From the NCBI RefSeq assembly GCF_004010155.1, contig NZ_RRYH01000041.1:1-41446 (forward strand): a DNA stretch of 41,446 nucleotides. Direction: 5' to 3'. Below the pieces are notes generated by a model. That model ran no database searches. It saw nothing but the letters and a program-made list of their open reading frames with translations, and was not told where the DNA came from. Of this stretch, positions 1 through 41,446 are shown piece after piece; the stretch's first letter is position 1, and each line of letters begins with the position of its first letter. The position numbers and the translations under genes were made by a program. Source of the stretch: Solirhodobacter olei. Its GTDB lineage: Bacteria; Pseudomonadota; Alphaproteobacteria; Rhodobacterales; Rhodobacteraceae.

Positions 1-714
1 GCGGCGACGCGCGTCCACGGCCGGGATCGCTGCGTTGCCTGAGAGTGCCATCCCTAGCGCTTCGGCCATCGAGGCCATGGTGGAGGCTGTGCCCATCGTA
101 TTGCAGGTGCCGGAGGAGCGCGACATCGCCTGCTCCGCCTCGAGAAAATCGGCCTCCGACATCTCGCCGGCCTTGATTGCCTCCGACATCTGCCAGAGCG
201 CGGTGCCGGAGCCGACCCGTTCGCCCCGGAACCAGCCGTTCAGCATCGGCCCGCCGGAAACAACGATCGAGGGCAGATCGGTGGAGGCCGCGGCCATCAT
301 CAGCGAAGGCGTGGTCTTGTCGCAGCCCACAAGAAGAACTGCACCATCCATCGGCTGGCCGCGCATCGCCTCTTCCACCGCCATGGCGGCGAGGTTGCGA
401 AACATCATCGCGGTGGGGCGGAAGGTGTTTTCCGAGGCCGAGAAGGCGGGCACCTCGACGGGGAAGCCGCCGGCCTCCCAGACGCCGGTCTTCACCTTTT
501 CGGCCAACTCGCGCAGGTGTCCGTTACAGGGGGTAAGCTCCGCCCAGGTGTTGAGGATCCCAATTACCGGACGCCCGTCGAAGAGGTCATGCGGGTAGCC
601 TTGGTTCTTCAACCAGCCGCGGTGGTAGATCGCGTCGCGTGACGTGCCGGAATACCACTCCTGCGAACGGAGGCGGCGGGGCCAGGAGGCCGGCGTGAAG
701 GTCTTTGCGGTCAT
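1..714 (-). CDS. IlvD/Edd family sugar-acid dehydratase, L-arabinonate dehydratase-like (partial, 3' end outside window)
   Basis: This is the N-terminal 238 residues of an Fe-S dehydratase that removes water from a sugar acid such as L-arabinonate to give the 2-keto-3-deoxy acid. The frame is open to the left edge, so the C-terminal part lies outside. Three cysteines fit the [2Fe-2S] ligands of sugar-acid dehydratases: C63 in TPCNGH, C131 in GCDKTTP and C204 in SGTCNTMG. Their spacing (68 and 73 residues) equals that reported for the Rhizobium L-arabinonate dehydratase (C59, C127, C200). The ATG at 714 is preceded by a GGGAG ribosome binding site. It is the last visible gene of the chvE-gguABC operon, 29 bp after gguC, which supports a role in oxidative pentose catabolism. 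The exact substrate is inferred; xylonate or galactonate remain possible. Confidence 0.88.
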   Translation of the reverse strand, partial: MTAKTFTPASWPRRLRSQEWYSGTSRDAIYHRGWLKNQGYPHDLFDGRPVIGILNTWAELTPCNGHLRELAEKVKTGVWEAGGFPVEVPAFSASENTFRPTAMMFRNLAAMAVEEAMRGQPMDGAVLLVGCDKTTPSLMMAAASTDLPSIVVSGGPMLNGWFRGERVGSGTALWQMSEAIKAGEMSEADFLEAEQAMSRSSGTCNTMGTASTMASMAEALGMALSGNAAIPAVDARRR

Positions 715-743
715 CTCTTCGGTCTCCCTGTTTACGGTTCAGG

Positions 744-1715
744 TCAAAGCGCGCGGATGGGTACCGCGCGTTCGGGGTCGCCCGACAGCACGGTCAGCGG
801 GTTGCGCAGTGGAAGCCCGAAGGGCGGCGCCGAGATTTCGAAGACGTCCCCCTCCTGCGCAGTGACGCCGCGCGAGAAGGAGAGTGTCGCCGTACCGAAC
901 ATGTGGATGTGCAGGTCGCCGGGCCGCCGGAAGGGCGCGTATTTGAAGTGGTGGTGCTCGAGATTGGCGATGGAATGGGACATGTGATCCTCGCCCGACA
1001 GGAACGGCGCATCGAAGATCACCTCTCCCCCGCGCAGCACACGGGAGCGGCCCTCGATGCGTTTCGGCAACTCGCCCAGCAGCAGCTCGGGCCCGAAGGC
1101 GGCCGGGCGGAGCTTCGAATGCGCGAGATAGAGGTAGTTGATACGTTCGGTCACATGGTCGGAGAATTCGTTGGCGAGCGAGAATCCGATCCGCCAGGGC
1201 TGGCCGTCCGGCCCGATCAGGTAATAGCCCGCGATCTCAGGCTCCTCGCCGCCGTCGAGTGCGAAGGCGGGTGAGGCGAGGGCCGCGCCGGGGGCCACGG
1301 CCTCGGTGCCGGGGCCCTTGTAGAACCACTCGGGCTGAGCGCCGGCAAGGCCTGGGTCGGGGCGCCCGCCCTCGAGTCCAATGCGGAACATCTTGAGAGA
1401 GTCCGAGGCCTCGCCTGCCTGCGCCGCATGCATCGCATCGCGCGCCGAGGCGGAGCCGGTATGCGTGAGCCCGGTGCCGGTGAGATACATCCGCGCGGGT
1501 TCCGGATGGCGCAGCGGCACGTCCAGCCGGTTAGAGGCGGCAAGCGCTGCGAGGTCCACTTTCTCGCCGCCCCGGGGCAGGATCTCTGCGAGCGGCATGG
1601 CACGGCGTACCGCCTCCTCTGCCAGCTCGAAGATGGTGGCGGGTCCGGGCAGCAGGCGCGCAGCCTCGCCCTGGCGGCAGATCACTCCGCCGCCGACCAG
1701 TTGTGAAAGATGCAT
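744..1715 (-). CDS. gguC: GguC family protein (AraD1-type, fumarylacetoacetate hydrolase-like fold)
   Basis: A 323-residue protein of the GguC/AraD1 family, recognised from the N-terminal pattern MHLSQLVGGG and the stretch TGTGLTHTGSASARDAMH typical of GguC. The family belongs to the fumarylacetoacetate hydrolase superfamily and is proposed to act on 2-keto-3-deoxy sugar acids, the products of the neighbouring dehydratase. Acidic clusters and FGTATLSF near the C-terminus fit that fold. The gene begins 3 bp after gguB and is followed 29 bp later by the dehydratase, so it is transcribed with the sugar transporter. Family membership is well supported. The precise reaction (dehydration or hydrolysis of a deoxy-keto-arabinonate) is inferred from context. 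Confidence 0.85.
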   Translation of the reverse strand: MHLSQLVGGGVICRQGEAARLLPGPATIFELAEEAVRRAMPLAEILPRGGEKVDLAALAASNRLDVPLRHPEPARMYLTGTGLTHTGSASARDAMHAAQAGEASDSLKMFRIGLEGGRPDPGLAGAQPEWFYKGPGTEAVAPGAALASPAFALDGGEEPEIAGYYLIGPDGQPWRIGFSLANEFSDHVTERINYLYLAHSKLRPAAFGPELLLGELPKRIEGRSRVLRGGEVIFDAPFLSGEDHMSHSIANLEHHHFKYAPFRRPGDLHIHMFGTATLSFSRGVTAQEGDVFEISAPPFGLPLRNPLTVLSGDPERAVPIRAL

Positions 1716-1718
1716 CTT

Positions 1719-2954
1719 TCAGCCCTGTTTCTGCTTGTTGTAGACGTCGAAGATCACGGCCGCGAGCAGCACGAGTCCCTTGATCATCTGCTGGTAGTCG
1801 ATGCCGATCCCCATGATCGACATGCCGTTGTTCATTACGCCCATGATGAAGGCGCCAACGACAGCGCCGACGATCTTGCCCGAGCCGCCGGCCATCGAGG
1901 CGCCGCCGATGAAGACCGCGGCGATCACGTCGAGCTCTAGCCCGTAACCCGCCTTTGGCGTCGCCGTGTTCAGCCGTGCGGCATAGATCAGCCCTGCGAG
2001 CGCCGAGAGCACTCCCATGTTCACGAAGGCGAGGAAGGTCAGCCAGGAGGTCTTGATGCCCGAGAGCTTCGCGGCCTTCAGGTTGCCCCCAAGCGCGTAG
2101 ATCCGTCGGCCGAGCACAGTGTTCTCGGTCACGAAGGCGTAGACGACAATCAGGATCCCCATCGTCACCAGCACGTTCGGAAGGCCGCGGAAGGTGGCGA
2201 GCTTGAAGGTCAGGAACAGGAAGGCGCCAAGGACGACAAGGTTGCGGACCCAGAAGAAGGCCGGCGGCTCCTTCTCCATGCCGTATTGGCGGGCGCGGGC
2301 GCGGCCACGCAGGCCCATCCAGATCGTTGCCAGTGCCACGACAGCACCGATGCCCATGGCCAGCATGTTGAAGTTGAACGCGCCCACCGCCGCGGCGAGG
2401 GGCTTCGTCACGGCGGCCGGCATCACGTCAGGCACGAACCCGTTGGAGAGGATCTGGAAGGAGCGCGGGAAGGGTCCGACCGACTGCCCGTTCAGCACGA
2501 GAAGCGAGGCGCCCCGGAAGACCAGCATCCCCGCCAGCGTGACGATGAAGGATGGGATCCGCCAATAGGCCACCCAGTAGCCCTGCGCCGCGCCAATTGC
2601 GCCGCCGAGTGCCAGCGTCGCCACGACCGTCACCAGCACGGGGAGGTGAAGCTGTACCATCATCACCGCCGCCACCGCGCCGATAAAGCCCGAGACTGAG
2701 CCGACCGAGAGATCGATATGCCCGGCCACGATGACGATCAGCATGCCAAGCGCCATGATGATGATGTAGCTGTTCTGCAGGAACAGGTTGGTGATGTTCA
2801 CCGGCCGCATCAGCGTGCCGTTGGTCACGATCTGGAAGAAGACCATGATCGCAATCAGCGCGAAGAGGAGCCCGTAGTCGCGCATGTGCGAACTGAGGTA
2901 GGCCCCGATCCCCGTCGCCGGCGTTTCGGATTCGATCTGGACAGGCATGGTCAT
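1719..2954 (-). CDS. gguB: Multiple-monosaccharide ABC transporter permease GguB
   Basis: Integral membrane permease of 411 residues from the ribose/xylose ABC family (BPD_transp_2). After a cytosolic N-terminus come repeated hydrophobic segments, including YGLLFALIAIMVFFQ and SYIIIMALGMLIVIVAG. The family signature GHIDLSVGSV is at about residue 80 and the coupling segment TENTVLGRRIYALGGN lies in the C-terminal half. It moves monosaccharides bound by ChvE across the inner membrane using energy from GguA. The ATG at 2954 has a GAGG ribosome binding site and lies 10 bp after gguA; gguC follows after 3 bp. The central cytosolic loop with GRARARQYG is characteristic of GguB/MmsB. Substrates are probably arabinose, galactose, glucose or xylose, as in Agrobacterium. 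Confidence 0.93.
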   Translation of the reverse strand: MTMPVQIESETPATGIGAYLSSHMRDYGLLFALIAIMVFFQIVTNGTLMRPVNITNLFLQNSYIIIMALGMLIVIVAGHIDLSVGSVSGFIGAVAAVMMVQLHLPVLVTVVATLALGGAIGAAQGYWVAYWRIPSFIVTLAGMLVFRGASLLVLNGQSVGPFPRSFQILSNGFVPDVMPAAVTKPLAAAVGAFNFNMLAMGIGAVVALATIWMGLRGRARARQYGMEKEPPAFFWVRNLVVLGAFLFLTFKLATFRGLPNVLVTMGILIVVYAFVTENTVLGRRIYALGGNLKAAKLSGIKTSWLTFLAFVNMGVLSALAGLIYAARLNTATPKAGYGLELDVIAAVFIGGASMAGGSGKIVGAVVGAFIMGVMNNGMSIMGIGIDYQQMIKGLVLLAAVIFDVYNKQKQG

Positions 2955-2964
2955 CTGGATTTCC

Positions 2965-4497
2965 TCATTCGCTGACGATGAGCGACATGATCCGCTCCTG
3001 AGAGGCCTCGGCTGCCGGAAGCTCGGCCACGAAGGAGCCTTCGCTCATCACGTAGATCCGGTCGCACATGCCCAGCAGCTCGGGCATTTCGGACGAGATC
3101 ATGATCACGCCTTTCCCTTCCGCCGCCAGCTCGTTGATGATGGTATAGATTTCGTATTTCGCGCCGACGTCGATGCCGCGCGTGGGTTCGTCGAGAAGCA
3201 GCACCTCCGGCCCGGTGAAGAGCCATTTGGCCAGCACCACCTTCTGCTGGTTGCCGCCGGAGAGGTTGCCGACCTTTTGGAAGACCGATGGCGTGCGGGT
3301 GCCGAGCGCCTTTCGGTAGCGTTCCGCCACTTCAATGTCGCGCATGTCATCAAGCACGCCGCGGCTTGCCACAGCCTCGAGATCGGCAAGCGAAGTGTTG
3401 AACTTAACGGTTTCCTCGAGGATCAGGCCAAGGGCCTTCCGGTCCTCGGTGACATAGGCCATGCCGGCGTCGATCGCGCGGTCCACGCGGCTCACATCGG
3501 CGGGCTTGCCGCGCAGCTTCACTTCGCCGCTGATCTGACGGCCCCAGCTGCGACCGAAGATCGACATCGCGAGCTCGGTCCGGCCCGAGCCCATCAACCC
3601 TGCGATGCCGACGACCTCGCCAGCCTTCACGTCGAAGGAGATGTCGCGGATCACATGCCGGTCGGCATGGTCCGGGTGCCAGACGTTCCAGCCGGTGACC
3701 TCCATCAGGACCTCGCCAGCTTGGCGGTCGCGGTCCGGGTAGCGCTGGGACATGTCGCGGCCGACCATGTCACGGACGATGTCGTTCTCCGACAGGCCTG
3801 ACCGGGCTGGACGACTGGAGACCGTGCGACCGTCGCGGATCACGGTCACCGTATCGGCCACGTAGCGCACCTCATTGAGCTTGTGCGAGATCAGGATGCA
3901 GGTCACGCCCTGCGCCTTCAACTCCAGCATCAGGTCCAGAAGCTTGCGCGAGTCGTTCTCCTGCAGTGCCGCCGTCGGCTCGTCTAGGATCAGGAGTTTC
4001 ACGTTCTTCGAAAGCGCCTTGGCGATCTCGACCAGCTGCTGCTTTCCGACGCCGATCTTGTCGACCAGTGTGCCCGGCGCCTCGGCCAGCCCGACCTTCT
4101 TCAGCAGTGCCTGGGCACGCGACATCGTCTCGTGCCAGTTCACCACGCCGTGCGACGCCTGCTCGTTGCCGAGGAAGATGTTCTCGGCGATCGAGAGCAG
4201 CGGCACCAGCGCCAGCTCCTGGTGGATGATGATGATCCCCCGTGCCTCGCTGTCATGGATGCCGGAGAATTGGACGGGCGCTCCCTCGTAGAGGATCTCG
4301 CCCTCGTAGGTGCCGTGGGGATAGACCCCGGAGAGCACCTTCATCAGGGTCGACTTACCCGCGCCGTTCTCGCCGACAAGGGCGTGGATTTCACCGGGCA
4401 TCACCTGGAAGCTGACCTCGTCGAGCGCCCTGACGCCCGGGAAGGTCTTGGTAATGCCGCGCATCTCAAGGATGGGGACCATGTGTTCTATGTCCAT
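2965..4497 (-). CDS. gguA: Multiple-monosaccharide ABC transporter ATPase GguA
   Basis: Full-length sugar ABC ATPase of 510 residues with two fused nucleotide-binding domains. The first has Walker [10 protein letters not shown], Walker [12 protein letters not shown] and the H-loop ISHKLNEV. The second has a degenerate Walker A ([10 protein letters not shown]) but a canonical signature LSGGNQQK and Walker [12 protein letters not shown]. This asymmetry is normal for RbsA/MglA-type ATPases. It powers ChvE-dependent uptake through GguB. An alternative start (MVPILEMRG) lies 15 bp inside. No strong ribosome binding site distinguishes the two, so the longer form is given. A strong hairpin sits between chvE and this gene and may keep its level below that of the binding protein. 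Confidence 0.95.
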
Positions 4498-4503
4498 GAA
4501 AGC

Positions 4504-4533
4504 GCCCCGCCGCGGGGAGAGATGCGGCGGGGC
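4504..4533 (-). promoter_or_regulatory. Intercistronic hairpin between chvE and gguA
   Basis: GCCCCGCCGC at 4504-4513 is the exact reverse complement of GCGGCGGGGC at 4524-4533, leaving a 10-nt loop. The all-G/C stem lies 12 bp after the chvE stop codon. No T-run follows on the minus strand, so it is more likely an mRNA-stabilising or attenuating structure than a full terminator. Hairpins at this point are common in binding-protein-dependent operons and raise the ratio of binding protein to ATPase. The function here is inferred. Confidence 0.65.
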
Positions 4534-4545
4534 CCGGCCCTTGGC

Positions 4546-5610
4546 CTACTTCAGCTGATCGGCCTTGTAGTAGCCGGAGTCGACCAGGACCTTGGAGTAG
4601 TTGGTCTTGTCCACCAGAACGGGCGTCAGAAGGTAGGACGGCACGACCTTCACACCGTTGTTGTAGGTCTTGGTGTCGTTGACCGGCACGGTACCGCCCG
4701 AGAGCATGGCGTTAACCATTTCCACCGTGACCTTGGCCAGTTCGCGAGTGTCCTTGAACACGGTCGAATACTGCTCGCCTGCTTCGATCGACTTGATCGA
4801 GGGGATCTCGGCATCCTGCCCGGTCACCACCGGCATCTTCAGGTCGCCCGAACCGTAGCCCACGCCCTTCAGCGAGGAGAGGATCCCAATCGACAGCCCA
4901 TCATAGGGCGAGAGCACGCCGTTCACATGCGCGGTCGTGTAGTAGGCCGACAGAAGGTTATCCATCCGCGCCTGGGCCACCGCGCCGTCCCAGCGCAGCG
5001 TGCCGACCTTGTCCATGCCCATCTGACCAGAGACGATCTTGATATCGCCCTTATCGATCATCGGCTGCAGCACCGACATGGCACCGTTGTAGAAGAAGCC
5101 GGAGTTGTTGTCGTCCGGTGAGCCGCCGAAGAGTTCGACATTCCAGGGATGCACACCCGGGAAGCGCTGCTTGAGACCATTGACCAGCGAATTGGCCTGG
5201 ATCACGCCGACCTTGAAGTTGTCGAAGGTGGCGTAATAGTCGACGTTCGCGCTGTCGCGGATCAGGCGGTCATAGGCGATGACCTTGATTCCGGACGCTG
5301 CCGCATTGGCCAGCGCGTTCGAAAGCGTCGTCCCATCAATCGCCGCGATCACCAGGACCTTGTCGCCCTTGGTGATCATGTTCTCGATCTGGTTCAGCTG
5401 ATTGGGGATGTCATCCTCGGCGTATTGCAGGTCGGTCTTGTACCCCTGCGCCTGGAAGAGCTTCACCATGTTGTTGCCGTCGGCGATCCAGCGAGCCGAG
5501 GACTTCGTCGGCATGGCGATGCCAATGGTGCCCTTGTCGGCGGCCTGACCCGGACCAGCGAGCATAGAAATACCGATCGCGAGCGCGCTCGCGAGATGCA
5601 GAACCTTCAT
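4546..5610 (-). CDS. chvE: Periplasmic multiple-monosaccharide-binding protein ChvE
   Basis: Periplasmic sugar-binding protein of 354 residues (Peripla_BP_4). It has a Sec signal peptide ([13 protein letters not shown], cleavage after GQAA) and then [17 protein letters not shown], closely matching Agrobacterium ChvE, which binds galactose, glucose, arabinose and xylose. Hinge motifs typical of the family are visible ([33 protein letters not shown]). The ATG at 5610 was chosen because GGAGGAGACAG precedes it directly and the signal peptide begins there; an upstream in-frame ATG at 5676 would add 22 arginine-rich residues. It is first in the operon and divergent from a LysR gene, the chvE/gbpR arrangement. 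In Agrobacterium ChvE also feeds a sensor kinase; no such partner is visible here. Confidence 0.94.
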
Positions 5611-5715
5611 CTGTCTCCTCCCTCTGAGGGCCGCCCTCCGCGGCCCCAGTCGGCTCACAAACCCGAGCCCACGCAATCGTTATCCGTGCGTGACATAACA
5701 AACAAATACCAATAT

Positions 5716-5731
5716 GATTAATTCGATTAAC
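5716..5731. promoter_or_regulatory. Candidate LysR-type (GbpR) operator in the chvE divergent promoter region
   Basis: TTAAT at 5718-5722 and ATTAA at 5726-5730 form a palindrome around TCG. The same stretch contains the direct repeat GATTAA at 5716 and 5725. It is in the A/T-rich 137-bp divergent region between chvE and the LysR gene, 17 bp before the latter's start, where LysR proteins commonly bind and autoregulate. Assignment to this regulator rests on position and symmetry only. Confidence 0.4.
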
Positions 5732-5747
5732 AAAAGCGGTAACATCA

Positions 5748-6683
5748 ATGCCCGAACGCCTTACCAATCTCCGGCCGGCGCAGGCCCGTCTGGTCAGCGC
5801 GATTGCTGAGCACGGCCAACTTCAGCTCGCCGCCCAGGCCTGCAACATGAGCCCGCCGGCGGCGTCGCGAATGTTGTCGGATATTGAGCGTGACCTCTAC
5901 GCGCCGCTTTTCGAACGGACGCCGAAGGGCATGGTTGCGACCTTCATCGGCGAGGTCGTCGCCCGGCGCGCGGCGCGCGTGGTGGCAGAACTGCGTGACA
6001 TGGAGCGCGACCTGATGGATTTCCGCAGCGGCCGCGGCGGGCGGGTGCGGGTTGGCGCGGTGACCGGACCGGCCCTGGGTTCGGTGGCGCCCGCGGTGCT
6101 CGCGCTGAAGTCCGAAGCTCCGCGCGCGGATATCGCCGTGGAGGTCGCTCCCTCCGCCGCCCTGGTCGGTGCCCTTGCGCGAGGTGAGCTCGACTTTGCC
6201 TTCGCGCGCCTCCCGGAGGATCTCGATCCGGCCGATTTCGACATCCAACCGGCGCTGCATGAGAACGTCGTTCTCCTGGTGCGGGCTGGCCATCCGCTTG
6301 CCGCCCGCAGCAGCCTCGAGCTGTCCCAACTGGCGAACCTGCCGTGGATCTTGCAGCAGCGCGGCGCGCCAATCCGGCAGGCGGTCGAGACCGCCTACGC
6401 AGCGATCGGTCGTCCGCCGCCGGGCGATGTGGTCACGACCTCCTCGCTGCTCTTCATCATGGCGCTGCTCGTCGAGTCGGATGCAGTCGCCGCGATGACG
6501 CGTGAGGTGGCGGACCTCATGGTGGGTGAAAGCATCGCTGCCCGCTTCCGGATCCTCGCGCTGACCAACCCGATCAATGTGGTGCCCTACCAACTGCTCC
6601 GGGCGCGCGACCGCTTGCTGTCGCCGATCGCTCAAAGGCTCTACCAGCATTGCCGGGAGCGCGCAGTCGCAAGCTCTGCGTGA
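5748..6683 (+). CDS. gbpR: LysR-family regulator, GbpR-like (control of chvE operon)
   Basis: A 311-residue LysR-type transcription regulator. The N-terminal winged helix-turn-helix spans about residues 5-65 (LAAQACNMSPPAASRML, then FERTPKGM). The effector domain runs from about residue 90 (RVRVGAVTGPALG) with the typical ELDFAFARLPEDLDP segment. It is divergent from chvE and resembles GbpR, which in Agrobacterium activates chvE in response to arabinose, fucose or galactose. The ATG at 5748 lacks a clear Shine-Dalgarno sequence, but the protein aligns with LysR proteins from its first residues. The GbpR identity is inferred from synteny and overall resemblance; the LysR family assignment is certain. 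Confidence 0.85.
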   Translation: MPERLTNLRPAQARLVSAIAEHGQLQLAAQACNMSPPAASRMLSDIERDLYAPLFERTPKGMVATFIGEVVARRAARVVAELRDMERDLMDFRSGRGGRVRVGAVTGPALGSVAPAVLALKSEAPRADIAVEVAPSAALVGALARGELDFAFARLPEDLDPADFDIQPALHENVVLLVRAGHPLAARSSLELSQLANLPWILQQRGAPIRQAVETAYAAIGRPPPGDVVTTSSLLFIMALLVESDAVAAMTREVADLMVGESIAARFRILALTNPINVVPYQLLRARDRLLSPIAQRLYQHCRERAVASSA

Positions 6684-7323
6684 GGGGCTTTGACTTGAGC
6701 ATCCAAGTCCCAGAACCTCGCCGGCCGGCGCTGAGGACATCGGACCGAAGCTGGCACATGACGATTGAGTCTAAAGGATCGTTGCAGACCCACTCTGGCA
6801 CACAGCTCGGCGTCAGCATTCACACCGTGTGAAATCAGGCAAAGGCGTTTATGCCAAGAGCGGCATGCGCAGGAAGGCGGAGCTCGTACGGCTTGTGTTG
6901 ACCATTGGCCAATGAGCTCAGGTCCCGAAACCTCCGTACAGCGGAGCGACGGATGTCCGCGACACCCCCGAATAAAGGCGGTGCGGTCGTATCGCAAACT
7001 GCGGTGGAGAGAGGAGCATCCGAGACCTCTGCTTGGATTGCCAGCTGTTGGGATTGCGGCATGACGGATGGAACTGGTCGCTCGCGCTCAGGCCGGTCTG
7101 AACGGGGCCAGCTGATCCCGTTTTGGTGAGATTGCGGGTCTCATCGGAAATCCCCATCCTGGTGGAGATAACCCAAAATGGTCGCCGCGGGAATGAGATA
7201 GGCGAAAGGCCGGGATGGGCAGACCTTCCGGATCTCCTTTTGCCTCCACGAGAGACAGAGTCTCCCGGCACCCCATCGCCGGTCGGAGGCTGGGGTCTCT
7301 TAAGCGAAGGGTCGCCCAGGTTA
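6684..7323. other. Gene-poor spacer, about 640 bp, no credible gene
   Basis: Between the LysR gene and the nucleotidyltransferase promoter no open frame has a ribosome binding site, a recognisable motif or codon use like its neighbours. Frames on both strands are short and Arg/Ser/Pro-rich, as expected of non-coding GC-rich DNA. The stretch is less GC-rich than the genes around it and resembles the gene-poor junction at 29677-30753 on the other side of the denitrification island. It may be a remnant of past rearrangement. No terminal inverted repeats or transposase fragments were recognised. Confidence 0.5.
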
Positions 7324-7393
7324 TGCACCACAAAAAAAATTACGTGGTGTATGGTTTTGGCTATATACACCACAGACAAATGTTTGTGGTGTA
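7324..7393 (+). promoter_or_regulatory. Two tandem palindromes (CACCAC/GTGGTG) flanking a candidate promoter
   Basis: Palindrome 1 pairs CACCAC (7326-7331) with GTGGTG (7344-7349). Palindrome 2 pairs TACACCACA (7366-7374) with TGTGGTGTA (7385-7393), with three further inner pairs. Their centres, 7337.5 and 7379.5, are 42 bp apart, four helical turns. A TATATA hexamer (7362-7367) can serve as -10, with TTACGT (7340-7345) as a weak -35. Palindrome 1 would then cover the -35 and palindrome 2 the transcription start, the arrangement of a repressor site. The second palindrome ends 4 bp before the start codon. Confidence 0.6.
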
Positions 7394-7397
7394 AGGC

Positions 7398-8417
7398 ATG
7401 GTTACATATCACAGTCAGATCGGCTCAGCCGCTTGGTCGGATCTTCTGCGTCTTCTAAAAGACGCCCGGGTCTCGGATCTCCGGGGTGTGCCAAAGATGC
7501 GGACGGTCGGAGGAAGATCATACTGGTATGATCACTTCCGGATCGGGTCCGAGGTTGTGGACCGCTACATCGGAGAGGACAGCGAAGAGTTGCGTGCGCG
7601 GCTCGAACGCGCCCGGGAGATCGGTGAGGCTCGGAAAACCGGCGAGCGCGAGCGTGCGCGGCTGATGCGTATCCTGCGCGCCGAAGGCTATCTCATGAGT
7701 GACGCGGCCACAGGGCAGATCATCTCCGCGATGGAGCGGTCGGGTGTTTTCCGGCTGGGTGGCACGCTTGTTGGAACGCAAGCGTTCCGGCTCTACGAGG
7801 GGGAGCTCGGTGTGCGGATCGCGTTCGATCAATCCGCCATCACGGACGATATCGACATTGCAAATTTCGAACGGTTGTCGATCGCATTGGGCGACACGGT
7901 GAACGAGAGCCTGGCGGATGTCTTTTCGACGCTGAAGTTCGAACCTTTGCCGCCGCTGGAGAAGAGCAAGGTCTGGCGTTGGCGGCAAACCGATCGCTCG
8001 ACACTGGTGGAGTTCCTGACACCGTCGTTCGAGGAGCACGAAGGTCTACGGGACCTGCCAGCGCTAGGGGTCAGTGCCCAGAGCCTGCATCATCTGAACT
8101 ACCTGATCGCCGATCCGATCCAGGTCCCGTTTCTATATCGGTCTGGCGCCCTTGTGCAGATCCCGAGACCGGAACGGTTCGCGATCCACAAGCTGATCAT
8201 CGCGGATCGGCGCCGGGCGGATCCCGACCAGCTCAAGGCGCGTAAGGACCGTGCCCAGGCGGCGTTCCTGATCGAGGTTCTGAGTGAAGAGCGCCCGGAG
8301 GACCTTCTTGAAACCTATGAGGCTGCCCGGGAGAAAGGGCCGCAGTGGCGGGCGCGTCTCGATGCCACACTGAAACGAATGCCGGAAACCCGCGCGCGCC
8401 TCGACGCGCTGCGCTGA
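7398..8417 (+). CDS. GSU2403-type nucleotidyltransferase-fold protein
   Basis: A 339-residue protein that resembles the GSU2403 family of nucleotidyltransferase-fold proteins. After a helical N-terminal region (about residues 55-95, rich in Arg and Glu), a nucleotidyltransferase core is visible: GGTLVGTQAF at 121-130 matches the GS/T-x-A loop, and TDDIDIA at 149-155 supplies paired metal-binding aspartates. The ATG at 7398 has AAGG only 1 nt upstream, so translation may start poorly or from a leaderless transcript. No clear partner gene (HEPN or antitoxin) lies beside it. Substrate and role are unknown. Related nucleotidyltransferases act in toxin-antitoxin modules or modify tRNA or small molecules, and the strong palindromes just upstream suggest tight repression. 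A function cannot be assigned. Confidence 0.75.
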   Translation: MVTYHSQIGSAAWSDLLRLLKDARVSDLRGVPKMRTVGGRSYWYDHFRIGSEVVDRYIGEDSEELRARLERAREIGEARKTGERERARLMRILRAEGYLMSDAATGQIISAMERSGVFRLGGTLVGTQAFRLYEGELGVRIAFDQSAITDDIDIANFERLSIALGDTVNESLADVFSTLKFEPLPPLEKSKVWRWRQTDRSTLVEFLTPSFEEHEGLRDLPALGVSAQSLHHLNYLIADPIQVPFLYRSGALVQIPRPERFAIHKLIIADRRRADPDQLKARKDRAQAAFLIEVLSEERPEDLLETYEAAREKGPQWRARLDATLKRMPETRARLDALR

Positions 8418-8420
8418 CAA

Positions 8421-8581
8421 ACGGGTTCTCGGCGCACTCCGGCGGTGAGGCGCGTTTCAATGTGCGGGTAGGCCTTCTCGGAATGCTGGAAGCACTCGAG
8501 GACACGACCGACGAATGCCGCCTGATCGACCCGATCGTAACGCGGTGGGAGGGATGGTTCCTCGGACAGCGGACCCAGTGA
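8421..8581 (+). other. Short open frame after the nucleotidyltransferase, possible gene remnant
   Basis: A plus-strand frame continues through this stretch and ends at 8581. From the GTG at 8462 it would encode 39 residues (MRVGLLGMLEALEDTT at the start, RWEGWFLGQ near the end). The composition looks more protein-like than surrounding non-coding frames, but there is no ribosome binding site or recognised family. It could be the tail of a lost partner gene, or chance. The remaining bases to 8713 hold no gene. Confidence 0.2.
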
Positions 8582-8652
8582 TCGCAGTGTCCGTCATCCG
8601 CGAGATGCCCGCTGCCACCAGCCCTTGACCGGACCTGCGGCCAGGGAAGTGT

Positions 8653-8668
8653 GGCCGCCAAGGCGGCC
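8653..8668 (-). terminator. Candidate hairpin downstream of nirK
   Basis: GGCCGCC (8653-8659) and GGCGGCC (8662-8668) form a perfect 7-bp stem with a 2-nt loop, 45 bp beyond the nirK stop codon. There is no T-tract, so it may act as an mRNA end-stabiliser or weak terminator rather than a classical intrinsic terminator. Confidence 0.35.
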
Positions 8669-8713
8669 AGGAGTCGTGGGGCACTCGGCGCCGGGCACCG
8701 CGCCCAGTGGGGA

Positions 8714-9901
8714 TCAGGCCGCGGTTGGCTTGCCGATCTGCGCCATGATCCTGTCGTCCCACTTGCCCTCGACCTTGAACCGGGCGACCGCGCCGAGCAT
8801 GAACGCCTCGATCAGATTATGGTTCAGGTAAGCGTAGACGCCCGGCTGAAGGAAGGTGCAGGCCGCCGCGCCGGCGGAGCCTCCTCGGATGAACCAAGTT
8901 TCCTGGTCGACCTGGGGCGGGTTGGCGAACTTGCCGGTTTCCCAGACGTAGTCGCCGTGACCGCCGATCAGGTGGGGCCGGGTGTCACGGTTTGCCTGGG
9001 CGTGGACGATCAGCACCGTTTCGCCCACTTTGGCCTGCATCGCGTTCTTGCCGGCGAGCGAACCGACGCGGCCGTTGAAGACGACGTGGGTCGGGGTCAA
9101 AGTGCGGGCGACATCCATCCAGTCGGCCATGTCCTCGCCCGCCGAGGCGTAGGACTTGTAGGCACCGTCCTTGTCGCGCGGGATGTAGAAGTCCTGCTCG
9201 CCGATGTAGAAGGCGCGATCGTAGCGAAGGGCCGAGCCGTCGGGCTTCTTCAGCCCGTCGCGCGGCAGCACCATGACCGCCCCGTTCATCCCGTGGGTGA
9301 CGTGGTAGGGCACCATGATGTCGCCAGGCGCGCAGTGGTAGACGAAGACGCCGGCCTCCAGCGCGCGGAAGCGCAACTTCACCTCTTCTCCGGGTGAGAC
9401 CTTGGTCAAAGCGCCACCACCCAGTGCGCCCGTCGAGGCGTGGAAATCGACGTTATGCTCGAATACGTTCTCCGCGGCGTTTCGCAGCGTGAGCTCGATG
9501 TAGTCGCCTTGGTGGCAGACGATCATCGGGCCAGGGACGGAGCCGTTGAAGGTCAGCGCCCAGATCTCGGTGCCATCGTCATCGATCTGCATCTTCTTCT
9601 CGTGCACGGTCATCGTCACCTCGACGATCTTCGGGCCGCCGGTGGCGACCTGTTCGTGGTCCGGCACGGCAGGCGGGGCGACAAGGGTCTGCTTCTCGCG
9701 CGGAAGAGTGGAGATATTGATCTTGTCGGTCGGGATCCCGAGCGGATCGGCCGCCGGAGGCGCGGCAGAAGCGGTTTCCGCGAGTGCCTTGCCGGGAGCG
9801 CCCGCGAGAACGATCCCAGCCATTGCCGAGGCGGTCGCGCCTGCCGTCAGGAAGGCTCGCCGGCCCGCGTTGCATGCCGTCTCCGTGGAATGAATAGCCA
9901 T
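8714..9901 (-). CDS. nirK: Copper-containing nitrite reductase (NO-forming), NirK
   Basis: Periplasmic trimeric enzyme reducing nitrite to nitric oxide. The 395 residues begin with a twin-arginine signal (RRAFLTAGA) and continue with two cupredoxin domains. Counted from the start used here, type 1 copper ligands are H149, C190, H200 and M205 (motifs [23 protein letters not shown]). Type 2 ligands are H154, H189 and H361 (LNHNLIEAF). Catalytic D152 and H310 (HLIGGHG) are also present, so the protein looks fully active. Four ATGs cluster at the 5' end; the last (9901) is chosen because GGAG lies 6 nt upstream, though 9916 would add five residues. The gene stands alone, with no nirV beside it. 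A candidate NnrR box and -10 precede it. Confidence 0.97.
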
Positions 9902-9957
9902 CATGATCTCCATCATCGAGTTTCGGCGGCTGGCTCAGTCCGGTCGTCGATGGCATT

Positions 9958-9999
9958 TCCATATCCGACAAAAAAAGTATGCTATTTGTTCTCGCGCAA
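9958..9999 (-). promoter_or_regulatory. nirK promoter: imperfect NnrR/FNR-type box with matched -10
   Basis: On the minus strand TTGCG-CGAG-AACAA occupies 9999-9986, an NnrR-like box with one good and one degenerate half. Its centre (9992.5) minus 41.5 bp gives a start at 9951, and the hexamer at -12 to -7 (9963-9958) reads TATGGA. This is the geometry of FNR/NnrR class II activation. The leader before the chosen nirK start would be 50 nt. Confidence 0.65.
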
Positions 10000-10017
10000 A
10001 CTTAGTCGTGTTTGCGC
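9994..10017. repeat. Perfect inverted repeat GCGCAAAC / GTTTGCGC upstream of nirK
   Basis: GCGCAAAC at 9994-10001 and GTTTGCGC at 10010-10017 are exact reverse complements separated by 8 bp. The left arm includes the good half-site of the nirK NnrR-like box. The right arm is a second half-site (TTGCG) facing the divergent ubiT direction. It could be a second binding mode for an FNR-like dimer or a structure in the nirK upstream region; the role is not known. Confidence 0.45.
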
Positions 10018-10408
10018 TGGTATTGGCACCCGGGCCATCTTCGGCAGGGCCGACTAGCCGGTTCACGAACCCGGCGGTTTCTGCCGCAATCCTTCGGCCA
10101 TCGGTCTCTCCACGGCTCGAGCTGAGCCTGTAGCCGGGCTGTCGTTGACTGGTGCAGGCCATGCCCTGAGTGGAAGGGGCGAAGTAGGCTCGGCAGAGTG
10201 CAGCCATCGCGGAAGGTTTGAGGCGCATTCCGGAAGCAGCGTTCGATCCGAACCGCAGGAGGCAAGCGAGCTCCGGCGTTGGCCGAGTGATCGTGGAGCG
10301 GATCGTCTGGCCCGACCACGGGACCGCGCGGTTTTGCCCCGCAGCAATGCCCTTGACCGGGGCGTAAGGTCCGGGCCGGGAAGCGTGCGCTGAAGAGGAG
10401 AGACTGAG
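10018..10408. other. Upstream region of ubiT, no gene recognised
   Basis: About 390 bp between the nirK promoter and ubiT. Long frames exist on both strands but lack ribosome binding sites and familiar motifs, and are rich in Arg and Ser. The ubiT promoter must lie here; no perfect NnrR or FNR box was found. A ribosome binding site (AGAGGAGA, 10393-10400) precedes the ubiT ATG. Confidence 0.45.
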
Positions 10409-10912
10409 ATGAATGCTCCAGATGCCGCCGTGGGTCCGCCGCCGGGGCGCATGATGCCCGTTGGGCTGATGTGTACCGCTCTGCGTCCAGTTCTCGGTCG
10501 GGTCGTTCGCCGTATAGCTGCGCATCACCCCGAGATGTTTGCCCGGATCGCACCTTACGAAACGGCGGATTTTGTCATCGTGCCAAAGGAACTGCCCTTT
10601 GCGCTGCATCTGCGCCCCGAGCCGTCGGCGCCGATGCTCAGGGCCGTGCCGAAGGATCGCCTGCCGCCCTTTCACGCGTGTATCGAGGGGCGCTTCCTGC
10701 TGCTGCTGGAACTGGTCGATGGAGAAAGCGATGGAGACGCTGCCTTCTTTTCGCGCGACCTCACGATCTCCGGCAACACCGAGGCCGTCGTCAGCCTGCG
10801 CAACGCGCTCGACGATATCGATGGATCGGTTGCCCAGGAGACGGCCGATCTGTTCGGCCCGCCCGGGCGGGCGGTCCTCAACATCCTCAGGCGGAGAAGC
10901 GGAAGACAATGA
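10409..10912 (+). CDS. ubiT: Anaerobic ubiquinone biosynthesis accessory factor UbiT (SCP2 domain)
   Basis: A 167-residue SCP2 sterol-carrier-like protein of the UbiT (YhbT) family. In E. coli UbiT is thought to hold the lipid intermediates of ubiquinone synthesis when oxygen is absent. The SCP2 fold spans about residues 45-155 (FVIVPKELPFALHL, IEGRFLLLLELVDG, FFSRDLTISGNTEAVV). The start has a good AGAGGAGA site. Its stop overlaps the ubiU start (ATGA), and ubiU and ubiV follow, so the three are co-transcribed and probably act as one complex. Location beside nirK fits a need for ubiquinone during denitrification. Confidence 0.9.
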   Translation: MNAPDAAVGPPPGRMMPVGLMCTALRPVLGRVVRRIAAHHPEMFARIAPYETADFVIVPKELPFALHLRPEPSAPMLRAVPKDRLPPFHACIEGRFLLLLELVDGESDGDAAFFSRDLTISGNTEAVVSLRNALDDIDGSVAQETADLFGPPGRAVLNILRRRSGRQ

Positions 10913-11928
10913 ACGAAACGAGTGACTTCTCGGCGGCCGGCGAACTCGTCTGCCCGGCCGGTACCCCGGCTGCCCTGCGCACCGCTGTCGATGCGGGGGC
11001 GGATTCGGTCTATTGCGGTTTCCGCAACGCCACCAACGCGCGCAACTTCCCCGGCCTGAATTTCACGGCCGAGGAACTTGAGGCATCGGTTGCCTACGCT
11101 CATGCCCGGGGGGCTCGTGTGCTCCTCGCGCTCAATACCTACCCGCCTGCGGGCAAGGTCGGCCTCTGGCGGGACGCCGCGGACATCGGTGTGCGGGCGG
11201 GGGTGGATGCCTTCATCGTCGCGGATATGGGGGTCGCCCATTACATCGCCGAAACGCACCCCGGCGCCCGGCTTCACCTTTCGGTTCAGGCCGCCGCCTC
11301 CAGCCCTGAAGCGATCCGTTACTATTGCCAGCATTTCGGGGTGCGCCGCGTGGTGCTGCCGCGCATCCTGACGATACCGGAAATCCGCGAGATCAAGCGC
11401 GAGATCCCCTGCGAGATCGAAACCTTCGTCTTCGGCAATCACGGACTGATGGTCGAGGGGCGGTGCAGCCTGACCAACTGGCTCACCGGACAGTCGACGA
11501 ACATGGACGGCGTGTGTTCCCCCGCCTCCGACGTGACCTATGAGCGTGAGGCGGACGGTTCGATGCGAAGCTGCCTCGCAGGCTTCACGATCGACGCCTT
11601 CGGCCCAGAGGAGAACGCCGGCTACCCGACGATCTGCAAGGGCCGCTATGTCGCCCCGCACCGGCCAGAAGGATACTACGCCTTCGAGGAGCCCGTGAGC
11701 CTCAACCTCGGCCGGCTCCTGCCCGAGTTGATGGCCGCCGGCGTCCACGCCTTCAAGATCGAGGGCCGGCAGCGGTCGAAATCCTATGTCCGCAGCGTCG
11801 TGTCGAATTTCCGTCGCGCGGTGGACGACATTCGCGCCGGCGCCGAGCCGAACCTTGCTGATCTGGTCGCCCTGACCGAGGGCCAGAAGGAAACCCAGGG
11901 CGCATTCAAATCGAAGAAGTGGAGGTAA
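10909..11928 (+). CDS. ubiU: Oxygen-independent ubiquinone hydroxylation protein UbiU (peptidase U32 family)
   Basis: A 339-residue U32-family protein that with UbiV carries out O2-independent hydroxylation in ubiquinone synthesis, using prephenate-derived oxygen in E. coli. U32 hallmarks include ELVCPAGTPAALRTAVDAGAD near the start as far as C15 and beyond, DSVYCGFR, and the Fe-S region at 186-247. Cysteines there are C186 (GRCSLTNW), C203 (GVCSPA), C226 (RSCLAGF) and C247 (TICKGRY). The E. coli ligand seven residues before C186 is Gly179 here, while C226 is an extra cysteine, so the cluster may be held by a shifted set. The start overlaps the ubiT stop; ubiV begins 4 bp after the stop. Confidence 0.92.
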   Translation: MNETSDFSAAGELVCPAGTPAALRTAVDAGADSVYCGFRNATNARNFPGLNFTAEELEASVAYAHARGARVLLALNTYPPAGKVGLWRDAADIGVRAGVDAFIVADMGVAHYIAETHPGARLHLSVQAAASSPEAIRYYCQHFGVRRVVLPRILTIPEIREIKREIPCEIETFVFGNHGLMVEGRCSLTNWLTGQSTNMDGVCSPASDVTYEREADGSMRSCLAGFTIDAFGPEENAGYPTICKGRYVAPHRPEGYYAFEEPVSLNLGRLLPELMAAGVHAFKIEGRQRSKSYVRSVVSNFRRAVDDIRAGAEPNLADLVALTEGQKETQGAFKSKKWR

Positions 11929-11932
11929 GGCG

Positions 11933-12850
11933 ATGGAACTCACTCTTGGCCCGATCGCCTATCACTGGTCCGCCGAAAAGAAGCGCGACTTCTACGCGCG
12001 CATCGCCGACGAGGTGCCGGTCGGCACGGTCTATCTTGGCGAGGTGATCTGCTCGAAGCGCGCACCGTTCTTCGAGCGCGAACTGCCGGAGGTGATCGCC
12101 CGGCTGGAACGGGCGGGAAAGACGGTCGTTCTGTCGTCGCTCGCCGAGGTGATGCTCAAGCGCGAGCGCGAGGCGACGGCGGGCCTCGCCTCGCTGGAGC
12201 GTCCCGAGATCGAGATCAACAACGCCTCCGGGCTCTTTGCGCGACGGGGCCGGCCGCACCGGATCGGGCCCTTCCTCAACGCCTACAACGAGGCGACGAT
12301 CGCCTGGCTGGCCGGGCAGGGGGCAAGCCACGTCTGCCTCCCGGTCGAGATGCCCTCCGAAGCGATCGCGGCGGCGTCGAAGGCGGCCGGGGCGCTCGGG
12401 ATCGGTGTCGAGGTTCAGGTCTTCGGGCGAGCGCCGCTTGCCGTCTCGGCGCGCTGCTATCACGCACGCGCCCACGGACGGATAAAGGACAACTGCCAGT
12501 TCGTCTGTGAAGAGGATCCCGACGGGATGCCGCTTTCCACACGCGATGGCGGCGCAATCCTTCGAGTCAATGGAATCCAGACCCAGTCCGAGAGCTATGT
12601 CGAGCTTTTGGACGAACTGCCGGCGTTGCAGAGGATGGGTGTCTCCCACGCCCGCCTCATGCCGCAGGACGTGGACATGGTGGCTGTCGCGGAGGTGTTC
12701 GCCGCCTGTCTTGCAGGGCATCTCGAGGCCGGGCAGGCCCGGGATCGCCTCGGTGGCCTATGTGCCGGAACGGGCTTCAGCAACGGTTTCTATCACGGCG
12801 CTGCCGGCTATCGCCGGATCGAGAGAATTGGGGCGGCTGCCTCATCCTGA
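11933..12850 (+). CDS. ubiV: Oxygen-independent ubiquinone hydroxylation protein UbiV (peptidase U32 family)
   Basis: A 305-residue U32-family partner of UbiU, each binding a [4Fe-4S] cluster. Four cysteines are present: C40 (EVICSKR), C175 (SARCYHARAH), C188 (DNCQF) and C192 (VCEEDPDG). Spacings of 13 and 4 in the last three equal those of E. coli UbiV (C180, C193, C197), and C40 matches C39. The protein begins MELTLGPIAYHW, typical of UbiV. AGG of a weak ribosome site overlaps the end of ubiU. It ends the operon; a 10-bp stem hairpin follows, before convergent nsrR. Confidence 0.93.
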   Translation: MELTLGPIAYHWSAEKKRDFYARIADEVPVGTVYLGEVICSKRAPFFERELPEVIARLERAGKTVVLSSLAEVMLKREREATAGLASLERPEIEINNASGLFARRGRPHRIGPFLNAYNEATIAWLAGQGASHVCLPVEMPSEAIAAASKAAGALGIGVEVQVFGRAPLAVSARCYHARAHGRIKDNCQFVCEEDPDGMPLSTRDGGAILRVNGIQTQSESYVELLDELPALQRMGVSHARLMPQDVDMVAVAEVFAACLAGHLEAGQARDRLGGLCAGTGFSNGFYHGAAGYRRIERIGAAASS

Positions 12851-12872
12851 AACGGCGAAACGGCCCAGTTGA

Positions 12873-12907
12873 TGGTCGGCGAGGGGACGAGGCTCCGTCG
12901 CCGACCA
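12873..12907 (+). terminator. Hairpin between convergent ubiV and nsrR
   Basis: TGGTCGGCGA (12873-12882) pairs perfectly with TCGCCGACCA (12898-12907) around a 15-nt loop. It sits 22 bp after the ubiV stop and 57 bp beyond the 3' end of nsrR, so it can end transcripts from both sides. There is no T-run, which is usual for many GC-rich alphaproteobacterial terminators. Confidence 0.55.
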
Positions 12908-12964
12908 CGACATTCAACCCGTCCCGGGATCGCACGGCTCTTGGGGCGGACCGCCCCCGTGTGG

Positions 12965-13396
12965 TCACTGCGCCGGCAGGCTCAGGCCGAAATCGCCGGG
13001 GCGCAGGATCAGTTCTTCGAGTGTATGCGCGTCCATGACTGCCATGAAGGCCGCCAGCGCTTCATTCAGGATGCGAGGCAAGCGGCAGGCGGGGAGGATC
13101 GCGCAGTCGCTACCCGGGCCGAAACATTCGACGATGCGGAAGTCGGGCTCGGTCGCGCGCACGACATCGCCGAGGCGGATATCCGCGGGTCTTCGGCCGA
13201 GCGTGAAGCCACCGGTACGCCCGCGCTGCGACCGCAGAAACCCCTTGTTCGCCAGCACCCGCACCACCTTCATCAGGTGCCCGCGCGAGATGTTGTTGGC
13301 CGCGAGCGTCTCCTCGATGGTGATCATCCGCTCCCCGTGCGCTGCAGCGAAGAGGAGCACGCGCAGGGCGTAGTCGGATGCCATGGTCAGCCGCAT
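12965..13396 (-). CDS. nsrR: Rrf2-family nitric-oxide-sensing repressor NsrR
   Basis: A 143-residue Rrf2 regulator. The winged helix covers about residues 1-65 (YALRVLLFAA, ISRGHLMKVVRVLANKG, GRTGGFTL). Three cysteines C91, C98 and C104 (ECFGPGSDC and PACRLP) match the NsrR cluster ligands of E. coli (C91, C96, C102). Asp8 (MASDYALRV) matches the fourth ligand known from Streptomyces NsrR. The [4Fe-4S] cluster reacts with NO and lifts repression of NO-defence genes. A strong GGAGGAG site precedes the ATG at 13396. The gene faces away from the NO-response operon beginning at 13902, whose promoter carries an A/T palindrome that is a plausible target. Confidence 0.9.
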   Translation of the reverse strand: MRLTMASDYALRVLLFAAAHGERMITIEETLAANNISRGHLMKVVRVLANKGFLRSQRGRTGGFTLGRRPADIRLGDVVRATEPDFRIVECFGPGSDCAILPACRLPRILNEALAAFMAVMDAHTLEELILRPGDFGLSLPAQ

Positions 13397-13429
13397 GGGG
13401 CGCTCCTCCGCAGGTCGTTGGTCATCGCC

Positions 13430-13826
<397 letters not shown>

Positions 13827-13836
13827 CTATCGGAAA

Positions 13837-13861
13837 AAAGAAATATTGACAATATTTTTTT
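13837..13861 (+). promoter_or_regulatory. A/T palindrome overlapping a TTGACA promoter element, upstream of the NO-response operon
   Basis: AAATATT (13841-13847), GAC, AATATTT (13851-13857) form a perfect 17-bp palindrome, extended by further A/T pairs to 13837-13861. A consensus -35 TTGACA (13846-13851) lies inside it, so a bound dimer would block RNA polymerase. It is an abrupt A/T island in GC-rich DNA, 41 bp before the first gene of the operon. An Rrf2 protein such as the adjacent NsrR is the natural candidate, but no match to a known NsrR consensus is claimed. Confidence 0.5.
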
Positions 13862-13901
13862 AGGGTGCAGTCTGCGGCCATCTTCAGAAAGGAAAGCCGT
13901 C

Positions 13902-14162
13902 ATGCCGACCGACGCCGACTCCACCGAGGCGACCACCGTCCTGGACCTTCGCCCGCTCATTCCGCCCGAACGACATGCAACGGTTTTCGCCGCGCTCGAG
14001 CGGCTGCTGCCGGGGGAGAGCTTCGTTCTGATCAACGATCACGCCCCGCTCCCGCTGCTGCGGCATATCGAGGCCAACTGGCCAGGCCTCTTTGAGAGCG
14101 CATGGCTGAAAGATGGGCCCGAGGAGTGGCAGCTCGCCATCACCCGCACGGCGGAGGCATAG
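13902..14162 (+). CDS. DUF2249 domain protein
   Basis: An 86-residue protein with the DUF2249 pattern: LDLRPLIPPERH at 15-26, then LLPGESFVLINDHAPLPLL and a C-terminal WQLAITR. It is often encoded with hemerythrin, cupin or nitrite/NO genes in denitrifiers, and belongs to a small alpha/beta fold of unknown biochemical role. The ATG at 13902 follows AGAAAGGAAAG. It is the first gene of an apparently continuous operon extending to the DUF488 gene at 18650, and lies 41 bp after the A/T palindrome. A role in NO/nitrite response is inferred from neighbours. Confidence 0.8.
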   Translation: MPTDADSTEATTVLDLRPLIPPERHATVFAALERLLPGESFVLINDHAPLPLLRHIEANWPGLFESAWLKDGPEEWQLAITRTAEA

Positions 14163-14207
14163 GGGCGTCCCTCTCCGATGCGTCCAGGGAAACGGAAAGA
14201 GGCAAAT

Positions 14208-14504
14208 ATGGCACGGATCGAATTCGTTAGCGGGCGCGCGCAGGTCGAGGCCGCCTACCTCGCCCGGGCGCTTGCCCTGAGCCCCGAAGAGCTGCAGCGC
14301 GGCATGCGCGAGGGCGCGATCACAAGCCGGCTCGAACGGGGCGAGGGGGAGGACTCGGGCCGGATCCGCCTGACCTTTTTCTCCCCCCACCGCAGGTCCC
14401 GGATCGTCGCCGACGAGACGGGGCGGGTTCTGACCTGCGTCACGGTGCCGCTGACCGCCACGCGCGGCAACACAGGTCCCGGACCGAAGACGGAAGGTCG
14501 GTGA
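14208..14504 (+). CDS. DUF6522-like small protein
   Basis: A 98-residue soluble protein resembling the family I know as DUF6522. The conserved blocks are YLARALALSPEELQ, MREGAITSRLERG and RIRLTFFSPHRR, then VADETGRVL. The function is unknown; members are found near denitrification and respiration genes. The ATG at 14208 has AAAGAGG upstream. The gene lies 4 bp before the Mrp fusion gene. The same domain recurs inside the NifU fusion protein two genes downstream (its residues 216-288), implying a shared function with Fe-S handling. The family name is from memory. Confidence 0.75.
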   Translation: MARIEFVSGRAQVEAAYLARALALSPEELQRGMREGAITSRLERGEGEDSGRIRLTFFSPHRRSRIVADETGRVLTCVTVPLTATRGNTGPGPKTEGR

Positions 14505-14508
14505 AGCC

Positions 14509-15690
14509 ATGAGCGCTGTGTTACGCCAGGCCGAGCCCGCCGATCCTCTGGCCCGTCTCGGCCGGCTCATCGCCGTTGCCAGCGGCAAGGGTGGCGTGGG
14601 CAAGTCGACGGTTTCGGCCAATCTCGCCGCCATTCTGGCCCGGCGTGGGCTGCGGGTCGGGCTGGTCGATGCCGATCTCTACGGCCCGTCGATCCCGGGC
14701 ATGCTTGGCATCGCCGCCGATACACCTCCGGCCATGTCGCCCGGAGGCAAGGTGATCCCGGCCGAGGCCCACGGCGTGAAGGTCATCTCCATGGCGATGC
14801 TGACCGGCGACGACCGGCCCGCCGTCCTGCGCGGACCGATGGTCACGAAGTACCTCCGGATGTTCGTCACCCAGGTGGACTGGAGCACGCTGGACGTGCT
14901 GCTGCTCGACCTGCCGCCCGGCACCGGCGACACGCAGCTGACCCTTGCGCAGTCCTTTCCGCTCGCTGGCGCCGTCGTCGTCTCCACCCCGCAGGACGTG
15001 AGCCTGAAGATCGCCCGTCGCGGGATAAGGATGATGGAGCAGGTGAGCGTGCCGATCCTCGGCATCGTCGAGAACATGAGCGGGTTCACCTGCCCCTCCT
15101 GCGGCGGGGTCACGCATATCTTCCATCAGGGTGGCGGCCGGAGTGTCGCCGAAGGTCTCGGCGTTCCCTTCCTCGGCGCCATCCCGCTTGATCCGGCCAT
15201 CGTCGATGGAGGCGACAGTGGCGTACCGCTGGTCGTCGACTCCCCGACGAGCCTGGCCGCCCGCGCCTTCGAGGTTGTCGCTGACGCCCTGACGGGCGAT
15301 CTGGCGCCGTCCGGCGGGCTCCGCATGCCGTTCGACTGGACGCTGGCCACCGGCGCCGGCCGGCCCGCGCCGGCCTCCCACGGCCCCGCCGGCCGGCCCC
15401 TGGCGCTCGACTACGACGCGACCGGTCTGACGATCGGCTGGCCCGACGGCAGCCGGCACCTCGACCCGCGCGAGCTGCGCCTGGCCTGCCGCTGCGCGGC
15501 GTGCCGCGACGAACTCACCGGGAAGGCGCTGCTTGATCCGGCAAAGGTGCCGCTTGATGTGGTGCCGGTCCGGATCTGGAGCGTCGGCAACTACGCGCTC
15601 GGCATCGCCTTCAGCGATGGCCACGACTCGGGCATCTGCACCTTCGAGGCCCTGCGTGCGCTCGAAGGCAGCGAGGCCGAGGATGTCTGA
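14509..15690 (+). CDS. Mrp/NBP35-type Fe-S carrier ATPase fused to a DUF971 domain
   Basis: A 393-residue P-loop protein. Residues about 18-265 form a Mrp/ApbC ATPase with the deviant Walker A KGGVGKST at 27-34, DADLYGPS at 54-61, LPPGTGDT at 135-142 and the cluster-binding CPSC at 195-198. Mrp/ApbC proteins carry and transfer [4Fe-4S] clusters. The usual N-terminal MIP18-like domain is absent. Residues about 297-385 are a DUF971 (GBBH-like N-terminal) domain with a second cysteine group C327, C329, C332 and the ending HDSGICTFEALRAL. The start is 4 bp after the previous gene, and the stop overlaps the NifU fusion start by 8 bp. It probably loads or repairs clusters damaged by NO; the client is unknown. 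Confidence 0.88.
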   Translation: MSAVLRQAEPADPLARLGRLIAVASGKGGVGKSTVSANLAAILARRGLRVGLVDADLYGPSIPGMLGIAADTPPAMSPGGKVIPAEAHGVKVISMAMLTGDDRPAVLRGPMVTKYLRMFVTQVDWSTLDVLLLDLPPGTGDTQLTLAQSFPLAGAVVVSTPQDVSLKIARRGIRMMEQVSVPILGIVENMSGFTCPSCGGVTHIFHQGGGRSVAEGLGVPFLGAIPLDPAIVDGGDSGVPLVVDSPTSLAARAFEVVADALTGDLAPSGGLRMPFDWTLATGAGRPAPASHGPAGRPLALDYDATGLTIGWPDGSRHLDPRELRLACRCAACRDELTGKALLDPAKVPLDVVPVRIWSVGNYALGIAFSDGHDSGICTFEALRALEGSEAEDV

Positions 15691-16942
15691 AGCCACCCAG
15701 CACCGGCGCATTCGGGCCCAGGGATCGGCGCACGACCCTCTGGTGATGCGGTTCATTCTCGACGCGCCGATCCACACCGACGGAACTCTGCGCTTCGACG
15801 CGCCCGCGCCGGACGTGCCTCTGGCACAGGCGCTCTTCGCTGTCGACGGCGTGACCGGCATGCAGGTCTCTGGCGAGACCATCCTTGTGACCCGCGCCCC
15901 CGAACACGACTGGGACCGGCTGAAAGCCCCCATCGCCGCTGCGATCCGCGAGGCTCTGGACCGCGGCGACCCGCCGCTTGGGCCACCCTCCGAGGCGGCT
16001 GTCGGACACGGCGACGATGCGGCAATGCTTGCTGCCGTGGCCGAGGTTCTTGACGCGCGGGCGAATCCCGCGATCGCGCGGCATGGCGGCCGGGTCAATG
16101 CCGAGGCTGTCGAGAACGGCATCGTCTCCCTGCGGATGTCCGGCGGCTGCCAGGGCTGCGCCGCCTCCTCGCGCACGCTGAGGGAGGGGGTGGAGAAGAT
16201 GCTGCGTGCCGCGGTCCCCGGCATTCGGGCGATCGTCGATGTGACCGACCACGAGGGGGGAGCCAACCCCTACTACCGGGGCAAGTCCGGAGAGGGCCCC
16301 CGTTTCTTCCGGCCGGTTCCGCCTGATGCCGTCAGCATTGAGGACGGCCAGATCGTGATCGATCCCGACTACCTCGCCCCGCGGCTGGGACTGACGGCCG
16401 AGGCCCTCGAGGCGGGCTTCCGCGATGGCGACGTGGCGACGGAGCGCCTGAGCGGCGGCACTTCGGACCACCTGCGGATTGCGGTCCGCGGTCCCGCAAG
16501 GGCGTGGGCAGCTGAGATCCTGCCCGATGGCACGGCCCACGAGATTCCCCCGCCCCGCGAGCGCGCGGCGGCCGACGCTGCAAACGCCGCGCTCGCCACC
16601 AGGATCCGTGCCCACCTCCAGGCTTTGCCGGAGGGCCGGCTGCCCATCACATACGGGCGGCTCGCGCGTGCGCTCGGGCTGTACTTGCCCGGCTCGATCC
16701 GGCAGGTGACCGCGGCCCTCGAAACCACGATGCACGAGGACGCCCGGGCCGGCCGGCCGTTCATCGCTGCCCGGGCCGTCGGCCGGGGCAGCGGCCTGCC
16801 CGGCAGGGGCTTCTTCGATCTTGCCCAGAGGCTGGGCAGAGGGCCTCGGGCGACGGAAACCGACGATGCGTTCTACCGCCGCATGCTGTGGGCGAGCCTC
16901 CGGCCGGGCGACGGCGAAGCCAATGCCTCTGTGCCGCAATAG
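15683..16942 (+). CDS. NifU-family multidomain fusion (Nfu N-like, NifU, DUF6522-like, helical C-terminal domain)
   Basis: A 419-residue fusion. Residues about 15-95 resemble the Nfu N-terminal scaffold domain (VMRFILDAPI, LFAVDGVTGM). Residues 113-190 are a NifU C-terminal domain with the cluster motif GGCQGCAASS (C156, C159). Residues 216-288 repeat the DUF6522-like domain of the gene at 14208: DYLAPRLGLTAEALEAG aligns with AYLARALALSPEELQRG. Residues about 305-405 are helical with ITYGRLARALGLYLPG and RGFFDLAQRLGRG, a module reminiscent of the DNA-binding half of alkyltransferase-like proteins; this last assignment is uncertain. It starts inside the mrp end, so synthesis is probably coupled. 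It likely assembles or hands over Fe-S clusters for denitrification enzymes or regulators. Confidence 0.82.
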   Translation: MSEATQHRRIRAQGSAHDPLVMRFILDAPIHTDGTLRFDAPAPDVPLAQALFAVDGVTGMQVSGETILVTRAPEHDWDRLKAPIAAAIREALDRGDPPLGPPSEAAVGHGDDAAMLAAVAEVLDARANPAIARHGGRVNAEAVENGIVSLRMSGGCQGCAASSRTLREGVEKMLRAAVPGIRAIVDVTDHEGGANPYYRGKSGEGPRFFRPVPPDAVSIEDGQIVIDPDYLAPRLGLTAEALEAGFRDGDVATERLSGGTSDHLRIAVRGPARAWAAEILPDGTAHEIPPPRERAAADAANAALATRIRAHLQALPEGRLPITYGRLARALGLYLPGSIRQVTAALETTMHEDARAGRPFIAARAVGRGSGLPGRGFFDLAQRLGRGPRATETDDAFYRRMLWASLRPGDGEANASVPQ

Positions 16943-16988
16943 AGGTCCGTTGATGCACCTATCCGATCCGAACCAAAGGAGGCATACC

Positions 16989-17435
16989 GTGCCAGTTGAA
17001 GCCCCGAAGATCGCTGGCCAGACCGTCCGGCCCGAGCTGACGGCCGCGATCATGGCGCAGACGGGGCTCAACGATGATGTCCTGCAAAAGCTCGTCTACA
17101 GCTTCTATGCCAAGGTGCGCTCCGACGCCGTGCTCGGCCCGATCTTCGCGGCACGCATTCACGACTGGCCGCCGCATCTCGAGCGGATGTGCGCGTTCTG
17201 GTCCTCGGTCGCGCTGATGACGGGACGCTACCGCGGCGCGCCGGTGCCGGCCCATCTCGGGCTGCCCGTTACCTGGGCGCATTTCGAGCGCTGGCTTGCG
17301 CTTTTCCGCGAGACCGCCGGCGAGGTCTGCCCACCCGCCGGCGCCGCGCTTGTGGTGGAGAAAGCCGAACGGATCGCCCGCTCGCTGCATCTGGCCGTCT
17401 TAGGCCAAGACGCCGCAATCCCAGACATGAGTTGA
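16989..17435 (+). CDS. Group III truncated hemoglobin
   Basis: A 148-residue globin of the truncated group III type, recognised by LVYSFYAKV, LGPIFAARIHDWPPHLERMCAFW and TGRYRGAP in sequence, each part typical of this class. H89 (AHLGLP) is the likely proximal haem ligand and Y40 a probable distal residue. Such globins bind O2 and NO and are linked to NO detoxification. The GTG at 16989 is taken as the start because AAAGGAGG lies 6 nt upstream; an ATG at 16952 would add 12 residues with no such site. It lies between the NifU fusion and the hemerythrin gene in the NO-response operon. Confidence 0.88.
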   Translation: MPVEAPKIAGQTVRPELTAAIMAQTGLNDDVLQKLVYSFYAKVRSDAVLGPIFAARIHDWPPHLERMCAFWSSVALMTGRYRGAPVPAHLGLPVTWAHFERWLALFRETAGEVCPPAGAALVVEKAERIARSLHLAVLGQDAAIPDMS

Positions 17436-17447
17436 AGGAGAAGAAGA

Positions 17448-17933
17448 ATGGACCCGCACGTACCAGATGACCCTGCCGATCTCACCCGCTTCATCGAGAC
17501 GCGCTACCATGAAACCCACCGCGCGCAGCTGGCGACGCTCATTCCCCTGGCCGAAAAGGTTCAGACTGTCCACTACGGCGACAAGAACGTTCCCCTGGGG
17601 CTGGTCGATGTTCTCGAGCGGCTTCGCGGTGAGATGGAGGTGCATATGAAGAAGGAGGAGCTGATCCTCTTTCCGGCCATCCGCCGCGGCGGGATGTCGG
17701 GGATCGGGCAGCCGATCGCTGCAATGCGGGCCGACCATGACGATCACGGCCGAGACAGCGCCGAGATCCTGCGGCTGACCGGCGATCTGGCGCTGCCCGA
17801 GGGGGCCTGCCGCAGCTGGGCTGCGCTCTACGACGGCCTCGGCACTTTCCTCGACGATCTTCAGGCTCATATCCGGCTGGAGAACGAAGTGCTATTTCCG
17901 CAGTTCGAGGAAGGGGTGCCGGCCCATGGATGA
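17448..17933 (+). CDS. Hemerythrin-domain protein (RIC/DnrN-like di-iron protein)
   Basis: A 161-residue hemerythrin-domain protein. Di-iron ligands are visible as H21/H24 (RYHETHR), H66 with E70 (HMKKEE), H97 or H100 (ADHDDH) and H141 with E145 (HIRLENEVLF). It corresponds to the C-terminal domain of YtfE/ScdA/DnrN repair-of-iron-centres proteins, which help Fe-S clusters recover from NO. The short N-terminal ScdA domain with its cysteine pair is absent. GAAGGAGAAG precedes the ATG. The stop overlaps the AhpD-like gene by 8 bp. Regulation with the operon by NO is inferred. Confidence 0.88.
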   Translation: MDPHVPDDPADLTRFIETRYHETHRAQLATLIPLAEKVQTVHYGDKNVPLGLVDVLERLRGEMEVHMKKEELILFPAIRRGGMSGIGQPIAAMRADHDDHGRDSAEILRLTGDLALPEGACRSWAALYDGLGTFLDDLQAHIRLENEVLFPQFEEGVPAHG

Positions 17934-18270
17934 GCTGCATCTTCCCAAAGCGAGCCGGGCGCGGGTTGCGCAGCGAGGGGCGCTTGCCCCGGCCCAGGAA
18001 GCGGCATTCCGCGCTTTCTCACAAGCGGCCTTCGCGGAGGGGGCGCTCGATGTCCGGACCAAGCAGCTGATCGCGGTTGCGGTGGCGCATGTCACGCAAT
18101 GTCCCTGGTGCATCGAGAGCCATGCCAAGGCTGCACGAAGGGCTGGCGCAAGTGCGGAGCAGGTGATGGAGGCGATCTGGGTCGCCGCCGAAATGCGTGC
18201 CGGCGCCGCCTGGTCGCACGCCTTCGTGGCGCTGGAGGCGATGGAGCCCGGGGACGGGCACGCACCATGA
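17926..18270 (+). CDS. AhpD-like / carboxymuconolactone decarboxylase family protein
   Basis: A 114-residue all-helical protein of the AhpD/CMD family. The redox-active motif CPWCIESH lies at about 61-68, preceded by RTKQLIAVAVAHVTQ, which is diagnostic of the family. AhpD-type proteins reduce peroxides or peroxynitrite-linked thiols with a CxxC pair and a downstream histidine. The gene overlaps both neighbours by a few bases (hemerythrin upstream, DUF488 downstream), so it belongs to the NO-response operon. A role against nitrosative or oxidative stress is inferred. Confidence 0.85.
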   Translation: MDELHLPKASRARVAQRGALAPAQEAAFRAFSQAAFAEGALDVRTKQLIAVAVAHVTQCPWCIESHAKAARRAGASAEQVMEAIWVAAEMRAGAAWSHAFVALEAMEPGDGHAP

Positions 18271-18650
18271 CCGGCGCTGCCGACATCGCGGTGGCTCGGG
18301 TCGGCGATGCGGCAGAGGCCGGGCGCGCGCGCCTGCTGGTCGACCGGCTCTGGCCCCGTGGCGTGGCGCGAGCCACCCTCGGCCACGATGCCTGGCTGCG
18401 CGAGATCGCCCCGAGCGATGCCCTGCGCCAATGGTTCGGTCACGACCCGGCGCGATGGAATGAGTTCCGCCGGCGCTATCGCGCGGAACTCGATGCCAAT
18501 TCCGATGCAGTCGCACGGGCGCTCGACTGGTGCCGCCGCGGCCCCGTGGTGCTCCTGTTCGCGGCGCGGGACCGTCAGCACAACCAAGCCGTCGTCCTCC
18601 AGGACTACCTGCGGGAGAGACTTGAACGGTACGCGACGGACCATGCATGA
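18267..18650 (+). CDS. DUF488 family protein
   Basis: A 127-residue DUF488 protein. Family marks are RLLVDRLWPRGVAR near residue 25, WLREIAPSDALRQWFGHDP, and the closing RHNQAVVL-like segment (QHNQAVVLQDYL). These small cytosolic proteins are widespread and often sit beside hemerythrin and NO-response genes, but their activity is not established. The start overlaps the preceding stop (ATGA). It is the last gene of the operon; the next sequence downstream is the broken nnrS on the opposite strand. Confidence 0.85.
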   Translation: MTGAADIAVARVGDAAEAGRARLLVDRLWPRGVARATLGHDAWLREIAPSDALRQWFGHDPARWNEFRRRYRAELDANSDAVARALDWCRRGPVVLLFAARDRQHNQAVVLQDYLRERLERYATDHA

Positions 18651-18654
18651 CGAA

Positions 18655-19215
18655 GACCGCGCGGCGCGCCGCAAGCCAGCGGCGCGTTAAGCTTTGGATG
18701 ATCCGGCAGCCGATCGCCATGATAAGAAAGACGACAAGGGCGTGCCCCTCCCGCCGCGCAGCGCCTGTCCCTTCCTCGGTTATCGCACCGAGTTGCAACA
18801 AGAGGCTTGCAACCCCGAAAAGCGTCATTGGCACCACCACGTTCAGGTCCCGCCAGTTGCGGCGCGCGACGACCTCTGCCGTGTTGATCGACGCTATGGC
18901 TGAGGTGCACGCCACGTCGATCAGCATCATCTTACGGGCCTCCCGAGCCCGGACACCCCCGCCACAGCCAGAAGGAGCGCCTGCGCGGGCATCCGCCCGG
19001 TCCAGTTCGGTGCCTCGGTGGACAGGAATCCGGCCAGCACCGCGCCGGCATAGCCAAACAGTATCTCGTCGGTGTGCCGGTCCATCGGATCGAATGGTCT
19101 GGCCGGCGTTATCCGCCCCATCCGAACGCAAAGGCAGAGCGGATCGTCGCCGCCCCGAACAGGCTGGCAGCACGACGAACGGAGGGACACAGAGGCTGAG
19201 CAGGGCAGGGCCGCG
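18655..19215 (-). pseudogene. nnrS: nnrS remnant, frameshifted and missing its C-terminal half
   Basis: Three pieces of an NnrS haem-copper membrane protein can be read on the minus strand in two frames. Near 19190 LSLCVPPFVVLPACSG replaces the usual FSLGFRPFF start. At 19115-18930 FGYAGAVLAGFLSTEAPNW continues to TGRMPAQALLL in a second frame. At 18950-18660 RRNWRDLNVVVPMTL through CRIIQSLTRRWLAARR returns to the first frame, matching GGRIIPSFTRNWLA of intact NnrS. About 200 of some 400 residues are represented. At least two frameshifts are needed and the rest is absent, with the break next to the DUF488 gene. NnrS normally eases NO stress during denitrification. Confidence 0.75.
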
Positions 19216-19353
19216 ATCGGGCGCAGCATGCCGCGCTTCTGAGATCTGAGTGGCGCAGGGACCACCCTGCCGCCCTGGCCGGTTTCACATTCCCGAGAGA
19301 TGCGCTACAAGCGCCCCGCGCTCTTTCTGCCGGTGCAAATTCCGGAGTTCTTC

Positions 19354-20049
19354 TTGGCCAAGCTCGACGAAAGCCTGCTGACCGACCTGCCGCCCTTCAG
19401 CCGCCTGACTCGCGCCGAGATTCGCGAGATCCTGGATCTCGCGACCCCGCGACGGTACGACGAGGGCACTGCGGTCTTTGACGAGGGGGCTGAGGCGGAT
19501 CGGTTCTTCCTCCTGCTCGACGGGGTGATCCGGGTCGTGCGTACCACAGCGACCGGAGAGCAGGTCATTGCGCTCCACATCGCGCCGGGCCAGCTCTTCG
19601 GGATCGCGCCAGCGCTCGAGCGAAACACCTATCCGGCGACGGCCGTGGCCGCGGCCGAGTCGCTCGCGATCTCCTGGCCGGCCCGGCTCTGGCGCGATTT
19701 CGCAACGCGCTACGACGGCTTCGCCACCGAGAACTACCGCACCGTCGGGGAGCGGCTGGGCGAGATGCAGACGCGCATGGCCGATCTCGCCACCAAGGCA
19801 GTGGAGCAGCGCGTCGCGGGGGCGATCCTGCGGATGGTCAACCAGACCGGCCGGAAGGTGGAGGACGGGATCGAGATCGCCTTCCCGGTGACGCGCCAGA
19901 ACATCTCGGAGATGACAGGCACCACGCTGCACACTGTCAGCCGGCTCCTGAGTGCGTGGGAGAAGGACGGCCTCGTCCGTAGCACCCGCCGCCACATCGT
20001 GGTGACCGCGCCGCACCGGCTGGTGCTGCTCAGCGGCGCGGCAGGGTAG
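19354..20049 (+). CDS. nnrR: Crp/FNR-family nitric-oxide-responsive activator NnrR (DNR type)
   Basis: A Crp/FNR regulator of 231 residues from the TTG at 19354. The cyclic-nucleotide-binding-like domain covers about residues 13-110 (YDEGTAVFDEGAEADRFF, LLDGVIRVVRTT) and the winged helix about 145-215, with recognition helix VTRQNISEMTGTTLHTVSR. It lacks the N-terminal cysteine cluster of FNR, placing it with NnrR/DNR regulators that sense NO, probably through haem. It would bind TTGCG-N4-CGCAA boxes like those before pseudoazurin and nosR. The TTG has CGGAG 6 nt upstream and gives the usual N-terminal length; an ATG at 19300 would add 18 residues. It sits between the NO-response operon and nos genes. 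Confidence 0.88.
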   Translation: MAKLDESLLTDLPPFSRLTRAEIREILDLATPRRYDEGTAVFDEGAEADRFFLLLDGVIRVVRTTATGEQVIALHIAPGQLFGIAPALERNTYPATAVAAAESLAISWPARLWRDFATRYDGFATENYRTVGERLGEMQTRMADLATKAVEQRVAGAILRMVNQTGRKVEDGIEIAFPVTRQNISEMTGTTLHTVSRLLSAWEKDGLVRSTRRHIVVTAPHRLVLLSGAAG

Positions 20050-20122
20050 GTTAGGGCCGTCCGCCGGTAGCCGCCGACTTCCAGCACGGATGATCGCTTG
20101 CGTGCATAGCCGCAGGATCCGG

Positions 20123-20338
20123 TCAACGATTGCTACGCACGATGATCCGGCGAAGCTCGGCCCGGAACGCCGGCTCGTCGAGGCGGTATTCCGCGCAGGC
20201 ATCGGCGATCGTGTGGTACGGCGCGACCGGGCAGCCGACGCAGAGCATCCGGCGCTCGAGGAAGGCTTCCGCCACCTCTGGCCAGCGCTCGAATATCCGG
20301 GCGAGCGGCAGGTCAGGTTCGTCGATGTCCGCGCCCAT
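20123..20338 (-). CDS. DUF1858 domain protein
   Basis: A 71-residue protein with the DUF1858 pattern: LARIFERWPEVAEAFLE followed by the CVGC pair (CVGCPVAPYHTIADAC) and a helical end. DUF1858 domains are found with hybrid-cluster and other NO or redox proteins, and the cysteine pair may bind a metal or cluster. The gene lies downstream of pseudoazurin on the same strand, 68 bp away, so it may share its NnrR-controlled promoter, and converges with nnrR. The biochemical function is not known. Confidence 0.8.
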   Translation of the reverse strand: MGADIDEPDLPLARIFERWPEVAEAFLERRMLCVGCPVAPYHTIADACAEYRLDEPAFRAELRRIIVRSNR

Positions 20339-20406
20339 CTCGCCGCCTCCCCCTGTCGCTGCGCCGGACCGGAATACCGATACGGCGCAAGCGGTTGCAG
20401 TTCAGC

Positions 20407-20844
20407 TCAGAGCTGGCTGTACCATTTCTCGAGCTTTTCCTCTGGCCTCTTGGGGATGTGCAGCGTCTTCACCTTCTCGAGGTTGGCGGGCTTGCCTACC
20501 TCGATCAGCGCCACCATGCCGAGCCCGTAGTGCGGGTGGCAACGGATGCCGTAGAGGCCCTCCTTCGTGACCGTCATCTCCACGGTCTGGCCCGGCTTGC
20601 CGGCAATCGGCGTTGCCCCGTCCGGCAGGAAGCCGGGGATCGTCTCGGCATTGTGCCCGGCGTCGGTCGCCTCGAACTTGATCGTGTCGCCGACCTTCGC
20701 CTTCACGAAGCCCGGCTCGAACACCATCGTCCCGCTCTGGCCGCGGTTCAGCATCTTCACCACGATCTCGTCGGCATGCGCCGCACCGACCCCGAGCACC
20801 AGGCTCGTCGCCATCAGCGCCGCCGAAATCCGTAACCCTTTCAT
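20407..20844 (-). CDS. Pseudoazurin (blue copper electron carrier)
   Basis: A 145-residue periplasmic cupredoxin. A Sec signal peptide ends after AAHA (residue 24). In mature numbering the type 1 copper ligands fall exactly where known pseudoazurins have them: H40 (DAGHNAE), C78, H81 and M86 (RCHPHYGLGM). It carries electrons from the bc1 complex to NirK and NosZ. The ATG at 20844 has GGAG 6 nt upstream. A further ATG 12 bp upstream (MEKV) has no better site. A perfect NnrR box and a TATCTG -10 precede it, divergent from nosR, linking it to denitrification control. Confidence 0.95.
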   Translation of the reverse strand: MKGLRISAALMATSLVLGVGAAHADEIVVKMLNRGQSGTMVFEPGFVKAKVGDTIKFEATDAGHNAETIPGFLPDGATPIAGKPGQTVEMTVTKEGLYGIRCHPHYGLGMVALIEVGKPANLEKVKTLHIPKRPEEKLEKWYSQL

Positions 20845-20880
20845 GACTTTCTCCATCCTTGAGGTTTTCGAACTGGAGAC

Positions 20881-20924
20881 CAGATAGGCCAATCCGTCCT
20901 GCTGCTGTTTGCGGTAGCGCAAAC
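20881..20924 (-). promoter_or_regulatory. Pseudoazurin promoter: perfect NnrR box with matched -10
   Basis: GTTTGCG-GTAG-CGCAAAC at 20907-20924 is a perfect 18-bp palindrome containing TTGCG-N4-CGCAA. Its centre (20915.5) places the start at 20874 in class II geometry. The hexamer at -12 to -7 (20886-20881, minus strand) reads TATCTG. The leader would be 30 nt with the GGAG ribosome site inside. The binding protein is inferred to be the nearby NnrR. Confidence 0.8.
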
Positions 20925-20968
20925 TCAGAAGCGCATCGCCGGCCCTCGGCGCAGCAATCCGCCCGGAC

Positions 20969-21011
20969 TTTGCGAAAGCGCAAACTTCGTCACCCGAAAC
21001 CCGCCTATCCC
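20969..21011 (+). promoter_or_regulatory. nosR promoter: perfect NnrR box with matched -10
   Basis: TTTGCG-AAAG-CGCAAA at 20969-20984 is a perfect palindrome with TTGCG-N4-CGCAA at its core. The centre (20976.5) plus 41.5 bp gives a start at 21018, and the -12 to -7 hexamer (21006-21011) is TATCCC. The leader to the nosR ATG would be 38 nt. The two boxes in this divergent region are 61 bp apart, so each gene has its own. Confidence 0.8.
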
Positions 21012-21055
21012 CCGTCTCACGCCACCGTGAACGGCGGACGGAATGCGAGGACGGA

Positions 21056-23248
21056 ATGACACGACCGACGGCAAAACTCTGGCTGGCCTGCCTGCTTGCG
21101 GCCGTTCTCGCGATTCTTGGCCAGGGCGCGGCGGCGGGGCCGATCCTTGCGCAGTACATCGACAAGGTAAGCCCGACCGAGATCGTCCCCGGCGCCGACC
21201 ACTTCGGCCAGATCGACGCGCGGAACCTCGCTCCGGCGCTGGCGGGCGACAAACAAATCGGCTGGGTGTTTCTCACCTCCGACTGGGTCTCGACCACCGG
21301 ATATTCCGGCAAGCCGATCCACATCGTCGTCGGCCTCTCGCCGAAGGGAGTAATCACCGGCGCGAAACTGGTGAAGCACTCTGAGCCGATCGTGCTCGTC
21401 GGCATCCCGGATTCGAAGATCCACGCGGTGATCCGGAAATACAGCGGGCTTGACCTGCACACGGTGATCAAGGGTCGCGACACCGCGGACATGGATATCG
21501 TTTCGGGCGCCACCGTCACCATGATGGTGATCGACGACTCGATCCTGCGCGCCGGAATCAAGGTGGCGCAGGCGCTGAAGCTCGACGGCTTCGAGGCCCC
21601 TGCTGCGGCGGGGCCCACCCGGGCGATAGACCGCAGCGCTGGCGCAGTGGCCGACTGGGCGACCCTCGCGGGCAACGGCGCGATCCGCCGGCTGACCGTG
21701 GACGTGAAGAAGATAAACAAGGATTTCCAAGCTCTTGGTGACCCTCGCGCGGCCAGCAAGGCCGAGCCGCCGCCGCTCGACGAAGCCTATGTCGACCTTT
21801 ACACGGCGCTGGTGAGCGAGCCTGCGATCGGGAAGAGCCTACTCGGCGAACGGATGTTCACAAACGTCCAAGCCATGATGAAACCGGGCGACGAGGCAAT
21901 CGCGATCTTCGGCGCCGGCCGCTGGTCCTTCAAGGGCTCAGGCTACGTCCGCGGCGGCATCTTCGACCGGTTCGAGCTGATCCAGGGCGAGATCTCCCAT
22001 CGCTTCCGCGACACCGAGCACCGCCGGCTGGTGAGCGTTGCCGCGGCCGGCGCGCCGGACCTGCCGGAGATGGATGTCTTCATCGTTCCGGCCAAGGCCG
22101 GCTTCAATCCGGCGCTCCCGTTCCGGCTGCAGTTCCTCGTCCACCGCGCCGTCGGGCCGATCCAGAAGCTGTTCCTTACCTACGACCTCTCCTACGAGCT
22201 GCCCGCCGTCTACACCAAGACCATCGCAGCGGCCCACGCTGCCGTAGCGGCCGCGGCGCCGGCGGCCAGCCCGCGCGACCAGCTGTGGAAGAGGATGTGG
22301 CAGGTGAAGCGGACCCAGCTCGTCGTGCTGGCCATCGCGCTGGCGCTGCTGACCGGCATCTTCTTCTTCCAGACCTTCGCGACCCGGAACGCCCGCACCT
22401 TCGCGATCCTGCGCAACGCCTATCTCGTGTTCACGCTGGTCTTCGTCGGCTGGTACGCGAATGCCCAGCTTTCGGTGGTGAACATCCTCGCGGTTGCCTC
22501 GGCACTGTTTTCTGACTTCCGGTGGAACACCTTCCTGATGGATCCGCTGATCTTCGTCATGTGGTTCGCGGTGGCCGCGGCACTCCTGTTCTGGGCACGC
22601 GGGGCCTATTGCGGCTGGCTCTGCCCATTCGGCGCGCTGCAGGAGCTGACCAACAAGGTCGCCCGCCTCCTCCACATCCCCCAGGTGAAGCTGCCCTGGG
22701 GCCTCCACGAGCGGCTCTGGGCGCTGAAATACGTGCTGTTCCTCGGCCTCTTCGGTGCTTCGCTCTACTCGCTGTCGCTGGCCGAGCATCTGGCCGAGGT
22801 CGAGCCGTTCAAGACCGCGATCATCCTGAAATTCGCTCGGCCGCTTCCTTACGTCCTCTTCGCGCTTGTCTGCCTCGCGCCGAGCCTGTTCATCGAGCGG
22901 TTCTACTGCCGCTACGTCTGCCCGCTCGGCGGTGGGCTCGCAATACCGGCCCGGCTGCACATGTTCCGCTGGTTGAAGCGCTACAAGGATTGCGGCAACC
23001 CCTGCCAGCTCTGCGCCAAGGACTGCCCCGTGGAGGCGATCCACCCGACCGGCGAGATCAATCCCAACGAGTGCATCTCCTGCCTGAACTGTCAGGTCCT
23101 CTACCAGGACAAGACCCGCTGCCCGGTGGTGATCCTGCGCGAGAAGCGGCGGGAGAAGGCGAAGGGCTCGGCCGAGGCGGTCGCCGCCCGCGCCACAGGT
23201 CATCCGAATACGATCAAGGCAACCAAATCCCCTGTCAAAGCTGAATGA
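21056..23248 (+). CDS. nosR: NosR, flavin and Fe-S membrane protein for nitrous oxide reduction
   Basis: A 730-residue polytopic protein needed for NosZ expression and electron supply. An N-terminal signal/anchor (LWLACLLAAVLAILG) leads to a periplasmic FMN-binding domain with the SGAT motif at 150-153 (T153 carries covalent FMN in the family). Several membrane segments follow between about 420 and 620, carrying CGWLCPFG and CRYVCPLG. The C-terminal cytosolic part holds two ferredoxin-type clusters (CGNPCQLCAKDCP and CISCLNC). Length and order are those of intact NosR. It is first of the nos operon; nosZ starts 12 bp after it. Its flavin is probably attached by NosX, encoded at the operon end. 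Confidence 0.96.
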   Translation: MTRPTAKLWLACLLAAVLAILGQGAAAGPILAQYIDKVSPTEIVPGADHFGQIDARNLAPALAGDKQIGWVFLTSDWVSTTGYSGKPIHIVVGLSPKGVITGAKLVKHSEPIVLVGIPDSKIHAVIRKYSGLDLHTVIKGRDTADMDIVSGATVTMMVIDDSILRAGIKVAQALKLDGFEAPAAAGPTRAIDRSAGAVADWATLAGNGAIRRLTVDVKKINKDFQALGDPRAASKAEPPPLDEAYVDLYTALVSEPAIGKSLLGERMFTNVQAMMKPGDEAIAIFGAGRWSFKGSGYVRGGIFDRFELIQGEISHRFRDTEHRRLVSVAAAGAPDLPEMDVFIVPAKAGFNPALPFRLQFLVHRAVGPIQKLFLTYDLSYELPAVYTKTIAAAHAAVAAAAPAASPRDQLWKRMWQVKRTQLVVLAIALALLTGIFFFQTFATRNARTFAILRNAYLVFTLVFVGWYANAQLSVVNILAVASALFSDFRWNTFLMDPLIFVMWFAVAAALLFWARGAYCGWLCPFGALQELTNKVARLLHIPQVKLPWGLHERLWALKYVLFLGLFGASLYSLSLAEHLAEVEPFKTAIILKFARPLPYVLFALVCLAPSLFIERFYCRYVCPLGGGLAIPARLHMFRWLKRYKDCGNPCQLCAKDCPVEAIHPTGEINPNECISCLNCQVLYQDKTRCPVVILREKRREKAKGSAEAVAARATGHPNTIKATKSPVKAE

Positions 23249-23260
23249 AGGAGAGGGACA

Positions 23261-25165
23261 ATGACGGACGAAACCAAGACTGGCATCTCACGTCGCGGCC
23301 TGTTTCAGGGCACGGCGGGCGCCGCGATCCTGGCGGGTGCCACCGCGGGCGGCGGGCTCTTCGCGGCCGGACCGGCACGCGCCAAGGGCGCCAATGTCGA
23401 GATCAAACCAGGCCAGCTCGATGAATACTATGGCATCTGGTCCGGCGGTCAGTCGGGCGAGATCCGCATCCTCGGCGTGCCCTCGATGCGGGAGCTGATC
23501 CGGATCCCGGTGTTCAATCGCTGCTCTGCCACCGGCTGGGGCATCACCAACGAGAGCTTGAAGATCCTGACCCAGGATCTGCTGCCGGACACCAAGGCGT
23601 TCCTGGCCAAGCGCGGCATGAAGACCTACGACAATGGTGACCTGCACCACCCGCACATGTCGTTCACCAACGGCACCTACGACGGGCGCTATATCTTCGC
23701 CAACGACAAGGCCAATACCCGCGTTGCGCGAATCCGCTGCGACATCATGCGGGCCGACAAGATCATCGAGATCCCGAACGCCTCCGACATCCACGGGATG
23801 CGGCCGCAGAAATATCCCCGCACCGGCTACATCTTCGCCAATGGCGAGCACCGGGTGCCGCTGCCGAACGACGGCTCGATCCTCGATGAGCCGAAGAAGT
23901 ACAACGCCATCTTCACGGCCATCGACGGCGACACGATGGAGGTCGCATGGCAGGTGATCGTCGATGGCAACCTCGACAACTGCGACGCCGACTACGAGGG
24001 CAAATACGCCTTCTCCACCTGCTATAACTCGGAAGGCGGCGTTACCCTCAAGGAGATGACGGCGAGCGAGGAAGACTGGGTGACCGTCTTCAACATCGCC
24101 CGCATCGAGGAAGGCATCAGGAAGGGCGACTACAAGGTCTACAATGGGGTGAAGGTCCTCGATGGCCGCCACGGCTCGCCCTATACCGCTTACATTCCGG
24201 TGCCGAACAACCCGCACGGCTGCAACATGGCGCCGGACAAGGTGCACCTCTGCATCGCCGGCAAGCTCTCGCCCACCGTCACGGTGATCGACGTGCGCAA
24301 GCTCGAGGCCGTCTTCAACGGCGCTGAGCCGCGCTCGGCCGTGGTGGCGGAGCCGCAGCTGGGCCTCGGGCCGCTCCACACTGCTTTCGACGGCAAGGGC
24401 AATGCCTTCACCACGCTCTTCCTCGACAGCCAGATCGTGCACTGGAACATCGACAAGGCGGTCCGGGCGTTCAACGGCGAGAAGGTCGATCCGATCATCA
24501 AGAAGATCGACGTGGAGTACCAGCCGGGCCACAACCACACGACCATGGGAGAAACCCTTGATGCGGACGGCAAGTTCCTCATCTCGCTCAACAAGTTCTC
24601 GAAGGACCGGTTCCTGAACGTCGGACCGCTGAAACCGGAGAACGATCAGCTGATCGACATCTCCGGCGGAGGCATGAACCTCGTCCACGACGGGCCGAGC
24701 TTCGCTGAACCGCATGATGCGATCATGGTTCGCCCGGACATCATCAACCCGATCTCGATCTACAAGCGTGACGACCCGATGTGGGAGGAGGCGCGCAAGC
24801 AGGCTGCGGCCGACGGGATCGAGCTCGACTACGCCGCCGATGTGGTCCGCGACAAGACTGACCCGAAGAAGGTCCGCGTCTACATGCACTCCGTGGCGCC
24901 CGAGTACAGCCTGACAAGCTTCGAGGTCAACGAGGGCGACGAGGTCACGGTGACGATCACCAACATGGACAACGTCGACGACCTCACCCACGGCTTCACC
25001 CTCGGCAAGCACGGCATCGCGATGGAGATCGGGCCGCAGGCAACCGCCTCGGTCACCTTCACCGCCGACCGGCCCGGCGTGCACTGGTACTACTGCCAGT
25101 GGTTCTGCCACGCGCTCCACATGGAGATGCGCGGCCGGATGCTCGTCCACCCGGCGAAGGCCTGA
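23261..25165 (+). CDS. nosZ: Nitrous-oxide reductase NosZ (clade I, Tat-exported)
   Basis: A 634-residue periplasmic enzyme reducing N2O to N2. The twin-arginine signal SRRGLFQG at 10-17 places it in clade I (Tat-dependent). Candidate ligands of the seven-histidine CuZ site are H129, H130, H178, H319, H373, H424 and H485, in motifs DLHHPH, ASDIHG, NPHGC, GPLHT, PGHNH and EPHDA. The C-terminal CuA domain has C612, C616, H620 and M623 ([12 protein letters not shown]). All catalytic sites are intact and the length is normal. AAGGAGAGG precedes the ATG. Electrons likely come from pseudoazurin or cytochrome c; maturation depends on nosDFYL downstream. Confidence 0.98.
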
Positions 25166-25177
25166 GGAGGGGCGGCG

Positions 25178-26440
25178 ATGCGCATCCGGCTCCTGCCCGC
25201 CCTGGCCCTGGCCCTGCTGCCGCTCTCCGCGACGGCGGGGAAGGTCATGGTTGCGCCCGGGCCGGATGCGCTGGCCTCCGCCATCGCGACCGCCCGGCCC
25301 GGCGACGTGCTGACCCTGATGCGGGGTCGCTACGCCGGGCCGGTCACCGTCGACAAACCGCTGACGCTGGCGGGGCAGGGGGCGGAGGTAGCGGGGCCCG
25401 GCAAGGGCTCCGTCGTCACCGTCACTGCGCCGGACGTGACGCTCCGTGGGCTCACCGTCACCGGCGCCGGCAGGCGGCTCGACCAGCGCGACAGCGGCAT
25501 CATGCTGGAAAAGACCGCCACCCGGGCGCTGGTGGAGGACAACCGGTTGGCCGGTAACCTGATCGGCGTCGACGTGCAGGGCGCCCAGGGCGTGACTGTC
25601 CGCGACAACGCCATCACCGGGCGCGACGACCTGCGCGTGCCCGAGCGGGGGCCTGGCATCTACGTCTGGAACGCACCGGGCCTACTGGTCGAGGGAAACC
25701 GGATCTCGAAAGGCCGCGACGGGGTGTTCATCACCACCTCCGACCACGCGATCTACCGGCGGAACGTCTTCACGAACCTTCGCTATGCCTTCCACTCGAT
25801 GTATTCCAACGATCTCGTCGTGCAGGACAACGTCAGTCGCGGCAACGACATGGGCTTCGCACTGATGTATTCCACCCGGCTCACGGTGGAGCGGAACCTG
25901 TCGGACGGCGACACCGCCCACGGCTTCTTCATGAACTATGCCAACCACATGCTGCTCAAACAGAACGAGGTGCGGCACGGCGGCGAGAAGTGCCTGTTCC
26001 TCTATAACTCCAACTTCAACCGGATCGTCGCGAACCGGTTCGAAGGCTGTGGGATCGGCGTGCATTTCACCGCCGGTTCGCAGGGCAACGCCATCACCCG
26101 CAACGCCTTCATCGGCAACCGCATTCAGGTGAAATACGTCGGCACCCGCTGGCTGGAATGGTCCGAGAACGGCACCGGCAATTACTGGTCCGACCATGTG
26201 GCCTTCGACATCGACGGCAATGGCCGGGCCGACAGCCCCTATCGCCCGAACACCTCGGTGGACCGGCTCGTCTGGTCGCAGCCGATGGTGAAGCTGCTGA
26301 TGGGAGCGCCGGCGATGCAGCTGATCCGATGGACGCAGTCGCGCTTCCCCGGTCTGATGCCGGGCGGCGTGATCGACAGCGCGCCCTTGATGTCGCCCGC
26401 GGGCGCGGGGCTGCCGCAGCGAGAGGGAACAAGCGAATGA
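25178..26440 (+). CDS. nosD: NosD, periplasmic copper-site maturation protein
   Basis: A 420-residue periplasmic protein with a Sec signal (LLPALALALLPLSATAG) and a right-handed beta-helix made of repeated CASH/PbH1 units, visible as recurring VxxNRxxxNxxG patterns such as VEDNRLAGNLIGV and VEGNRISKGRDGV. NosD works with the NosF-NosY ABC transporter and the NosL copper chaperone to build the CuZ centre of NosZ. GAGGAGGGGCGGCG precedes the start, 12 bp after nosZ. The stop overlaps nosF (ATGA), indicating coupled translation. Confidence 0.94.
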   Translation: MRIRLLPALALALLPLSATAGKVMVAPGPDALASAIATARPGDVLTLMRGRYAGPVTVDKPLTLAGQGAEVAGPGKGSVVTVTAPDVTLRGLTVTGAGRRLDQRDSGIMLEKTATRALVEDNRLAGNLIGVDVQGAQGVTVRDNAITGRDDLRVPERGPGIYVWNAPGLLVEGNRISKGRDGVFITTSDHAIYRRNVFTNLRYAFHSMYSNDLVVQDNVSRGNDMGFALMYSTRLTVERNLSDGDTAHGFFMNYANHMLLKQNEVRHGGEKCLFLYNSNFNRIVANRFEGCGIGVHFTAGSQGNAITRNAFIGNRIQVKYVGTRWLEWSENGTGNYWSDHVAFDIDGNGRADSPYRPNTSVDRLVWSQPMVKLLMGAPAMQLIRWTQSRFPGLMPGGVIDSAPLMSPAGAGLPQREGTSE

Positions 26441-27348
26441 GCGAGACGATCCTTTCTGTTGAGGCACTGAGCCTCGGCTACGGCCGCCTGCGAGTGCTGG
26501 AGGGCGTGACCCTCACGGTCGCACCGGGCGAGCGGGTGGCGCTGCTCGGCCACAACGGCGCCGGCAAGTCCACGCTGTTTAAGGCGATCCTCGGCTTCCT
26601 TCCCCCCGTGATCGGCGGGATCCGAGTGCTCGGCCATGCGCCCGGCTTCGATGCCGCCCGGATCGCCGTCAACTACCTGCCCGAGACGGTCGCCTTCCCG
26701 CGCGCCCTGACCGGGGCCGAGGTGCTGCGCTATTTCTCGGGCCTACGCCGCGCGCCGCGTACTGCGGTGCCGGAGCTGCTGGCCCGAGTCGGCCTCGCCG
26801 AGGCGGCGGGCCGTCCGGTCGGCAGCTACTCCAAGGGGATGCGCCAGCGCCTCGGCCTCGCGCAGGCTCTGATAGGTGCGCCGCGGCTGCTGCTGCTCGA
26901 CGAGCCGACGAGCGGGCTCGATCCGATCTCGCGGCGCGACTTCTACGAGGTGATCGCAGAGGCTGCCGGCCGTGGCGCGTCTGTCCTGCTCTCCTCCCAT
27001 GGTCTCGAGGAGATCGAGCACCGCACCGACCGGGTCGCCATCCTTTCGCGCGGCAGACTGGTGGCCGACGGCACGCTGGAAGGGCTGGCCCGGCGCGCCG
27101 CCCTGCCGGCGCGAATCCGCGTCACCGCCCGAGAGGGGCAGGCCGACCGGCTACAGGCCAAGGTCGGCGGCACCCGTTTCAACGGCTGCCATGTCGACCT
27201 GACCTGCCCGCCGGAGGAGACGCTGCCAACCGTCGCTCGGCTCGCCGGCCTCAGCTCTCTCGTCAGCGATGTCGACCTGCACCGCCCCGGCCTCGCCGAT
27301 CTCTACCGTCATTTCTCCGACCTCGCCCCCGAGGAGGCCCGCCCATGA
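26437..27348 (+). CDS. nosF: NosF, ABC ATPase for NosZ copper-site assembly
   Basis: A 303-residue ABC ATPase. Walker A is GHNGAGKST (about residues 36-44), the signature is YSKGMRQRLG in place of LSGGQ, Walker B is LLLLDEPTSGLD and the H-loop is LLSSHGLEEI. With the membrane protein NosY and periplasmic NosD it forms the NosDFY complex that drives delivery into the CuZ site. It begins in the ATGA overlap with nosD and ends in another ATGA overlap with nosY. Length is normal for the family. Confidence 0.95.
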   Translation: MSETILSVEALSLGYGRLRVLEGVTLTVAPGERVALLGHNGAGKSTLFKAILGFLPPVIGGIRVLGHAPGFDAARIAVNYLPETVAFPRALTGAEVLRYFSGLRRAPRTAVPELLARVGLAEAAGRPVGSYSKGMRQRLGLAQALIGAPRLLLLDEPTSGLDPISRRDFYEVIAEAAGRGASVLLSSHGLEEIEHRTDRVAILSRGRLVADGTLEGLARRAALPARIRVTAREGQADRLQAKVGGTRFNGCHVDLTCPPEETLPTVARLAGLSSLVSDVDLHRPGLADLYRHFSDLAPEEARP

Positions 27349-28172
27349 TCCGCCGTCTCCTGACCATCGCCACCCAAGAATTCCGCCTTGCCCGGCGTAA
27401 CCTCTGGGTCGTCCTCGCCACCGTGGCGCTGGCGCTCTTCGCCGCGGCCCTTGGCTTTCTCGGCGCAGGGCAGGGCGCCGCGCTGCAGGCCGACGTGCTG
27501 AGCCTCACCGCCGCCAGCCTCTCGACGCTCTCGGTCTACCTCATCCCGCTGATCGCGCTCCTGATGTCCTACGACGCCTTCTCGGGCGAGGTGGAGCGAG
27601 GCACGCTGGCCCTGACCCTCGCCACTCCCGCCCGTCGGTGGGAACTGTTTGCCGCGAAATTCGCTGCGCAGGCGCTCGCCGTGGGTCTCGCCGTGACGTT
27701 CGGTTTCACCATCGCCGGCGCCGCTATCGGAGCAGCCTACGGCGCCAGCGCCCCGGGACTCTTCGCCTGGGTCCGCCTCGTCGGCTCCGGCTTCGCCCTC
27801 GGCGCGGTCTTCGTCGCGGTCGGCATGACGCTCTCCGCACTCTCGGGCCGCACCGCCACGGCCGCGGCCTATGCCATCGGCTTCTGGCTCCTGCTCGTCG
27901 TACTCTACGACCTGGCGCTCCTCGGTGGTGTCATCGCGGCGGGCGACGGCCTCTTCACCACACGCATCTTCCCCTGGCTGGTGCTTGCCAACCCGGCTGA
28001 CGCCTTCCGCCTCTACAACCTCGCGGCCTTCGGCTCCGCCCCGGTCTCGGGCGTCGACGGCCTCGCGCACACCATGCCATTCCCGCCCGAGGCGGCGCTT
28101 GCCGCGCTCGGCCTCTGGCTCGCCGCGCTGCTTGCGCTCGGCGCCCAACTCACAAGAAGGATCAAGCCATGA
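27345..28172 (+). CDS. nosY: NosY, ABC permease for NosZ copper-site assembly
   Basis: A 275-residue membrane protein with about six hydrophobic segments, including LWVVLATVALALFAAALGFL, LIPLIALLMSYDAFSGE and AAYAIGFWLLLVVLYDL. ABC-2 permease traits are the N-terminal IATQEFRLARRN and the FSGEVERGTLALTLATP coupling region. It pairs with NosF and NosD. Its start overlaps the nosF stop and its stop overlaps the nosL start by four bases, so the whole nosDFYL block is translationally coupled. Confidence 0.94.
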   Translation: MIRRLLTIATQEFRLARRNLWVVLATVALALFAAALGFLGAGQGAALQADVLSLTAASLSTLSVYLIPLIALLMSYDAFSGEVERGTLALTLATPARRWELFAAKFAAQALAVGLAVTFGFTIAGAAIGAAYGASAPGLFAWVRLVGSGFALGAVFVAVGMTLSALSGRTATAAAYAIGFWLLLVVLYDLALLGGVIAAGDGLFTTRIFPWLVLANPADAFRLYNLAAFGSAPVSGVDGLAHTMPFPPEAALAALGLWLAALLALGAQLTRRIKP

Positions 28173-28762
28173 CGCGCTTCCTGCTCGTCGCCATCGCCGC
28201 CCTTTCGCTCGCCGCCTGCCGCCAGGACGCGGCTGCCGACATTCCCGCGCCCGCAAAGCTGACGGCCGATGCGCTCGGCCACTACTGCCAGATGCTGGTG
28301 GCCGACCACGCGGGTCCGAAGTCGCAGATCTTCCTCAAGGGCGTGAAGACGCCGCTCTGGTTCGGCCAGGTGAGCGACGCCATTGCCTACCTGCACAACC
28401 CGGAACGCGACGGCGAGATCGTTGCGTTCTACGTCACCGATACAGCCCGGGCCGAAAGCTGGGCGGTGCCCGGCGAGAAAGCGTGGACCGACGGGAACAA
28501 AGCCGTCTACGTCCTCGACAGCAACCGCAAGGGCGGGATGGGTATGCCCGAAGCCGTCCCCTTTGCCTCCCGCGCCGATGCCGAGGCCTTCCTGAAGGAT
28601 GCCGGCGGCCGGATCGCCGCGCTTTCCGAAGTGCCGGAAGGTTATGTCCGCCCGGAGATCGGCAACGGCGCGGCGATGCCCGGAATGCAGGACATGCCCG
28701 GCATGTCGGCGATGCCTGCGGGCGCCGCGGCGGGGGCCATGAACGCGAAGGAGACAAACTGA
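28169..28762 (+). CDS. nosL: NosL, outer-membrane copper(I) chaperone lipoprotein
   Basis: A 197-residue lipoprotein. The lipobox LAAC ends at C17. A NosL domain follows with the copper-binding CxM motif YCQM at about 49-52 and the block GKAWTDGNKAVYVLDS-like EKAWTDGNKAVYVLDSN. NosL delivers Cu(I) to NosD for the CuZ site. After the conserved domain comes an unusual methionine-rich tail (MPGMQDMPGMSAMP and further MNAK), which could bind extra copper. The start overlaps nosY, and the stop shares a base with the nosX start (TGATG). Confidence 0.93.
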   Translation: MTRFLLVAIAALSLAACRQDAAADIPAPAKLTADALGHYCQMLVADHAGPKSQIFLKGVKTPLWFGQVSDAIAYLHNPERDGEIVAFYVTDTARAESWAVPGEKAWTDGNKAVYVLDSNRKGGMGMPEAVPFASRADAEAFLKDAGGRIAALSEVPEGYVRPEIGNGAAMPGMQDMPGMSAMPAGAAAGAMNAKETN

Positions 28763-29676
28763 TGCAACCCCGGATTACCCGACGCCGCGCGCTCTTCATC
28801 GCGGCCGCCGCCTGCGCCCTGCCGAAGCTCGCCGCGGCGGCGCCGGTCGCGCGCTGGCAGGGCAATGCGCTTGGCGCCCATGCCGAGATTCGCCTCGCCG
28901 GCCTCACCTATGCCGAGGCGGAGCCGACCTTCGCCCGGGTGGAGGCGGAGCTCGACCGGTTGGAGAGCCTCTTCAGCCTCTACCGCGCCGACAGCGTGCT
29001 GATGAGCCTGAACGCTGAAGGTCGGCTCGATAGGCCGCCGCTGGACATGCTTGAGCTGCTTTCCCTGGCGGGAAGCGTTCACGACCGCACTGGGGGCCTC
29101 TTCGACCCGACCGTCCAGCCACTCTTCGCACTCTACGCTACCCTCGCGGTAGAGGGCCGCCTGCCAAGTGCTGAAGAGCTTGCCGCCGCCTATGCACTCG
29201 TCGGCTTCGACGGCGTCGCGATCTCGCCCGACCGCATTGCCTTCGCTCGCCCGGGAATGGCGCTTACGCTCAATGGCATCGCCCAGGGTTTCATCACCGA
29301 CCGTATCACCAAAGTTCTGCGCGAGGCGGGGCTGCGCGACATGCTGGTCGATATCGGCGAGATACGTGCCATCGGCAATCGGCCGGCCGCCGGCGGCTGG
29401 GAGGTGAGGCTGAGTGATGGCTCGCGCGTCGTGCTAAACGACCGGGCCATCGCCTCGTCGAACCGGCTCGGGACGCTGGTGAACCCGGCGGCGGGTGTCG
29501 GCCATATCTTTGATCCGCTCCCGGGCGAGGCGGCGCCCACAGGCCCGGCCCTCACTGTGAACGCGCAGCACGCCTCCGCCGCTGTCGCCGACGCCTATGC
29601 AACGGCTGCAACCCTTGCTACGCGAGACGTGGCGTGCGGCTGGCAGGCAAACGGGCTCACGTTCTCTTGGACCTGA
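28762..29676 (+). CDS. nosX: NosX, ApbE-family FAD:protein FMN transferase
   Basis: A 304-residue periplasmic ApbE-type flavin transferase with a twin-arginine-like signal (ITRRRALFIAAAACALP). Conserved ApbE blocks are visible: LFSLYRADSVLMSLN, GGLFDPTVQPLF, LNGIAQGFITDRI, and the metal-site DAYATAATL near the C-terminus. NosX attaches FMN to the SGAT threonine of NosR, sustaining electron flow to NosZ. It overlaps the nosL stop and is the last gene of the nos operon. Sequence after it is gene-poor. An alternative role in flavinylating another protein is possible but less likely here. Confidence 0.93.
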   Translation: MQPRITRRRALFIAAAACALPKLAAAAPVARWQGNALGAHAEIRLAGLTYAEAEPTFARVEAELDRLESLFSLYRADSVLMSLNAEGRLDRPPLDMLELLSLAGSVHDRTGGLFDPTVQPLFALYATLAVEGRLPSAEELAAAYALVGFDGVAISPDRIAFARPGMALTLNGIAQGFITDRITKVLREAGLRDMLVDIGEIRAIGNRPAAGGWEVRLSDGSRVVLNDRAIASSNRLGTLVNPAAGVGHIFDPLPGEAAPTGPALTVNAQHASAAVADAYATAATLATRDVACGWQANGLTFSWT

Positions 29677-29844
29677 CCTTTCCTGCGGCGTTGACCCCGC
29701 CGCCACGCTCGCTGGGAGCTCGGCCATTGATGAATTCCTGAGGGACTTTGCGGGTGCTGAGAGCGGCATGAATGTCTGGTTTGGGGATATTCCGGCCATT
29801 CGCTGCACCTGCTCGCTCGATGCTGCTCCCGTTAGGGCATTGAA

Positions 29845-29891
29845 AGGAAGGGCCGGGAGCCGTCGCTCGCTGCGGCAGGGACGAATGGCCG
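29845..29891 (+). repeat. Degenerate interspersed repeat, copy 1
   Basis: A stretch beginning AGGAAGGGCCGGGAG shares with copy 2 (39571-39618) an identical 25-bp core at 29867-29891, starting TCGCTGCGGCAGGGACGAAT and ending GGCCG, plus a similar, diverged left part. Both copies are outside genes. The frame reading SLRQGRMA through the core is shared too, but no gene is supported. It looks like a non-coding repeat family or the remains of a mobile element. Confidence 0.55.
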
Positions 29892-30150
29892 CCATGCTGA
29901 GCGAAGCGGACGCGGAGAAGCCTTGGCACGCGAGCATGGCTAAGGGACTCGATCATTCCAAACCCGACGTCCGCCGCGGCGCAAACTTGATCACATGCTA
30001 TCGGCGGAATGTTGAGAGAACTGCCCCGCGTGAGCGTTTTACTGCGGCTAAGGCAGCCAGCGGATATCAGCCACCCTCAAGGAGTGGCAAACGGCCTACG
30101 CCCTGACAGCCACACGGCATCGAAAAACCTCAAGTGACATAGCTCTACCG

Positions 30151-30291
30151 CTAAGATTTCTCTTTCAGCATCTGCGTCTGCACCTGCTGGGTCGGGGGAT
30201 TCCAGTACATGATTGGTGGAGGCACGCCAACGAAAGCGAGTGCGAGAAACACGGGCAAAATGAGGTAAAACATAATGCGCCGAATCTTCAT
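30151..30291 (-). CDS. Possible 46-residue single-span membrane peptide
   Basis: An open frame starting ATG at 30291 encodes MKIRRIMFYLILPVF, a continuous hydrophobic span to about residue 22, and then a soluble tail with PPPIMYWNPP, ending KEKS. The positive-inside start, one clear transmembrane helix and a proline-rich periplasmic tail look like a real small membrane protein rather than chance. Against it: no ribosome binding site is visible and it stands alone in a gene-poor region. No family was recognised. Confidence 0.4.
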   Translation of the reverse strand: MKIRRIMFYLILPVFLALAFVGVPPPIMYWNPPTQQVQTQMLKEKS

Positions 30292-30498
30292 TTCGTGGAG
30301 ATGGGTGGTCGCTGAGGGAATTCAAGCATTGCGGCCCTACAGACGCCACGAGGGCGGCCACATGACGCCAAGGAGGCTGACTGCGCCCGCAAATCGGGTA
30401 ATTCGCCGCGGACGCTACTTAACTGTTCGAGCTCTGCTGGACCGGACGGATTGAGTTGGCTCCAGACTTCCGCCGCACTCAGTCCGAAAGTCAGCTCT

Positions 30499-30520
30499 GG
30501 GCCGACAATGAAGTCGGCCC
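30499..30520. terminator. Hairpin downstream of lacI
   Basis: GGGCCGAC (30499-30506) pairs exactly with GTCGGCCC (30513-30520) around AATGAA. It lies about 230 bp past the lacI stop on the minus strand, so it could end that transcript; there is no T-run. It might instead belong to remnant repeat DNA. Confidence 0.35.
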
Positions 30521-30753
30521 AAACCTTCAGTTAGGTCGCACCGGAGCCGCGAGCTCTGTTAGCACGGCATGGGGGCGGGATCGGGCAGAAGGGCCAGGAC
30601 TTGTCTTGCGACGGTGCCCAAATTTACGCAACGGGTTCTTTCGCCAGAGCCTCCCAAAAAAAGCGTTGGCCAGCGGAGGCTTCACCACAGTAGGGTGGCG
30701 CAGCCGCCGACTGGCGAGCCGCGCAAGGGTGCTTGGCCGACACATTCAAACCT

Positions 30754-31758
30754 CTATGTCGTAGACCGGATGATCGCTTCTCCGCGCAGGACGAGCCGCC
30801 TCGCGGGCTTTCGTTCCGTGATCATTTCAATGAGCTCGTCGACCATTTCTTGGAACGGCTGCCGGTAGGTCGTCAACCGGTACGACCCAGAGGCTGCAAG
30901 GTCGATGCCGTCAAAGCCGACGACGGCGACGTCGGAAGGGACCTTTAGCCCGAGGTCGTAGCGGACCACGTCGAGCGCTGCGAGCGCGAGGATGTCGTTC
31001 TCGCAGAGAAGCACGTCGCAGGCCCGGATCTGCGGGTCGCTCTCGAAACGCTCGCCGATGACCCGGCAGGCGGTCTTGTAGTCGTAGACGTTCACCCGGA
31101 TCTCGGGGAGTGTCTCGAGCCCCCGCGCCTTCCAGAACTTCTGATATTGGCGGCGGCGGCCGAGGGGGGTGGCCGCCGGGGGCGGGCCGGCGACGAAAAC
31201 AGGCTTGCGGTAACCCCGCTCATAGACGTGTTCGGCCAACTCGGTCACGCCGTGGACCGGATCGGTGAAGACGCTGGGCAGCGTGTCGTGTGCCGATTCC
31301 CGCGCCAGGACGAAGGTCGGCTGGCTTGAGGACCGGAGAATCTGCGCGCTGGCGGCCGTCGGGTCATAGGCCGTCCCGAAGAAGACGACCGAGTCGACGC
31401 GCCTCTGCTGCGCATTCGAGAGTGCGACCGAATGGGTGAAGTCGTCGTTGATGTTCACGAGGAAGGCGAGGAGCCCCTCGCGCTGGAGGCCCGCCGTCAG
31501 CCGCTTCAGTGTGGGCAGCTTGTAGGGGTTGTCGAAGTCATCCACCAGAATCGCGACCTGATGCGTCCGTCGCGTGGCAAGGCTGCGGGCCAGAAGGTTC
31601 GGCTGGTAGTTCAGCGTGGCCGCCGCATCGAGGACGCGCCTGCGCGTCTTCTCCGCAATCCGGCCATCCGTCTTGAAGGCGCGGATCACGGTCCACTTCG
31701 ATACACCTGCCAGCCGCGCGACATCTGCGGCCGTCGCCGCCGCGCCATCTTCTTTCAA
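30754..31758 (-). CDS. LacI-family transcription repressor of the adjacent sugar operon
   Basis: A LacI-family regulator. The N-terminal helix-turn-helix (TAADVARLAGVSKWTVIRAF) and hinge (NYQPNLLARSLATRRT) lead to a periplasmic-binding-protein-like effector domain with DDFDNPYKLP, SVVFFGTAYDP and VAVVGFDGIDLA. It is divergent from a sugar ABC transporter and two perfect palindromic operators lie between them, so it is almost certainly their repressor. The TTG at 31758 is preferred: GGAG lies 8 nt upstream and the product begins just before the helix-turn-helix. ATGs at 31821 and 31836 would add 21 or 26 residues and lack ribosome sites. The inducer is not identifiable from sequence. Confidence 0.9.
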   Translation of the reverse strand: MKEDGAAATAADVARLAGVSKWTVIRAFKTDGRIAEKTRRRVLDAAATLNYQPNLLARSLATRRTHQVAILVDDFDNPYKLPTLKRLTAGLQREGLLAFLVNINDDFTHSVALSNAQQRRVDSVVFFGTAYDPTAASAQILRSSSQPTFVLARESAHDTLPSVFTDPVHGVTELAEHVYERGYRKPVFVAGPPPAATPLGRRRQYQKFWKARGLETLPEIRVNVYDYKTACRVIGERFESDPQIRACDVLLCENDILALAALDVVRYDLGLKVPSDVAVVGFDGIDLAASGSYRLTTYRQPFQEMVDELIEMITERKPARRLVLRGEAIIRSTT

Positions 31759-31850
31759 GTTCGCTTCTCCATTTGCCGCCCCCGAGGCGATAGCCCCCCT
31801 GGGGGATGAGAACAATCTCATGATGCATATTGACATGTTTGTTACTAATA

Positions 31851-31885
31851 TGCTACCGGTAGCAAATGCTGTGCTACCGGTAGCA
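31851..31885. promoter_or_regulatory. Two perfect LacI-type operators TGCTACCGGTAGCA
   Basis: The 14-bp palindrome TGCTACCGGTAGCA occurs at 31851-31864 and again at 31872-31885. Centres (31857.5, 31878.5) are 21 bp apart, two helical turns, so two dimers would bind on one DNA face. The central CCGG/CG symmetry is typical of LacI-family operators. They lie between the divergent lacI and the binding-protein gene and can control both. Confidence 0.85.
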
Positions 31886-32001
31886 AAACGGAGTTGCCCT
31901 GCACATTTGCAGAAGGGGGGCGCCGGAGCACGACCAAGCAGGGAAGCGGTTAAGCCTGGCCGCCCCGCTCAGGGACCCACAGGCGCGATAGGGAGGAATC
32001 G

Positions 32002-32970
32002 ATGAAGCTTGCGCGACGCGAGGTGCTCGTGGGGGCGGCCGCCATGGCTGTTGCCTCCAAGTCTTTTGCTGCGACGGGAGGCCGGTTTGTTATCGGCGTC
32101 CTGCCGAAGACCGTGATCAACGACGTCTTTATGAACAACATTGCCCAGTTCGCCAAACAGGAAGGCAAGAAACTCGGCGTAGATATCGAGATCCATTCGA
32201 CCTCCGGCCACGGGGCAGTGGAGCAACAGGTCTCGATGATGGAAGACCTCATCTCGCGCAAGGTCGACGGGATCGCGCTGGCCGCATTGGATAGCAAGGG
32301 CCTAGCACCCGTGGTCGCACGCGCCGCGAAGGCGGGCATTCCCGTAGTGATGATCGACAGCGGCGTCGAGACAGATCCGAAGAACTTTGTCACGCTCATC
32401 GCGACCGACAACGTCGTGGCCGCCGGCCTCGCGGCAGACTACACAGCGTCGCTCCTGAGCTACGAGGGTAAAGTGGCACAGCTCGAGGGCGAGCCCGGCT
32501 CCGAGGCAGCGATCGACCGCCGGACTGGCTTCCACAAGGGGATCTCCAAGTACCCCAAGATGAAGATCGTCTCCTCCATCACTGGCCATTGGACAACTTC
32601 TGGCGCTGTGGATGCGACCGAGGCGATCCTGACTGGCAACCCGGACCTCAACCTGATCTTCGCCTCGTCGGACCTGATGGCTGTAGGCGCGGCCGAGGTC
32701 CTCAAGCGCCACAAGCGCGAGGATATCATCGTTGTCGGATTCGATGGCATCCGCGAAGGCACTGCCTTGGTCAAGGAACACGAATCTGCCGGTGATGTGT
32801 CTCAGAACGCCAAGGCGATGGGGGAGATGGCAGTCCAGATTCTGACCGAGATTGCAGCGGGCAAGAAGAAGCCATCGGATTTTCCGAAGAGCATCAACTC
32901 TGGGATGAAGCTTCTCAACTATTGGAACGTCGACACCTACCGGCACGACATCCTCGGCATCAAAGCCTGA
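32002..32970 (+). CDS. Sugar ABC transporter substrate-binding protein (ribose/fructose type)
   Basis: A 322-residue periplasmic binding protein (Peripla_BP_4). The signal MKLARREVLVGAAAMAV could be Sec- or Tat-like, cleaved near KSFAA. The mature part follows RbsB/FrcB order: FVIGVLPKTVINDVF, KVDGIALAALDSKGL, VMIDSGVETD, VAQLEGEPGSEAAIDRR, and NLIFASSDLMAVGA. AGGGAGGAATCG precedes the ATG. It begins an operon with ATPase, permease and two dehydrogenases; a 31-nt perfect hairpin follows its stop. The substrate is unknown; a sugar, polyol or inositol is suggested by the dehydrogenases. Confidence 0.92.
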   Translation: MKLARREVLVGAAAMAVASKSFAATGGRFVIGVLPKTVINDVFMNNIAQFAKQEGKKLGVDIEIHSTSGHGAVEQQVSMMEDLISRKVDGIALAALDSKGLAPVVARAAKAGIPVVMIDSGVETDPKNFVTLIATDNVVAAGLAADYTASLLSYEGKVAQLEGEPGSEAAIDRRTGFHKGISKYPKMKIVSSITGHWTTSGAVDATEAILTGNPDLNLIFASSDLMAVGAAEVLKRHKREDIIVVGFDGIREGTALVKEHESAGDVSQNAKAMGEMAVQILTEIAAGKKKPSDFPKSINSGMKLLNYWNVDTYRHDILGIKA

Positions 32971-32974
32971 TCCG

Positions 32975-33005
32975 CCGTGGGGCGGCCGGACCGGCCGCCC
33001 CACGG
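32975..33005 (+). promoter_or_regulatory. Perfect 15-bp intercistronic hairpin after the binding-protein gene
   Basis: CCGTGGGGCGGCCGG (32975-32989) is the exact reverse complement of CCGGCCGCCCCACGG (32991-33005) with one base between. It starts 4 bp after the stop codon. With no T-run it is probably a processing or stability element that lets the binding protein exceed the membrane components, as is common in such operons. The same design is seen after chvE. Confidence 0.7.
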
Positions 33006-33039
33006 CCAGAACACAATTCCGTTGCGGAGGGTGGCGACG

Positions 33040-33861
33040 ATGATCGCTCAAAGCGATAGCGGCACGAGAATTCTGCCGATCGTGGAAATGCGTGGAATCT
33101 CGAAATTCTTCGGTGGTGTCGCAGCCCTCGAGGACGTGGATTTCCATGTCAACAAAGGTGAGGTCGTTGCTCTTCTGGGTGACAACGGGGCCGGCAAGTC
33201 GACGCTAATCAAGATTCTTGCAGGTGCCGTGTTTCCAAGCGAGGGCAGCATTCATGTGGATGGGCAGGAGGCGGAGATCGGCTCGCCCGCCCGGGCCAAG
33301 GAACTCGGGATCGAGACGGTCTATCAGGATCTCGCGCTTTGTGACAATGTCGACGTGCCCACTAACATCTTCCTCGGACGGGAGATCCGGCGGTCCGTGG
33401 TCCGCGGGCTCGTAAGTGTCTTCGACCGCCGCCGGATGGCCGAGGAAACCAGGCGCCTGCTTACCGATCTGAAGATCAACATCACGGACATTCACGCCCC
33501 GGTGCGTGATTTCTCCGGCGGCCAGCGGCAGACGATCGCCATCGCCAAGAGCGTTTATTCCGCCGCCAAGCTCATCATCATGGACGAGCCGACCGCGGCG
33601 CTCGGCGTGGCCCAGCAGGAGCAGGTGCTGACGCTGATTGAAGGGCTCCGCAACCGCGGCGAGGCGATCGTGCTGATCAGTCACAACATGGATGACGTGA
33701 TGCGGGTGGCCGATCGCGTGGTCATCCTGAAGACCGGGCGCGTTGTCACCAACCGTCCCGTCGGCGAGGTCGACCGGGACGGGCTCATCCGGATGATCAT
33801 CTCCGGAATCGACGAAGCACTGGAGCTCACTGCGGCTGGCAGCCCGGAGGCACGGACATGA
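33040..33861 (+). CDS. Sugar ABC transporter ATPase, half-size (FrcA-like)
   Basis: A 273-residue ATPase with a single nucleotide-binding domain: Walker A GDNGAGKST (47-55), signature FSGGQRQT (158-165), Walker B LIIMDEPTAALG (178-189) and H-loop LISHNMDD (212-219). Most ribose-type ATPases have two fused domains; the short form is known from FrcA-like fructose systems, where it works as a dimer. It is therefore complete, not truncated. The ATG at 33040 has GGAGG 9 nt upstream; an earlier in-frame ATG lies within the hairpin region. The stop overlaps the permease start (ATGA). Confidence 0.92.
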   Translation: MIAQSDSGTRILPIVEMRGISKFFGGVAALEDVDFHVNKGEVVALLGDNGAGKSTLIKILAGAVFPSEGSIHVDGQEAEIGSPARAKELGIETVYQDLALCDNVDVPTNIFLGREIRRSVVRGLVSVFDRRRMAEETRRLLTDLKINITDIHAPVRDFSGGQRQTIAIAKSVYSAAKLIIMDEPTAALGVAQQEQVLTLIEGLRNRGEAIVLISHNMDDVMRVADRVVILKTGRVVTNRPVGEVDRDGLIRMIISGIDEALELTAAGSPEART

Positions 33862-34859
33862 CCGCGGGACAGGAGAACATCACCACAGTCGGTGCCGGAA
33901 GCACGTCCACGAAGGACCTCACGCTGCGTCTGCTCGACAAGCTCTCGACGGTTCTCGTCTTCATTCTGATCCTGGCGCTTCTCGAAGCCGCCCGCCCCGG
34001 CTTCATAACCTTCAGCAACGTGAGCCTGATCTTCCTGCAGGCGACGACGCGGGCGATCCTCGCCATTGGCGAGATGTTGGTGATCATCAGCGGCGGGATC
34101 GATATCTCGGTCGGCACGGTGATGTCGCTCGCCATGGTCACCATGGGGGTCTCGGTCATCGACGGCGGTATGCCCATGGAACTGGGTTTCGTGGTCGCCA
34201 TTGGCGCGGGCGCTCTGATGGGCTCGGCGAATGGCTTCCTCGTCGCCTTTGCCCGGTTGCCCTCGTTCATCGTCACCCTCGGCACCCTCGGCATCGCCCA
34301 GGGCATGGCGCTGATGATCAGCAACGGCCGTTCACTTTACGGGTTCCCGCCGGGATTCGACTTGATCGCCGGTGGCACGATCCTTGGCATCCCAGTCGCC
34401 GTGATCATCCTGGCCGTCTTTGCGGTGATCATGCTCGGCGTTTTCTACGAGACGAAAGTCGGCCGCTACGCCTTTACCATGGGCGGCAATGAGGAGGCGA
34501 CGCGACGCGCCGGGATCAACCTGCGCGCCTACAAAGTTGCCATCTTTGCCATCTCGGGGGCCACGGCGGGGCTCGCCTCGATCATCCTCGCCTCGCGGAT
34601 CGACTCTGCCCATCCCGGCATCGGCTTCGGCTACGAACTCGACGCGATCGCCGCGGTGGTGATCGGGGGCGGCAGCCTGATGGGCGGGCGCGGCACCGTC
34701 TGGGGCGCGATCATCGGCGCGCTGATCATGGCGGAGATCCGGTTCGGGCTGAACGTGCTCGGCATGTCGCCATTCATCCAGCAGATCGTCGTCGGCGTGA
34801 TCCTGATTGCAGCGGTCTATATCGACACCCTGCGCACCCGTGCCCGCATCAAGCATTGA
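33858..34859 (+). CDS. Sugar ABC transporter permease (RbsC/FrcC-like)
   Basis: A 333-residue permease of the BPD_transp_2 family with about nine to ten hydrophobic segments. Signature elements are GGIDISVGTVMSLA in the first half, LPSFIVTLGTLGIAQG, and the cytosolic TKVGRYAFTMGGNEEATR coupling loop. It transports the sugar delivered by the upstream binding protein. It overlaps the ATPase gene by four bases and is followed 7 bp later by the first dehydrogenase. Confidence 0.93.
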   Translation: MTAGQENITTVGAGSTSTKDLTLRLLDKLSTVLVFILILALLEAARPGFITFSNVSLIFLQATTRAILAIGEMLVIISGGIDISVGTVMSLAMVTMGVSVIDGGMPMELGFVVAIGAGALMGSANGFLVAFARLPSFIVTLGTLGIAQGMALMISNGRSLYGFPPGFDLIAGGTILGIPVAVIILAVFAVIMLGVFYETKVGRYAFTMGGNEEATRRAGINLRAYKVAIFAISGATAGLASIILASRIDSAHPGIGFGYELDAIAAVVIGGGSLMGGRGTVWGAIIGALIMAEIRFGLNVLGMSPFIQQIVVGVILIAAVYIDTLRTRARIKH

Positions 34860-34866
34860 GTGTCCC

Positions 34867-36114
34867 ATGAGTTCCACCGCCTATGTTTCCGCCAACCGCT
34901 TCCCGGCTCCCAAGGCGCGGCTGCGCCTCGGCCTTGTCGGCGGCGGGGGCGGTGGGTTCATTGGACCCGTCCATGCGCTCGCCGCAAGAATGGACAATCG
35001 CTACCAACTGGTTGCCGGAGCACTCTCATCAAACCCGGAAACTGCCCGGCGCGCTGGCGCGGCTTTCTTCCTTGACCCTAAGCGGACCTACATTGACTAT
35101 CGAGAGATGGCGGAGCGGGAGGCGCGGCGGGCCGACGGGATTGAAGTCGTGGCCATCGCCACACCCAACCACACCCACCACGCGATTGCCCGCGCCTTTG
35201 TCGCGGCCGGCATCCACGTCATCTGCGACAAGCCCCTGACGGCGACGCTTGAAGACGCATTGGACCTGCAACGCGCCGTCGAACTCGGCAACGCGGCTTT
35301 CTACGTCACCCATGCCTTCGCCGCCTATCCAATGATCCGCCAGGCGCGAGAGATGGTGCGACAGGGACTGCTGGGAGATATCCGGCTCGTACACGTTGAG
35401 TTCATGATGGACTGGCTGACTGAGCCCATCGACCAAGAAGGTGATCGCCACGCGGCTTGGCGGACCGATCCCGGCCGCTCAGGCAAGGGCGGCGCAATCT
35501 CGGACATCGGCACTCATGCCTTCCACCTCGCCCGCTTTGTCACCGGACTCGAGGTGAAAGGCCTCTCGGCGCAGTTGCGCAGCTTCATCCCGGGGCGAGC
35601 ACTGGACGACAACGCTCATGTGCTGCTGCGTTTCACGAACGGCGCCGAGGGGACACTGATGGTTTCGCAGGTGGCGCCCGGCAACGAGTGCGGTCTGCGG
35701 CTGCGCGTGTATGGCGAGAAGGCAGGGCTGGAATGGGCGCAGGAGGATAGCGACCACCTCCGCTTCGCCCCTTTCGGTCGTGCCATCCGAACTCTGGCGC
35801 GGGGAGAACCGGGGCTCTTTGCCGGCACTGAACGAATGTCGCGCGTGCCGCGTGGCCATCCGGAAGGTTATCTGGAAGCATTTGCGAACCTTTATTCGGA
35901 AATCGCGGTCGATATTTCTGCGCGCGCTACCGGGCTCCCATCCGAAGTTCCATGCCTTGCCGCCGATATCTACGATGGTGTCCTGGGCATTTCCTTTGTC
36001 GAGGCCTGTGTTCAATCGAGCCGGAATGGTGGCCGCTGGATCGACCCCGGCGGACCAAGGAATGCACTGACGGCGAACATGCCGCCTACGGTCGAAGCGG
36101 GGGTACCGAGTTGA
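34867..36114 (+). CDS. Gfo/Idh/MocA family oxidoreductase (first of two)
   Basis: A 415-residue NAD(P)-dependent dehydrogenase. The N-terminal Rossmann domain has LGLVGGGGGGFIGPVHA and AIATPNHTHHAIARAF. The catalytic lysine motif is CDKPLT, where most relatives have CEKP. A C-terminal substrate domain carries the conserved GGAISDIGTHAFHLA. The length and the GGGGGGFIG loop match the long subgroup of the family that often occurs in sugar or inositol operons. It begins 7 bp after the permease and its stop overlaps the next start. The substrate is probably the sugar or polyol imported by the adjacent transporter, which is inferred. Confidence 0.88.
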   Translation: MSSTAYVSANRFPAPKARLRLGLVGGGGGGFIGPVHALAARMDNRYQLVAGALSSNPETARRAGAAFFLDPKRTYIDYREMAEREARRADGIEVVAIATPNHTHHAIARAFVAAGIHVICDKPLTATLEDALDLQRAVELGNAAFYVTHAFAAYPMIRQAREMVRQGLLGDIRLVHVEFMMDWLTEPIDQEGDRHAAWRTDPGRSGKGGAISDIGTHAFHLARFVTGLEVKGLSAQLRSFIPGRALDDNAHVLLRFTNGAEGTLMVSQVAPGNECGLRLRVYGEKAGLEWAQEDSDHLRFAPFGRAIRTLARGEPGLFAGTERMSRVPRGHPEGYLEAFANLYSEIAVDISARATGLPSEVPCLAADIYDGVLGISFVEACVQSSRNGGRWIDPGGPRNALTANMPPTVEAGVPS

Positions 36115-37106
36115 CAATCCGGGTAGGGATCATCGGGGCCGGAACGATGGGGCGCGCGCATGCCATCGCGATCGATCGTGAAATCAAGGGTGCGGCACTC
36201 GCGGCTGTCAGCGAGCCGGAAGAGCGGAACGTCGCGGCGCTTCGGGCTGCGATCGGGCCGGTCGCGATCTTCGCCGATCCGGAAGACCTCATCACATCGC
36301 CGGATGTCGATGCGGTCATCATCGCGAGCCCGGACCACACCCACGCCGGATATACGGCGGCCTGCATCCGGCGGGGCAAGCCGGTCCTGTGCGAGAAGCC
36401 GCTCGCCGACACATCCGCCGCCTGCCGTCAGATCGCGTCCCATGCCGCGTCACCCGAAGCGCCGCCGGTTCTCGTCGGCTTCATGCGGCGTTTTGATCCT
36501 GCCTATCGCAGCCTGAAGATGGAACTGGCACGCGACGAGGTCGGGCCCCTCCGCCTCATCCGTTGCGTCCACCGGAACCGGGTCGCTCCCGCCTTCTTCA
36601 CTGGAGCGATGGGCATTTCCAATGCTATGGTGCATGAGTTCGACATCCTGCGCTGGCTGACAGGAGCAGAGCCCGTCCGCGTGCTGGTATCGGCCCCGCC
36701 CGCGAATGCGCAGGAGCGCGATCCGCTGTTGGCCCTCGTGGAACTTTCGAACGGCGCTCTGGCGGACATCGAAGTGTCGATGAACGCAGGCTACGGATAC
36801 GACATTCGGACCCAGGTGCTTGGACGCGAGGGCATGATCGAGATGGCCGCGCCGTCCTTTGCCCAGGTCGGCGTGAACGGCCGGATGGTCGAGGTACCGT
36901 GCGCCGATTTCGTCGAACGCTTTGCGGATGCCTATCGCGTCATGCTCTCGTGCTGGGTGCAGGGCATCGGCAACGGCATACCCACAGCGGAAGGTGCCTC
37001 TGCCGTCGACGGGCTTCGCGCCATGCAGGCGGCCGAAGCCGCGATCGCCTCGCTGCGGTCGGGCGGCTGGTCACCCGTCCCGCCCGTCGGGCGCGATCCG
37101 TGGTGA
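36111..37106 (+). CDS. Gfo/Idh/MocA family oxidoreductase, inositol 2-dehydrogenase-like (second)
   Basis: A 331-residue dehydrogenase. VGIIGAGTMGRAHA is the dinucleotide loop, ASPDHTHAGYTAACI follows, and CEKPLADT holds the catalytic lysine. GFMRRFDPAYRSLK is the pattern typical of inositol 2-dehydrogenases (IolG), and NAMVHEFDILRWLTG carries the catalytic histidine. The start is a TTG at 36111 within a TTGA overlap with the preceding stop; no ATG lies in a suitable place. It ends the LacI-controlled operon. The IolG-like activity is a suggestion from sequence pattern; other sugar substrates fit as well. Confidence 0.85.
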   Translation: MTIRVGIIGAGTMGRAHAIAIDREIKGAALAAVSEPEERNVAALRAAIGPVAIFADPEDLITSPDVDAVIIASPDHTHAGYTAACIRRGKPVLCEKPLADTSAACRQIASHAASPEAPPVLVGFMRRFDPAYRSLKMELARDEVGPLRLIRCVHRNRVAPAFFTGAMGISNAMVHEFDILRWLTGAEPVRVLVSAPPANAQERDPLLALVELSNGALADIEVSMNAGYGYDIRTQVLGREGMIEMAAPSFAQVGVNGRMVEVPCADFVERFADAYRVMLSCWVQGIGNGIPTAEGASAVDGLRAMQAAEAAIASLRSGGWSPVPPVGRDPW

Positions 37107-37247
37107 AGCAATGCATCGGCATGGCGTTTGACCGCCGATGCCGTCGGGACTCGGCCCCTCGACACCGGGTCCCGGCGACCGGGTGGCCTCGGCGTCTCTT
37201 CTCCCGCCGGGGCCATTCTCTTCTGCCAGAGACTTCTACCCCGACGA

Positions 37248-37703
37248 TCACCCCTTAACCTGTATCGACTCCAAGTAGTCGACCAGCGCGTCGATACGGC
37301 TGTTCGCAAGCTGCCCGGCGTCCACGCCATGAGGAACCTCATGAGCTTTCTGCAAAGCCTCGGCGAGATAGCGGTAGCCCCAGACCGGCATGGCGCGGTC
37401 TCCGTGAGGATTGATCATGGACTGACCGTCGATGTAGTCCCGGATCTGCTGCCTCGGGAACGTGCCCCCACTTCTCTGCGCGAGAACCGTCAGGTTCGTC
37501 GGCTGTGTCTTGAGTGCTGGAGCGACGGGGCCGCCCCCTTTGGCGTCGCTGCCGTGGCAGGTAGCACAGGACTGCATGTATTCGATCTGGCCGAGCGCGA
37601 TGCTCGTAGAGTCGGCCGCAGCGGTCGGAAGTGGCGCGAAAAGAAGGACAAGCACGGCAGAGGTAGCAGCGGCGCCCTTCAGCCTAATACTTTGGATGAA
37701 CAT
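37248..37703 (-). CDS. Periplasmic mono-haem c-type cytochrome
   Basis: A 151-residue cytochrome c. A Sec signal (AAATSAVLVLLFAPLP, cleaved near AAA-D) precedes one haem motif CATCH at 46-50; M105 in RAMPVWGY is the likely sixth ligand. The C-terminal helix (IDALVDYLESIQ) is typical of class I cytochromes. The ATG at 37703 has AGGAGG 6 nt upstream, better than the ATG at 37739. It is not in an evident operon: the flanking genes are a distant phosphoesterase and a convergent dehydrogenase. The redox partner is unknown; a role in aerobic or denitrifying electron flow is possible. Confidence 0.88.
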   Translation of the reverse strand: MFIQSIRLKGAAATSAVLVLLFAPLPTAAADSTSIALGQIEYMQSCATCHGSDAKGGGPVAPALKTQPTNLTVLAQRSGGTFPRQQIRDYIDGQSMINPHGDRAMPVWGYRYLAEALQKAHEVPHGVDAGQLANSRIDALVDYLESIQVKG

Positions 37704-37953
37704 CTTGAACCTCCTGCGATGTGAAAGAGTTCGTCGCAAGGCCTACTGTCTAAGAGTGTCATATCTTCTCATTGATGGCTGTCATCCGGTGTTCGGCTGC
37801 CCTGTATCGCGAGGCGGCTGGTCACGCGAAGAGCACCCACCGTCGGCCCAGCAATATAGAGAGAGTTCAAACGAGTTGGCACGGCGAGATCATCCAGTCT
37901 GCGCATCGTGTAAGCGTGTTGTCGGGGCCGGCAGCGCCACGCCTCACATAATT

Positions 37954-39378
37954 CTACAAATTGGAGATGCCTTCGCCCTGCAAGAATCGAGTGAGCCCTT
38001 TCTTGGCCCTGTCGAGCGTGGCGCCGACGGTCGAGCCTGCTTTCTCTGCGTCGTCCTCAAGCTGCTCCGCTCCGTCAGCATCAAGGTGCCCTAACACGTT
38101 TGCCGAACCGGAGGGGAGGTGGTCGGCAAACTGCGAGAGTGCCATCTGCATGTGATTGGCATTCTGCTGATGAACCGCTTTGACCTCCTCAGCCCGGGGA
38201 GCCGTACCAGGGACGGTTAGATTAGCCGGGCCGACATTCGACGGCTCTTGCAGCGAAAGGGCATGTAGGAGATCCGGTGCAACGGCATCCCGCTTGGTCA
38301 GAGGCTCCGTGATCCCGAACAGCTTTCTCACCGTTGCGATGATCGACGTGTGGTCGAACGGATACGTTGATCCTTCGGGGGGACGCACAACGCTACCAGC
38401 GGGGATCCATGGGGAGATCAAGACCGCCGGCACCCGCACTCCATAGCGGTCGAACTTGAAGCCGTCGGACGCCAGATCATCCGGTGGAACTGCGTCAGGC
38501 GGCGGGACGTGATCGTACAGGCCGCCGTGCTCGTCGTAGGTGATGATGAACAAGGTCCGGGTCCACGCCGCACCATTTCTGATCGCGTCGTAACAGCGCG
38601 CAATCAACCGTTCGCCGTAAGTGATGTCATGCGGTGGATGCTGATCGTTCGGCATCCGGCTCAGAAGTGGGTCGGAGAAGTATCGGGGTTCGATGAAGCT
38701 GTAACTGGGAAGCCGTCCCGCCATCGCGTCGGCCATGAAATGCTCTTCGAACGAATAGAGGTGATCGGGCAGGTCCGCCCAGATTCTCGAGAGTGTCGCC
38801 ACCTGGGGCATGTCGTGGAAGTACACCCGCCAACTCCGGTTGGCAGCCGACAGCCGATTGTAGATCGTCTCCATCAGGTAGGGGACATGCAGGGGCATGT
38901 TGTTCACGTAGCCGCTTGCCGTTCCGGTGTGGACGAAGAACCTGTTTGGCCAGGTCTGATTAGGCGCCGAGGCGAACCAATCGTCGGACACACCAAAGGA
39001 CTGCGCGAGCGTGCTCAGGACCGGAACCTGATCCGGCGAGTAGCCATGCATGATGTCCTTCGCGGTGGCATTTGGGATGCTTGCGTAGTTTGTGGCGAAT
39101 CCCTCCATGGTGGCCGGTGATGGTGGCGCGTTTCCCGCGCCGAAAATCTGGGCCGTGATGTCGTCGAATGACTCTCCCGGGTCCGGGTCGGGGATCGTGA
39201 AAGAAGGCTCTTGGATTCCGCCGCTGGTCCACACGCGGATCTTCTTGCCATTCACGACATTGGTCTCGTTCCCCTTTAGACCCGCAAAATCCGAGCGGTC
39301 GGGATAAAGCCGTCCGAGCATGCTGTCGAAGGATCGGTTCTCGAGCATCAGCACAACGACATGGTCAATCTCGGCCAT
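37954..39378 (-). CDS. Phosphoesterase family protein (PF04185, phospholipase C / acid phosphatase-like)
   Basis: A 474-residue enzyme of the bacterial phospholipase C/AcpA superfamily. The N-terminus starts straight at HVVVLMLENRSFDSMLG, the metal-binding motif with ENRSFD. Later metal or phosphate residues lie in ITYDEHGGLYDHVPPP and PFDHTSIIATVRKLFG. These enzymes hydrolyse phosphomonoesters or phospholipid head groups. No signal peptide is present, unlike most exported relatives. The last 60 residues form an acidic, helical tail (GAEQLEDDAEKAG) not typical of the core. A GGAGGTG site precedes the ATG. The substrate cannot be told from sequence. Confidence 0.85.
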   Translation of the reverse strand: MAEIDHVVVLMLENRSFDSMLGRLYPDRSDFAGLKGNETNVVNGKKIRVWTSGGIQEPSFTIPDPDPGESFDDITAQIFGAGNAPPSPATMEGFATNYASIPNATAKDIMHGYSPDQVPVLSTLAQSFGVSDDWFASAPNQTWPNRFFVHTGTASGYVNNMPLHVPYLMETIYNRLSAANRSWRVYFHDMPQVATLSRIWADLPDHLYSFEEHFMADAMAGRLPSYSFIEPRYFSDPLLSRMPNDQHPPHDITYGERLIARCYDAIRNGAAWTRTLFIITYDEHGGLYDHVPPPDAVPPDDLASDGFKFDRYGVRVPAVLISPWIPAGSVVRPPEGSTYPFDHTSIIATVRKLFGITEPLTKRDAVAPDLLHALSLQEPSNVGPANLTVPGTAPRAEEVKAVHQQNANHMQMALSQFADHLPSGSANVLGHLDADGAEQLEDDAEKAGSTVGATLDRAKKGLTRFLQGEGISNL

Positions 39379-39570
39379 CGTTACACCTCCGGTTCACGAA
39401 GCCAGGATGGGTCGATCGCCTGATCCAGAGCAATCCGGTACGGCCAATCGAGTCCCGACAGGACCTTACTGTAGGTCATGCGGCAATTCCTACCGGTCGG
39501 AAACTGCATGACCTTTGGGGCGTCTCCGAGCACCTACAACCGTCGCCAATGCCGCGCCTGCGTCTTGGGG

Positions 39571-39618
39571 AAGAAAGGGCGGGATGCGGGCATTCGCTGC
39601 GGCAGGGACGAATGGCCG
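39571..39618 (+). repeat. Degenerate interspersed repeat, copy 2
   Basis: Second copy of the repeat at 29845-29891, with the identical 25-bp core at 39594-39618 and a similar GAAAGGGCGGGATGCGG left part. It lies in the 260-bp gap between the phosphoesterase and the membrane-protein gene, almost 10 kb from copy 1 and in the same orientation. Confidence 0.55.
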
Positions 39619-39637
39619 GTTCGTGCCTGGGTCGCTA

Positions 39638-40168
39638 TCAGAAACGTCCCATTACTCGGTATCCGATTTTGGATGAGACCCACAGCGCAAGCGATACGAT
39701 AGCGCCGCCAGCCAGAGCAGCGCCGCCGCTTTGGATCAGCAAGAAAGGAACGGTCAGCATCCATAAGGCGAGCGTCATGGAGACGGCCTCTGCCAGGCCG
39801 CCGGGGCCTTGATACATGAGCATATTGAAGAGCGAGTATCCATCGAACGCAGCCATCGCCAGGAAGGCGCCGATCAAGGCAGTGAGCCAGAAGGAAAAGC
39901 GTTGGGGCCGTCTTTGGATCGTCCGCGCGAGAAGCCACCGAGTAATCAAGGCCAGGACAAGGAAGGGAATTTCGAACCAAACAGAAAGTGGGAGAATGAG
40001 GGCAAGGCCGTCCGGGAGAGTGACCACAGAGACGTTCTGAGCCCTGAGCGTCTCGCGCGCCACCACGCCCATTAAAGCGGGAAGAGCCAAGCCGCTTATC
40101 CAGATTGCATGGATAAGCACACGAGCCGAGCTACGGCCTTTGAGATCGGCTTGGTCATCCGGCTCCAT
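39638..40168 (-). CDS. Hypothetical integral membrane protein
   Basis: A 176-residue protein with four or five hydrophobic segments: VLIHAIWISGLALPALMGVV, FEIPFLVLALITRWLLA, FWLTALIGAFLAMAAF and a C-terminal pair around GGAALAGGAIVSLALWV. The start at 40168 (MEPDDQADLK) is chosen because GGAGGGGCAG lies directly upstream. It overlaps the end of the DUF805 gene by 14 bp, so the two are co-transcribed and may act together. No domain family was recognised. Confidence 0.7.
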   Translation of the reverse strand: MEPDDQADLKGRSSARVLIHAIWISGLALPALMGVVARETLRAQNVSVVTLPDGLALILPLSVWFEIPFLVLALITRWLLARTIQRRPQRFSFWLTALIGAFLAMAAFDGYSLFNMLMYQGPGGLAEAVSMTLALWMLTVPFLLIQSGGAALAGGAIVSLALWVSSKIGYRVMGRF

Positions 40169-40688
40169 CTGCCCCTCCCTCATCCAGAGACGATGGGGGA
40201 TCGGACGCGCTCGCAGCACCTTTACTGGGCCGAGCAAGAAAGTAGGCCAGGACGGCCCAGGTCGGCAGTGTCATCCAGGTCAGAACCCAAAGCAGCACTG
40301 CCAGGACCTGGGCAATCGCGAACTGCACCTCGGACGCTGGCTTCGCATCGCCTCCAAAGAACCACATCGCTATGAAAGTGGCAGGCCACGCCAGAGTCAT
40401 TACGGACGGCAACAGGATTGGCCATCCGGGCCAGCCGATATCATGCAAGCGACGATAACCGGCCGATAGCCATGGGACCAAAAGTGCAAAGCCCAAGAGC
40501 AGTCGAGCGGCTCGCCCAGAAAGTGGATCGTCAAAAAGTGCGAGACCCAGAAACCCGAGGGCGGGCGCGGCAACGACATAGGCGAGAGTGACTGCCAAAG
40601 TGAACCACCAGAACTCCGACCGCGAGGCGCGCCCGGAGAAGTTTGCATATTGATGCAGGCAGGTTGCAATGGCCCTCTCGAAAGACAT
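40155..40688 (-). CDS. DUF805 family membrane protein
   Basis: A 177-residue protein of the DUF805 family, recognised by YANFSGRASRSEFWWF at about residues 14-29, then membrane segments (LAVTLAYVVAAPALGF, LLLGFALLVPWLSAG) and the conserved GYRRLHDIGWPGW. The function of DUF805 proteins is not known. The ATG at 40688 gives the usual N-terminus for the family; an ATG at 40739 would add 17 residues. It is first of a two-gene unit with the next membrane protein. The 278 bp upstream to the cupin gene show no gene. Confidence 0.82.
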   Translation of the reverse strand: MSFERAIATCLHQYANFSGRASRSEFWWFTLAVTLAYVVAAPALGFLGLALFDDPLSGRAARLLLGFALLVPWLSAGYRRLHDIGWPGWPILLPSVMTLAWPATFIAMWFFGGDAKPASEVQFAIAQVLAVLLWVLTWMTLPTWAVLAYFLARPSKGAASASDPPSSLDEGGADGAG

Positions 40689-40966
40689 GCCAATTCGCCC
40701 ATACAACTCTATTTCTTGAACTGGCAGGTCTTCGGCCATTGTGCCTTGATCGGAGTCAATCGCCCCCTGATGCGCGACCACTTCTCTAACGCGTTCGCCA
40801 ATTTTGCAGCGAGCGCGCCTCAAGGTGTCGGTGGCATAGCGCGACCGCTCCGTGCGTCTGGGACGCGAAGTGGACGTTGGCGTGAACCAAGGACCAACGC
40901 CAGCTCTGGGCCGGCCGCGCATGGGGTCGCGCGGCCGACGGTGCAGTTCGCAAAGGTCGCCGTTAC

Positions 40967-41422
40967 TCAGGCAGCCATGTTAAGCACGTCGATGCCGTGC
41001 CGTTCCATCGCGGCACCGATCCTGGCGAAGTCAGGCTGCTCTTGCGCCTCGGCGGTGCCGATGTCGCGGAAGAAGGCGATCATGGTCGGCTCGATCAATA
41101 CTACCATTCGTACAGTGCAGCCACTTTCGTTCGCATAGTTGTGTGGCATGCCCGAAGCAATGCGGACCGCAGTGCCCGGACCGGCCGTGATCACCACCGG
41201 CGGTTCGGTTGCGCCGGGAAACTGCCGAACGGTCAGTTCGCCTTCGACGATGTAGAACATCTCGGCGGAGGCGTGGCTGTGGGGCGGTGTTCCCGATCCG
41301 TCCGGCACCTCGACCTCGATCAGTTCGAGTTCCGAGCCCGGAAGACCCCCGAGAAACCGGATGCGGTCACCCACGACCCAGAGAGCGTCGCCCTCCTTGG
41401 GCCGGTTCACGTCAACTTTCAT
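40967..41422 (-). CDS. Cupin-domain protein
   Basis: A 151-residue single-domain cupin. Motif 1 is visible as PPHSHASAEMFYIVEGE, with two histidines and a glutamate as metal ligands. Motif 2 has GTAVRIASGMPHNYANES with the fourth ligand histidine. AAGGAGAAAAGCG precedes the ATG at 41422. A C-terminal helical tail follows the barrel. Such small cupins may be dioxygenases, isomerases or sugar-binding proteins; nothing here decides between them. No co-transcribed neighbour is seen within the window. Confidence 0.82.
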   Translation of the reverse strand: MKVDVNRPKEGDALWVVGDRIRFLGGLPGSELELIEVEVPDGSGTPPHSHASAEMFYIVEGELTVRQFPGATEPPVVITAGPGTAVRIASGMPHNYANESGCTVRMVVLIEPTMIAFFRDIGTAEAQEQPDFARIGAAMERHGIDVLNMAA

Positions 41423-41446
41423 CGCTTTTCTCCTTTGGTTGCGATG

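Follow-up and report, generated by a model that had tools for sequence, protein, structure and literature searches.

The window, that is, the whole 41,446-nt stretch of Solirhodobacter olei DNA analyzed here, carries a row of forward-strand genes that may be co-transcribed. The first encodes a DUF2249 protein (13902..14162; PF10006, E 9.8e-24). It is followed by P0001, a stand-alone DUF6522 protein of 98 aa (14208..14504; PF20132, E 6.2e-30; AlphaFold2 pLDDT 83.8), by P0003, a Mrp/ApbC-type P-loop ATPase with a C-terminal DUF971 (14509..15690; PF10609, E 8.7e-93; PF06155, E 3.6e-18), and by P0002, a four-domain Nfu fusion of 419 aa (15683..16942). In P0002, an Nfu_N domain (residues 18-94; 15734..15964; PF08712, E 4.1e-11) precedes a NifU domain (16037..16234; PF01106, E 1.7e-19) whose CxxC is formed by C156 and C159; these are followed by a fused DUF6522 domain (residues ~216-288; 16328..16546), recognized by BLASTP, Pfam, profile-profile comparison and AlphaFold2, and by a C-terminal domain (residues ~299-410; 16577..16912) that, scanned alone, matches PF01035 at a sub-cut-off E of 9e-4. 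The initial annotation of this DNA had the coordinates and lengths of P0001, P0003 and P0002 right, and its NifU and DUF6522-like parts of the fusion are borne out, but it was silent on the fourth, C-terminal domain. Downstream of P0002 lie genes for a globin-like protein (16989..17435; PF01152, E 0.0037, sub-cut-off), a hemerythrin-type YtfE/DnrN-like Fe-S repair protein (17448..17933; PF01814, E 2.5e-23; NCBIfam YtfE, E 1.1e-48, at 165.7 bits under the equivalog cut-off of 254) and an AhpD-like carboxymuconolactone decarboxylase family protein (17926..18270; PF02627, E 1.9e-21).

On the reverse strand, divergent from the operon, lies a gene for an NsrR/RirA-like Rrf2-family regulator with three cysteines (12965..13396; Pfam Rrf2, E 5e-30). 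Its product exceeds the cut-off of the Rrf2 superfamily model (105.2 vs 73.3 bits) and stays below the equivalog cut-offs of both NsrR (99.4 bits, cut-off 182) and RirA (108.3 bits, cut-off 193). A perfect palindrome at 13841..13857, AAATATT-GAC-AATATTT, with a TTGACA hexamer inside, is a candidate operator. It is the sole match in the window at up to 3 mismatches, where 0.04 matches are expected and at least one match appeared in 3 of 100 shuffles, and two relatives, L023 and L193/L106, retain it ahead of the corresponding operon. The portion of PMC1274295 available gives the NsrR site consensus as gATGyAT-N5-ATrCATc; no such site (ATGCAT-N5-ATGCAT, up to 3 mismatches) was found near the operon, where the different palindrome is present instead. 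As in regulons of NsrR and YtfE/RIC di-iron repair proteins, YtfE/DnrN-like, globin-like and Rrf2 genes stand together here, beside carrier genes; a carrier pair of this kind is not mentioned for those regulons in that portion of PMC1274295.

Relationship of the stand-alone and fused DUF6522 domains

No recorded function of DUF6522 and no paper naming it were found in our literature search; likewise, the fusion and the MarR-Mrp-Nfu operon described below are undescribed in the titles and abstract openings searched, a set with subscription journals mostly outside it. P0001 is a clear member of the Pfam family (103.2 bits against PF20132, gathering score 25). The fused segment of the window is homologous, yet falls under the gathering score (residues 216-265, E 4.7e-4, 20.3 bits vs the 25-bit cut-off); fused copies of relatives can pass it, for example that of G834 (54.2 bits, in a 476-aa open frame). 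Direct BLASTP aligns 59 aa of P0001 with the fused segment at 31% identity (E 1e-5). A search with P0001 at E<=1e-3 retrieves the fusion homologue in 72/80 fusion loci and misses the fusions of L023-L027, L040, L089 and L093 as well as the window's own.

The homology claimed by the initial annotation was confirmed by two of the checks that it had proposed. Profile-profile comparison of stand-alone and fused DUF6522 gave a probability of 99.5% (E 3.2e-23, 74 columns), whereas no control profile (Nfu_N, NifU and the C-terminal domain) exceeded 1.4% and the best of 30 column-shuffled profiles reached 1.74%, which excludes chance similarity. In the AlphaFold2 models, compared by order of elements, both segments are beta-beta-alpha-alpha-beta-beta-beta-beta. 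Foldseek found no PDB match for DUF6522 at E<=0.001, and no sequence relatives of the family appeared under E 0.1.

The same annotation had called the fused segment a second copy of P0001, and here the tree points elsewhere. P0001 groups among the stand-alones, and the fused copies are all set apart to one side by a branch with support 97/79, slightly under the starred level of the tree tool; recent duplication inside the locus is excluded by this topology. As judged from the tree, the fused DUF6522 is an old paralogue of P0001, a diverged homologous domain and no recent copy. The stand-alone profile and tree comprised 54 rows once the fragment L114, the divergent L026 and a single duplicate row had been taken out, and the tree took 45 of the 76 fused rows.

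No alignment column of DUF6522, stand-alone or fused, contains a conserved Cys or His: the top column frequencies are 0.44 for Cys and 0.22 for His in the stand-alones, and 0.01 and 0.14 in the fused copies. Ligation of a cluster by DUF6522 is therefore unlikely. Arg and Asp/Glu, on the other hand, are conserved.

The fusion and its Mrp-DUF971 partner

The fusion was found across Rhodobacterales, in 80 loci kept of 291 relatives; since some of the 80 end at contig ends, its neighborhood counts are lower bounds. In 75/80 loci the match extends over 330 or more of the fusion's 419 residues, and both cysteines of the NifU CxxC are invariant in 61 sequences. The survey of the fusion beside Mrp-DUF971 that the initial annotation had suggested was positive, in that Mrp lies within 400 nt of the fusion on the same strand in 76/80 loci, with the DUF971 end matched in 75. 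The Nfu_N and NifU domains and the invariant CxxC are shared with Nfu-type carriers, but the added DUF6522 and C-terminal domains set the fusion apart from NfuA, and its score against the NfuA equivalog TIGR03341 is far below the cut-off (73.1 bits vs 269.35). A Foldseek search of the PDB with the whole fusion model returned just two chains at E<=0.001, both human NFU1 domains.

Only weak matches to known relatives were obtained for the C-terminal domain, the closest being the MGMT winged helix PF01035 (16.3 bits in the whole protein and 19.5 bits alone, cut-off 27). Small proteins made up of this domain alone occur as well, with matches in the survey of the order. If its weak likeness to a DNA-binding winged helix and the conserved Arg and Asp/Glu of DUF6522 are taken at face value, DUF6522 might bind small molecules or nucleic acids and have no part in cluster delivery, and the fusion might be a regulator whose Nfu part serves as a mere sensor. 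This is very improbable, as the CxxC is invariant, Mrp adjoins the fusion almost throughout, the DNA-binding match is sub-threshold, and a Pfam scan of two stand-alone homologues of the C-terminal domain gave no match.

Mrp/ApbC carriers bear a Walker A motif GKGGVGKS and a CxxC, and P0003 has both, with GKGGVGKS at residue 26 and CPSC at residue 195. These criteria come in part from the portion of PMC8593673 available. The score of P0003 against the ApbC equivalog is below the cut-off (254.8 bits vs 348). At residue 327 P0003 has CRCAAC, which fits the bacterial DUF971 motif C[ARNH]CA[AL]C given in the accessible part of PMC7980591. The Mrp ATPase and the C-terminal DUF971 with CxCxxC are shared with HCF101, the DUF59-Mrp-DUF971 carrier of plastids and mitochondria. 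Unlike HCF101, P0003 lacks an N-terminal DUF59/FSCA domain (no PF01883 match at E up to 1; the P-loop domain starts at residue 19), and it sits in a bacterial accessory operon. HCF101 and NFU2/NFU3 are plastid 4Fe-4S carriers according to the available part of PMC5890173, which reports no HCF101-NFU interaction; plastids thus use HCF101 plus NFU proteins, and here the Mrp-DUF971 gene adjoins an Nfu carrier gene.

The genome holds a further NifU-domain gene (C69) and a further Mrp-like gene (C44), and the pair is therefore accessory. There is good support for a dedicated pair of carriers, made up of the fusion and Mrp-DUF971, on top of the Nfu and Mrp proteins of these further genes. The dedicated Fe-S apparatus that the initial annotation had envisaged stands insofar as stand-alone and fused forms of DUF6522 surround an accessory carrier pair in the window; across the 292 genomes surveyed, the two forms did not occur together more often than expected (a stand-alone in 4/18 fusion genomes vs 54/274 others, p=0.76).

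Regulator genes and the subclade of the window

In 53/80 fusion loci, a MarR protein with C-terminal cysteines spaced C-x2-C-x11-C-x-C-x13-C is encoded directly upstream of Mrp, and 53 of 54 gaps between the matched MarR and Mrp stretches are 5-119 nt. As with Fe-S regulators of the IscR/RirA/NsrR types, a cysteine-bearing regulator gene thus stands beside Fe-S carrier genes, although in these 53 loci the regulator is a MarR with a five-cysteine tail whose metal binding is putative. This MarR-Mrp-Nfu operon of Rhodobacterales is a candidate Fe-S homeostasis switch. The operon of the window lacks the usual MarR and stands beside the divergent Rrf2 gene. Loss of MarR is no peculiarity of the subclade to which the window's fusion belongs, since 21 further fusion loci lack it too, six of them with more than 4.8 kb before mrp.

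From these counts, the fusion and Mrp-DUF971 might simply be an accessory pair for general Fe-S delivery in Rhodobacterales, mostly under control of a cysteine-MarR sensing cluster or redox status, with the NO neighborhood and the stand-alone protein of the window being a local rearrangement without special partnership. The frequent MarR just upstream of Mrp, the NO markers at only 6/80 fusion loci, and the lack of an overall tie of the fusion to stand-alone DUF6522 or of a significant one to nosZ agree with this. It is nevertheless somewhat unlikely, because of what is seen in the subclade of the window. P0001-like stand-alones occur in 7/8 genomes of the subclade vs 1/23 others, in a count that includes the loci that defined the subclade and uses a P0001-like threshold (E <1e-17) that was chosen with the list already in view; for the three loci not used to define the subclade, the result is 2/3 vs 1/23 (p=0.027). 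Weaker stand-alone DUF6522 proteins are present in 5/23 genomes outside the subclade. L025 and G745 have the same coordinates, being one genome, and were counted once. Moreover, the P0001 search misses 6/7 MarR-less fusions of the subclade (those of the window and L023-L027) vs 3/74 of the remaining fused copies, so it is alongside a P0001-like protein that the fused domain has diverged furthest. DUF6522 is also encoded immediately before Mrp in the window, L023 and L024 and, ahead of a truncated Mrp, in L193. Since stand-alones resembling P0001 go with the window's fusion subclade, it is plausible from these gene patterns that P0001 acts there as an adaptor paired with the fusion.

Nitric oxide neighborhoods and a candidate docking role of DUF6522

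When flanks within 6 kb were counted for both forms, NO markers were present at 21/38 stand-alone DUF6522 regions vs 6/80 fusion loci. The 38 regions include two same-genome pairs (L193/L194 and L204/L205); left out were L215, a fusion region, and L188, as phmmer gave no stand-alone match. By the Pfam model, L188 does carry a stand-alone DUF6522 (59.4 bits), with Rrf2 and globin near, so its omission goes against the NO reading. NnrS is found near the stand-alone in L191 and L214, and the region of L219 has a VWA protein, which we interpret as NorD-like, and a COX1-family protein. The NO association belongs to stand-alone DUF6522 and not to the fusion generally; with markers at so few fusion loci, NO repair is not a general role of the fusion. 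Of the initial proposal that clusters damaged by NO are the target, the part concerning stand-alone proteins near NO genes is retained, and its extension to fusion loci is not.

Among the 292 genomes, co-occurrence of the fusion with denitrification genes was not significant (nosZ in 8/18 fusion genomes vs 88/274, p=0.31), and a tie of the fusion to denitrification was dropped; stand-alone DUF6522 is associated with nosZ (28/58 vs 68/234 genomes, p=0.008). In these counts nosZ was taken at E<=1e-50 with TIGR04246, the model's own cut-off being passed by 3 of the 96 positive genomes and the window's own gene scoring 439 bits against a cut-off of 625; the stand-alone rows G769, G855 and G873, weak or with stops, were kept as present.

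Stand-alone DUF6522 genes also lie close to regulators: a same-strand regulator gene is found no more than 700 nt upstream of them in 12/38 regions, of the Rrf2 family in 10 and of the cysteine-MarR type in 2. In a further set, the stand-alone is just behind an Rrf2 gene in 7/11 distinct places, two of these 11 being also within the 38 regions. Together with the fusion operons behind a cysteine-MarR gene, this arrangement would fit an adaptor that, alone or by docking the carrier, serves Fe-S transcription factors of the Rrf2/NsrR and five-cysteine MarR types and reloads them after NO or redox damage, the Nfu-fused form then being a self-contained reloading protein. Such a role is improbable: adjacency to a regulator gene may merely mark the regulator's target, 26/38 stand-alones have no such regulator gene just upstream, and the Rrf2 gene is divergent in the window itself.

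It is quite possible, though we put this forward tentatively, that an HCF101/NFU-like carrier pair uses the cysteine-free DUF6522 for docking and, in the window, serves NO-damaged clusters together with P0001. The fusion would be an accessory NfuA-like carrier, holding a [4Fe-4S] cluster on the NifU CxxC and working with the Mrp-DUF971 ATPase, and the two could be the bacterial counterpart of plastid NFU and HCF101. The DUF6522 and C-terminal domains may be appended docking modules, with DUF6522 choosing the client or partner, a task for which E. coli NfuA has its degenerate A-type domain. The extra domain of NfuA targets it to apo-proteins, according to the portion of PMC8593673 available. 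As a component of NO-stress neighborhoods, the stand-alone protein would share a docking surface with the fused domain, and it could bridge the carrier to clients or compete with the fused domain; alternatively, it may replace that domain where it has diverged, as in the window. Binding of the Rrf2 regulator at the conserved palindrome would switch on the carrier pair, P0001, the globin and the YtfE-like protein, and such joint induction could refill clusters damaged by NO.

More broadly, the fusion and split gene pairs place DUF6522 beside Fe-S carriers, and the stand-alone neighborhoods tie it to NO stress; this sequence-level pattern suggests that the family helps deliver or repair Fe-S clusters. 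In the split arrangements, which come from other lineages, DUF6522 is a separate gene in the orders MarR-DUF6522-Nfu (L184), MarR-DUF6522-C-terminal domain (L187), Nfu-like-DUF6522 (L183) and DUF2249-DUF59-DUF6522 (L196), the last with a DUF59 Fe-S protein.

DUF6522 as a separate protein and as a fused domain

The stand-alone 98-residue protein P0001 (14208-14504) matches DUF6522 in Pfam at E 6.2e-30, and residues 216-265 of the 419-residue Nfu-type fusion (15683-16942) match it at E 4.7e-4, just below the Pfam cut-off. In BLASTP the two proteins align at 31% over 59 residues (E 1e-5). With P0001 alone as the query, a search at E<=1e-3 picked up fusion homologues at 72 of the 80 loci and missed the window's own fusion and those of L023-L027, L040, L089 and L093 (L and G numbers denote loci or genomes of relatives). 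Wider tests settle the matter: P0001 and the fused segment are homologous. By profile-profile comparison, 54 stand-alone sequences and 76 fused segments matched over 74 columns with a probability of 99.5 (E 3e-23); three further domains from these proteins reached at most 1.4%, and 30 shuffled profiles at most 1.74%. In the reverse direction, a profile of fusion residues 205-405 matched stand-alone DUF6522 proteins (best E 1.4e-12). The AlphaFold2 models, compared by element order, agree with this, with eight elements in identical order in the fusion (pLDDT 85.5, from 61 sequences) and P0001 (pLDDT 83.8, from 7 sequences). A Foldseek search of the stand-alone model (m135b4962114f) against the PDB gave no match at E<=0.001.

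A tree built on 99 rows and 86 columns puts the fused copies to one side of a branch (support 97/79), with P0001 grouped among the stand-alone proteins. The initial annotation, which called fusion residues 216-288 a second copy of P0001, was thus right about the homologous domain, but the tree position rules out recent copying of P0001 into the fusion.

Since DUF6522 lacks any conserved Cys or His, a role in docking is likelier than cluster binding. The extra domain of NfuA offers a precedent for such a role (PMC8593673).

Architecture of the fusion and its genomic partners

Along the fusion, Nfu_N, NifU (its CxxC invariant) and DUF6522 are followed by a fourth, C-terminal domain (residues ~299-410) with weak similarity to the MGMT winged helix. 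Of 291 relatives, 80 fusion loci were kept, most of which we take from their genus to be Rhodobacterales, with a few under broader labels; the match extends over 330 or more of the 419 residues in 75 loci, two of which end at a contig edge. In a sample of the order, the complete DUF6522 plus C-terminal half was present in 18 of 292 genomes, and in other genomes the 205-405 profile picked up a small protein that corresponds to the C-terminal domain alone. At 76 of the 80 loci, Mrp is encoded on the strand of the fusion and no more than 400 nt away (L088 and L096, two of the four exceptions, stop at a contig end); its DUF971 end was matched in 75. The genome holds a second NifU-domain gene and a second Mrp-like gene elsewhere, so the fusion/Mrp pair is accessory.

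The pair resembles HCF101 and the NFU proteins, which are 4Fe-4S carriers in plastids; the available part of PMC5890173 reports no interaction between them there. The window Mrp lacks the DUF59 domain of HCF101 and is therefore not an HCF101 member, and its DUF971 carries the bacterial motif described in PMC7980591 as CRCAAC. Fe-S carriers with added targeting domains are already known as a kind. The literature searched, which leaves out most subscription journals, contained no paper naming DUF6522, and neither this domain combination nor the split pairs and five-cysteine MarR association described below were found in it.

Immediately upstream of mrp, 53 of the 80 fusion loci have a MarR-type gene (for example L039:4241-4804), and a profile search recovered it in the same 53. 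Of 54 matches, 53 have a gap of 5 to 119 nt between the matched stretches. The MarR product terminates in C-x2-C-x11-C-x-C-x13-C, a motif whose cysteines are each conserved in 50 or more of the 54 sequences. Among 289 genomes of the class, 39 encode a related protein at E<=1e-20. Among 30 of these loci checked, the top three by score lie directly before DUF6522-Nfu (L184/L221), DUF6522-C-terminal domain (L187/L222) and an Nfu with two NifU-like stretches (L223); therefore, domains fused in Rhodobacterales are adjoining genes elsewhere. The 1.5-kb flanks of the other 27 showed no adjoining Nfu, Mrp, DUF6522 or C-terminal domain. Split arrangements also occur in L183, where an Nfu-like gene accompanies DUF6522 and DUF2249, and in L196, which has DUF2249-DUF59-DUF6522.

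Gene order, candidate operator and the link to NO

A tightly packed plus-strand run comprises DUF2249 (13902-14162), P0001, the Mrp ATPase with C-terminal DUF971 (14509-15690) and the fusion, whose start overlaps the end of Mrp; genes for a globin-like, a YtfE/DnrN-like hemerythrin and an AhpD-like protein follow in that order. An Rrf2-family regulator (12965-13396, minus) is divergent from the run. From our reading of the frames, a presumed nirK-like gene lies upstream and presumed nos-like genes downstream; the window nosZ matches TIGR04246 (E 1.4e-131) with a score below the cut-off of the model.

The DUF2249 start is preceded, 44 bp upstream, by a perfect 17-bp palindrome, AAATATTGACAATATTT. 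With up to three mismatches allowed, the window has no other match to it (expected 0.04), and it is kept upstream of the same operon in L023 and G625 (L193). No NsrR-like site was found before the carrier operon in the window, and the Rrf2 protein scores below the curated cut-offs of NsrR and RirA; we infer that this protein binds the candidate operator.

The initial annotation took placement in an NO-resistance operon to point to clusters damaged by NO. Such placement is common for stand-alone DUF6522 but not for fusions in general: at least one NO marker (Rrf2, globin, YtfE, DUF2249, NirK, NosR/Z/D/Y/L or pseudoazurin) lies within 6 kb in 21 of 38 stand-alone regions vs 6 of 80 fusion loci, whose contigs are often shorter (Fisher p 3e-8). 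Across 292 genomes, nosZ is commoner where stand-alone DUF6522 is present (28/58 vs 68/234, p 0.008); for the fusion, co-occurrence with nosZ was not significant (8/18 vs 88/274, p 0.31), and the fusion is independent of stand-alone DUF6522 (4/18 vs 54/274, p 0.76). By Pfam, L191 and L214 have a nearly whole-length NnrS match adjoining DUF6522, while in L219 its neighbours are a COX1-family protein and a VWA protein that we read as NorD-like. Other stand-alone copies neighbour genes without an NO link, for example ferrochelatase (L217), DctM (L205) and HemY_N (L201). In the proposed mechanism, the carrier pair would transfer clusters, DUF6522 would dock, and NO damage might be repaired.

Several other features were observed here. 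The ubiT-ubiU-ubiV trio (oxygen-independent ubiquinone synthesis) occupies 10409-12850, between the nirK-like gene and the carrier operon, and is also close to stand-alone DUF6522 in L200, L203 and L210. NnrS is broken at 18664-19103 (minus), one frame covering profile positions 36-92 and another 103-191; the second half of the profile is matched by neither. A short frame between the Rrf2 gene and the operon (13554-13826, minus; Pyr_redox_2 E 0.0026, below cut-off) resembles part of a pyridine-nucleotide oxidoreductase and may be a remnant.

Relatives carrying both proteins

Besides P0001, its subclade of stand-alone proteins (support 96/96) comprises L023, L024, L027, G745 and G625, and all of these except G625 have the fusion. 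In G625 (L193:7563-8394) the DUF2249-DUF6522-Mrp run is kept, and the Mrp frame stops once about 65 residues have been matched. The fused domain of the window clusters with those of L024-L028 and, by a long unsure branch, L037. P0001 was searched against 30 genomes, 29 of them distinct (L025 and G745 are one), with "close" set post hoc as E below 1e-17. At that line L024, L025, L026, L027 and L028 each gave a stand-alone protein (the match in L026, as read by the search, contains one stop). L037 gave none, and of 23 others one did (L095); weaker ones (E 7e-14 to 1.4e-10) occur in five of the 23. Counting the window and L023, 7 of 8 subclade members have a P0001-like protein vs 1 of 23 (p 2e-5); for loci not used to define the subclade, the figures are 2 of 3 vs 1 of 23 (p 0.027).

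The P0001 search (E<=1e-3) misses 6 of 7 subclade fusions vs 3 of 74 other fused copies. Divergence of the fused domain is thus greatest in loci that also have a P0001-like protein, a pattern that would be compatible with the latter taking over its job. The MarR gene is absent from the seven members with a P0001-like protein (in the window, no relative at E<=1e-20) and retained in L037. This loss is not special to the subclade, because 21 fusion loci outside it also lack the gene, six of them with more than 4.8 kb before mrp (L044, L049, L053, L067, L073 and L075).

The stand-alone gene lies immediately before mrp in the window, L023 and L024. An Rrf2 gene precedes it on the same strand in five of the six distinct close stand-alone copies whose flanks were examined; in the window the Rrf2 gene is divergent instead. 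Some stand-alone proteins (L024:4324-4785, L027:3999-4412 and L026:3421-3909) carry a C-terminal tail, absent from P0001, with a common motif of approximately LLDEALDxSFPASDPIAV.
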